35,378 bases of DNA. It comes from Acidobacteriota bacterium (GTDB taxonomy: Bacteria > Acidobacteriota > Terriglobia > Terriglobales > Acidobacteriaceae). Both the position numbers and the translations under genes were made by a program. The stretch lies in assembly GCA_003225055.1 (NCBI GenBank), contig QIAU01000098.1, positions 1-35,378 of the forward strand. Reading direction: 5' to 3'. The notes below the pieces were generated by a model. That model worked only from the letters and a program-made list of their open reading frames with translations. It did not search any database and had not been told where the DNA came from. Shown here piece by piece: positions 1 to 35,378 of this stretch (positions are counted from its first letter, which is position 1; each line of letters starts with the position of its first letter).

Positions 1-2
1 GT

Positions 3-497
3 CAGGCGTTCAGCTCTGACACCGAGGTGCGCTGGAACGCGATCATGGAGGCGGCGAACCGGCTGGAAATACCAGTGTCTCCCAAACTCACGGCCCAGCT
101 GGAAGGCGATTCGGCATCGCCCCAGCTCGGCTACAAAGTCACTAAGAAAATTCTGGCGTCGCGCGAGCCGTTCACCGCGCTGTTCGCTTTCAATGACAGT
201 GCAGCGATGGGCGCAATTCGCGCGCTTCGGGAAACGGAGCTGCGCGTGCCCGAGGACATCTCGGTTATCGGCTTTGATGATATCCAGGGTGCAGCGTACC
301 TGAACCCGGGGCTCACGACGGTGAAGCAGCCACTGCGAAAAATGGGGAAAATTGCTGCCAAGACCGTGCTCGAACGAATTCAGCGACCCGACTCCGACTC
401 GAACGCAGAGTACATAACCGTAGAGCCTGAGCTGGTGGTCCGCGAAACCACCGGGCCCGCCACTGAGATTCCGCGAAAGTGCGGCAGAATGTCCTAA
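3..497 (+). CDS. LacI-family transcriptional regulator, C-terminal part (5' truncated by window edge)
   Basis: The reading frame is open from base 3, so the gene begins outside the window and only about the last 164 residues are seen. They form the second half of a periplasmic-binding-protein-like ligand domain of a LacI/GalR repressor: a segment with FNDSAAMGAIRAL, then VPEDISVIGFDDI, then LTTVKQPLRKMG, and the closing ELVVRETTGP typical of the family end. The N-terminal helix-turn-helix is not visible, so the operator cannot be guessed. Such proteins usually sense a sugar and repress nearby uptake or hydrolase genes. Glycoside hydrolases do lie in this window, but more than 12 kb away, so a link is only speculation. 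The family call is firm; the ligand is unknown. Confidence 0.9.
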   Translation, partial: QAFSSDTEVRWNAIMEAANRLEIPVSPKLTAQLEGDSASPQLGYKVTKKILASREPFTALFAFNDSAAMGAIRALRETELRVPEDISVIGFDDIQGAAYLNPGLTTVKQPLRKMGKIAAKTVLERIQRPDSDSNAEYITVEPELVVRETTGPATEIPRKCGRMS

Positions 498-616
498 CCA
501 CCTCCTTGCTCCTGTGACAGTTAAGCTTCAGGCCTGCGTGGGTGTTGGCCAAATTAGCCCTGCTGACTCCGAGTCAATCTGACCTTTCTCCTCGCCTGGC
601 ATGTCCTTTCGACACC

Positions 617-641
617 TGCCCTAATTTCTTCTTCAAGGGCA
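617..641 (+). terminator. Weak hairpin downstream of the LacI-family gene
   Basis: A 7-bp perfect stem (ctgccct at 617-623, agggcag at 635-641) closes an 11-nt loop about 120 nt after the LacI stop and about 100 nt before the next start. It has no following T run, so it may be a weak terminator, a leader hairpin of the next gene, or chance. Confidence 0.25.
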
Positions 642-738
642 GAGTAGTCCCTGCTTACTCGCGACCGTATTCTTGCCACCTGTGAGGTGTAGCGCAGTCC
701 CTCCCAGTCCGAATAGTGCACCTTCTAGAGGGGGATAT

Positions 739-2127
739 ATGTCTCAAAAAGCGAAAACGATTTTTCAGGCGAACCCAAAGACTCTGCGCCAGTTGAAGGT
801 ACTTATCATTCTGTTGCCACTGGTGATAACCAGTGTGACGCGCGGTGGAACACAAACGGTGGCCACCGATCCTGGCGTGCGCGGAGGTCCGGCCGGAGTT
901 GGTGCGCCGCTCGCTGGTTTGACGGATAACCAAACCGCTTATTTCAACGCGGGTCTGAATGATTTCATGGAGTTACAGTCGGTTTTGGGCTCGATAGCCG
1001 ATACCGGCGTCGGACTCGGACCGAGATTCAACGGCGAATCCTGTGGTCAATGCCATGCTCAACCGGCCGTGGGCGGCACCAGTCCCTCCGCGAACCCCCA
1101 AGTCGCCGCCGCCACCGATCAGGGCGCAACGAATCAATTACCGTTTTTCATCACCCTCAATGGCCCGGTGCGCGAAGCGCGATTTCCCTTCGCACCCGAT
1201 TTGCGGCATGCGGACGGGGGTGTCCACGATCTGTTTACCATCACAGGTCGCAGCGATGCCACGGGCTGCAACCTCGCACAACCGGATTTCCGGAAAGCGG
1301 CAGCGGAGGGAAACCTCATTTTCCGCACTCCTACTCCGGTATTCGGCGGTGGACTCGTCGAAGCCATTCCGGACTCTGCCATCGTCGCCAACATGCGCTC
1401 CCAACTTGATCGCAAGCGGCGCCTGGGGATCGCAGGCCGCCCCAACACCAATGGTAACGATGGCTCGATCACTCGCTTTGGTTGGAAGGCGCAGAACAAA
1501 TCGCTGGAGTTGTTTGCAGCGGAAGCTTACAACGTCGAGATGGGCGTAACCAACGAGATCTTCCCCAACGAACGCGACGAGTCGCCAGCATGCCAGTTCA
1601 ACGGCACTCCAGAAGATGCTACCCACTTTGATGAAAACGGGACGGAGTTTCCCAGTGATGTCGTGAAGTTCGTATTGTTTATGCGTTTCCTGGATCAGCC
1701 AAAACCTGCCCCAAGTACTCCTTCCATCGAGAACGGAAGACAAATCTTCCAGAATATTGGTTGTGCTCTATGCCACACCCCGGCGTACCGCACCGCAAAA
1801 TCTTCGGTGACGGCATTGAGCAATGTTAACGTGAACCTGTTTTCCGACCTGCTCCTCCATCACATGGGTCCGGGACTCCATGACCACATCAGCCAGGGGG
1901 TGGCGAGAGGAGACGAATTTCGTACCGCGCCGTTGTGGGGATTAGGCCAGCGAATCTTTTTCCTGCACGACGGCCGAACCACGGACCTAGTCAAAGCAAT
2001 CCAGGCACATGCGAGCAACCGCAACCTCTGGTATCCGGATTCGGAGTCTAATGCTGTAGTTGGTAACTACAACCGGCTTTCGGTGCGCGAACAGCAGGAT
2101 CTGTTGAACTTTCTGCGCTCGCTGTAA
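739..2127 (+). CDS. Di-haem oxidoreductase, DUF1111 / DHOR family (putative peroxidase-like thiol oxidoreductase)
   Basis: A 462-residue exported c-type cytochrome. The ATG at 739 is chosen over an upstream ATG at 673 because a purine-rich gaggggga lies just before it and because a basic N-terminus plus hydrophobic stretch (about residues 20-33) then forms a signal peptide. Two haem-binding CxxCH motifs are present: C102-x2-C105-H106 within GLGPRFNGESC, and C342-x2-C345-H346. The segment after the first motif (PAVGGTSPSANPQV) and the late FFLHDGRTTDLVKAIQAH are hallmarks of the DUF1111 family, distantly related to bacterial cytochrome c peroxidases and MauG. It would act in the periplasm; its true substrate is not known for most members. 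It is probably transcribed alone, and the convergent PilZ gene ends 60 nt downstream. Confidence 0.9.
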   Translation: MSQKAKTIFQANPKTLRQLKVLIILLPLVITSVTRGGTQTVATDPGVRGGPAGVGAPLAGLTDNQTAYFNAGLNDFMELQSVLGSIADTGVGLGPRFNGESCGQCHAQPAVGGTSPSANPQVAAATDQGATNQLPFFITLNGPVREARFPFAPDLRHADGGVHDLFTITGRSDATGCNLAQPDFRKAAAEGNLIFRTPTPVFGGGLVEAIPDSAIVANMRSQLDRKRRLGIAGRPNTNGNDGSITRFGWKAQNKSLELFAAEAYNVEMGVTNEIFPNERDESPACQFNGTPEDATHFDENGTEFPSDVVKFVLFMRFLDQPKPAPSTPSIENGRQIFQNIGCALCHTPAYRTAKSSVTALSNVNVNLFSDLLLHHMGPGLHDHISQGVARGDEFRTAPLWGLGQRIFFLHDGRTTDLVKAIQAHASNRNLWYPDSESNAVVGNYNRLSVREQQDLLNFLRSL

Positions 2128-2187
2128 GTAAGGGGAGCTGAAAAATCTTCTGGTTGCCGCAAGGGTGGCGAAGGGGCGCGACCTTTT

Positions 2188-2922
2188 CTAAGTTTCGAGC
2201 GCCTCGCGCCACTCGATTGGTTCCGAATCGGTTCCCAGCTCGGTCTGCCAGACCAAACTCGCCTCGTGCGGGGATCGTCTGTCCTTAACCCGTGGACTGT
2301 TCGCGATCAATTTTCGCAGTCGCTGACGTCCTTCTTGAGAAATCGCGAGGAACCGGATGCCGGTTCCGTAGCCGCCGACGCTGCTCACAACCACTCCTTG
2401 CGCCCAAATCTTTGCTGTTCCGATCCACATGGCGACGTCGAGGCGCGCTGCGAGGGGTACGACATTGAGCATGTGTACGAAGCAGCCGGCTTCGCTGATG
2501 TCACTCGTCGTACTCCAGATCGGCACGCACGAGTTCTCAAGCCGGATCTCGACGGCCAGCTCGTGAAGATATCGCGCTTGATGCCGCCTACTTTCGATAC
2601 GCGGGCGCCGATAGCTGTCAGGTGCGGGTAGCGGGAGATCAAAACCCCAGAACAGCGTAGCGGGTGACGCATGTCGAAGCCCCATCTCGTTCCCATGCGG
2701 CGTTTTCTGAGCTCGAATTACTTCAAACCTTCCTTTATATTGCCCGTATCTGACGACGACAATGTCGCCCGGTCTGGCGAAACAGCGCTCGACCTCGACC
2801 AGGAGGCCTCTTCCGCTTATGTCTCGGATAATTGCCGGTTCCAGGAATGCGCGCCCCTGATTCATTCCGCAAAGGCTGCCCTGAGAGTCAAGCTGAATGC
2901 GAGGTTCCAGACGATGTCCCAT
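2188..2922 (-). CDS. Protein with two PilZ-like domains (putative cyclic-di-GMP receptor)
   Basis: A 244-residue cytoplasmic protein. The ATG at 2922 is preferred over an in-frame ATG at 3006 because AGGGAG sits 5 nt upstream of it. There are two PilZ-like halves. The first has D34-I-S-x-x-G39, followed by beta-rich sequence with RPGDIVVVRY. The second has R113-x3-R117 and D141-I-S-x-x-G146, then a GTGIRF strand, matching the RxxxR and D/NxSxxG signature that binds cyclic di-GMP. Only the second half has both halves of that signature, so the first may be a degenerate, dimerising or structural copy. Members commonly couple cyclic di-GMP to motility, pili or polysaccharide. The gene stands alone and converges on the DUF1111 gene. 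The PilZ call is fairly sure; ligand binding is inferred. Confidence 0.75.
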   Translation of the reverse strand: MGHRLEPRIQLDSQGSLCGMNQGRAFLEPAIIRDISGRGLLVEVERCFARPGDIVVVRYGQYKGRFEVIRAQKTPHGNEMGLRHASPATLFWGFDLPLPAPDSYRRPRIESRRHQARYLHELAVEIRLENSCVPIWSTTSDISEAGCFVHMLNVVPLAARLDVAMWIGTAKIWAQGVVVSSVGGYGTGIRFLAISQEGRQRLRKLIANSPRVKDRRSPHEASLVWQTELGTDSEPIEWREALET

Positions 2923-3305
2923 GTGCTCCCTACTGCAACGCTTAATTTTCGGAGGTGGGGGAGCATGGGTAAGACTGCACTCCTGATGCCAGACAGGGGA
3001 ATGCATCTTGCCACGTGGGAACTACTTGTAAATAGGGGTAGTTAGGCCCAGGGGCCAGGGGAGGCAAAGAATTGCACACAAATGAATAATTTTTCCAATT
3101 GTGGGGCATTTAATGGCCACCTCCAGGCCTGCCAGCCCTGCGGGAAACGCACGCATCGTGACCATGTATCGGCGAAACGGAGAGAAGCCCGGTTCGCATC
3201 TCCCTTCGGAAGACCCGACCTCAGGCAATTCATCCCATAGCACTTTCGGGGTAGAGGAAATGGTAAGAACCTGGCTGAGAGCCACGGCGTCAAGGCCTCC
3301 AGGTT
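2923..3305. other. Intergenic region upstream of the PilZ gene
   Basis: About 380 nt between the PilZ start and the stop of the next minus-strand gene. Short open frames exist on both strands, but none has a ribosome site or recognisable protein. An AT-rich patch near 3070-3100 could hold the PilZ promoter; no clear -35/-10 pair was found. Confidence 0.4.
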
Positions 3306-4979
3306 TTACTTGGATTGCACCGGAACAGGTTCAGGCAGGTGCATGGATCGCTGCCCGCCATCTCTAATTGTCAGCTTCTGCCCCTGCGGGGTGTAGCGGG
3401 CGATGACGCCGGGTTGGGACCAGTCCAGATCCCAACCGTCCTCGATCGCAATCACGGTATAAGCGCCGGGAATTACGCTTGGCAGTTTAAAACTCCCATC
3501 CAGATCACTCTGGTCACGCCGGAACCGTTCGCGGTTTGATTCGGCATTTTCTGGTACCAGCACCACCATGGCGCCGGGTACAGCCTTTTCTCCACGCTTC
3601 ACGAATCCTTCCACACTCACGGAGCCTCCAACCAGTGAAACCGTGATCGAAAGATCCGAACCGGGGTCTAGGTTCAAGGTATGCCCGGCGGTGTCATTGC
3701 CCTGCGATGAAATTCGAGCCACGGAATAGGCTTTGTTTGGACTCGGCGCCAGGACCACGTACTTCCCGGCAGCGACATCACCGAAGTTCACCTCGCCTTT
3801 CGCATCAACCGGGTGGAAAGCCACAATTCTCCCCGCGCTGTCTCGAAGAGCAATGGAAAGTTGTTCCGGCATCTTCTCGCCCTCCGCCATTTGAACCGAG
3901 ACCTTCACCGTGCTCATAGGTTCCGCGCCGGTGGTGTCCAACTCCTGACTGCTGTTGGTAAGGTCGATCTCGCTTGCTTGTGCGCCCTTCCCGGGTTCCG
4001 AGCCGAGCATGCGAACGCTGTACTTGCCGGCCGGGATTCCGGTCAATTCGAGAAGGCCGGGAGAGACCGCCTGTGCTCCCTCATAGCGGACGAATTCGGT
4101 TGAATCGAATTCCCGCTTGTGAAGCACAGGCATAGATCCTCCCTGTTGGCTATTCTCGGGAACGCGAACAAGCAAATGCAGTGCAGGAACGGGACTGAGG
4201 TGGATCTCGATTTCGAGTCGGTCCCCACCCCTTACTGGAATCGGCAAAGCATCATCGGAGTCCGTGGCGTCAGCGTAATAAGTAGTTGGATAGGCGACAT
4301 CGAGATTCCGGTCGACCATTACCGCAGAAGCCTGTGCGTTGTCGGTGCGCGCTGAGACAGGATGCACCGCGTACCAGGGCGCCACCACAGCCGACACATA
4401 GTAGGTGCCGGGATTGAGTGGTGAAAACTCGAACCATCCTCGATCGTCGGTGGTGTCGGCGGAAAATCTGACAATGCGGCTCACGCCCGCGCTGTGATCT
4501 TCCCGATAAAGCGTTACGTTCGCATGGCGCACCGGCTCCCCCCATTCGTCGATGACCTTACCCGACAGCACCGCAGAAGGCGATAACCGTAGCACAAGGT
4601 TTTCTGTGTCCACTCCCACGCCGGTAACGATTGCGGTTGAGAATTGTTCGTGCTGATTGTAAAAACCGGTGACAAACCCACGTCTTGCTCCCTTCAAGGA
4701 GTACTTCCCGGCCTTCAGTTGCTTGAATTCAAAGTGTCCATCTTCAGAGGTCACCATCGAGTGTGCGTCGCGCGGATCCTTGGTGTTAACAATGGATACC
4801 AGAGCTTGCCCAAGGGGCGTCCCGCTGCTTGCGCTTACAACTGTTCCCGCGATTCGAAACGACCCGTTCACAGGCGCACCCTCCCGACTGCCGCTCTGAG
4901 CGCTGCAGAGGCCAGGCGACACGATCCGCGCCAGGAGCACAAGACCGGCTAACACCTTGAGGAGTCGAACGGCTGACAT
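3306..4979 (-). CDS. Secreted carboxypeptidase-regulatory-like domain protein
   Basis: A 557-residue exported protein. A hydrophobic N-terminus (about residues 8-26, ending near SPGLCSAQ) is a signal peptide, possibly of the lipoprotein or SPase I type. Residues about 40-125 form a carboxypeptidase-regulatory-like (transthyretin/CNA-B-like) beta-sandwich: G-T-V-V-S-A-S-S-G-T-P-L-G, then EDGHFEFKQLKAGKYSL. A second unit follows at about 130-200 (LSGKVIDEWGEPVRHANVTLY, ending in GTYYVS), and a third near 460-540 (VEGFVKRGEKAVPGAMVVLV, ending GAYTVIAIEDGWDL). No enzyme motif is visible. Acidobacteria carry many such proteins, thought to bind surfaces or polymers. The gene starts 2 nt after the stop of its upstream paralogue, so the two are one transcription unit and probably coupled in translation. 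Confidence 0.8.
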   Translation of the reverse strand: MSAVRLLKVLAGLVLLARIVSPGLCSAQSGSREGAPVNGSFRIAGTVVSASSGTPLGQALVSIVNTKDPRDAHSMVTSEDGHFEFKQLKAGKYSLKGARRGFVTGFYNQHEQFSTAIVTGVGVDTENLVLRLSPSAVLSGKVIDEWGEPVRHANVTLYREDHSAGVSRIVRFSADTTDDRGWFEFSPLNPGTYYVSAVVAPWYAVHPVSARTDNAQASAVMVDRNLDVAYPTTYYADATDSDDALPIPVRGGDRLEIEIHLSPVPALHLLVRVPENSQQGGSMPVLHKREFDSTEFVRYEGAQAVSPGLLELTGIPAGKYSVRMLGSEPGKGAQASEIDLTNSSQELDTTGAEPMSTVKVSVQMAEGEKMPEQLSIALRDSAGRIVAFHPVDAKGEVNFGDVAAGKYVVLAPSPNKAYSVARISSQGNDTAGHTLNLDPGSDLSITVSLVGGSVSVEGFVKRGEKAVPGAMVVLVPENAESNRERFRRDQSDLDGSFKLPSVIPGAYTVIAIEDGWDLDWSQPGVIARYTPQGQKLTIRDGGQRSMHLPEPVPVQSK

Positions 4980-4981
4980 AG

Positions 4982-6763
4982 TTATTCGTCTGTCGAGATC
5001 AAGTGAAGCTGTAAGTGTTCCTTCTGGCCTGACACTAGGCGGACAAGCACGCCCTTCGAATCATAAGCGCGCATGGCTTCCGGGTTCTGATACTCGAGTT
5101 CCGGGTGCGGTCGATCGAAAGCTAATAAACGATAAGTCCCGGGCGCAAGTTGGATAGAGCTGAATTTACCCTCCGGCGATACCCAAATTTCCCGAAACTG
5201 CCCGGCGCTGTCCGGGAGGGGAACGCAGTAAATATAGGGTGAAGCCCCAGGTAAGAAGGATGAAAGTGTGCCGGTAGAAACGCCTGCCCCCAAAAGTGCC
5301 GTCGCCACGCCCTCGACTGTGCCATCAATCTGGGCGCCATCGTCGCGCATCGTCAGCTCGATCGGAGGAGGCGACGCGCCCAGGCCGACCACAAGCGTGT
5401 GATGCAGCAGATCTACTCCACCAGAAGTGATCGATGCTAGAAACCCGCGGGATGAATCCACCCGCACCCAGTACCGCCCTGGCTGCACGTCATCGAGCAC
5501 AATGGAGTCGTCCTCTCGCGCCGAAGGATTCCGCGGGCCTCGTTCGATGCCGAAATCCTCAGCCGGTTCTAACCTGACATTCGTGTAGCGTCCGCGATTT
5601 TGCCTGATGCCATCGCCACCGCCGAGACCATTCGTCTCTGGATTGTTGTCACTTGTGAATTGTTCTTTGACATTCACACTAATCGAGCCGTTAGGAAGCA
5701 ATGTCATGGTTGGTTCTTGTACCGCCGCACCTTTCACCGTGAGGTTCAGCAATCCGGTCGCCCCATTGGTTCCGAAGCTTACGGCTTGAACGCTGTAGGT
5801 CCCGTCCGGCAACATACCTTCAATCGTTCCTGTCCTCTCGTTGTAGCCGAGGGAATACCCTGGACCTCGATGGCCGTGAAGAGAGACCTCCACTCCGATC
5901 GGAGTACCGGCCGCCAGGTTGCTTAGGCGCACCTTTACCGGATAGTAGGCTCTCCTGACTGGGGTCAAGTCGGCATGGAAAATCCTGCCCGGTGATAATG
6001 AAATAGTGCTGCCCGATGCAAAGTCGTTTGCCGCGGGAAAGTAGACAGGCGGATATCCATACAGTTGTCCGCGCGGGTTGAAGGTCAGGGGGTCGCGATC
6101 CAACAACTCGTGCGTGAACAGCTTATATGTGCCTGCAGCAAGCTCGGTAAAGCGAAACTCGCCGTTGGACCTGGTCCAGACCCTACCTGCAGATATCCAG
6201 TGGGCTCGGCCTTCCTGGACTTGGCGGCGATATATCTCGACTTCCACTTTGTCCGAGCCGTCTGTAGTGGGCAGCACAACCCGTCCCACAATGGCGGCTT
6301 CCGGCACCAGCAAGATGGTTAACTCCTGATTGGGCGCAGCCGGCTGGAAGTTCTGAACTCCCGGGCGGTCGGACAAAAATCCCGGTTTTCTCGCCGCTAG
6401 TGCGCCTGGAAGAATCAAACCGGGAGCTTCACCCGAAATTCTGTTTGCGCCTCCCCCTGAATTAGAGTCGGCAGACCTATCGGGGCCGGTCTGAGGGAAA
6501 GTGAATTCGAAATGCCCCTGATCATCTGTCATGATGGCAAAGCGGTTGTCAGAGGAGACCACCAGCGCGCGACCTATCGGTTCACGCGTAACGCTGTTCA
6601 GGACAGTGCCGTGAATACTCGCGGCCTTGTTGTCAGCCTGTGTGTCCTGTGCGCACGACTGCGGAATGCAGCAGGAAAGGACGCCAGCCAAGGCGACCAC
6701 CTTGGGCAACGACCATCCGCACACGCCGGAATAGCGACTTGACTTGCCAGCAACCATCGTCAC
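4982..6763 (-). CDS. Secreted carboxypeptidase-regulatory-like domain protein (first gene of the pair)
   Basis: A 593-residue paralogue-like partner of the downstream gene. The N-terminus has basic residues followed by a hydrophobic stretch ending near CCIPQSCAQD, a signal peptide with a possible lipobox-like cysteine. Residues about 48-90 show the regulatory-like start (IHGTVLNSVTREPIGRALV, then DDQGHFEFTFPQTG). A second unit follows at about 150-220 (IVGRVVLPTTDGSDKVEVEIY to AGTYKLFTHELL), and the C-terminal 110 residues again read as a beta-sandwich (IDGTVEGVAT, then SIQLAPGTYRLLAFD). The close, with an ELEYQNPEAMRAYDSKG segment, is typical of acidobacterial members. No catalytic residues are recognisable. 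The function is unknown, and surface or polymer binding is only inferred. Confidence 0.78.
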   Translation of the reverse strand: MTMVAGKSSRYSGVCGWSLPKVVALAGVLSCCIPQSCAQDTQADNKAASIHGTVLNSVTREPIGRALVVSSDNRFAIMTDDQGHFEFTFPQTGPDRSADSNSGGGANRISGEAPGLILPGALAARKPGFLSDRPGVQNFQPAAPNQELTILLVPEAAIVGRVVLPTTDGSDKVEVEIYRRQVQEGRAHWISAGRVWTRSNGEFRFTELAAGTYKLFTHELLDRDPLTFNPRGQLYGYPPVYFPAANDFASGSTISLSPGRIFHADLTPVRRAYYPVKVRLSNLAAGTPIGVEVSLHGHRGPGYSLGYNERTGTIEGMLPDGTYSVQAVSFGTNGATGLLNLTVKGAAVQEPTMTLLPNGSISVNVKEQFTSDNNPETNGLGGGDGIRQNRGRYTNVRLEPAEDFGIERGPRNPSAREDDSIVLDDVQPGRYWVRVDSSRGFLASITSGGVDLLHHTLVVGLGASPPPIELTMRDDGAQIDGTVEGVATALLGAGVSTGTLSSFLPGASPYIYCVPLPDSAGQFREIWVSPEGKFSSIQLAPGTYRLLAFDRPHPELEYQNPEAMRAYDSKGVLVRLVSGQKEHLQLHLISTDE

Positions 6764-6846
6764 GATTACCTATTAGACGACGTGCCTTAGACCGTCCACA
6801 GAGTATGATGCGAGAAAAAAACAAGAAAGGCAAACCTGGAGGGACG

Positions 6847-6873
6847 TGTCCGCCTCAGCGGCTGAGACGGACA
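6847..6873 (-). terminator. Hairpin downstream of the first Flp pilin gene
   Basis: A 12-bp inverted repeat with one mismatch and a 3-nt loop (left arm 6847-6858, right arm 6862-6873). Read on the minus strand it lies about 47 nt after the pilin stop, and a run of seven T follows some 20 nt further on. It probably ends the pilin transcript, although the T run is not directly adjacent. Confidence 0.45.
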
Positions 6874-6920
6874 GATGCGTTCAATTGATGAGAAACGCAG
6901 AACGCAGAGCCTTCTAACTG

Positions 6921-7085
6921 CTACTGGATAGAACTAGCTACGTTGGAGAACACAGTATTCGATTTGGTCCCGACGAGTCGAATGGTGCCCACGACGAGTA
7001 CAAGAATTACGGCCAACATCACCGCGTATTCGGCAATGTCCTGCCCCTCATCGTCTTTCCACAGTCTGCGCATAACCTTGGTCAT
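6921..7085 (-). CDS. Flp/Fap-type pilin, copy 1 (54 residues)
   Basis: A 54-residue prepilin. The ATG at 7085 is fixed by GGGAGG six nt upstream; longer upstream frames are not credible. The order is a short charged leader (MTKVMRRLWKDDEG), a prepilin-peptidase site after G14 with glutamate and tyrosine at +5/+6 (QDIAEY), a single hydrophobic helix (about residues 20-40), and a short polar tail ending NVASSIQ. This matches Flp pilins of tight-adherence (Tad) systems. No tad/cpa assembly genes are nearby, so the machinery must be encoded elsewhere. It is 43/54 identical to the second pilin at 24984-25148. A 21-bp tandem duplication lies upstream. Confidence 0.9.
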   Translation of the reverse strand: MTKVMRRLWKDDEGQDIAEYAVMLAVILVLVVGTIRLVGTKSNTVFSNVASSIQ

Positions 7086-7591
7086 ATTCGCCTCCCACCC
7101 CTGGCTCTGCCGATTGACGTGCCTACACTCCGAGTTCCATACCACACCACAATTCGAGCCGTCCGTCCTTGATCTAGCGCAAAGAAGAACGGGTCTAGCG
7201 CAAAGAAGAACGGCGGACCTATGCTCCTGACGCTTGAATGATGGTGTTGAGAATGATGGGAATGATGGTGTTGCGCTATGATGTGTTGCAACGATGCTGC
7301 AACGATGTGGGGCTGTGTGGGATGTGTGTTGCGCTTGACACCCAGACACCGGGGAGAGTAGCCTACTGCCCGCTACTTCGAGGGTGTCTAGTCTGCCCAA
7401 GGTTTCTACTCTCGGGTCGGGGTCCCGAGAATTCAGGCATTTTCCGAAGTGGGAAGCAAGTGCCTCCTCGGCTGCAAGGTGGATTCGAAATAACGTCGCT
7501 CCTTATCGTCACCAAGCAACGTTAACCAGCCAAACGCGGAGTTAGCTACGCTCGGCTCCCAGCCGGGCAGACTCCGGGAGGAATTGTCACC
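7086..7591. other. Divergent intergenic region with several short repeats
   Basis: About 500 nt separate the minus-strand pilin from the plus-strand quinoprotein gene. Besides the 21-bp tandem repeat at 7173, it holds a 14-bp direct repeat (gaatgatggtgttg at 7236 and 7260) and a 10-bp repeat 11 nt apart (tgcaacgatg at 7287 and 7298). TTGACA occurs at 7335-7340, but no good -10 box follows at the right distance. No gene is supported here. Confidence 0.5.
7173..7214. repeat. 21-bp tandem duplication upstream of Flp pilin copy 1
   Basis: Two head-to-tail 21-bp units (7173-7193 and 7194-7214, core ctagcgcaaagaagaacgg) are identical except for the last base. They lie about 90-130 bp upstream of the pilin start, in its promoter region. 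Confidence 0.9.
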
Positions 7592-9343
7592 GTGAAAGAG
7601 CGAATCCCTTTGTTGGGCATCAGTGTGTTTCTGCTCGCGATCGCCGTGCTCGTGATCCGTGGGCAGTTCTTACTGGCTGGGCCGCCGGCCGCGAAGGCAG
7701 CGCCGGTCACCACGCTTAACTGGCTGCACTATGGCAACGACCTGGCCAACACCCGATTCCAGGATGTCGATCAAATCAATCCCAGCAACGTTGCCAATCT
7801 CAAGGTCGCTTGGGTATTTCACACGCAAGTACTCGATGACAAGGCCGAGCTGGAGACGTCTCCCATCGTAGTCAACGGCACGATGTACATCACCGATGGC
7901 CATGATGATGTATTCGCCTTGGATGCAGCCACAGGCCAACAGAAGTGGTCTTACAAGCCAATCGAGATGCCTGGCGAAATGCCTTCTTTGGATCAGATTT
8001 CGGTCTGCTGTGGGCGCAATAACCGCGGCGTCATTTTTGTCCCGGGCTCGGTCCCCTGAACAGATAAAACCGGCGAGGTTCTCTGGAAGAATGCCGTGGC
8101 CGACTTTCGCACCCGGGTTGCGATCAACATGGCCCCTCAAGCAGCGGGTGGATTGGTCATCGTAGCTCTATCCGGTGGCGAGTATCAGGTTCGTGGGCAA
8201 GTCATCGCGCTCCGTACGGATAGTGGCACGGTTGCCTGGCGCTTCTACACCACGGAACCGCATTCTTGGACGGGTGATTCCTGGAGGGCGGGGGGTGCTA
8301 TGGCGTGGCAGACACCCTCCATCGATGAGCAATTGGGCCTGGTCTACTTTGGTACTGGAAACGCCGCCCCTGACATCAACGGCGTCGATCGAAAAGGGGA
8401 CAACCTGTATTCTTCCTCGACGGTTGCTCTCGATCTCGCTACCGGCACGGTGCGCTGGTATTTCCAGGAAACGCACCACGACCTCTGGGACTACGACAGC
8501 ACGATGACGACTGTGTTGTTCCCCGTCCGCAGAGGGGGCCAGACCATCCCGGCGCTCGGCCACTGCAGCAAGAACGGGAATTACTATATTTTGGATCGGC
8601 GAAACGGCCACCCAGTGTTCCCGGTGAGAGAGGTCAGGGTTCCAACCAGCCCCGCTTGGCAACACCCCTCGCCAACCCAGCCGGTCTCCTCGGTTGAACC
8701 GCTGACCCCGCTAAAATTTGTACCCGGCACCATCGACCCCACCTTGCTGCCGTCGGGGGTTAAGTTGGCGCCGCAGTATACTATTCCGCAGCAGCAGACA
8801 TACCTTGTAGTGCCGGGAGATGATGGCGGCTGCGAAGGGATCGCGCAAGGGTATAGTCCGCGGACAAAGTACGTCTACTACGGAACACGATACGAGCCGA
8901 CCACGTTCTTCACCTATCCCAATAACAAAGGCCCCAACGCAGGCGGTCTCTTCTTGGGTTCCACGTTCGACGAATTGACCCCGAGAGAAGGAGTAACCAA
9001 TTTTGGGCTGTACGGTGCGACCGATACCACCACCGGCAAGATCGCTTGGAAGATAAGGATCGACCAGCCGGCAAAATCCGGAGTGGTCATCGCCGGAGAC
9101 TTGATGTTCTTCGGTGAGGGTAACGGCAAATTCCGCGCGGTGAATGCGGCCACCGGCGAAATGTTGTTTACCTTTGACGGCACGACCATTGCCAACGGAG
9201 GTGGGGCGCAAGGTGCCCCGGTGGCTTACGTTGTGAATGGCAAGGAATACATCGTGAACGATTTTGGCGGGAACGTCCCGGATAGGGCCAATTTTCCGCC
9301 CAACCCTGTGGGCGATGCGGTGGTAGCTTTCACGTTGCCATAA
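7592..9343 (+). pseudogene. PQQ-dependent dehydrogenase (quinoprotein), disrupted by an in-frame stop
   Basis: A GTG start with GGGAGGAA upstream leads into a signal peptide (hydrophobic residues about 6-22) and quinoprotein propeller sequence: NDLANTRFQDVDQINPSNV, then the vicinal-cysteine CCGR motif that contacts PQQ. The frame is closed by TGA at 8057-8059 and continues in the same frame to 9343 with good homology (KTGEVLWKN, SGGEY, GDSWRAGGAMAW, HHDLWDYDS, and a C-terminal EYIVNDFGG). Against the intact paralogue at 18747-20351, the stretch between CCGR and KTG is 10 codons shorter, so a blade strand is lost as well as the stop gained. Both sides of the lesion align without gaps. It sits just before pqqA and probably was the cognate dehydrogenase. 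A sequencing error could explain the stop but not easily the missing codons. Confidence 0.85.
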
Positions 9344-9436
9344 AGGACCTTTCGTCGCCTCTGGGCGTGGTAAATTACAGCGAGACAGCCGCCGCGAAAC
9401 AAAACGAAGTCTCTGAGCATCAAAGGAGCTATGCAT

Positions 9437-9514
9437 ATGGAATGGGTTACCCCTGATTTTGAAGACATTTCAGTGGCATGTGAGATCAACTCATATGCCG
9501 TAGCCACGCTGTAA
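9437..9514 (+). CDS. pqqA: PqqA, PQQ precursor peptide
   Basis: A 25-residue peptide, the substrate from which pyrroloquinoline quinone is built. Glutamate E16 and tyrosine Y20 have the required E-x3-Y spacing, inside CEINSYAV; PqqE cross-links these two side chains. The ATG at 9437 is preferred over one at 9431 because AAAGGAG (9422-9428) is then 8 nt away. The N-terminal WVTPDFEDI matches the usual W-x-x-P leader used for PqqD binding. The stop lies 8 nt before pqqB, so it heads the operon. The gene is too short for most gene callers. Confidence 0.93.
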   Translation: MEWVTPDFEDISVACEINSYAVATL

Positions 9515-9522
9515 CCAAGACG

Positions 9523-10512
9523 GTGCGCGTCAAGGTACTGGGCTCCGCTGCGGGTGGCGGATTTCCGCAATGGAATTGTGCCTGTCGCAATTGCAAGGGA
9601 GTACGCGAGCGGACGCTGAACGCCAGCGCCCGCTCGCAATGTCAGATAGCGATCAGCAGCGATGATAAAGACTGGTTTCTGCTGAATGCCTCTCCCGATC
9701 TTCGCACTCAAATCGAGAGCACACCGGAGCTACATTCGCGGCCTGAGGTCGGCCCGGCAGAGTCGACAGCGGGTAGGAACGCGTTCCGCCACAGTCCCAT
9801 TGCGGGGGTGGTGCTCACCGGAGGCGACTTGGATCAGGTTCTCGGGCTGTTTCTTCTTCGGGAACTTGAGCCAATTCACGTCTACTCCACGGCGTCTGTA
9901 CGACGGCTGCTCCGGGACCACAATATCCTCTTCAATATGCTCTCCCGGCAGCCTTGGCAGAGCATGTGGACGGATATCGTGCCAAGCGAAAGCTTTCGCC
10001 TGGCAACTCCGGGCTCCTCCCCTTATATCGGGTGTCAGCCGGTTGCCCTGTCCGGTTCTTTTCCGGCCTATGTGGATGGAAAGGGAACGGACTTGAAAGG
10101 GGAGGAAGCTATCCTGGGGCTCGTATTCGAGTCGAGCCATGGCGGCGGGCGCTTGGCCTATTTCCCAACCGTACCCGCTGTAGGAGATCAACTGTTAGAG
10201 CTGTTTGACTCGTGCGATCTCTTACTATTCGATGGGACGTTCTGGGCTGACGATGAGCTGCTAGGACTTAACCGCGGCTTCCGCAGCGCTAGTGAAATGG
10301 GGCACCTGCCCATGTCCGGGTTGGCAGGGAGTCTCAACCGGCTTGCCAAACTCGGGCGGCCGCGCAAAATTTTCGTCCATATTAACAACACCAATCCCGT
10401 TCTGGATAAAGACAGCGTGCAGTACCGGCAGGTGAGTGAAGCTGGCTGGGAAGTAGCGGAGGATGGATGGGAATTCAGGTTGCAGTACCCGAAACCAGCT
10501 CGCGCGTCTTGA
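9523..10512 (+). CDS. pqqB: PqqB, metallo-beta-lactamase-fold PQQ biosynthesis protein
   Basis: A 329-residue cytoplasmic protein of usual PqqB length, with a GTG start. The N-terminus VKVLGSAAGGGFPQWNCAC followed by RNC is the PqqB signature, whose cysteines bind a structural zinc. The middle has the lactamase-fold strand GVVLTGGDLDQVLGLFLLRE, and the C-terminal part has FDGTFWADDEL, MGHLPMSG and KIFVHINNTNP, all typical. Known work assigns PqqB an oxygenation step on the cross-linked tyrosine. Where most PqqB proteins have Asp-His in the metal-site strand, this one reads D104-Q105. The 3' end overlaps pqqC by 46 nt. Family call certain; catalytic competence should be checked. Confidence 0.95.
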   Translation: MRVKVLGSAAGGGFPQWNCACRNCKGVRERTLNASARSQCQIAISSDDKDWFLLNASPDLRTQIESTPELHSRPEVGPAESTAGRNAFRHSPIAGVVLTGGDLDQVLGLFLLRELEPIHVYSTASVRRLLRDHNILFNMLSRQPWQSMWTDIVPSESFRLATPGSSPYIGCQPVALSGSFPAYVDGKGTDLKGEEAILGLVFESSHGGGRLAYFPTVPAVGDQLLELFDSCDLLLFDGTFWADDELLGLNRGFRSASEMGHLPMSGLAGSLNRLAKLGRPRKIFVHINNTNPVLDKDSVQYRQVSEAGWEVAEDGWEFRLQYPKPARAS

Positions 10513-11225
10513 GCCAAGAAGAATTTTCCGCGCGTCTGGAGAGCATTGGGGAGGAGCGCTATCATCACCGCCATCCCTTTCACCTGCTGATGCACGAAGG
10601 GCGTCTTACCCCCGGACAGCTTCAGGCCTGGGCGCTGAACCGCTACTACTACCAGAGCCGCGTCCCCATGAAGGACGCAATCATTCTCTCCCGCAGCGAT
10701 GATCTTGAGTTTCGCCGGGCCTGGCGAAAACGGCTGCTCGATCAGGATGGCCGGGAGGGTGCCGGAGGCCTGGAATGCTGGTTGAAATTGGCCGAGGCGA
10801 CCGGGCTAGGGCGCGAGCGGGTGACCTCCTGCGCGGAGTTGCTGCCCGGCGTGCGATATGCTGTCGACGCTTACCTGGCACTGGTCGAGCGAGGAACTTT
10901 GCTGGAAGCAGTGGCCTCGTCCCTGACGGAGTTATTTGCGACCCGCCTGATTGCTGTACGGCTGGATTCCTTGCGCCGCCATTATGCATGGCTTAGTAAT
11001 GCGCTCGGCTACTTTGAGGCGCGGCTGTCTCAAGCCCCCGAAGATGCGCAATTTGCCTTTAATTGGGTGTACCAGCATGCCCGCACGCGCGATGAGCAGG
11101 AGTTGGCAGTTCGAGCGCTCACGCGCAAATGCGACCTGCTGTGGGCGCAACTGGATGCTTTGTACTTCGCCTATGTGGAGCCCGGGTGGCCTCCTCCGGG
11201 AGCTTTTCGTCGGGAGCAGGATTGA
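10467..11225 (+). CDS. pqqC: PqqC, pyrroloquinoline-quinone synthase
   Basis: A 252-residue all-helical oxidase that performs the last ring closure and eight-electron oxidation to PQQ. Family segments are present in order: YHHRHPFH (about 32-39), NRYYYQSRVPMKDA (58-71), the KRLLDQDG region (88-95), SSLTELFA (151-158), YFEARL (182-187), and a C-terminal CDLLWAQLDAL. Residues equivalent to the Klebsiella active-site R50, Q54, K60 and R80 are R59, Q63, K69 and R89, and the Tyr-x3-Arg pair is Y182/R186. However, the positions normally His84 and His154 appear to be Q93 and I162. It overlaps pqqB by 46 nt and pqqD by 4 nt, so translation is coupled. Confidence 0.93.
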   Translation: MGIQVAVPETSSRVLSQEEFSARLESIGEERYHHRHPFHLLMHEGRLTPGQLQAWALNRYYYQSRVPMKDAIILSRSDDLEFRRAWRKRLLDQDGREGAGGLECWLKLAEATGLGRERVTSCAELLPGVRYAVDAYLALVERGTLLEAVASSLTELFATRLIAVRLDSLRRHYAWLSNALGYFEARLSQAPEDAQFAFNWVYQHARTRDEQELAVRALTRKCDLLWAQLDALYFAYVEPGWPPPGAFRREQD

Positions 11226-11500
11226 CCACCTTGAACCGCTCGTCACAGCCGCGACTGGCCGTTGGTTGCCGCGTTCGGGAAGGCGAAGACGGTGTCGGAG
11301 CGCTGTTGCTTCCAGAAGGTGTTCTACGGCTGAAAGGCACCGCCATTGATATTCTTCGACTCTGTGACGGCCGCCGCACATATGCAGAGATTCTCGCGGA
11401 AATGCAGGGCCGCTATCAATCGGCTGACCCCAAGCAGATGGAACAGGAGATCGAGTCTTTTCTGAACCGCCTGCAGCAGAGGCGAGTCATTGATTTCTGA
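11222..11500 (+). CDS. pqqD: PqqD, PqqA-binding chaperone
   Basis: A 92-residue RiPP recognition element that binds PqqA and presents it to PqqE. The TTG at 11222 is chosen because it overlaps the pqqC stop (TTGA), has GGGAG five nt upstream, and gives the exact usual PqqD length; the longer upstream frame is pqqC shadow. Key segments are RLAVGCRVREGEDGVGALLL, PEGVLRLKGTA and ILRLCDGRRTYAEILAEM, followed by a helical C-terminus ending in FLNRLQQRRVIDF. The stop overlaps the pqqE start (TGATG). Confidence 0.93.
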   Translation: MTTLNRSSQPRLAVGCRVREGEDGVGALLLPEGVLRLKGTAIDILRLCDGRRTYAEILAEMQGRYQSADPKQMEQEIESFLNRLQQRRVIDF

Positions 11501-12618
11501 TGGCAACCCCACCACTGGCGCTGATTGCCGAGCTGACACACCGTTGTCCTCTTCATTGTGTCTACTGCTCTAATCCGCTACAGTTGCGCACGAATTCAGA
11601 GGAACTCCCGACCGGAGTGTGGACTCAAGTCCTGGAACAGGCGGCAAAACTCGGAATGTTTCACGTGCACCTTACCGGTGGAGAGCCGCTGGCCCGCAGC
11701 GACCTCAATTCGTTGGTTTCCGTCGCTCATTCTCTTCAGCTATATACGAACTTGATCACCTCAGGAATAGGGATGAATGAGAAGAAGCTGGCTTCATTGC
11801 TCGCAGCAGGTTTGGATCACCTGCAATTGAGCTTTCAGGACGCTGAGGAGAGTTCTGCCGATCGCGTGGCGGGTGTGCCCGTCCACGCCCGAAAGGTGGC
11901 TCTCGCCAACCTTATTCATGAGTGCAAGAACCTGGCTTTTACTGTCAACCTGGTCGTACACCGTCACAATTTGGATCGCCTCGACTCAATGATCTTGTTT
12001 GCGGAATCCTTGGGTCCGCAGCGCATCGAGATCGCAAACGTTCAGTACTACGGGTGGGCACTGAAAAACCGCGAATGGCTCTTGCCCACTCGCGAGCAGG
12101 TTCAACGGTCAGTTGTGATCGTGGAGCGGGCGCAAGAACGTCTTAAAGGCCAGGTCAAGATCGATTTCGTGACGCCCGATTACTACGCAAGCTTCCCCAA
12201 GCCTTGTATGGGAGGCTGGGGCCGCCAGCTCATGTTGGTCGATCCCTCGGGCATGGTCTTGCCCTGCCATGCCGCGGCTGTTATCCCCGGAATCGATTTC
12301 GAAAATGTACGCGAAAAACCTCTGTCCTGGATTTGGGAGGAGTCCGCGTCTTTCCGCCGATTCCGGGGCGAAGACTGGATGCCCGAGCCTTGCCGAAGCT
12401 GCGACCGCCGCGCCTTGGATTTTGGCGGCTGCCGCTGTCAGGCATTCCTGATTACCGGCGACGCGGCCGCAACCGATCCCGTCTGTTCACTGGCACCGAC
12501 TCGCAAGTTGATCGACGAGCGGCTCGCGCGGGCGAATTCAGTCACAAACCCTGGCTATCGTTCGGCGCCAGCACCCGAATCAGCCGACCCGTGGACCTAC
12601 CGTTCTCAGCCCGCTTGA
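11500..12618 (+). CDS. pqqE: PqqE, radical SAM cross-linking enzyme (SPASM domain)
   Basis: A 372-residue cytoplasmic radical S-adenosylmethionine enzyme that makes the carbon-carbon bond between E16 and Y20 of PqqA. The SAM cluster motif is C16-x3-C20-x2-C23, followed by HLTGGEPLAR. The SPASM region holds C236, C256, C298, C301, D307, C311, C313 and C329, which agree one for one, at a constant offset of 12, with the auxiliary-cluster ligands known in Methylobacterium PqqE, including the unusual aspartate ligand. It is therefore very likely active. The ATG overlaps the pqqD stop by one base. No pqqF peptidase follows, which is common, as a general protease can release the precursor. It converges on the GH20 gene, 9 nt away. 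Confidence 0.97.
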   Translation: MATPPLALIAELTHRCPLHCVYCSNPLQLRTNSEELPTGVWTQVLEQAAKLGMFHVHLTGGEPLARSDLNSLVSVAHSLQLYTNLITSGIGMNEKKLASLLAAGLDHLQLSFQDAEESSADRVAGVPVHARKVALANLIHECKNLAFTVNLVVHRHNLDRLDSMILFAESLGPQRIEIANVQYYGWALKNREWLLPTREQVQRSVVIVERAQERLKGQVKIDFVTPDYYASFPKPCMGGWGRQLMLVDPSGMVLPCHAAAVIPGIDFENVREKPLSWIWEESASFRRFRGEDWMPEPCRSCDRRALDFGGCRCQAFLITGDAAATDPVCSLAPTRKLIDERLARANSVTNPGYRSAPAPESADPWTYRSQPA

Positions 12619-12627
12619 TCATTATGG

Positions 12628-14685
12628 TTATCGTGACGCCGAAGCAGATTTTAGCGAGCTTGCCTCGACCAAGCGCTGTACAGGCGCAACCACCATGAGA
12701 AGAAGATCAGCCACCGATGCCTTTGCCCGCCCGATGTCAGCGAGTTGCTGCGTTCTCCATGATTCCGGCGAGGGCTCTCCTTTATCGAGATACCCAAGCG
12801 CCTTGAGTCCTGCCGCAGCAACGGTTGAGAGGTTCTGCGAAAGAGGCGCAAGCTCGCTCAGCAGGAAAGAATGCTCAAGGTAAGGATGTAATTTATCGTC
12901 GTTGCCCTGCCAGGCAGTGAGCAGGGCCCGCATCGCCGACTCGGCATCGGGATCCCTGAATCCGCTCTGTACATAACGCTGCACAAGATCCGCAAAATGT
13001 CGAGCGGTGTCGCTTTCCGGACTGGCCGCGTCAACGAGACGATTCAGCGGGGCCGTATTGTCCCAGGGGCCCTTTAAGTTTTCCATGCGGGCATAGTCCT
13101 TCACCGGTTCAACGACATCGGCGAGCGTGCGCAAAGCCGAAATGTCATTCACGCCTGCCATGCGATGCAGCATGTGAATCTTGCCTGCGCGATGAGCCAG
13201 GCCCAGCCATTCGAGGCGCCAGCTGAGCTCGTCTAGCCGCGTATACATCGAATTCACATCGCGTACTTCCTGCGGCGACCACAGCCGCTCCGCAATGGCA
13301 GCGGTGCGCGGCCAGATGCGCGAATCAATATTTTCGGGCGTGGTCCACTCTCCCCACATGCAGGCCTCACCTCCCCAAATGCGGTTCTTCTCCTCAGGAC
13401 TCAAAGTGGCTGCCGCATCCGCCATGGGGTCCACCGCATAATGACGCGCGGCAGGCCACATCAGGTCGAGGTAATAACCAAAAGAAAGCAGCCCGCTGTA
13501 GCCCTGTTTTGCTGCCGCCGCCAGTGACTGTTGCCCACGCCAGGACTCGACGACCACGTTCTTCGGCAAGTCGGGATGCAGCACCTCGTCCCAACCGATC
13601 ATGATTTTGTGGTGCTTGTTCACGATCTTCTGCAGGCGCTGGTTGAAGTACGCCTGCAAATCCTGGTTATTCTTCATCCCGTGGGAATGAATGAACTCCT
13701 GGATCTTCGGATTCTTGTCCCAACCCTCACCGCTAACCTCGTCCCCTCCGATGTGAACGTAGGCATCGGGAAAGAGCTTCGACATTTCTCCTAAGAATTT
13801 ATCGAGCACCTTGTAGGTTTTGTCCTGGGTGGGATCCATCACGGGATCGGGACCGCTGCCGGGTTGAAACGAGTAAGGTCCGGGCAGACTGGCGAGCTCG
13901 GGATAGGCCACAAACCAGGCGCGGCTATGCCCCGGCATTTCAAACTCCGGAAGTAGGCGAATGCCGCGGTCGCGCGCATAGGCAATCAGGTCGCGCAGTT
14001 CGGCCTGCGTGTAGTAGGCACCGGCGGAACCCACTTGGTGCAATTTGGGGTAGCTCTTACTCTCGACCCGAAAGCCTTCATGGTCAGTCAGGTGTAAATG
14101 CAGAACGTTCATCTTCACCGCTTCCATCCCATCGAGATTGCGCTTGAGAACGTCAAGAGGGATGAAATGGCGGGCCACGTCAATGAGCAATCCTCGCCAC
14201 GCAAAACGCGGCTGGTCTTTGATCGTGACCGATGGGACTCGAAATCCGCCGGGCGTGATCTCTACCAGTTGGAGGAACGTCTGGAGACCGTGCAGAATGC
14301 CGAGCGGATTGGCCGCATGCAGCTTCGCGAGCGACTCGCCGATGGTCAGGTCGTAGGACTCATCTTCACCCACTTTCTGGACCGGCTCACTGTCGTGATC
14401 CGCATGGATCAGCAGTGTGACTTTGGAGGGTTCGCTCGCCGTCGGCTTGAGGAACATCCCGGTTTGCCGGGAAAGCTGCACAAGGAATCTCTGTGCGCCG
14501 CGGTCGGTTCGCCCATCATGAAAGCCCGTGATTGCCAGAGAAAACGAGCGCGTAATGGGAAGGCTTCCAGTTCCGAGTTCGACAGTCGTGGGTACGGGAA
14601 CAAACATGAACTGGGGTTGCGACCCGGCTGACGCGGTGGATAGGAGGAAGAAAACGGCCGTGACGAGAATGGTCAGAGTTCGCAT
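12628..14685 (-). CDS. Beta-N-acetylhexosaminidase, glycoside hydrolase family 20
   Basis: A 685-residue exported enzyme that removes terminal N-acetylhexosamine from chitin oligomers or glycans. The order is a signal peptide (MRTLTILVTAVFFLLSTASA), an alpha/beta GH20b-like domain (about 28-150), then the TIM barrel: PRFAWRGLLIDVARHF, MNVLHLHLTDHEGFRVE, IRLLPEFEMPGHSRA, and the catalytic HIGGDE with D315-E316. Those two residues act by substrate-assisted catalysis. The closing barrel strand with GGEACMWGEWT and IWPRTAAIAERLWSP is also intact. A helical C-terminal extension of about 170 residues is common in acidobacterial and Bacteroidetes members. The GH16 gene is 37 nt upstream on the same strand, forming a two-gene unit. 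Confidence 0.95.
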   Translation of the reverse strand: MRTLTILVTAVFFLLSTASAGSQPQFMFVPVPTTVELGTGSLPITRSFSLAITGFHDGRTDRGAQRFLVQLSRQTGMFLKPTASEPSKVTLLIHADHDSEPVQKVGEDESYDLTIGESLAKLHAANPLGILHGLQTFLQLVEITPGGFRVPSVTIKDQPRFAWRGLLIDVARHFIPLDVLKRNLDGMEAVKMNVLHLHLTDHEGFRVESKSYPKLHQVGSAGAYYTQAELRDLIAYARDRGIRLLPEFEMPGHSRAWFVAYPELASLPGPYSFQPGSGPDPVMDPTQDKTYKVLDKFLGEMSKLFPDAYVHIGGDEVSGEGWDKNPKIQEFIHSHGMKNNQDLQAYFNQRLQKIVNKHHKIMIGWDEVLHPDLPKNVVVESWRGQQSLAAAAKQGYSGLLSFGYYLDLMWPAARHYAVDPMADAAATLSPEEKNRIWGGEACMWGEWTTPENIDSRIWPRTAAIAERLWSPQEVRDVNSMYTRLDELSWRLEWLGLAHRAGKIHMLHRMAGVNDISALRTLADVVEPVKDYARMENLKGPWDNTAPLNRLVDAASPESDTARHFADLVQRYVQSGFRDPDAESAMRALLTAWQGNDDKLHPYLEHSFLLSELAPLSQNLSTVAAAGLKALGYLDKGEPSPESWRTQQLADIGRAKASVADLLLMVVAPVQRLVEASSLKSASASR

Positions 14686-14722
14686 GACGTTGAAGCATTA
14701 CCGCATGTCCGTAATTTCGATA

Positions 14723-15556
14723 TCAGCGGTTCGCCCGCCGGTACACCCGGACGTAGTCGACCAACATGGTCTGGGGAAACACCGTGGAGGAGTCCGGGTT
14801 TCCCGGCCAGTTTCCCCCGACAGCAACGTTCAGGATAATGAAAAACGGATGATCGAAGACCCATTTCTTTCCGCCAGGCAAGTCTTTCGGTGTACGCGTC
14901 GCATAGCGCTGGCCGTCCGTATAAAAACGGATCACTTCCGGCTCCCACTCGACGGCAAAGACATGAAAATGGTCTGCGAAGCGGAGACCGTGGGGTAGGG
15001 AATAGGAGGCGCTGATGCCGCCCGCGCCGGAATATCCTGGCCCGTGAATGGTGCCGTGGACCGCCGATGGTTCCTTCCCGACGTTCTCCATGATGTCGAT
15101 CTCGCCGTCGTCGGGCCAGCCAATTCTGTCGATATCCACTCCCAGCAACCAGAAGGCGGGCCAGAGACCCTGGCCGCGAGGTATCTTGATGCGGGCTTCA
15201 AATCGGCCATAAGCCTGGCTGAACTTGGTCTGGGTTTTGAGTCGAGCCGAGGTATAGTCCCGCGTCACGCCGTCCGGGCCAGTGTATTTCTCCTGGAACG
15301 CCTCAATGATCAGGTGTCCGTGCCGCACCTGCACATTCTGCGGCCGCGCGGTGTAGTATTCCAGTTCGTCGTTGCCGAAGCCTCCTCCTCCGGTTTCAAT
15401 CACCCACTTGGTCGCATCTATCGTGGTGTTGCGACCATTGAATTCATCGCTCCAGACGAGACTCCATTGACCTTTGTCAGCTGGTGAGCTCACGCTGGTG
15501 GGAAGCGCCAGGAGAAATGCTGCAAGCATCCAGAAAACGGTAAATTGCATTCTCAT
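14723..15556 (-). CDS. Glycoside hydrolase family 16 (laminarinase-like beta-glucanase)
   Basis: A 277-residue exported beta-jelly-roll enzyme. A signal peptide covers about residues 1-24. The catalytic motif is E152-I-D154-I-M-E157, inside DDGEIDIMENVG, with E152 as nucleophile and E157 as acid/base; the extra residue in the motif is the arrangement found in laminarinases. Other landmarks are LVWSDEFNG, NDELEYYTARPQNV, YGRFEARIKIPRGQGLWPAF and the C-terminal VDYVRVYRR. It most likely cuts beta-1,3- or mixed 1,3/1,4-glucans outside the cytoplasm. It is first in a unit with the GH20 gene and diverges from the GH30 gene across 176 nt, so one control region may serve all three. Confidence 0.95.
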   Translation of the reverse strand: MRMQFTVFWMLAAFLLALPTSVSSPADKGQWSLVWSDEFNGRNTTIDATKWVIETGGGGFGNDELEYYTARPQNVQVRHGHLIIEAFQEKYTGPDGVTRDYTSARLKTQTKFSQAYGRFEARIKIPRGQGLWPAFWLLGVDIDRIGWPDDGEIDIMENVGKEPSAVHGTIHGPGYSGAGGISASYSLPHGLRFADHFHVFAVEWEPEVIRFYTDGQRYATRTPKDLPGGKKWVFDHPFFIILNVAVGGNWPGNPDSSTVFPQTMLVDYVRVYRRANR

Positions 15557-15732
15557 TTGCGATAAGCCGCTTGAGATCGCGACGAACGGGGCAATTTATC
15601 CTTGGAGAAGCGAGCGACAGTCTACCAAAAAACCCCCCGGCTTGCCTCGTCTGCTAGGATGACAGTTCTGTTGTCAGTGAGTCGCGGTACCAGGGTTACC
15701 GCGGAATCACGGCCCAATCAGGAAAGCGACGC

Positions 15733-17160
15733 ATGGAAAATACGCGACGGGACTTCCTCCGAGTTTCGGCGTTCGGGTTGGCAGCAGTCACAGCGAAGAG
15801 TTTCGCGGAGCCTGTGGAGAATGCCGATCGCGACGTACCCTCCGGCAGCATTTCTGTGCGCGTCACGTATGCTGACAAGCGTTTTGCGGCCGCCCCTCCG
15901 GTCGCCTGGCTCCCAGCCGCCGGCCCTGCCGGGGCAAATTCGATTGTGCTCGATCCCGCCAAGAAGTTTCAGGAGATTCTCGGCTTTGGCGCTGCCTTCA
16001 CAGACGCCGCTTGTTACATGTTTAGTCAATTGTCCCCAGCCAGCCGGGAGCAGCTTTTTCACGAACTCTTTCATCCCTCGGAGATGGGCTTGAATGTCTG
16101 CCGAACCTGCATCGGCTCGAGCGACTACTCGACCAAGGTTTACAGCTATGACGAGGGAGAACCCGATCCCGATCTGAAACGGTTTTCCATTGATCATGAC
16201 CGCGAGTACATCCTGCCTATGCTGCGCGAGGCGCGGAAGCACAGTCCCGATCTCTTCCTCTTTTCGTCTCCCTGGAGTCCTCCGGGATGGATGAAGGCGA
16301 ACGGGTCCATGTTAGGCGGTTCGATGCGCCGCGCCTACATGCCTTCTTATGCCAACTACTTTGTCAAGTTTCTCCAGGGGTATGAGTCAGAGGGGGTACC
16401 CGTGCAGGCAGTCACGGTTCAGAACGAGGTCGATACGGACCAGGACGGCCGGATGCCCGCATGCATCTGGCCGCAGGAATACGAAGCCGACTTCGTGCGC
16501 CGGAACCTCGGTCCGGCCTTCCAGAGCAATGGCATTAAGACGCAAATCTGGTTGGTCGATCACAACTACAATTTATGGGGTCGCGCAATTGGGGAACTGG
16601 AAACACCGGATGTGCGCAAATACGCCAGCTCAATCGCGTGGCACGGTTACGTTGGTCAGCCGGAATGGATGAGCCGCGTACATGATGCTTTTCCCGACGT
16701 CCCGATGTACTGGACGGAAGGCGGTCCGGACTACACGGCCCCGAATTACGCCGCGGACTGGTGTGAGTGGAGCGCTACCTACAGCTCGATTCTGCGCAAC
16801 TGGTGCCGTTCCATCACCGGTTGGAATCTTGCCCTCGACCAACGTGGCCGTCCGAATATTGGTCCGTTTTCCTGTGGTGGCTTGGTCACCATCCACTCCC
16901 AGACCCGCGAGATTACCCGTAGCGGACAGTTTTGGGCGTTTGCTCACTATACCCGGTCGGTGCGCCGTAATGCCCGTCGCTTCGAGACGCAAAGTACGGC
17001 TGCGAACTTGTCTCATGCAGGGTTTGAAAACCCAGACGGTGAGCGCGTGCTCGTCCTGACCAACCCGGGCGCCGAAAGAAGAGTTCCATTGCAGATGAGC
17101 CGGAAAAGCGCTGAAGTTTCCCTCCCGGCAGGTTCAGTGACAACGTTGGTCTGGCGCTAG
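15733..17160 (+). CDS. Glycoside hydrolase family 30 (glucosylceramidase / beta-1,6-glucanase type)
   Basis: A 475-residue exported glycosidase. A twin-arginine N-terminus (R5-R6 in NTRRDFLRVSAFG) suggests Tat export in folded form. The TIM barrel shows QEILGFGAAFTDAACYMF, MGLNVCRTCIGSSDYS, FSSPWSPPGWMKANGSMLGG, the acid/base E232 in VQNEVD, and the nucleophile E329 in YWTEGG, followed by a C-terminal beta domain ending in LPAGSVTTLVWR. The layout fits GH30 subfamily 1/3 enzymes acting on beta-1,6-glucan or glucosides; the exact substrate cannot be read. AGGAAAG lies upstream of the ATG. With the divergent GH16 and GH20 it suggests breakdown of fungal-type wall polymers. Confidence 0.93.
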   Translation: MENTRRDFLRVSAFGLAAVTAKSFAEPVENADRDVPSGSISVRVTYADKRFAAAPPVAWLPAAGPAGANSIVLDPAKKFQEILGFGAAFTDAACYMFSQLSPASREQLFHELFHPSEMGLNVCRTCIGSSDYSTKVYSYDEGEPDPDLKRFSIDHDREYILPMLREARKHSPDLFLFSSPWSPPGWMKANGSMLGGSMRRAYMPSYANYFVKFLQGYESEGVPVQAVTVQNEVDTDQDGRMPACIWPQEYEADFVRRNLGPAFQSNGIKTQIWLVDHNYNLWGRAIGELETPDVRKYASSIAWHGYVGQPEWMSRVHDAFPDVPMYWTEGGPDYTAPNYAADWCEWSATYSSILRNWCRSITGWNLALDQRGRPNIGPFSCGGLVTIHSQTREITRSGQFWAFAHYTRSVRRNARRFETQSTAANLSHAGFENPDGERVLVLTNPGAERRVPLQMSRKSAEVSLPAGSVTTLVWR

Positions 17161-17190
17161 GCACACGGGGCGAACGCCGAGTCGTGACGA

Positions 17191-17400
17191 TTAAAGCATG
17201 GTCCGACGGAGAAGGCTGAGTTGGCTTAACGCGTACTGCATGTCGCGGACCTCTTGCGACTGCGGGCCCTGGTTCAACTGGTGCAGGCGGCTATCGATTG
17301 CGGCTTGCGCCAGCATGATGCGCTCCAAAGCTTTTTGCAGATCGGTTTCGAAGAGGGCATCGCGATAAAGGTCTTGCCATGCTGATTCAGGTTTTCTCAT
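17191..17400 (-). CDS. Small helical protein of unknown function, partner of the DUF2934 protein
   Basis: A 69-residue charged, probably all-helical protein with no signal peptide. The ATG at 17400 is chosen because it lies 5 nt after the stop of the DUF2934 gene; a longer frame would overlap that gene. Sequence such as AWQDLYRDALFETDLQKALERI and a heptad-like spread of leucines (LAQAAIDSRL, YALSQLSLL) suggest a helical hairpin or short coiled coil. I do not recognise a named family. Tight spacing implies coexpression with DUF2934. Confidence 0.6.
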   Translation of the reverse strand: MRKPESAWQDLYRDALFETDLQKALERIMLAQAAIDSRLHQLNQGPQSQEVRDMQYALSQLSLLRRTML

Positions 17401-17405
17401 GAGTT

Positions 17406-17600
17406 TTATTGGGAGGCGCCCATGGTGCGGACTTTCTGACCGGTGATCTCCGCTCGCGCCCGGAGCCAATCTTCGAGGTCCTGTCCATGTTTCCGGCCGC
17501 GCTGCTCGTAGAGCTCGTAGGCACGGCAGCGGATCCGCTCCTCGAGGTTTTGAGTCGGCCCGGTGGCCACCTGCTGCTTCATAATCGGCTCTTTTGCCAT
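17406..17600 (-). CDS. DUF2934 domain protein
   Basis: A 64-residue protein whose core EERIRCRAYELYEQRGRKHG followed by QDLEDWLRAR is the DUF2934 signature (helix, Arg-Gly turn, aspartate-leucine-glutamate-aspartate-tryptophan helix). The function is unknown. Such small proteins are common in acidobacteria and proteobacteria. AAAGGAA lies about 9 nt before the ATG. It is first in a two-gene unit. Confidence 0.85.
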   Translation of the reverse strand: MAKEPIMKQQVATGPTQNLEERIRCRAYELYEQRGRKHGQDLEDWLRARAEITGQKVRTMGASQ

Positions 17601-17862
17601 AGGAACCGTTCCTTTCGACGCTCAGGCGAACCCCGGGGAGGCGTCCTGGAACAACTGAGTTATTGAGTCACGATAATTGCCAACTAAGCTACGCTCATCT
17701 CGGTGCCGGGTCAATTACCTGAAATTGGTGCAATCCCGGATGACTCCACGCGAGTCCGAGATGAGGGCGCATACCAGACGCTGGTTTGAAAAATCAAGGC
17801 CCGGTTAATTAAGCGATGGTATCCTTCCGGGAACTCGCAATGATGGGAAGAAGTGGTGGCCA

Positions 17863-18750
17863 ATGCCGGTGAAAACGGACCATGTGCTTGAGCACACGTC
17901 ATGGTCGCTGCTCGCTCTTTTGATTTCTGCTCGGGGATGGATTGCATTTCTTATGTTGACGCTGGCGAGCGCGGGGCTTTGCGCTCAGGATCACAATCCT
18001 TTTGCCGGTGACCCCAAGGCGGCGAAGGTGGGCGAATTCCAATTTCGCATCAACTGTGCGTTCTGCCACGGCCTGGGCGCGCGTGGAGGAGGACGTGGAC
18101 CCGATCTGAGGCGCTCGCAAAAGCGCCACGGAAATTCCGATATCGACCTGTTTCGCACCATTAACCAGGGCATTCCGGGAACCGCAATGCCTCCCAATGG
18201 AACAACCGGTCAAGGTGTAGGAATGACCGCCGAAGAGATCTGGCAAGTCATTAGCTATTTAAGAAGCGTGCAGGTAAAGACGGCGGAGCAACCCCCCGGG
18301 GACCCGGCACACGGCAAGCAACTTTTTTACGGCGATGCCAGCTGCTCGGGATGTCACATGGTGGACGGCAAGGGCGGCCGCCTGGGGCCTGACTTGAGCG
18401 GTGTCGGCGGCGCGCGTGCCGCTGACTACATTGTCGATTCGGTCCGCAATCCGAGCCGAAGGCTGGCACCGGGACTGACTGAAGCCACGAAAGAGTTCCC
18501 CCAAGAATACGAAAAGGTGACGGTTGTGACCTCCGAGGGCACAGAGATAACAGGTGTCACTCTGAACGAGGACAGCTTCAGCGTTCAGCTAATGGACGCG
18601 AACGAGGAACTCCACTTTCTCGAGAAGGATGGACTGCGCTCTTTTAAGAAGAGCCGTGTGTCGCTCATGCCAGCCTACAAAACAAGCTTGTTGAACGACA
18701 AAGATCTCGAGGATATTGTCGCCTACCTGCTCAGTGTGGGGACGAAATGA
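17863..18750 (+). CDS. Di-haem cytochrome c, electron acceptor of the adjacent quinoprotein
   Basis: A 295-residue exported cytochrome. A hydrophobic segment at about residues 26-41 ending in LCAQD is the signal peptide; the stretch before it is long, so a later start is possible. Domain one has C65-x2-C68-H69 in NCAFCHGLGARGGGRGPDL, with a distal methionine in GIPGTAMPP. Domain two has C161-x2-C164-H165 and a C-terminal part (EITGVTLNEDSFSVQLMD, then SLMPAYKTSLLNDKDLEDIVAYL) like the haem-binding domain first described in Planctomycetes. The stop overlaps the quinoprotein start as ATGA, so the two proteins are made together. It should carry electrons from PQQ to the respiratory chain in the periplasm. 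Confidence 0.92.
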   Translation: MPVKTDHVLEHTSWSLLALLISARGWIAFLMLTLASAGLCAQDHNPFAGDPKAAKVGEFQFRINCAFCHGLGARGGGRGPDLRRSQKRHGNSDIDLFRTINQGIPGTAMPPNGTTGQGVGMTAEEIWQVISYLRSVQVKTAEQPPGDPAHGKQLFYGDASCSGCHMVDGKGGRLGPDLSGVGGARAADYIVDSVRNPSRRLAPGLTEATKEFPQEYEKVTVVTSEGTEITGVTLNEDSFSVQLMDANEELHFLEKDGLRSFKKSRVSLMPAYKTSLLNDKDLEDIVAYLLSVGTK

Positions 18751-20351
18751 GGATTACCGGCTTCGCCAAACTGGGGTGTGCCTGTTTGGTTCTGCTCGCT
18801 GTGGGTGTTGTGGCCATCAATGCTTGCGCACAGGTTACTTTCGTCCGGATCGTAAATTCTGCAAAGGAACCTCAAAACTGGCTTACCTATTCGGGGGATT
18901 ACGCTGGCCATCGCTTCAGTTCGCTCGATCAGATCAACACCTCGACCGTCCACTCCCTGGTGGTGAAGTGGGTCTATCAAACAGGCGCAACCGGGAAGTT
19001 CGAAACCACACCGCTTGTCGTGGACGGGATCCTTTACGGAACCGGCCCGGAAAACCGTGTCTTCGCGCTCGACGCGCATACCGGCCGCCCCATCTGGCTC
19101 TACCAGCGCCAACTACCAGCCGATATTCGCCCCTGTTGTGGCCGCGTCAATCGCGGTGTCGCCATCCTGGGAGACAAAGTCTTTTTCGGCACGCTTGACG
19201 CTCACGTGATGGCTCTCGACGCTAAGACCGGTAATGTTATTTGGGACGTCAACGCTGTCGACTATAAGAATGGCTATAGCTTTACCCCCGCACCATTGGC
19301 GGTAAAGAACCTCATCGTCCTCGGTGTTTCTGGGGGTGAGTACGGCATCCGCGGTTTCATTGATGCCTACGATGCCGACACCGGCCAGCGAAAATGGCGC
19401 TTCTACACAGTGCCCGGACCCGGCGAGCCCGGCCACGACACCTGGGAAGGCGATTCCTGGAAGATTGGCGGGGCGCCTGCCTGGATTACCGGTACCTACG
19501 ATCCCGAAACCAATCAATTGTTCTGGCCAACCGGCAATCCTTCGCCTTCTAATCGTGGTGAAGGCCGCGTCGGTGACAACTTGTACAGCAATACGCTTCT
19601 TGCTCTTGACGCCGACACGGGAAAGCTTAGCTGGCACTTCCAATTTACCCGCCACGATGAGCACGATTGGGACTCGACTCAGGTGCCGGTGATGATCGAT
19701 GAGGGAGCGAGGCACCTGATCGCCCAAGCCAACCGCAATGGCTTCTTCTACATGGTGGACCGGACGAGCGGCAAACTGCTATTGGCGAATCCGTACGGTA
19801 AAGTCACTTGGAGTGACAGCAAGGACGCCGAGGGCCGTCCGGTCGCGGCCAAGGAAAGTTCGCCGACTCCGGAGGGACGGCGCGTTTGTCCTGGCGCCGC
19901 CGGCACGACCAATTGGATGTCCCCCACCTTCGATTCGCAGACTGGACTGTTTTATGTGAACGCCCGCGAGCAGTGCGACATATTCAGCACCGCGCCGCAG
20001 CCCTATGAAGCCGGACATGCCTACTACGGCAGCGCTTATTTCCCCGCCGATGACACTGAGCCCTACTGGGGCGCTCTCCGCGCCATCGATCCTGCCACAG
20101 GAAAAATTAAGTGGGAATTTCCCCACCCCTCGCCTTCCTGGTCCGGCGTCTTGTCGACCGCTGGAGGGCTTGTGTTCACCGGGGACGCCGAGGGCAATTT
20201 CATCGCACTGGACGCGGCTTCCGGCAAGCCGCTGTGGCACTTTCAAACCGGCGGAGCGGTTTACGCGGCGCCGATAACCTTCGCCCTGGATCGAAAGCAG
20301 TATATCGCCATTGCCGCGGGAAGCTCTCTATACACATTTAGTCTTCCCTAA
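18747..20351 (+). CDS. PQQ-dependent dehydrogenase (eight-bladed quinoprotein, alcohol/sugar type)
   Basis: A 534-residue exported propeller enzyme, intact, with a signal peptide at about residues 8-28. Landmarks in order: NWLTYSGDYAGHRFSSLDQIN, CCGRVNRG (vicinal cysteines over PQQ), tryptophan-docking repeats such as ALDAKTGNVIW, ALDADTGKLSW and AIDPATGKIKW, GDSWKIGGAPAW, and RHDEHDWDS, which carries the catalytic aspartate region. It lacks a fused haem domain and instead is coupled to the di-haem cytochrome c upstream (ATGA overlap). It is the only intact PQQ user in the window and probably the consumer of the pqqABCDE product. The substrate is not predictable. Its 3' end overlaps the convergent VWFA pseudogene by 24 bp. 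Confidence 0.93.
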   Translation: MRITGFAKLGCACLVLLAVGVVAINACAQVTFVRIVNSAKEPQNWLTYSGDYAGHRFSSLDQINTSTVHSLVVKWVYQTGATGKFETTPLVVDGILYGTGPENRVFALDAHTGRPIWLYQRQLPADIRPCCGRVNRGVAILGDKVFFGTLDAHVMALDAKTGNVIWDVNAVDYKNGYSFTPAPLAVKNLIVLGVSGGEYGIRGFIDAYDADTGQRKWRFYTVPGPGEPGHDTWEGDSWKIGGAPAWITGTYDPETNQLFWPTGNPSPSNRGEGRVGDNLYSNTLLALDADTGKLSWHFQFTRHDEHDWDSTQVPVMIDEGARHLIAQANRNGFFYMVDRTSGKLLLANPYGKVTWSDSKDAEGRPVAAKESSPTPEGRRVCPGAAGTTNWMSPTFDSQTGLFYVNAREQCDIFSTAPQPYEAGHAYYGSAYFPADDTEPYWGALRAIDPATGKIKWEFPHPSPSWSGVLSTAGGLVFTGDAEGNFIALDAASGKPLWHFQTGGAVYAAPITFALDRKQYIAIAAGSSLYTFSLP

Positions 20352-21277
20352 GGCTGCCTTGAATTCGGCAGGCGTGTACCCGAGGACGTACTGGCTACGA
20401 AGAGATTTCTCGATGCTTGTGAAGGCGAGATTGATTTCTGAATGCTCATGCGCTGGCAGAATGCTACCTCCCGTGGCACGGCTCAATATTTCCAGGACAG
20501 CTTCCCCGCGCGGGTACTGGGAGTTGCGTTTCACTTTGTTGGTGCTAAGAGCAAACAAAACGCTATCAGCCCGGAGTGCCGCCTGCTCTGCGTTGTAAGG
20601 GATGGCATGGTGCCTAGTATCCTCGCCATCGGTGATAGGGACAATTACGCGGCGGGTGACGGAGGATTCCGTATGGGACGCAATTTTTCAGCGGCGAAAA
20701 CGATGGCATCGTATAGTGCGGTGTCTCCGCCCGGCTTGAGCACTTTTAACGATTCCCGCAGGGCTAGGACGTTGTCCGTGAAGTCGTGGAGCAGGTGAAC
20801 TTCATCATTGAAGGCTACGAGGAAGGCTTGGTCCACTCCGGGGCGGAGCATCTTCTTCAGAAAAACGTCGGCCGCTTTTTTTTCGAAACCAAACCGCCCC
20901 GTGATGGAAGAGCCTGCGTCAATTAGCAGAGCGATTTGTAAGGGTAACGAACTCTGCTGCTGGAAATAGCGGATTTTTTCCGGCGGCCGATGATTGTCAA
21001 ACAATAGAAAGTCCGCCGAAGAGAGATCACCTCGTAAACGCCTTTTGGAATCAGTTACGGTGAATACAAGATTGACTTCATCCACCTGCTTGGTGATGCA
21101 GAATGAGGGCTCCTCCAGGGACGTGGCAGCATGGCCTGTGAGAGGGACGCCTCCGGCGGTTAGATACTCCTGTGCAAGGGCGATAGCAAGCAGGGTTAAT
21201 CCCCGCAAGAAACATGAGAGGGGCGCGCGCAATCTGAAGCCTCCATGGGTGCGCAAGATCTCGGGCACTGCCCCCAC
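20328..21277 (-). pseudogene. Acidobacterial VWFA-related domain protein, frameshifted
   Basis: The 5' part (21277 down to 20645) encodes a hydrophobic N-terminus, VNLVFTVTDSKRRLRGDL and a von Willebrand A core with ALLIDAGSSITGRF, AFLVAFNDEV, and TALYDAIVFAAEKL. It then runs out of frame. If one A is added to the five-A run (plus-strand T5 at 20684-20688), translation continues as AAEKIASHTESSVTRRVIVP, ITDGEDTRHHAIPY, and on through the second open part to SLRSQYVLGYTPAEF. The C-terminal strand and the ARPGYY-like end expected for the family are absent, and the frame stops inside the convergent quinoprotein gene. So there is one 1-nt lesion at a homopolymer plus 3' truncation. Sequencing error or slippage at the run is possible. 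Confidence 0.8.
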
Positions 21278-21602
21278 GATTGGACCGAAATTGTAGACGG
21301 GTTTACTGGCCTCGCCAAAAGTTTCTTTGCGGTGCCTTTGCTAAGGAGTCAGAGGGAAGGGTACGTTCGCTCAAATTCGACCCAATCCAAGGCGATAGGC
21401 TTGGTTACCTGACCTTTCGCCCGCGAAAAGTCTATTCTTTTGCCCTACAAAGCTCCGAAGTTGGACCTGGTAAGAGGGTCGCAAAACTGCTCGTGACAGG
21501 ATGGGTGACTAAGCAAGGGTTCGAGATCGAGATCCTTCCGAGGTGACGGTAGTAACCTGAATATTGCCGTTTCCTCATGATACGCTTCCGCTCAGTAATC
21601 CC
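21278..21602. other. Divergent intergenic region
   Basis: About 325 nt between the start of the VWFA pseudogene and the TPR gene. An open frame on the plus strand (21280-21546) has no ribosome site or family resemblance. No repeats or clear promoter boxes were seen. Confidence 0.4.
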
Positions 21603-23120
21603 ATGTGTGTACGATGCCATCTTGCTTTAGCTGCCATCCTATTTAGTTGCGTGTTCGCGTCAGCGAGGTCCACGCCCGGCCGCACCGCATCACAGACTAA
21701 TTCTTCCTCTTCGTCCATCGTCACTGTCAGCACGCATTCTTCGGCGGCCAAAGAGCTCTTTGAGAAAGGCATGGCGGATTTCGTCAAGGAGAAGACGGAG
21801 CCCGCCCTGCAAAGCTGGCGTGCCGCGGCGGCCAAAGACCCGCGTTGCGCATTCATCCAGGCATTCATCTCCTTTGCCACCAACGATCCCGCTGAAGAAA
21901 GCCGAGCCCGGGCTAACGCCAAGCGCGCTGCCGGCTGTGTTACCCCTGGCGAGCGGCTGCTCATCAGGTGGGTTGTTAACATCCACGAGGATAACTACGT
22001 CACCGGCATCGCTGCCATGAATGATCTGGTGGCAATGTACCCAAAAGACAAGCGTCTGCTCTACCTTGCCGGCCACTGGCTGCTAGGTCAGAAGAGCTAT
22101 GATCCAGCCAAAAGCTTGTTGCAGCGCGCACTCGCCATAGATTCAAAGTACCCTGCAGCACTGAGCGATCTCGGTAAGATTTACGCCGCGATGGGCGATT
22201 TTCAACGTGCATTTGCCGCCATGGAACGTTGCGTGGATCTGCTTCCCAAGGAACCAACTCCACAACATGGGTACGCGGAAATCCTGCGGAAGGGTGGAGA
22301 CTTCCAAGGTGCGCTGGAACACTACAGGGCTGCACTGAAGTTGGATCCCGGTTTTCGCCCTGCTCAACTCGGGATTGCTGACACGTATGCGTTGATGGGT
22401 GAGGAAGAGACCGCCCGCAAGGAATATGGGGTAGCGATCCGCAGCGCCACGAATGATGGCGAAAGAATCGAGTACGAGGTTCAGTCGGCGCTCACCTACG
22501 TTCGTGAGGGTAAATACGGCAAGGCAAACGCTGCTTTTTCGGGAATTGCAGAACACGCGCGGGACGCCCATCTCGGCAGACTGGAGGCCAAGGCTTACCG
22601 AATCGCCGCCACCTACCAGCTCGATAACGCAGAGGCTTTGCGATTTGCCGGCCGGGCGGAATCTGCTTTACAGAAAAATGAAGGCATCTCGGAGGCGGAC
22701 CTTCAAGAAGAGCGGGCCCAGATTCTCGAACTTGGCGCCATCCGCAATGCGGCGCTTGGCAGAGTCCAGACCTCCCATGAGTTACTAGGGCAACTCTCAC
22801 ATCTGGCAGACAACAGCCGTGCTGCGAACATTGAGCATGCTTATCATCGAGCGGCCGGCTCCGTATCCGTACTAGAGCACAAGGAAGCCGAGGCAATTCT
22901 TCACTTGGAAGAGGATGACGGGAACCCCTATTCCATGCAGCAATTGGTGCTTGCCTATAATAAGACCGGAGCGGCGGATAAGGCTCATGCCTTGGAATTA
23001 AGAATTGCGGCCATAAACGAGCCCACCGTCGAGCAAGCGCTGGTCGTTCCTGGGTTGCGTGCGAAACTTGCTGCCACTAAAAAGCGGCGGACTTGGTTAT
23101 CCAAAATCGTGCAGCACTGA
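21603..23120 (+). CDS. Exported tetratricopeptide-repeat protein
   Basis: A 505-residue protein. The ATG at 21603 is preferred over a TTG at 21564 because it puts the hydrophobic segment (LALAAILFSCVFASA) at the N-terminus as a signal peptide; no strong ribosome site is visible for either. From about residue 45 it is helical, with recognisable TPR units: LYLAGHWLLGQKSYDPAKSL, then YPAALSDLGKIYAAMGDFQR, PQHGYAEILRKGGDFQGALE and FRPAQLGIADTYALMGEEET. The N-terminal part (AKELFEKGMADFVKEKTEPA) is also TPR-like. No enzyme domain is seen. It probably acts as a periplasmic protein-binding scaffold; partners are unknown. It converges on the NmrA-like gene, 13 nt away. Confidence 0.82.
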   Translation: MCVRCHLALAAILFSCVFASARSTPGRTASQTNSSSSSIVTVSTHSSAAKELFEKGMADFVKEKTEPALQSWRAAAAKDPRCAFIQAFISFATNDPAEESRARANAKRAAGCVTPGERLLIRWVVNIHEDNYVTGIAAMNDLVAMYPKDKRLLYLAGHWLLGQKSYDPAKSLLQRALAIDSKYPAALSDLGKIYAAMGDFQRAFAAMERCVDLLPKEPTPQHGYAEILRKGGDFQGALEHYRAALKLDPGFRPAQLGIADTYALMGEEETARKEYGVAIRSATNDGERIEYEVQSALTYVREGKYGKANAAFSGIAEHARDAHLGRLEAKAYRIAATYQLDNAEALRFAGRAESALQKNEGISEADLQEERAQILELGAIRNAALGRVQTSHELLGQLSHLADNSRAANIEHAYHRAAGSVSVLEHKEAEAILHLEEDDGNPYSMQQLVLAYNKTGAADKAHALELRIAAINEPTVEQALVVPGLRAKLAATKKRRTWLSKIVQH

Positions 23121-23133
23121 GTTTAGCGGTTCT

Positions 23134-24000
23134 TCATCCCGCTGCCCGTTCCTCTCTCCTCAATGCGTCTCGGTAGTCGCGCGAGAATTGTTCGAAACTG
23201 GTAGGCCGGCGGCGCAGGAGTTGCTCGACATCGTTAGTTACGCCGCTCGCTTTTCCAGCACGATAAAAATCCTGTAAATTGACCAACGCGTCCGCACTCC
23301 ACTCCGGCAAACCGGCAGCGAGCAGTGCCTGCTTGAACTCCTGGGAAGGCAAATCCACATAACGGATTTCGCGGCCCAGATCGTCGGACAGTATCCGCGT
23401 GATTTGCGCGTTGCTGAGCGCCACCGGCCCGGTCAGTGTGTAGACCTTGCCTTCATGACCGTTCTCCGTCAGAGCTTTCGTGGCCACAGCAGCGACATCG
23501 CGTATATCGATGTGGCTGATCTTGCTTTCTCCCTGACATCCGTAAAACGCGTTCTGCGCGTTGATCGTCGTCGCATTGTAATTGACGATGTTCTGCATGA
23601 ATCCGTTGGGGCGAAGGAAGGTGTACGCCACTCCGGTGGTCTTGATGTAGTCCTCGGAGTCGGCGTGCTGGCGCGGATACGTAGCTTCGCGCCCACCCAT
23701 GGCCGAGAGCTTCACCACCTGCTGCACATCGGACTGCCTGATCTGATCCATCGCCTGTCGTTCCAGCGCGGGCAACTTCTGAGTCGGCGGCCCGACCAGG
23801 AAAACGCGTTCCACGCCCTTCAAGGCGGCACGAATCGTCTCCGGCTTGTTGTAGTCCATAATTGCGATTTCTACGCCGGAGGGAGCACTCGCCCCGCTGC
23901 TGGGGGATTGAAAGGTCGCCCGCACCCGGATGCCCGTTTGCGAAATCTGCTTGAGAACTTCTTTGCCAACATTTCCGCTTGCGCCGGTAACCAGAATCAT
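23134..24000 (-). CDS. NmrA-like NAD(P)-binding oxidoreductase (atypical SDR)
   Basis: A 288-residue cytoplasmic Rossmann protein. The N-terminus MILVTGASGNVGKEV carries the GxxGxxG dinucleotide loop. RVRATFQSP is the adenosine-side segment, RVFLVGPPT the end of strand four, VVKLSAMGG strand five, and YTFLRPNGFMQN the NmrA-type substrate-pocket turn; the catalytic YxxxK of classical SDRs is absent. Close relatives include the quinone reductase QOR2 and NmrA-type redox sensors. A substrate cannot be assigned. Monocistronic, with no neighbour that suggests a pathway. Confidence 0.88.
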   Translation of the reverse strand: MILVTGASGNVGKEVLKQISQTGIRVRATFQSPSSGASAPSGVEIAIMDYNKPETIRAALKGVERVFLVGPPTQKLPALERQAMDQIRQSDVQQVVKLSAMGGREATYPRQHADSEDYIKTTGVAYTFLRPNGFMQNIVNYNATTINAQNAFYGCQGESKISHIDIRDVAAVATKALTENGHEGKVYTLTGPVALSNAQITRILSDDLGREIRYVDLPSQEFKQALLAAGLPEWSADALVNLQDFYRAGKASGVTNDVEQLLRRRPTSFEQFSRDYRDALRREERAAG

Positions 24001-24280
24001 GGCGATTCTCCTGTACTTGCTTGAGGAAGATTACTTTAGCCCACTTACTGTAGATGCTGCAAAGGACCCGAGTGGTGCGTGCTCACGACTCGGTCGCTCG
24101 AGGAAACGAGAGAGGAAGTCTTGCGATACACGTCGTACGTGAGCCACGTGTCCTATCCCTACGTAGGATAAAGGATGCAGGCATGGAAGAGCCAAGTGCT
24201 ACATTTAGGATTTGTTGCGTTGCGCCAGCTACAGAGAGCTCGGAGGACGGGCGTCAAAGGGCGCAACCTAGACACTAGGT

Positions 24281-24820
24281 ATGATTCCATCCTGGCTTGG
24301 AAGGCTGACCGATTCGATCCGCCATGTCTCGCCGAGCGATGTCGCGGCTTGGTGGGGTGCGATCGCCGCCACCATGGTTCTCATCTGGAATCTCCTTCGC
24401 GCCGTTCGTTTGAAGGGACGCCTGAAGGTCGAGGCGATTTACCGAGGGGATTCCAGGCAGCCTCACTTACCCCCTGTACTCGCTGTCCGTGTGACCAACG
24501 TCGGATCAAAACCTGTCCTGGTGCAAGGTGTTGCCGTCCAACGGACGAAAGGTTCCGATCCCAGCCACTACTTTTTCCCTTGTGATACCCCGAAAATGCT
24601 CGCGAGACGCAAGTTCTTCGAAGAAGCGCTCGATCGAACTGGCTGGCTGCCACTCAACACCGAGAAGATTTACGTGTGGGACTCCACGGGCGCCCATTGG
24701 TACATGCCACGGAAAGAACTTCGTAGGTTGCTCGATTCTTACCGCCGCTGGCACATGCGAGCGAAGTCTGAGCAGCAACCCAGTCGAAGCGAAGGCACAC
24801 GGCCGCACGCCGGCTCCTAG
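24281..24820 (+). CDS. Hypothetical membrane-anchored protein
   Basis: A 179-residue protein I cannot assign to a family. A single transmembrane helix (about residues 23-42, AAWWGAIAATMVLIWNLLRA) follows a short N-terminus. The rest is soluble and beta-rich, with VLAVRVTNVGSKPVLVQGVA, which resembles an immunoglobulin-like strand pair as seen in other one-helix bacterial proteins of unknown role, then a basic C-terminal tail (about 148-179). The coding potential looks reasonable and no overlapping gene competes. Two hairpins lie downstream. Confidence 0.6.
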   Translation: MIPSWLGRLTDSIRHVSPSDVAAWWGAIAATMVLIWNLLRAVRLKGRLKVEAIYRGDSRQPHLPPVLAVRVTNVGSKPVLVQGVAVQRTKGSDPSHYFFPCDTPKMLARRKFFEEALDRTGWLPLNTEKIYVWDSTGAHWYMPRKELRRLLDSYRRWHMRAKSEQQPSRSEGTRPHAGS

Positions 24821-24893
24821 AGTACATTCAGCGGACGAATGCCCGAAGGGAGTGGGGTGGGCTGTTTCGGACCGAGCGCAGGGCACTCGCAGG

Positions 24894-24914
24894 CTCCCCG
24901 ACTTTGGCGGGGAG
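24894..24914 (+). terminator. GC-rich hairpin downstream of the hypothetical membrane protein
   Basis: A perfect 7-bp stem (ctccccg / cggggag) with a 7-nt loop, 73 nt after the stop codon. No T run follows, so it could also stabilise the 3' end of either convergent transcript. Confidence 0.35.
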
Positions 24915-24942
24915 CTATTCCCGCCCGATCCGGCTCATATTC

Positions 24943-24962
24943 GGCGGTCATCCCTGACCGCC
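24943..24962 (-). terminator. Hairpin just downstream of Flp pilin copy 2
   Basis: A perfect 8-bp stem (ggcggtca / tgaccgcc) with a 4-nt loop, 21 nt after the pilin stop on the minus strand. No clear T run follows. It may end or protect the pilin message. Confidence 0.45.
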
Positions 24963-24983
24963 CTGCAACGAACTCACTCGCCC

Positions 24984-25148
24984 CTATTGGATCGAACTCG
25001 CTACGTTCGAGAAGACAGTGTTCGATTTGGAGCCAATCAGTCGGACCGTGCCGACAACGATCACGAGGATTACGGCGAGCATCACGGCGTACTCGGCGAT
25101 ATCTTGGCCCTGTTCGTCTCTCCACAAATCACGAATTAAGTTGGTCAT
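24984..25148 (-). CDS. Flp/Fap-type pilin, copy 2 (54 residues)
   Basis: A 54-residue prepilin with the same plan as the copy at 6921-7085: leader MTNLIRDLWRDEQG, cleavage site before QDIAEY, one hydrophobic helix (AVMLAVILVIVVGTVRL) and the tail KSNTVFSNVASSIQ. GGGAG lies upstream of the ATG at 25148, and the TAG stop is at 24984-24986. It matches the other copy at 43 of 54 positions, most changes being conservative, so both look to be under selection. No other Tad or pilus gene is nearby. Decayed genes lie upstream. Confidence 0.9.
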   Translation of the reverse strand: MTNLIRDLWRDEQGQDIAEYAVMLAVILVIVVGTVRLIGSKSNTVFSNVASSIQ

Positions 25149-25458
25149 AGTGTCTCCCGGGACTTTTTTCTCCAGATTCGGTAGATCCTCAAACCCCCGG
25201 TAATCTGGCTGAAGAAGATGCTAGTGACGAAAGGGGGATATCGAAAGTGACCAAAGTACTAAGACCAGCGGTTATGACAGGCGGAGCGGTTCAAGAAGCC
25301 TACCACTCGTCGCATTAATACCTCAGCAGAATCAGAGATGAGGCGAGCTGAAGCATCCCAAGAAAGTTCTCGGCATGACAGGAGGACGTAGTTGTAGACG
25401 CGCGGCTTCATCTTCGCAGTCTAAGAACCTATTTGATTCTGTACCGGGCAATTCACAT

Positions 25459-25592
25459 TCACTCCTCGCGAAGCAATATCAATCGGATCAATCGACAGCG
25501 CGCGTTGCGCTGGAATCCAGGTAGCCAATAGGCCCACGCCATAGCTACACCACCACCACCACCTAATACCAGCGGATCTCGGGGAGTTGCCT
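25459..25592 (-). pseudogene. Remnant of an ABC transporter permease C-terminus (ADOP/MacB-like)
   Basis: On the minus strand, one frame reads RDPLVLGGG followed by hydrophobic residues. After a frame change it reads VGLLATWIPAQRALSIDPID, and a third frame gives a LREE-stop end. DPLVL, then a hydrophobic helix, then PA-x-R-A-x-x-x-D-P near the C-terminus is the usual ending of acidobacterial MacB/FtsX-type permeases. Only about 45 codons remain, in three frames, directly abutting the VapC remnant; the body of the gene is absent. This is inference from short motifs. Confidence 0.5.
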
Positions 25593-25932
25593 CATACACG
25601 ATGAAAGCGAGCACTCCCCTCGCCAGAATTCACTGCGTCGCGAACAGAGAGTTGTCGATACTCCAGCACGATCTGCTTTGCGCGCTCCACCACTGTGCGA
25701 TCGACCGCCAAACCTCATCTACATATGCCGAGCAGGGCATCGAAAGCCGGTTGGATTGCGTCCCTGCGATCGATTGCGACATAGCCGATCAAGGATTTGC
25801 TGCAAGGCTTCGGCAGCAGTAACGAGACGTTGGCGCTCGGTTACCAGTCGTTCAGCAGGCGCTGGGCATTAGCCTTGTGCTGATGGGGTGCGCCGACGAG
25901 GTACATCGGAATATTCGAGTCGACCAGAATCA
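25593..25932 (-). pseudogene. VapC-like PIN-domain toxin, multiply frameshifted
   Basis: An ATG at 25932 opens [20 protein letters not shown] followed by ANAQRLL; the early aspartate is the first PIN metal ligand. The frame then breaks near 25850, and the protein continues in other frames as [20 protein letters not shown], then YVAIDRRDAIQPAFDALLGI, and later VDRTVVERAKQIVLEYRQLS with VRDAV. At least three frame changes are needed and the C-terminus is lost. Every piece fits a PIN-domain VapC in the correct order, so this is a decayed gene. The VapB remnant lies immediately upstream, as in functional vapBC pairs. Confidence 0.8.
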
Positions 25933-25935
25933 TGG

Positions 25936-26180
25936 GCGCGCACTAGGCCGTACCCGGACCCGGTTTCGGCAAGCATGCCGTCAAGGTCGCCGACAGGGTA
26001 GTCATGCTGAGACGCGGCACGGATGACTTCCAGCTTTTTCCCGATGCTGCCCAGGGGTTCTCGGCGTTTTGCGAAATCGAGTGCTCGCCGGACCCATTCT
26101 GCGATGGACATGTGGCGCGAGCGCGCCATTCGTTGAATCTCCCGATATTATGGGTCCTGCAGAATCAGTTGTAACCTTTT
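25936..26180 (-). pseudogene. VapB-like ribbon-helix-helix antitoxin, nonsense-mutated
   Basis: Reading from 26180, the frame gives KRLQLILQDP, a TAA stop at 26150-26148, then YREIQRMARSRHMSIAEWVR and a tail with GKKLEVIRAASQHDYPVGDL. The first strand and the two helices match ribbon-helix-helix antitoxins of the VapB type; the stop replaces what is probably a glutamate codon by a single change. The original start codon is not preserved, and the 3' end has drifted out of the frame that would stop just before vapC. A perfect palindrome upstream may be its old operator. Confidence 0.72.
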
Positions 26181-26199
26181 AGCCGCGCTATGAGGCTAT

Positions 26200-26221
26200 C
26201 TGACTCATGGGCATGAGTCAG
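26200..26221. promoter_or_regulatory. 22-bp palindrome upstream of the decayed vapBC pair (candidate operator)
   Basis: Perfect 10-bp arms (ctgactcatg / catgagtcag) flank a 2-bp centre. It lies about 20 bp before the first recognisable VapB codon, where vapBC operons normally bind their own complex. Operator function is inferred from position and symmetry. Confidence 0.5.
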
Positions 26222-26546
26222 AATCGAATACGGCGATTCTTGATTACGCCCTGGTCCTTAGAGCATCAACATTCCCAGGGCGTAGCGGGGATTCTAAAGA
26301 CCATGAACGGGCTTTTTTGCCGTGAATAGGTCTTGGATTAATGTGCGGGATGGGGTATCTTGACCAACCATGAGTGTTCGGGCTAGAGATAGGCGAACAG
26401 ATGACAATGGATTCTGCCAGCCGATGAGGTGGAATCCGATTCTCCGGGTTCGATAACTCGAACCAGACGAACGGGAAACCTTTCGGTGCTTTAACAGTGC
26501 ACAGATTTGTCCTGGCAGCCGCCTCTAAGATCGTGGGGTTCCAGCC
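26222..26546. other. Structured intergenic region upstream of the 1040-residue protein
   Basis: No gene is visible. Three inverted repeats were found: perfect 10-bp arms at 26245-26254 and 26275-26284; an imperfect hairpin at 26298-26333 (agacc/ggtct outside, acgg/ccgt inside) with a T6 loop; and perfect 7-bp arms around taac at 26447-26464. Together with the palindrome at 26200 this makes the stretch unusually rich in symmetry. It may hold the promoter and leader of the downstream gene. Confidence 0.5.
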
Positions 26547-29500
26547 ATGAAATCTCCTCTATACGTGACGGCAAATGTCCTTCTGGCGTTCCTCTGTATC
26601 AGCTCCTGTTTCCCCCGCCCGTTGTGGGGAATGCCTCCCGCTATTGCGTCACAGGCGTCGGAAGCGGAGTCCCCGGTGGCAACCGCGACCATACCAGGCC
26701 CCTTGGCCTCCTTCCTGCGTATGGCGGCTATCAGTCAGAAGGTATCGCCTGAGGAAGTGCTGCCGCTTTTGGCGCGCAACGCGGCCATGCAGGGTTATGC
26801 GGGCTGGCATCAAAATCCTCAGGGCGTGACTGAATTTCTGGTGCTGTTGAGGCGATATGTCCAGCAGGCAAGAGCATTGCAGGTGCTGGCCGGTCCAGAG
26901 GCCGTCATTCGTGTCTCCGGTTGCGCCGACGCCGGGGTCCTGCTCAAGGTACTAGGCTATCGTTTTCGGCGAGACTGTGGACAAGACACCATCTTGGATA
27001 CTGCCGACGCTGAAAGGGCCTTTCTGACAATCGACTCGGGATTCCCGCTGGTTGACCTGGAGGACAGCCTTCGGCGAGGCCAGCCCTTCACCTACTCGTT
27101 TCCTCAGTCGCGGGTGCCTCTTCTTTTCAAGAACCTCAGCCAGTTGGCTACAAAGGCAAGCAGCACAAAAAGCAAAGATCCCATTGACTTGCTGCTGCAT
27201 GATCCCGCTCTGGCGCGCTTTTATTGGGCAGCGTCACGGATGGATCCCGACACCAGAATCGCCTTAGAAAAATCGTCGGGATTGAAAAAGCTCATACCGT
27301 TTGCAGCCGTGCTGGATTTTTACGGCAGCTACATTTATATGCGATCGGGACGAATCGTGGTTCCCGGAGGACCGACGGCAGAACCCGCCTGGAGGAACCT
27401 GGTGGGAGCGAGTCCAGATGTGCCCACTGAGTTTGTAGCGCGCTTACTGGCCAAGGATCAGGGCTGGCTGGCCGCCTATTTTGACGCCCTTTCCCGCGCG
27501 GGCCGCACGCAGCAGGCTTACTTCACTGATCCTCGCCGGCTGCCGCTTTTTTACTCAGCGCTCCGCGGGCAGAGCCAGGAACCGAACGCTTACCGACCCA
27601 TATTCAGGCCCAATCCCGGGCTGTTGCTGCTGGTCACCAGCCTCCACTGGGAACCGAATGGCGAACCCACTGTTCCCGGGAATCTGGAGCTGTGGAAACA
27701 AATCCTTCGCCAGAAGGGCTATGCGAAAATCGTTCGCTATTGGGCTAAAAGAACAGATTGCTGCAACAGCCCTGACCAGTTGGTCGCAACCATGTTTGGT
27801 CTTTCCCGTCTGGATACTGAACATGGGCCCCTGGAACTCTATCTCTCGTTGAGCGAGCTCGACGCCGAGCGTTCCGCCTCGCAACGGCTCACTCCCCAGA
27901 CTGTCCGCCTGCTGGCCAGCAAGTTCGAGCAATTCAGCAATCAATTTCTGATTTTTTCCGAATTCCCCGACTTAAACGATGCTTCCATCCAGCGGTTTGT
28001 TGAGGTACTCGAGGCCGTGGACCGAATTCCCAATCTCACCATGCGCGGAAACGCAATGGGGATCCTTGAAAGCACTGTCGGTCTGTGGCAAATCCTGGCG
28101 CGGCAGGGACAGATTCCGAATCCAATGCTGAATGAGTCCTGGCAGCGTCTCATTAGCCCCTTTGGCAAGAATCTGTCGGCCGCTCAGCTCTTCGACACAA
28201 GCCGTGATTCACTCCGCGAAGTTCTGAAGGCTGCGACCGGCAAACCTGATGGCTCGCAGGACGAAATCATAGATCTCCTGGCAGGTCCACCTCAAACGAC
28301 TCCCGCGGGACAGCAGGTGCACCGCGACGTGGCCAACAAAATAGGGTCCGTCCTGGATGGGCAACGCCTGGTTTCCCTCGACACCTTATTGGCTCTCGGT
28401 GAGGGCTTGAATGCAGTGGCACAGGGGAAGGCGGAGGATAGCAGTCTGCTTCCATTGGCGGCCGAGTTGCAGGAATTCGAAATGCCACAGCCGATTTTCA
28501 AAAGCAGGGAACGGTCGGAATGGGCGCCAGGGATTTACAACAACCGCCATACGGAATTGCAGATGCGGACCGATTTGACGAAGTTGATCAAATCCCAGTT
28601 CTCCCCTGCCAGATTGGCGGAGGCCCGTGGCCAGCTCGTCCCCTTCGTGCGAGACACGTTGGTGGGCCTCAACTATGCCTATTATGAGCCGCCGGGTTCT
28701 GAGATTCTTCACAATAACCCTCTCTTCGTCCGGTCTCATGATTTCTCGGGCGAGACCGTTCTCGGGTACAAGCTAGTGTGGCAGGCGCCGGAGTTGTTTG
28801 GGGCCGGCGCCGCGGCGGGGGGTGGTGTCCATCTAGTAGGTTCTCTTTCCGATCTGCCTTACGTTCTTGCGGTTGCGGAGGAGGACTTTATCGCTCCGGA
28901 AAATGTGCAGGCCCTTATCTGGAAAGAAATGGTACCCTGGCTTCTGACCAGCGCCATCTTGCCCCGATGGTGGAATGTCACTGGGACCGAGCTTCACGCG
29001 GTTGCGCTTTACCAGCAGGCCGGAGAGGACCTTCTAGCCGCCGCCCAGCAGGATGAGAAGCTGCGACACAACTTGCTTGATATTCTATCCGAGCGTATGG
29101 CCCCCCAAAGGCTTTCACGCCTGGAGACAGCCTTGAGCACGGGGCATCTGAAAGATATGCTTCCTGGCATCATGCCGTCAGAAACGGTTTTTCTCACCGC
29201 TGAATTCAGCCAGAGATTCCCCGGAAATATGGAATTATGGGGCACAGCCGGCAAAGAACTCCAAGACTTGTCCGTGCACCACCCCGCCGAGGTGACCTGG
29301 CAGCGTTTGTCGCAGGATTTCGGTGTGCCGCATCCTGTGCTAGCGCGGAGCTACAAACCGGAATTGCTGAATTTAAAACCTTTCCCCTCCTTCTCGGGCT
29401 ACTCCAGCCGTTTGTTGGCTGAGTCCTGGGATTCCACCAATTTATACTGGGCTCGTTTAATCGATGAAAAGGGTTACCCGCCGGTGGTGCTGAACCGTCT

Positions 29501-29669
29501 CGTACCCGAACTTACCCATCGCATGATCGCAAGGATCTTCGCCACCGACTTGGAGGATTGGCCGGCAGTCCTTCGCGCCATGCGAGAAACCGGGGAGGAA
29601 TTTCGTCTGGGCAAAATTGCACCTCTACAAGTTAGTGACACGGCGTCCCTGACGGAGAAATCCCATTGA
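26547..29669 (+). CDS. Large secreted protein of unknown function (1040 residues)
   Basis: I do not recognise a named domain. The N-terminus is an export signal (hydrophobic residues about 5-20, with an ISSC lipobox-like motif at 18-21, so it may be a lipoprotein). The mature protein is largely helical and rich in tryptophan, leucine and proline. Cysteines near 126, 139, 400 and 401 are few enough to form specific disulfides. Segments such as LLHDPALARFYWAASRMDP, FYSALRG and PVPGNLELWKQIL-like repeats recur loosely about every 100 residues (compare FPGNMELWG near 895), hinting at an internal helical repeat. Downstream, after 52 nt on the same strand, lies a VWFA-domain protein; the two probably form an operon. 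The gene is long and intact, so it is surely expressed protein, but its role is unknown. Confidence 0.8.
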   Translation: MKSPLYVTANVLLAFLCISSCFPRPLWGMPPAIASQASEAESPVATATIPGPLASFLRMAAISQKVSPEEVLPLLARNAAMQGYAGWHQNPQGVTEFLVLLRRYVQQARALQVLAGPEAVIRVSGCADAGVLLKVLGYRFRRDCGQDTILDTADAERAFLTIDSGFPLVDLEDSLRRGQPFTYSFPQSRVPLLFKNLSQLATKASSTKSKDPIDLLLHDPALARFYWAASRMDPDTRIALEKSSGLKKLIPFAAVLDFYGSYIYMRSGRIVVPGGPTAEPAWRNLVGASPDVPTEFVARLLAKDQGWLAAYFDALSRAGRTQQAYFTDPRRLPLFYSALRGQSQEPNAYRPIFRPNPGLLLLVTSLHWEPNGEPTVPGNLELWKQILRQKGYAKIVRYWAKRTDCCNSPDQLVATMFGLSRLDTEHGPLELYLSLSELDAERSASQRLTPQTVRLLASKFEQFSNQFLIFSEFPDLNDASIQRFVEVLEAVDRIPNLTMRGNAMGILESTVGLWQILARQGQIPNPMLNESWQRLISPFGKNLSAAQLFDTSRDSLREVLKAATGKPDGSQDEIIDLLAGPPQTTPAGQQVHRDVANKIGSVLDGQRLVSLDTLLALGEGLNAVAQGKAEDSSLLPLAAELQEFEMPQPIFKSRERSEWAPGIYNNRHTELQMRTDLTKLIKSQFSPARLAEARGQLVPFVRDTLVGLNYAYYEPPGSEILHNNPLFVRSHDFSGETVLGYKLVWQAPELFGAGAAAGGGVHLVGSLSDLPYVLAVAEEDFIAPENVQALIWKEMVPWLLTSAILPRWWNVTGTELHAVALYQQAGEDLLAAAQQDEKLRHNLLDILSERMAPQRLSRLETALSTGHLKDMLPGIMPSETVFLTAEFSQRFPGNMELWGTAGKELQDLSVHHPAEVTWQRLSQDFGVPHPVLARSYKPELLNLKPFPSFSGYSSRLLAESWDSTNLYWARLIDEKGYPPVVLNRLVPELTHRMIARIFATDLEDWPAVLRAMRETGEEFRLGKIAPLQVSDTASLTEKSH

Positions 29670-29721
29670 GGAAGGACGCGAGATTCTGAGCAGCTCGTGA
29701 GCAGGACCGCGTGTAAAAGTT

Positions 29722-30798
29722 ATGCTAAAACGGCATCTACTTCTTTCATTCTGCTGCTCCTTGCTGGTTCTGTCCGTTGCTCCTGAAACTCGGACGGCGG
29801 CCCAGGAAACTGAGTCCCACATTCAGGTGGTTGTGAACCTCGTTCAGTTGAATGTGGCGGTGACGGACAGTAAGGGCAATTATGTCACCGGCCTACGTCC
29901 TCAGGACTTCGCGATTACCGAGGATGGTATTCCCGAAAGAATCGCCACCTTCGCCGAGGGAAACGAACCTACTCGCAGTCTCGTGGACACGGCGCGGCCG
30001 GAGAGTAAATCCCCCAATACGCAAGAAGGCTCGGTAGCTGGTGCGTCGGCAAAGGACCCGCCTGAAACACTCGGCTCACTGGTTGCGGGCGCCAATGTAT
30101 TCGTCCTGTTTGACACCAGCAATTACATGTACCGGCAGTTTGTCTTTGCACAAGACGCAATTGTCGACTTTGTCCGATCTCTGGAAACCGCGGATCAGAT
30201 TGCTTTCTACTCCTACAGCCGTGATCTCTCTCGCTCCGCACTTCTTACGCGGGATCGTTCTCAGGTTTTGCACGGGGTGCGCGCCACGGTCGCTGGAGAT
30301 GACGCGGCGCTCTACAACGCCCTCCTCATGACGGTGAAGGATGCCAGCCTGCATACGGGAAAGAAAGTCATTGTGGTCTTCTCCAACGGGCCAGACAACG
30401 CCAGCGCGGTGCCCCCCGAAGATGTGGCTGAGTTAGCCCAGTCCACCGGGACGTCTGTCTACATGATCAGTACCCAGCAAGCGAGGTTGGATCCTGTGTC
30501 GACCGCTGTCTTTGAGCGAATGACCGCCGCCACCGGAGGCAAAGCCTATTTCGCCAAAAACTGGAGGGATCAGCAAAAGGCATTTGCATCCATTCGGGAC
30601 GATCTGGCCCACCTTTACTTGCTCAGTTATTATCCCCAGCAGAATCCGAATCGTGGCTGGCGCACGATCCACGTGAAACTGCTAGGGGAACGCCTGAAGA
30701 AATTCCACGTTCGGACTCGAACCGGGTACCGGCCGCAACCCGCGCGATTCTCCGCAGGGAGCACGCCACCTTCAGCACCCGTCGCTGTGACAGAGTGA
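29722..30798 (+). CDS. Acidobacterial VWFA-related domain protein, secreted
   Basis: A 358-residue exported protein. The signal peptide is at about residues 5-27 (LLSFCCSLLVLSVAPETRTAAQ). Residues 33-80 form the family opener: VVVNLVQLNVAVTDSKGNYV, then LRPQDFAITEDGIPERI. The von Willebrand A domain (about 125-310) has FVLFDTSNYM at D131, a weakened metal-binding site compared with the usual D-x-S-x-S, then ALYNALLMTVKDAS, VIVVFSNGPDN and TGGKAYFAKNW. The end, LAHLYLLSYYPQQNPNRGWR with VRTRTGYRP, closes the family domain. These proteins are numerous in acidobacteria and of unknown function, probably adhesive. It follows the 1040-residue protein by 52 nt. Confidence 0.9.
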   Translation: MLKRHLLLSFCCSLLVLSVAPETRTAAQETESHIQVVVNLVQLNVAVTDSKGNYVTGLRPQDFAITEDGIPERIATFAEGNEPTRSLVDTARPESKSPNTQEGSVAGASAKDPPETLGSLVAGANVFVLFDTSNYMYRQFVFAQDAIVDFVRSLETADQIAFYSYSRDLSRSALLTRDRSQVLHGVRATVAGDDAALYNALLMTVKDASLHTGKKVIVVFSNGPDNASAVPPEDVAELAQSTGTSVYMISTQQARLDPVSTAVFERMTAATGGKAYFAKNWRDQQKAFASIRDDLAHLYLLSYYPQQNPNRGWRTIHVKLLGERLKKFHVRTRTGYRPQPARFSAGSTPPSAPVAVTE

Positions 30799-31490
30799 CA
30801 GGTGGTGCCGCAGCGGATGAGCGCTTCTCCCCAATCGGTTCCACGCCTTCTGCCGCCCCATGTCTGCACTGGTATGATTGTTCCACGACTGACCCCGACG
30901 TGGGCGTCCGCGCGCCAAAGTACAACGGCTGCAGCATCACTAGGACTGGTGTGAAGCGCTGCCAATTTCCCAATGGTGCCACATCGGTTCTTCGCTGAAA
31001 ACTGCGTTCCGCAGCTCGGGCTAGTCCTGACGGATGGTTTGAAGACCGCAAACATGTTATACCCCTGCATGCGAAAGCGTGTACTCCTTGTCGTCCGCGA
31101 GAAGACCATTCATTCGAACGACTTTCAGGAGCTAGCGCCTTTTTCCGTTGTTCGAGTGGCCATTGCAGCTGAAATTCAGCCGCGTCAATCATCCCCGCCG
31201 CCAACCGAAGTTCTGAAGCTTTGACTGGCTCTGGACAGGAGAAAGGACTCCACATCCTTCAATGTGTTCAATGCACCGCGTAAACAGAAAGTGGTTCGCT
31301 TCTTCATTTACGATCCTCAGCTTTATTGACGTGTACATAAGTAATAAACAGTTGATGCAGAAATAATAGACATATCAGCTCCTCTTCTTCGGGATGATTC
31401 GAAGCATGAGACCGCAGGGAAGCCCCGGGCAGCTGGAACGACGGCGGCGGCGTGCGGTCAAGCGGTTCTTCCGTGCGGTCAAGCGGTTCT
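30799..31490. other. Gene-free, repeat-containing region
   Basis: About 690 nt between the VWFA gene and the transposase remnant. It contains copy 1 of a 73-bp repeat, an AT-rich patch at 31315-31380, and most of a 21-bp tandem duplication at its right end. Open frames here are short, lack family resemblance, or are run-ons from the repeats. Confidence 0.5.
30985..31057. repeat. 73-bp dispersed repeat, copy 1
   Basis: Matches 31484-31555 over its full length with a few substitutions and one indel, in the same orientation. On the minus strand the repeat opens with ATG encoding MFAVFKPSVRT, and AGGGG lies 6 nt before the ATG. Confidence 0.9.
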
Positions 31491-31493
31491 TCA
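31452..31493. repeat. 21-bp tandem duplication
   Basis: Two near-identical head-to-tail 21-bp units (31452-31472 and 31473-31493, core gtgcggtcaagcggttcttc). The second unit runs into copy 2 of the 73-bp repeat. The period equals that of the tandem repeat upstream of pilin copy 1. Confidence 0.85.
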
Positions 31494-31555
31494 CTGAAAA
31501 CTGCGTTCGCAGGTCGGGCCAGTCCTGACGGATGGTTTGAAGACCGCAAACATGT
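31484..31555. repeat. 73-bp dispersed repeat, copy 2 (72 bp)
   Basis: On the minus strand AGGAGG lies 6 nt before ATG, which starts a 20-codon open frame beginning MFAVFKPSVRT and ending at TGA. The decayed transposase frame reads straight into this repeat, so its C-terminus has been replaced by repeat sequence. Confidence 0.9.
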
Positions 31556-31559
31556 CAGA

Positions 31560-32946
31560 CCTCCTTCTCATGGCATCGTGAGAACGCGCCAGGTGTTCCC
31601 GGAGCAAAGAAACCAAACTGGTCTCGGCTCGATAGGCGATCATTTTGATGGTGTCGAGGAAGTGCTTGCGCTCGGTGCGCAGGCAGGTGAAGCGTTCTTC
31701 TTGGGGTAGGGATTGGATCGGAATATGATGCGCGGTCTGCTTGCGCTGCTGTTTGAGGTTATCGATCTCCACCTCCAGTTGCTGAATTTCTTCCTGCAGT
31801 TGTCCCTGGCGTTGTTCGTAGCTCCGCACTTCCGGTTCCGAAAGACCCTCGGATAAGGCCAAGGCGCCGAATTCGGCCCGCAGACGATAGCATTGTCCGG
31901 CCCTGGATCGGATCTGGCTGTCGAGCTGGCGCCACTGCGGATTGACCACTTCCGTTTCAGGAATCAGTTCGGTTCCGTACTCCACAAGCCGATCCAAACC
32001 ATAGTGTTCTCTCTCATAGCGAAAGAAATTTTCCTGCGACCATCGGGCAAAGAGCGACACAGCCAGCGCCCCGATCGAGGCCTGAAAGTTGGTGGTCGAC
32101 AAGCGCCGTCTGATGCCCGCTGGCGGTGAGCTTGCGAATTTCCCGTACCCAGAACTGGTTGGATAACTGCGTGCCGCGCTCGGACAGTTTCAGGGTCACG
32201 GCCTGGCCGCCCGCCAGTTGGACTCGATGGGCGGTGAACTGCTCCACCGGCCAATCTTCTTTGGGAAATTTGTGGTAGGTCAAAACGGCAATACGCTTTT
32301 CGAACAACTGCGCAAAGAATTCCGGGCTGTAGCCTTCGCGATCAAAGACTACGGTGAACCAATGGGCGCGGGGATCTTGCGCTAAGCGCTGCTCGATCTC
32401 CGTCTTCTGCGCGGTCTTCTCCGACCCACGGAATCACCTCCTTGCCCAGCGTGGTGATCAGACCATTCCTTGGCCAGTTGGGCATTCCAGGGCGCGTCCC
32501 AAGTCCTGACATAGCCGTTCGATTTTTTCCCGCAGCGTGCGCACTTCCGGAATGCGGTCCAGACCCAACACTTTGCCCCACTCGCCCGGGGCTTGATAAC
32601 GCAGTTGTTCCACCGAGCCAATGCAGGTCAGCGCCATCAGCGCCAGCAACAGAAAAATGCTGTCGATGCCGTAGAATCCTTTGGGTAATTGGTAGCTCTG
32701 TGGACGGTGGCGCAGCAGACCCTGCGCCAATAAGGCCGGTACGGCCAGCAACACACCGCCGGCAGCGACATCGCGGGTGCTTTCAAACTCAATCGGCGCC
32801 GACTCCAGTACTCCGATCGCCGCCGCCACCCGCTCCAAGGTCCGCGTCGTGGCGTATCCCATCGGCGCTTGACTGTCGCTCTGACTGCGTTCGCTTTTAT
32901 TGCTTAGCTCAACCGAGGGGTGGGCAGTTTTTTGAAGCTGCCGCAA
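31560..32946 (-). pseudogene. Decayed DDE-type transposase
   Basis: Pieces of one transposase lie in order on the minus strand. 32946 to about 32458 encodes the N-terminal part (GIDSIFLLLALMALTCIGSV, WGKVLGLDRIPEVRTLREKI, LCQD). After frame changes near 32480 comes WNAQLAKEW, then TLGKEVIPWV. Another frame change leads to HWFTVVFDREGYSPEFFAQL, with a likely catalytic aspartate, and on to LTYHKFPKEDWPVEQF. A last shift near 32100 leads to TNFQASIGALAVSLFARWSQ and FLDTIKMIAYRAETSLVSLL. The central third, between AKEW and EVIPWV, is missing, and the C-terminus stops where the 73-bp repeat begins. The family resembles large IS4/IS1634-like transposases, but I cannot name the IS. Confidence 0.8.
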
Positions 32947-33071
32947 ATATCACATCGGCGGACGACAGTACAAGTTAACATCGCGACGGTCAGGCGCTCC
33001 GTCACCGACACTTCCGCCGCCGCCGTAGCCACCGCCGACGCAATTGCGATTCTTGTCGCATTCGGTGAAGC

Positions 33072-33090
33072 CGAGGATGAATCATCCTCG
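33072..33090. promoter_or_regulatory. 19-bp palindrome between the transposase remnant and the cytochrome gene
   Basis: Perfect 9-bp arms (cgaggatga / tcatcctcg) around one central base. It could be a protein-binding site or part of an old IS end; nothing adjacent is transcribed away from it except the transposase remnant. Confidence 0.35.
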
Positions 33091-33146
33091 CGCGATTCTG
33101 GTTTAGTTCCGGCTGTGATGCTGGACGGGCCGCAGCGGTTAAGGCA

Positions 33147-33179
33147 TCCTGCAGCGCGGCGGCGCTCCGCGCTGCAGGA
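33147..33179 (-). terminator. Strong hairpin downstream of the cytochrome c peroxidase-like gene
   Basis: A perfect 13-bp GC-rich stem (33147-33159 with 33167-33179) and a 7-nt loop, starting 19 nt after the stop codon on the minus strand. No T run follows, so it may act as a terminator with Rho or as a 3' stabiliser. Confidence 0.6.
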
Positions 33180-33198
33180 CCTTCATTGAATCCGTGTT

Positions 33199-34881
33199 CT
33201 ACAAGCTCTCCAGGAAGGCGGCCAAATCGAGTTTCTCCTGATTAGTTAGCCCGATGCTGAAACGGGCATTATAGAAGTCGATCAAAGCTCCGATATCGTT
33301 CGCCACCCCCGCGTGGAAGTACGGGGAACGCACCGCCAGGTTCCGCAGGATTGTTGGCCTGAACTTCCCCGCGTCGGCGATGTCGCCGCTCACCATCGCG
33401 CGGCCCGGGTCGGTTGTGATAATGTCGCCGGCGTCGCTGACGCCGCAGCCCGCCGCAAGCGAACCGGCTTTAGCCGTTACCCGATATAGAGGCAGCAACC
33501 GGACACGCTCAAGCATCTCCCGGAGCTCCGGATGGGGCGAGGTGTCGGTTGCGCAGATCCCGCCACCCCTGATTAGGTCCTTCAACATGGCAATCGAGTC
33601 GGTGCCGAGCCTGACAAAGAAGGCTCGGTCCACGTTGTTGCCTACATTGTGTTTCGAATGACATCCTTTGCAGTTCGTGGTGGTTCTCCCCAACTGCGCC
33701 TGCAGATCGGGGGGGACATGGAGCTCCTTGTTGTTGAAGATCTCCTGGCCACGTGCCACTGAGAGCCGGGCTGCATTTCCCGCGTTGGGAAGGTTCGCCC
33801 AGGCATCAAAAATGTCGAAACCTGGGACGTTGGGTACGCATGTGCCCGCACCCGACAGGTTCGAGGCCTGCGCCACGTTTGCAAGCGCGGGCACGTTACA
33901 GGGCACCGTGGGACCCAGCGAGAACTCCGACAGGTTTTCCACGCCACCCTTTGCCCCCTTTGCCGAAAGCCGCCCGGCTCCGTTAGGAAGCGCCGCCTCC
34001 CGGTCGAAGACCTGGTCGGTATATACCCCGAACTCAAACGCCCCTACCTCTTTGGCTTCGTCCACAGTCGGGGCCCGTCCGGCCAGCAGCATGGTACCGC
34101 CCGTCACCTGCCCCAGAATGTTCTCGATGTTGACCGCCCCGTCAAACAGCACTGCGCTCTCCTCATGCAGGTTGGTCGGCACGATCGGGCGGCGGAATGC
34201 CGAGATTGTCGGATTTCCGGCCGAACCTCCCGGAAAAAGCTCCATCTCGGGATCATTGGTCAACGGAAACACGCCGAACTCGTTGATTGTCCTCTGATTG
34301 GCGGCCGCGATCGTGAAATTGGATTCGGGCGCATAGCGCTTGGCGATGCGCGTCGCGCCCAGCAGCAGTAAGACGCTGTAGTTCTTCGCGTTTGGCGCGC
34401 CCACCGCTGGGTTGTTGGCAGTGTTTCGGAAGTGGAACAGTGGGTCCGTCCCGCCAGATTCGACGAACCTTCGTCTTATGTCCGCCACCTGAATACTAAA
34501 GCCCTGGTCCGGTTGGTGGCAGGTCGCGCATGACTGGCCAGTAGCACCAAGCCTCACATCGAAGAACTTGTTGCTACCATTGAGCGGAGCGTTGGGAACC
34601 GGGACCACGGTCCCGGTCACTGTCGTGACCTTCACATCCGACGCAGCGCTCTGGATGAAGCCGGTGTCGTCAGGGAAGAGCCGGAAGATCCCGATGCTGT
34701 CTTCCGAGTCTGAAGGCGCGGCAATCACCGCAATCCCGGCGGCACATACGGCGATGATGATGCTGGTAGCGAATGCCGCCACGCCCAAGGCGGCGGCCCT
34801 GATGTCTGCTCTGCGCAGAATGCCTTTCAATTGCACCTTGCCGGTGGCGACTACAGTTGAGAGTGGCATGGGTCTTTTCAT
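33199..34881 (-). CDS. Di-haem cytochrome c peroxidase-family protein
   Basis: A 560-residue exported cytochrome. AAAGGAG lies just upstream of the ATG at 34881. A hydrophobic segment at about residues 31-54 is an uncleaved anchor or a late signal peptide. The first haem motif is C118-x2-C121-H122 in ATGQSCATCHQPDQGF and the second is C404-x2-C407-H408 in TNCKGCHSKHNVG. The C-terminus SPYFHAGVANDIGALIDFYN, ending LTNQEKLDLAAFLESL, is standard for the cytochrome c peroxidase/MauG superfamily. Insertions between the haems make it longer than classical CcpA (about 330). It may reduce peroxide or oxidise an organic substrate in the periplasm. The promoter region holds a hairpin and a six-unit tandem array. 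Confidence 0.9.
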   Translation of the reverse strand: MKRPMPLSTVVATGKVQLKGILRRADIRAAALGVAAFATSIIIAVCAAGIAVIAAPSDSEDSIGIFRLFPDDTGFIQSAASDVKVTTVTGTVVPVPNAPLNGSNKFFDVRLGATGQSCATCHQPDQGFSIQVADIRRRFVESGGTDPLFHFRNTANNPAVGAPNAKNYSVLLLLGATRIAKRYAPESNFTIAAANQRTINEFGVFPLTNDPEMELFPGGSAGNPTISAFRRPIVPTNLHEESAVLFDGAVNIENILGQVTGGTMLLAGRAPTVDEAKEVGAFEFGVYTDQVFDREAALPNGAGRLSAKGAKGGVENLSEFSLGPTVPCNVPALANVAQASNLSGAGTCVPNVPGFDIFDAWANLPNAGNAARLSVARGQEIFNNKELHVPPDLQAQLGRTTTNCKGCHSKHNVGNNVDRAFFVRLGTDSIAMLKDLIRGGGICATDTSPHPELREMLERVRLLPLYRVTAKAGSLAAGCGVSDAGDIITTDPGRAMVSGDIADAGKFRPTILRNLAVRSPYFHAGVANDIGALIDFYNARFSIGLTNQEKLDLAAFLESL

Positions 34882-34917
34882 CGCGGCTCCTTTGCACGCG
34901 GAAAGTTGCGCGACTCA

Positions 34918-34943
34918 GCATCGTGGATCATTGCCCACGATGC
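34918..34943 (-). promoter_or_regulatory. Leader hairpin of the cytochrome gene
   Basis: A perfect 9-bp stem (gcatcgtgg / ccacgatgc) with an 8-nt loop, ending 36 nt upstream of the start codon. It may be a 5' UTR structure or an operator; function is inferred from position only. Confidence 0.4.
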
Positions 34944-34965
34944 GCTCGTACCGACGCTGTTTCCT

Positions 34966-35067
34966 GGTTCTCTACTGCTCGAGGTTCTCTACTGTTCGAG
35001 GTTCTCTACTGTTCGAGGTTCTCTACTGTTCGAGGTTCTCTACTGTTCGAGGTTCTCTACTGTTCGA
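34966..35067. repeat. 17-bp tandem array, six units
   Basis: Six contiguous units of ggttctctactgttcga (the first has gctcga) followed by a 5-bp partial unit. It occupies positions about 85-187 upstream of the cytochrome start. There are no spacers, so it is a minisatellite and not a CRISPR array. Confidence 0.95.
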
Positions 35068-35189
35068 GGTTCAATGCTTCGGGGAGTATCGTCGAGCAAT
35101 GCTTAGGAGTGCATTAGCCCGAAGTTCCAGTCGGATTAGCTCGTCGGGCCCACAGCCTATTCCAACTCTGAAAGCTTGTCAAGCCAAAA

Positions 35190-35247
35190 AACGACAGCTG
35201 TCGTTAGCACATGATATGTCCGGTTGAGATAGCACGTGATCTGTCCG
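35190..35247 (+). repeat. Probable left end of an insertion sequence: palindrome plus two 18-bp direct repeats
   Basis: A perfect 16-bp palindrome (aacgacag / ctgtcgtt, 35190-35205) abuts two direct copies of an 18-bp sequence (35205-35222 and 35230-35247, 16 of 18 identical, tagcac-x-tgat-x-tgtccg), 25 bp apart. The copies precede the transposase start by 27 nt and look like transposase-binding subterminal repeats. The other end of the element is outside the window. Confidence 0.6.
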
Positions 35248-35274
35248 CTTTTCTGGCGGTGAGGGTAGGAGAAC

Positions 35275-35378
35275 ATGGCAGGCATGTTCTCTTACCCGAA
35301 GGCCGCGATGGAGCGGGCGATGAAAGTACAGGAAGTGATTTTGCGGGCCATGGCGAAGAAGATCACGTGGTGGCAAGC
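35275..35378 (+). CDS. IS transposase, N-terminal part (3' truncated by window edge)
   Basis: An open frame with AGGAG before the ATG runs off the window. The visible part, FSYPKAAMERAMKVQEVILR then AMAKKITWWQ, matches the N-terminus of a helix-turn-helix/DDE transposase family (ISNCY, IS1202-like) whose next residues normally form the helix-turn-helix. It has no lesion so far, unlike the transposase at 31560-32946. An alternative ATG lies at 35284. Confidence 0.75.
   Translation, partial: MAGMFSYPKAAMERAMKVQEVILRAMAKKITWWQ

Follow-up and report, generated by a model that had tools for sequence, protein, structure and literature searches.

A conserved gene pair of Acidobacteriota encoding a large, probably exported helical protein and a VWFA protein with an altered metal site

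Acidobacteria are abundant soil bacteria, and to our knowledge their exported proteins are poorly known. A 35,378-nt stretch of an Acidobacteriota genome (GenBank acc. no. QIAU01000098.1, hereafter the window) raised the question of whether two of its adjacent genes belong to one common system. The initial annotation had suggested that a conserved pairing of these genes would define a new acidobacterial cell-surface system, and it had named two refuting results beforehand, namely a rare neighbourhood of the two genes in other genomes and a known enzyme fold in the larger product.

Conservation of the gene pair

Both genes are intact ORFs on the forward strand, as annotated. The first (26547..29669) encodes a large, probably exported helical protein of 1040 aa without any known family, here termed PGG-W protein, and the second (29722..30798), separated from the stop codon of the first by a spacer of 52 nt, encodes a VWFA partner of 358 aa, which belongs to the TIGR03436 family and revealed an export-like start. 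No terminator-like site was found in the 52-nt gap, and three such sites were detected in the region vs. 5.1 expected by chance.

A profile search restricted to Acidobacteriota genomes revealed homologues of the large protein in 213 of 399 genomes of the class and in 57 of 396 genomes of the phylum, and the pair is present in named Edaphobacter and Granulicella strains (L125-L127). A plasmid search resulted in no match, and a single-sequence scan of genome contigs with the large protein gave 13 pattern matches, none of which was confirmed. In the phylum sample, a VWFA gene was adjacent or fused in 52 of 53 informative loci (47 downstream, 4 upstream, 1 fused). Considering all 88 loci seeded with the large protein, it was located downstream in 67, upstream in four, and fused in seven, with three loci cut and seven without it; the fragment hits L191 and L192 were excluded from this set, and for L184-L190 and L193 longer stretches took the place of the first ones. 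L094 and L113 were scored as neighbourless, their large gene being split in two frames, the second piece of which lies directly upstream of the VWFA gene. Searching with the VWFA protein as seed, the large gene was found directly upstream in 79 of 80 loci, the 80th ending at a contig end. G069, with a frame of 173 aa, was left out, G054 contributed two loci, and the samples include near-identical loci (L031/L032 and L036/L040). The two genes are thus conserved neighbours. Since the window's own genome harbors one large gene and 19 TIGR03436 matches, 17 of them over the cut-off, an adjacent gene of this family would rarely occur by chance.

Apart from that, gene order was reversed in four f31 loci, and seven ORFs fused the large protein to a VWFA, with one fork in the tree at a support of 98. 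Six homologues of 1507-1784 aa, five of them from f93 genomes and the sixth from a member of the family to which the window belongs, had no VWFA gene within the 13-16 kb covered. A hidden N-terminal VWA domain, which seemed present by eye in the f93 proteins, was rejected, as hhalign gave a probability of 0.3% and the domains recognized by Pfam in L196 and L205 were TPRs, with VWA missing. These proteins are therefore exceptions to the pairing, and a large protein may occur with no VWFA gene beside it. In a quick tree of the VWFAs, in which the metal-site columns were kept, the VWFAs of distant pairs need four changes, so that a single origin of the pairs is not to be claimed from it.

Conserved adjacency, together with the terminator-free gap, would also be compatible with co-transcription for regulation only, the products having no contact. 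We regard this explanation as quite improbable, as the seven natural fusions favour contact, as does the joining, in f31, of the large protein to a third component, and the former metal face of the VWFA is conserved (see below). Based on the side-by-side genes and the occasional fusions, the large protein and its VWFA very probably work together.

Features of the large protein

Both proteins start with basic residues followed by a hydrophobic stretch. In the large protein, the export-signal region covers approximately residues 1-35 (26547..26651, forward strand), as determined by hydropathy and a simple-rule test of orthologues; the best 19-residue hydropathy window within residues 1-45 reached 1.77, and no second hydrophobic stretch above 1.6 was found in the window's protein. 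The rule, requiring a start codon, K/R, and a 12-residue hydrophobic core, was satisfied by 96 of the 100 close orthologues whose sequence included the N terminus vs. 28 of 3020 internal 40-mers, a rough control given that multiple starts were tried per orthologue. This test is a repeat, made since an earlier count of 41/43 came from an alignment (A4) biased by the restriction to sequences that begin with a hydrophobic stretch, 18 large ORFs lacking it by our rule having been excluded. The export signal claimed for this protein was thereby supported. Judged from sequence, export of both proteins is likely, the periplasm, the outer membrane, and the outside all being compatible locations. An additional hydrophobic 19-residue window occurs in four of 43 aligned orthologues, which counts against the explanation preferred below.

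Searches against family libraries agreed with the earlier statement that no domain of the large protein could be named, since no Pfam or NCBIfam family exceeded its cut-off. The sole Pfam match had an E value of 0.22 and 12.6 bits vs. a cut-off of 22, NCBIfam yielded no family up to E 1, and PADLOC assigned none. Among 30 homologues, Pfam matched five families, each in a single member and at best with E 0.006. TPR and further VWFA modules occur in distant relatives. PDB sequence searches revealed nothing meaningful. Its structure model (pLDDT 81.1, pTM 0.82) displays short strands in the N-terminal part followed by a long helical array. Comparison of this model with the PDB gave a best Foldseek E value of 0.15 and a best Z of 3.9 among 747 aligned chains, and fold searches against the PDB and BFVD resulted in nothing at E ≤0.001. 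Thus, no known enzyme fold was found with the whole-length model. The protein may represent a candidate new fold, an empty search with one 1040-residue model being no proof, as individual domains may escape detection.

Profile comparisons identified three diverged PGG...W repeats on the forward strand. Repeat R1 covers residues 45-76 (26679..26774) with Pro50 and Gly51, which are conserved in 82% and 89% of the distant rows, respectively, and aligned to R2 by hhalign with E 1.9e-6 (probability 89.6). Repeat R2, residues 268-322 (27348..27512), carries VPGG at 272-275 and Trp282, with P273 and G274 each present in 47/47 and W282 in 48/48 distant rows, and it aligned to R3 with E 8.6e-8 (probability 94.4). 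Repeat R3, residues 372-442 (27660..27872), which is based on this R2-R3 alignment, includes VPGNLELW at 376-383, with P377 kept in 85% and W383 in 87% of the distant rows. Of the two motifs previously proposed as internal repeats, LELWKQIL (380-387) lies within R3 and stands; MELWG (895-899) was rejected as a repeat copy, its profile comparison to R1-R3 giving E 0.22 or worse.

Tyr710 and His731 (28674..28739, forward strand) are the sole polar residues invariant across all covering rows, each in 46/46 distant and 103/103 close rows. This pair of residues raises the idea of an enzymatic role for the exported large protein, by some chemistry involving Tyr710/His731, with the VWFA acting as a chaperone or a substrate-presenting partner. 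We consider this unlikely, however, since no enzyme family or fold was matched, the remaining invariant residues (Pro, Gly, and Trp) suit a fold more than chemistry, and one Tyr and one His define no known active site. Furthermore, a possible disulfide between Cys126 and Cys144 (26922..26978, forward strand) is suggested by the conservation of both residues in the window's clade only (97/98 and 98/98 covering close rows, respectively; not conserved in distant rows).

The VWFA partner and its former metal site

The VWFA partner scored 152 bits against TIGR03436 (acidobact_VWFA; cut-off 81.25, E 2.7e-44) and also passed Pfam VWA with E 1.4e-11. Its model (pLDDT 81.5) matched 9pd4_E best, with Z 21.8 and 2.0 Å over 170 residues, and it adopts a VWA fold, 602 of 998 aligned chains reaching Z ≥8; integrin I domains and a pilus-tip VWA were among the matches. 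Based on the structure match range and on alignments, the VWA domain comprises residues 123-300 (30088..30621, forward strand). Though it exceeds the TIGR03436 cut-off and has the VWA fold, the partner differs from these described families in the loss of its metal site in this clade and in a gene tied to that of the large protein.

MIDAS metal ligands are provided by DxSxS, a Thr, and an Asp. In the window's VWFA, these five positions read D-S-Y-A-N, so that the site is not of the MIDAS type. According to the alignment, the former motif 1 is DTSNYM (30112..30129, DxSxS being lost by Ser -> Tyr135), the Thr position is occupied by Ala195 (30304..30306), and the Asp position in the third loop by Asn222 within FSNGPDN (30385..30387), all on the forward strand. 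The alteration of the metal site had been noticed in DTSNYM and turned out to be wider. In 39 rows selected via the large protein, the motif 1 Ser position holds Tyr or Phe in all 39 and the Asp position Asn in all 39, vs. Ser and Asp in 20/20 distant loci; the Thr position holds A, S, or E in 30 rows and retains Thr in nine. The metal site is thus lost in 39/39 loci of the window's clade and kept in 20/20 distant pairs. The 80 VWFA-seeded loci were chosen by patterns containing the altered site and are therefore no evidence for its loss. Separately, one set of 30 entries used in the analysis was picked as diverse or outlying and is non-random. In the quick tree mentioned above, VWFAs with an altered metal site formed one clade with a support of 100. 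Among the paralogues of the window's own genome scored at all five positions, seven of eight keep DSSTD, the exception being L162 with QGRAE, and several long VWFA paralogues have no motif 1; by sequence comparison, metal-site loss is not unique to the pair's VWFA within this genome.

The former metal loops revealed a conservation of 0.916 vs. 0.722 in the rest of the VWA domain (window-permutation p 0.0005), an earlier test on alignment A5 (p 0.0017) having been discarded as A5 was motif-selected. The former metal face is thus the best-conserved part of the domain in the window's clade. Metal-free VWA domains with a protein-binding role are found in TFIIH p44 and proteasomal Rpn10. TFIIH-type entries top the fold matches of the VWFA (9pd4_E, see above), and 8jtl_A from an AtRpn10 complex reached Z 19.8. 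However, TFIIH and Rpn10 are eukaryotic and intracellular, identity to the partner was 11-12% in the 9pd4_E and 8jtl_A rows, and there is no specific kinship to be claimed since integrin I domains come within 2 Z units of them.

A putative exported complex and its surroundings

With the two genes side by side in almost all informative loci and no known enzyme fold found, the proposal of a new acidobacterial system is supported, a cell-surface location being one possibility. We lean, with some caution, towards one exported complex, old in Acidobacteriota, with the large protein as its body and the VWFA as its docking subunit; the physical complex, the docking via the former metal face, and the envelope location are what we infer from the patterns described. 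The body would consist of the strand-containing N-terminal segment, the helical array with the three PGG...W repeats, and the Tyr710/His731 site. Via the surface that carries the metal in typical VWA domains, the VWFA would dock onto the large protein or onto another partner. Such binding is probably metal-free and constitutive in the window's clade, since the ligands were lost, yet the former metal face is best kept. In other lineages, the same subunit retains its metal site and in some cases forms one protein with the body, and it is often accompanied by a second TIGR03436 protein of larger size.

This third, larger TIGR03436 protein was detected in distant lineages in at least about 19 of 40 pairs, a lower bound as several loci are cut by contig ends. 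The automatic count was 18; by hand, L218 was judged doubtful, L209 was added, and L066 revealed a downstream tblastn match. In L068, the third-type gene lies on the opposite strand, and in f31 the third component is fused to the large protein. Fused forms, and the third TIGR03436 protein often present in distant lineages, extend the system beyond two genes. For the window's clade, the idea of a constant third neighbour was rejected: none of 115 close pairs (88 of which had 1.5 kb or more of downstream sequence) had a second VWFA beside it, and tblastn with five third-type proteins gave no match in 99 close loci. As a tentative extension, to which we attach somewhat less than even confidence, the whole may be a hitherto undescribed exported multi-protein system of Acidobacteriota comprising a new-fold PGG...W/Tyr-His protein and one or two dedicated VWFA subunits; the lineage of the window, without the third component, would have switched from a metal-dependent binding head to a metal-free docking subunit.

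A literature search revealed no paper on the pair and no functional paper for the TIGR03436 family, as far as titles and abstract openings tell, and no description of such a system was found in these. The pair assigns a fixed partner to one of the 17 over-cut-off TIGR03436 proteins of this genome, and it offers a phylum-scale history with fusions and a testable metal-bearing to metal-free switch.

Other neighbours of the pair vary. Among 117 loci, 80 upstream and 87 downstream clusters were distinguished, none adjoining the pair in more than six; this count is based on clustering of the neighbours irrespective of gene names. In the Bat aerotolerance gene set, envelope VWA and TPR proteins cooperate (BatA/BatB with VWA, BatC/BatE with TPR, BatD, and a MoxR ATPase), and the VWA domain of the partner scored weakly against NF047508 BatA (19.2 bits vs. 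a cut-off of 380). The pair differs from the Bat set in its variable neighbours and in a large protein without an NCBIfam family and without a second hydrophobic stretch. An adhesion or extracellular-matrix device, in which a helical stalk or scaffold carries VWFA heads that bind ligands, with the aid of metal in distant lineages but not here, would be in agreement with the metal-site residues of the 20 distant loci, the integrin I and pilus-tip fold matches, and the TPR and VWFA modules of distant relatives. Still, with their metal site lost, the VWFAs of the window's clade would no longer be capable of classical ligand binding, the variable neighbours speak against it, and fold matches demonstrate no function, so that we rate this device as an unlikely explanation compared to the docking complex preferred here. 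A cluster of long proteins (1163 aa in L135), TonB-receptor-like by eye, was located within four genes of the pair 29 times in mixed positions and strands, which we interpret as a gene that is simply common rather than a partner.

The gene pair and its spread

Two intact open reading frames lie next to each other in the window, one encoding a protein of 1040 aa (26547-29669; hereafter the large protein) and the other a protein of 358 aa (29722-30798; the VWFA protein), which follows on the same strand after a gap of 52 nt, as the initial annotation had described. Both products start with basic residues followed by a hydrophobic stretch, in agreement with the export signals proposed there, and when a simple export-signal rule was applied to 100 close orthologues of the large protein, 96 passed, compared with 28 of 3020 internal 40-mers. 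While the VWFA protein was assigned to TIGR03436 (152 bits, cut-off 81.25) and its structure model displayed a VWA fold, the large protein indeed revealed no Pfam family over the cut-off (single match, E 0.22) and no match in NCBIfam. A Pfam scan of 30 of its homologues yielded five families, each found in a single homologue (best E 0.006).

Relatives of the large protein were detected by single-sequence search in 213 of 399 genomes (76 of 135 genera) of the window's class and by profile search in 57 of 396 genomes (31 of 211 genera) sampled across the phylum, with one match in the window's own genome. An alignment scan with close VWFA proteins against contigs from 84,980 species resulted in 413 relatives, the best 80 of which carry titles that we take to name acidobacterial groups throughout; Edaphobacter and Granulicella belong to the window's family. 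A literature search on TIGR03436/VWFA proteins, with most subscription journals outside its scope, returned no paper on the pair as judged by title or abstract opening.

Pairing, fusions and exceptions

The suspected conserved pairing was found in nearly all loci of the phylum search. After setting aside three of its 56 loci (L031-L070, L207-L222) that were cut at a contig end, the VWFA gene was located directly downstream of the large gene in 47 of 53, directly upstream in four and fused to it in one, and the sole locus without it is a 174-aa fragment. In four loci of family f31 (L209, L210, L212, L214), the order is reversed, with the VWFA gene first. All 88 loci picked through the large protein, including 32 selected as diverse or outlying, comprised 67 with the VWFA gene downstream, four upstream, seven fused, three cut and seven without. 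Viewed from the VWFA side, the gene immediately upstream, in the same orientation, was the large gene or part of it in 79 of 80 loci, and in the remaining one the contig begins within the VWFA gene. Further neighbours differed (80 upstream and 87 downstream clusters in 117 loci, the commonest occurring five and six times). Since the window's genome contains 19 TIGR03436 matches (17 over the cut-off), adjacency by chance would be rare. These 17 are spread over 13 contigs, three of them within 4 kb on C114.

Mere co-regulation of the two genes is a rival reading of this adjacency; both are also found joined in one frame, with the large-protein core followed by a C-terminal VWFA domain, in seven ORFs (L052, L199-L204). 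One of these (L203) additionally harbors TPRs (VWA Pfam E 6.9e-15). The seven fused forms group together in the VWFA tree (support 98), and three genomes (G430, G513, G550) each carry the two-gene pair plus one or two fused forms.

Long homologues of the large protein without a VWFA gene in the 13-16 kb examined were identified in five genomes of family f93 (L194-L198) and in one of the window's family (L205), and may represent a stand-alone branch. They measure 1507-1784 aa, and both that were scanned (L196, L205) gave TPR scores. A hidden N-terminal VWA domain was suspected in these homologues, but was supported neither by profile comparison nor by Pfam scan of L196 and L205. In L094, L097, L107 and L113, the large gene lies in two overlapping frames beside the VWFA gene, a frameshift that may belong either to the genome or to the assembly.

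Outside the window's clade of close relatives, a second, usually larger TIGR03436-type protein was located beside or fused to the pair in 18 of 40 pairs by script (19 after manual correction). It reached 113.8 bits in L058, its end giving TPR-like scores, and 97.5 bits in L209, where it constitutes the large protein's C terminus; in L212 the large protein likewise terminates in another TIGR03436-like domain. Among 115 pairs of the window's clade, for 88 of which 1.5 kb or more downstream was covered, no such component was detected.

Loss of the metal site in the VWFA partner

The metal site (DxSxS, Thr and Asp), reported initially as altered in the window (DTSNYM), is lost across the whole clade. 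In all 39 rows picked via the large protein (the window plus L031-L049 and L164-L182), the final Ser of DxSxS is exchanged for Tyr or Phe and the third-loop Asp for Asn; Thr persists in nine of the rows and has given way to other residues in 30. All 20 distant loci whose domain is complete retain D-[S/T]-S-T-D. Eight paralogues from the window's genome could be scored at each of the five positions, and seven of them keep DSSTD. The eighth, L162, shows QGRAE, and four long paralogues (L151, L152, L154, L161) have no DxSxS at the corresponding position, so that the loss is not unique to the pair's VWFA partner. In L162, which lies on contig C80, no metal-site residues occupy the aligned positions. 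In a quick tree that included the metal-site columns, all 22 rows of altered proteins fell into a single clade with support 100.

The three former metal loops are more conserved than the remaining domain (0.916 vs 0.722), a value matched by random windows in 0.05% of 20,000 trials. Metal loss combined with such constraint suggests that the former metal face became a fixed protein-binding face. In our preferred reading, the VWFA protein would act through it as the docking subunit of a single exported complex, of which the helical large protein would form the body. An adhesion device is a rival reading.

Repeats and fold of the large protein

Pairwise comparison of segments of the large-protein alignment (28 pairs) revealed three PGG...W repeats, R1-R3 (R1-R2, E 1.9e-6; R2-R3, E 8.6e-8; R1-R3, E 4.9e-4 with a probability of only 32%), the remaining 25 pairs reaching E 0.027 or worse. 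When 105 close rows and 48 distant ones were compared, Pro273, Gly274, Trp282, Tyr710 and His731 proved to be kept in all distant rows having them, and conservation of Cys126 and Cys144 is limited to the close clade. An enzyme in which Tyr710 and His731 would serve catalysis is a further rival reading. For the AlphaFold2 model of the large protein (43 sequences, mean pLDDT 81.1, pTM 0.82), Foldseek retrieved no PDB match within a limit of E 0.001, the best lying at 0.15. A second structure aligner reached Z 3.9 at best, spanning 103 residues, and a search of viral models gave no match within E 0.001 either. In the model, short strands occur within residues 46-191 and most of the remainder is helical. 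As a 1040-residue query may mask a domain match, a new fold is plausible, though not proven.

Elsewhere in the window, on the minus strand, a second TIGR03436 VWFA gene lies in two broken frames at 20331-21340 (83 bits at 20681-21094, 45.9 bits at 20361-20687), and a MauG/MbnH-kind di-haem cytochrome protein is encoded at 33199-34881, also on the minus strand (25.8 bits to Pfam CCP_MauG against a cut-off of 25.6; the NCBIfam MbnH score stayed under its threshold). Close downstream of the pair, a Transposase_29 fragment was detected on the minus strand at 31491-32102 (E 1e-47 in Pfam, covering positions 321-498 of the 562 in the profile), whose ORF shares the peptide MFAVFKPSVRT with an ORF at 30630-31109, which suggests a repeated element.
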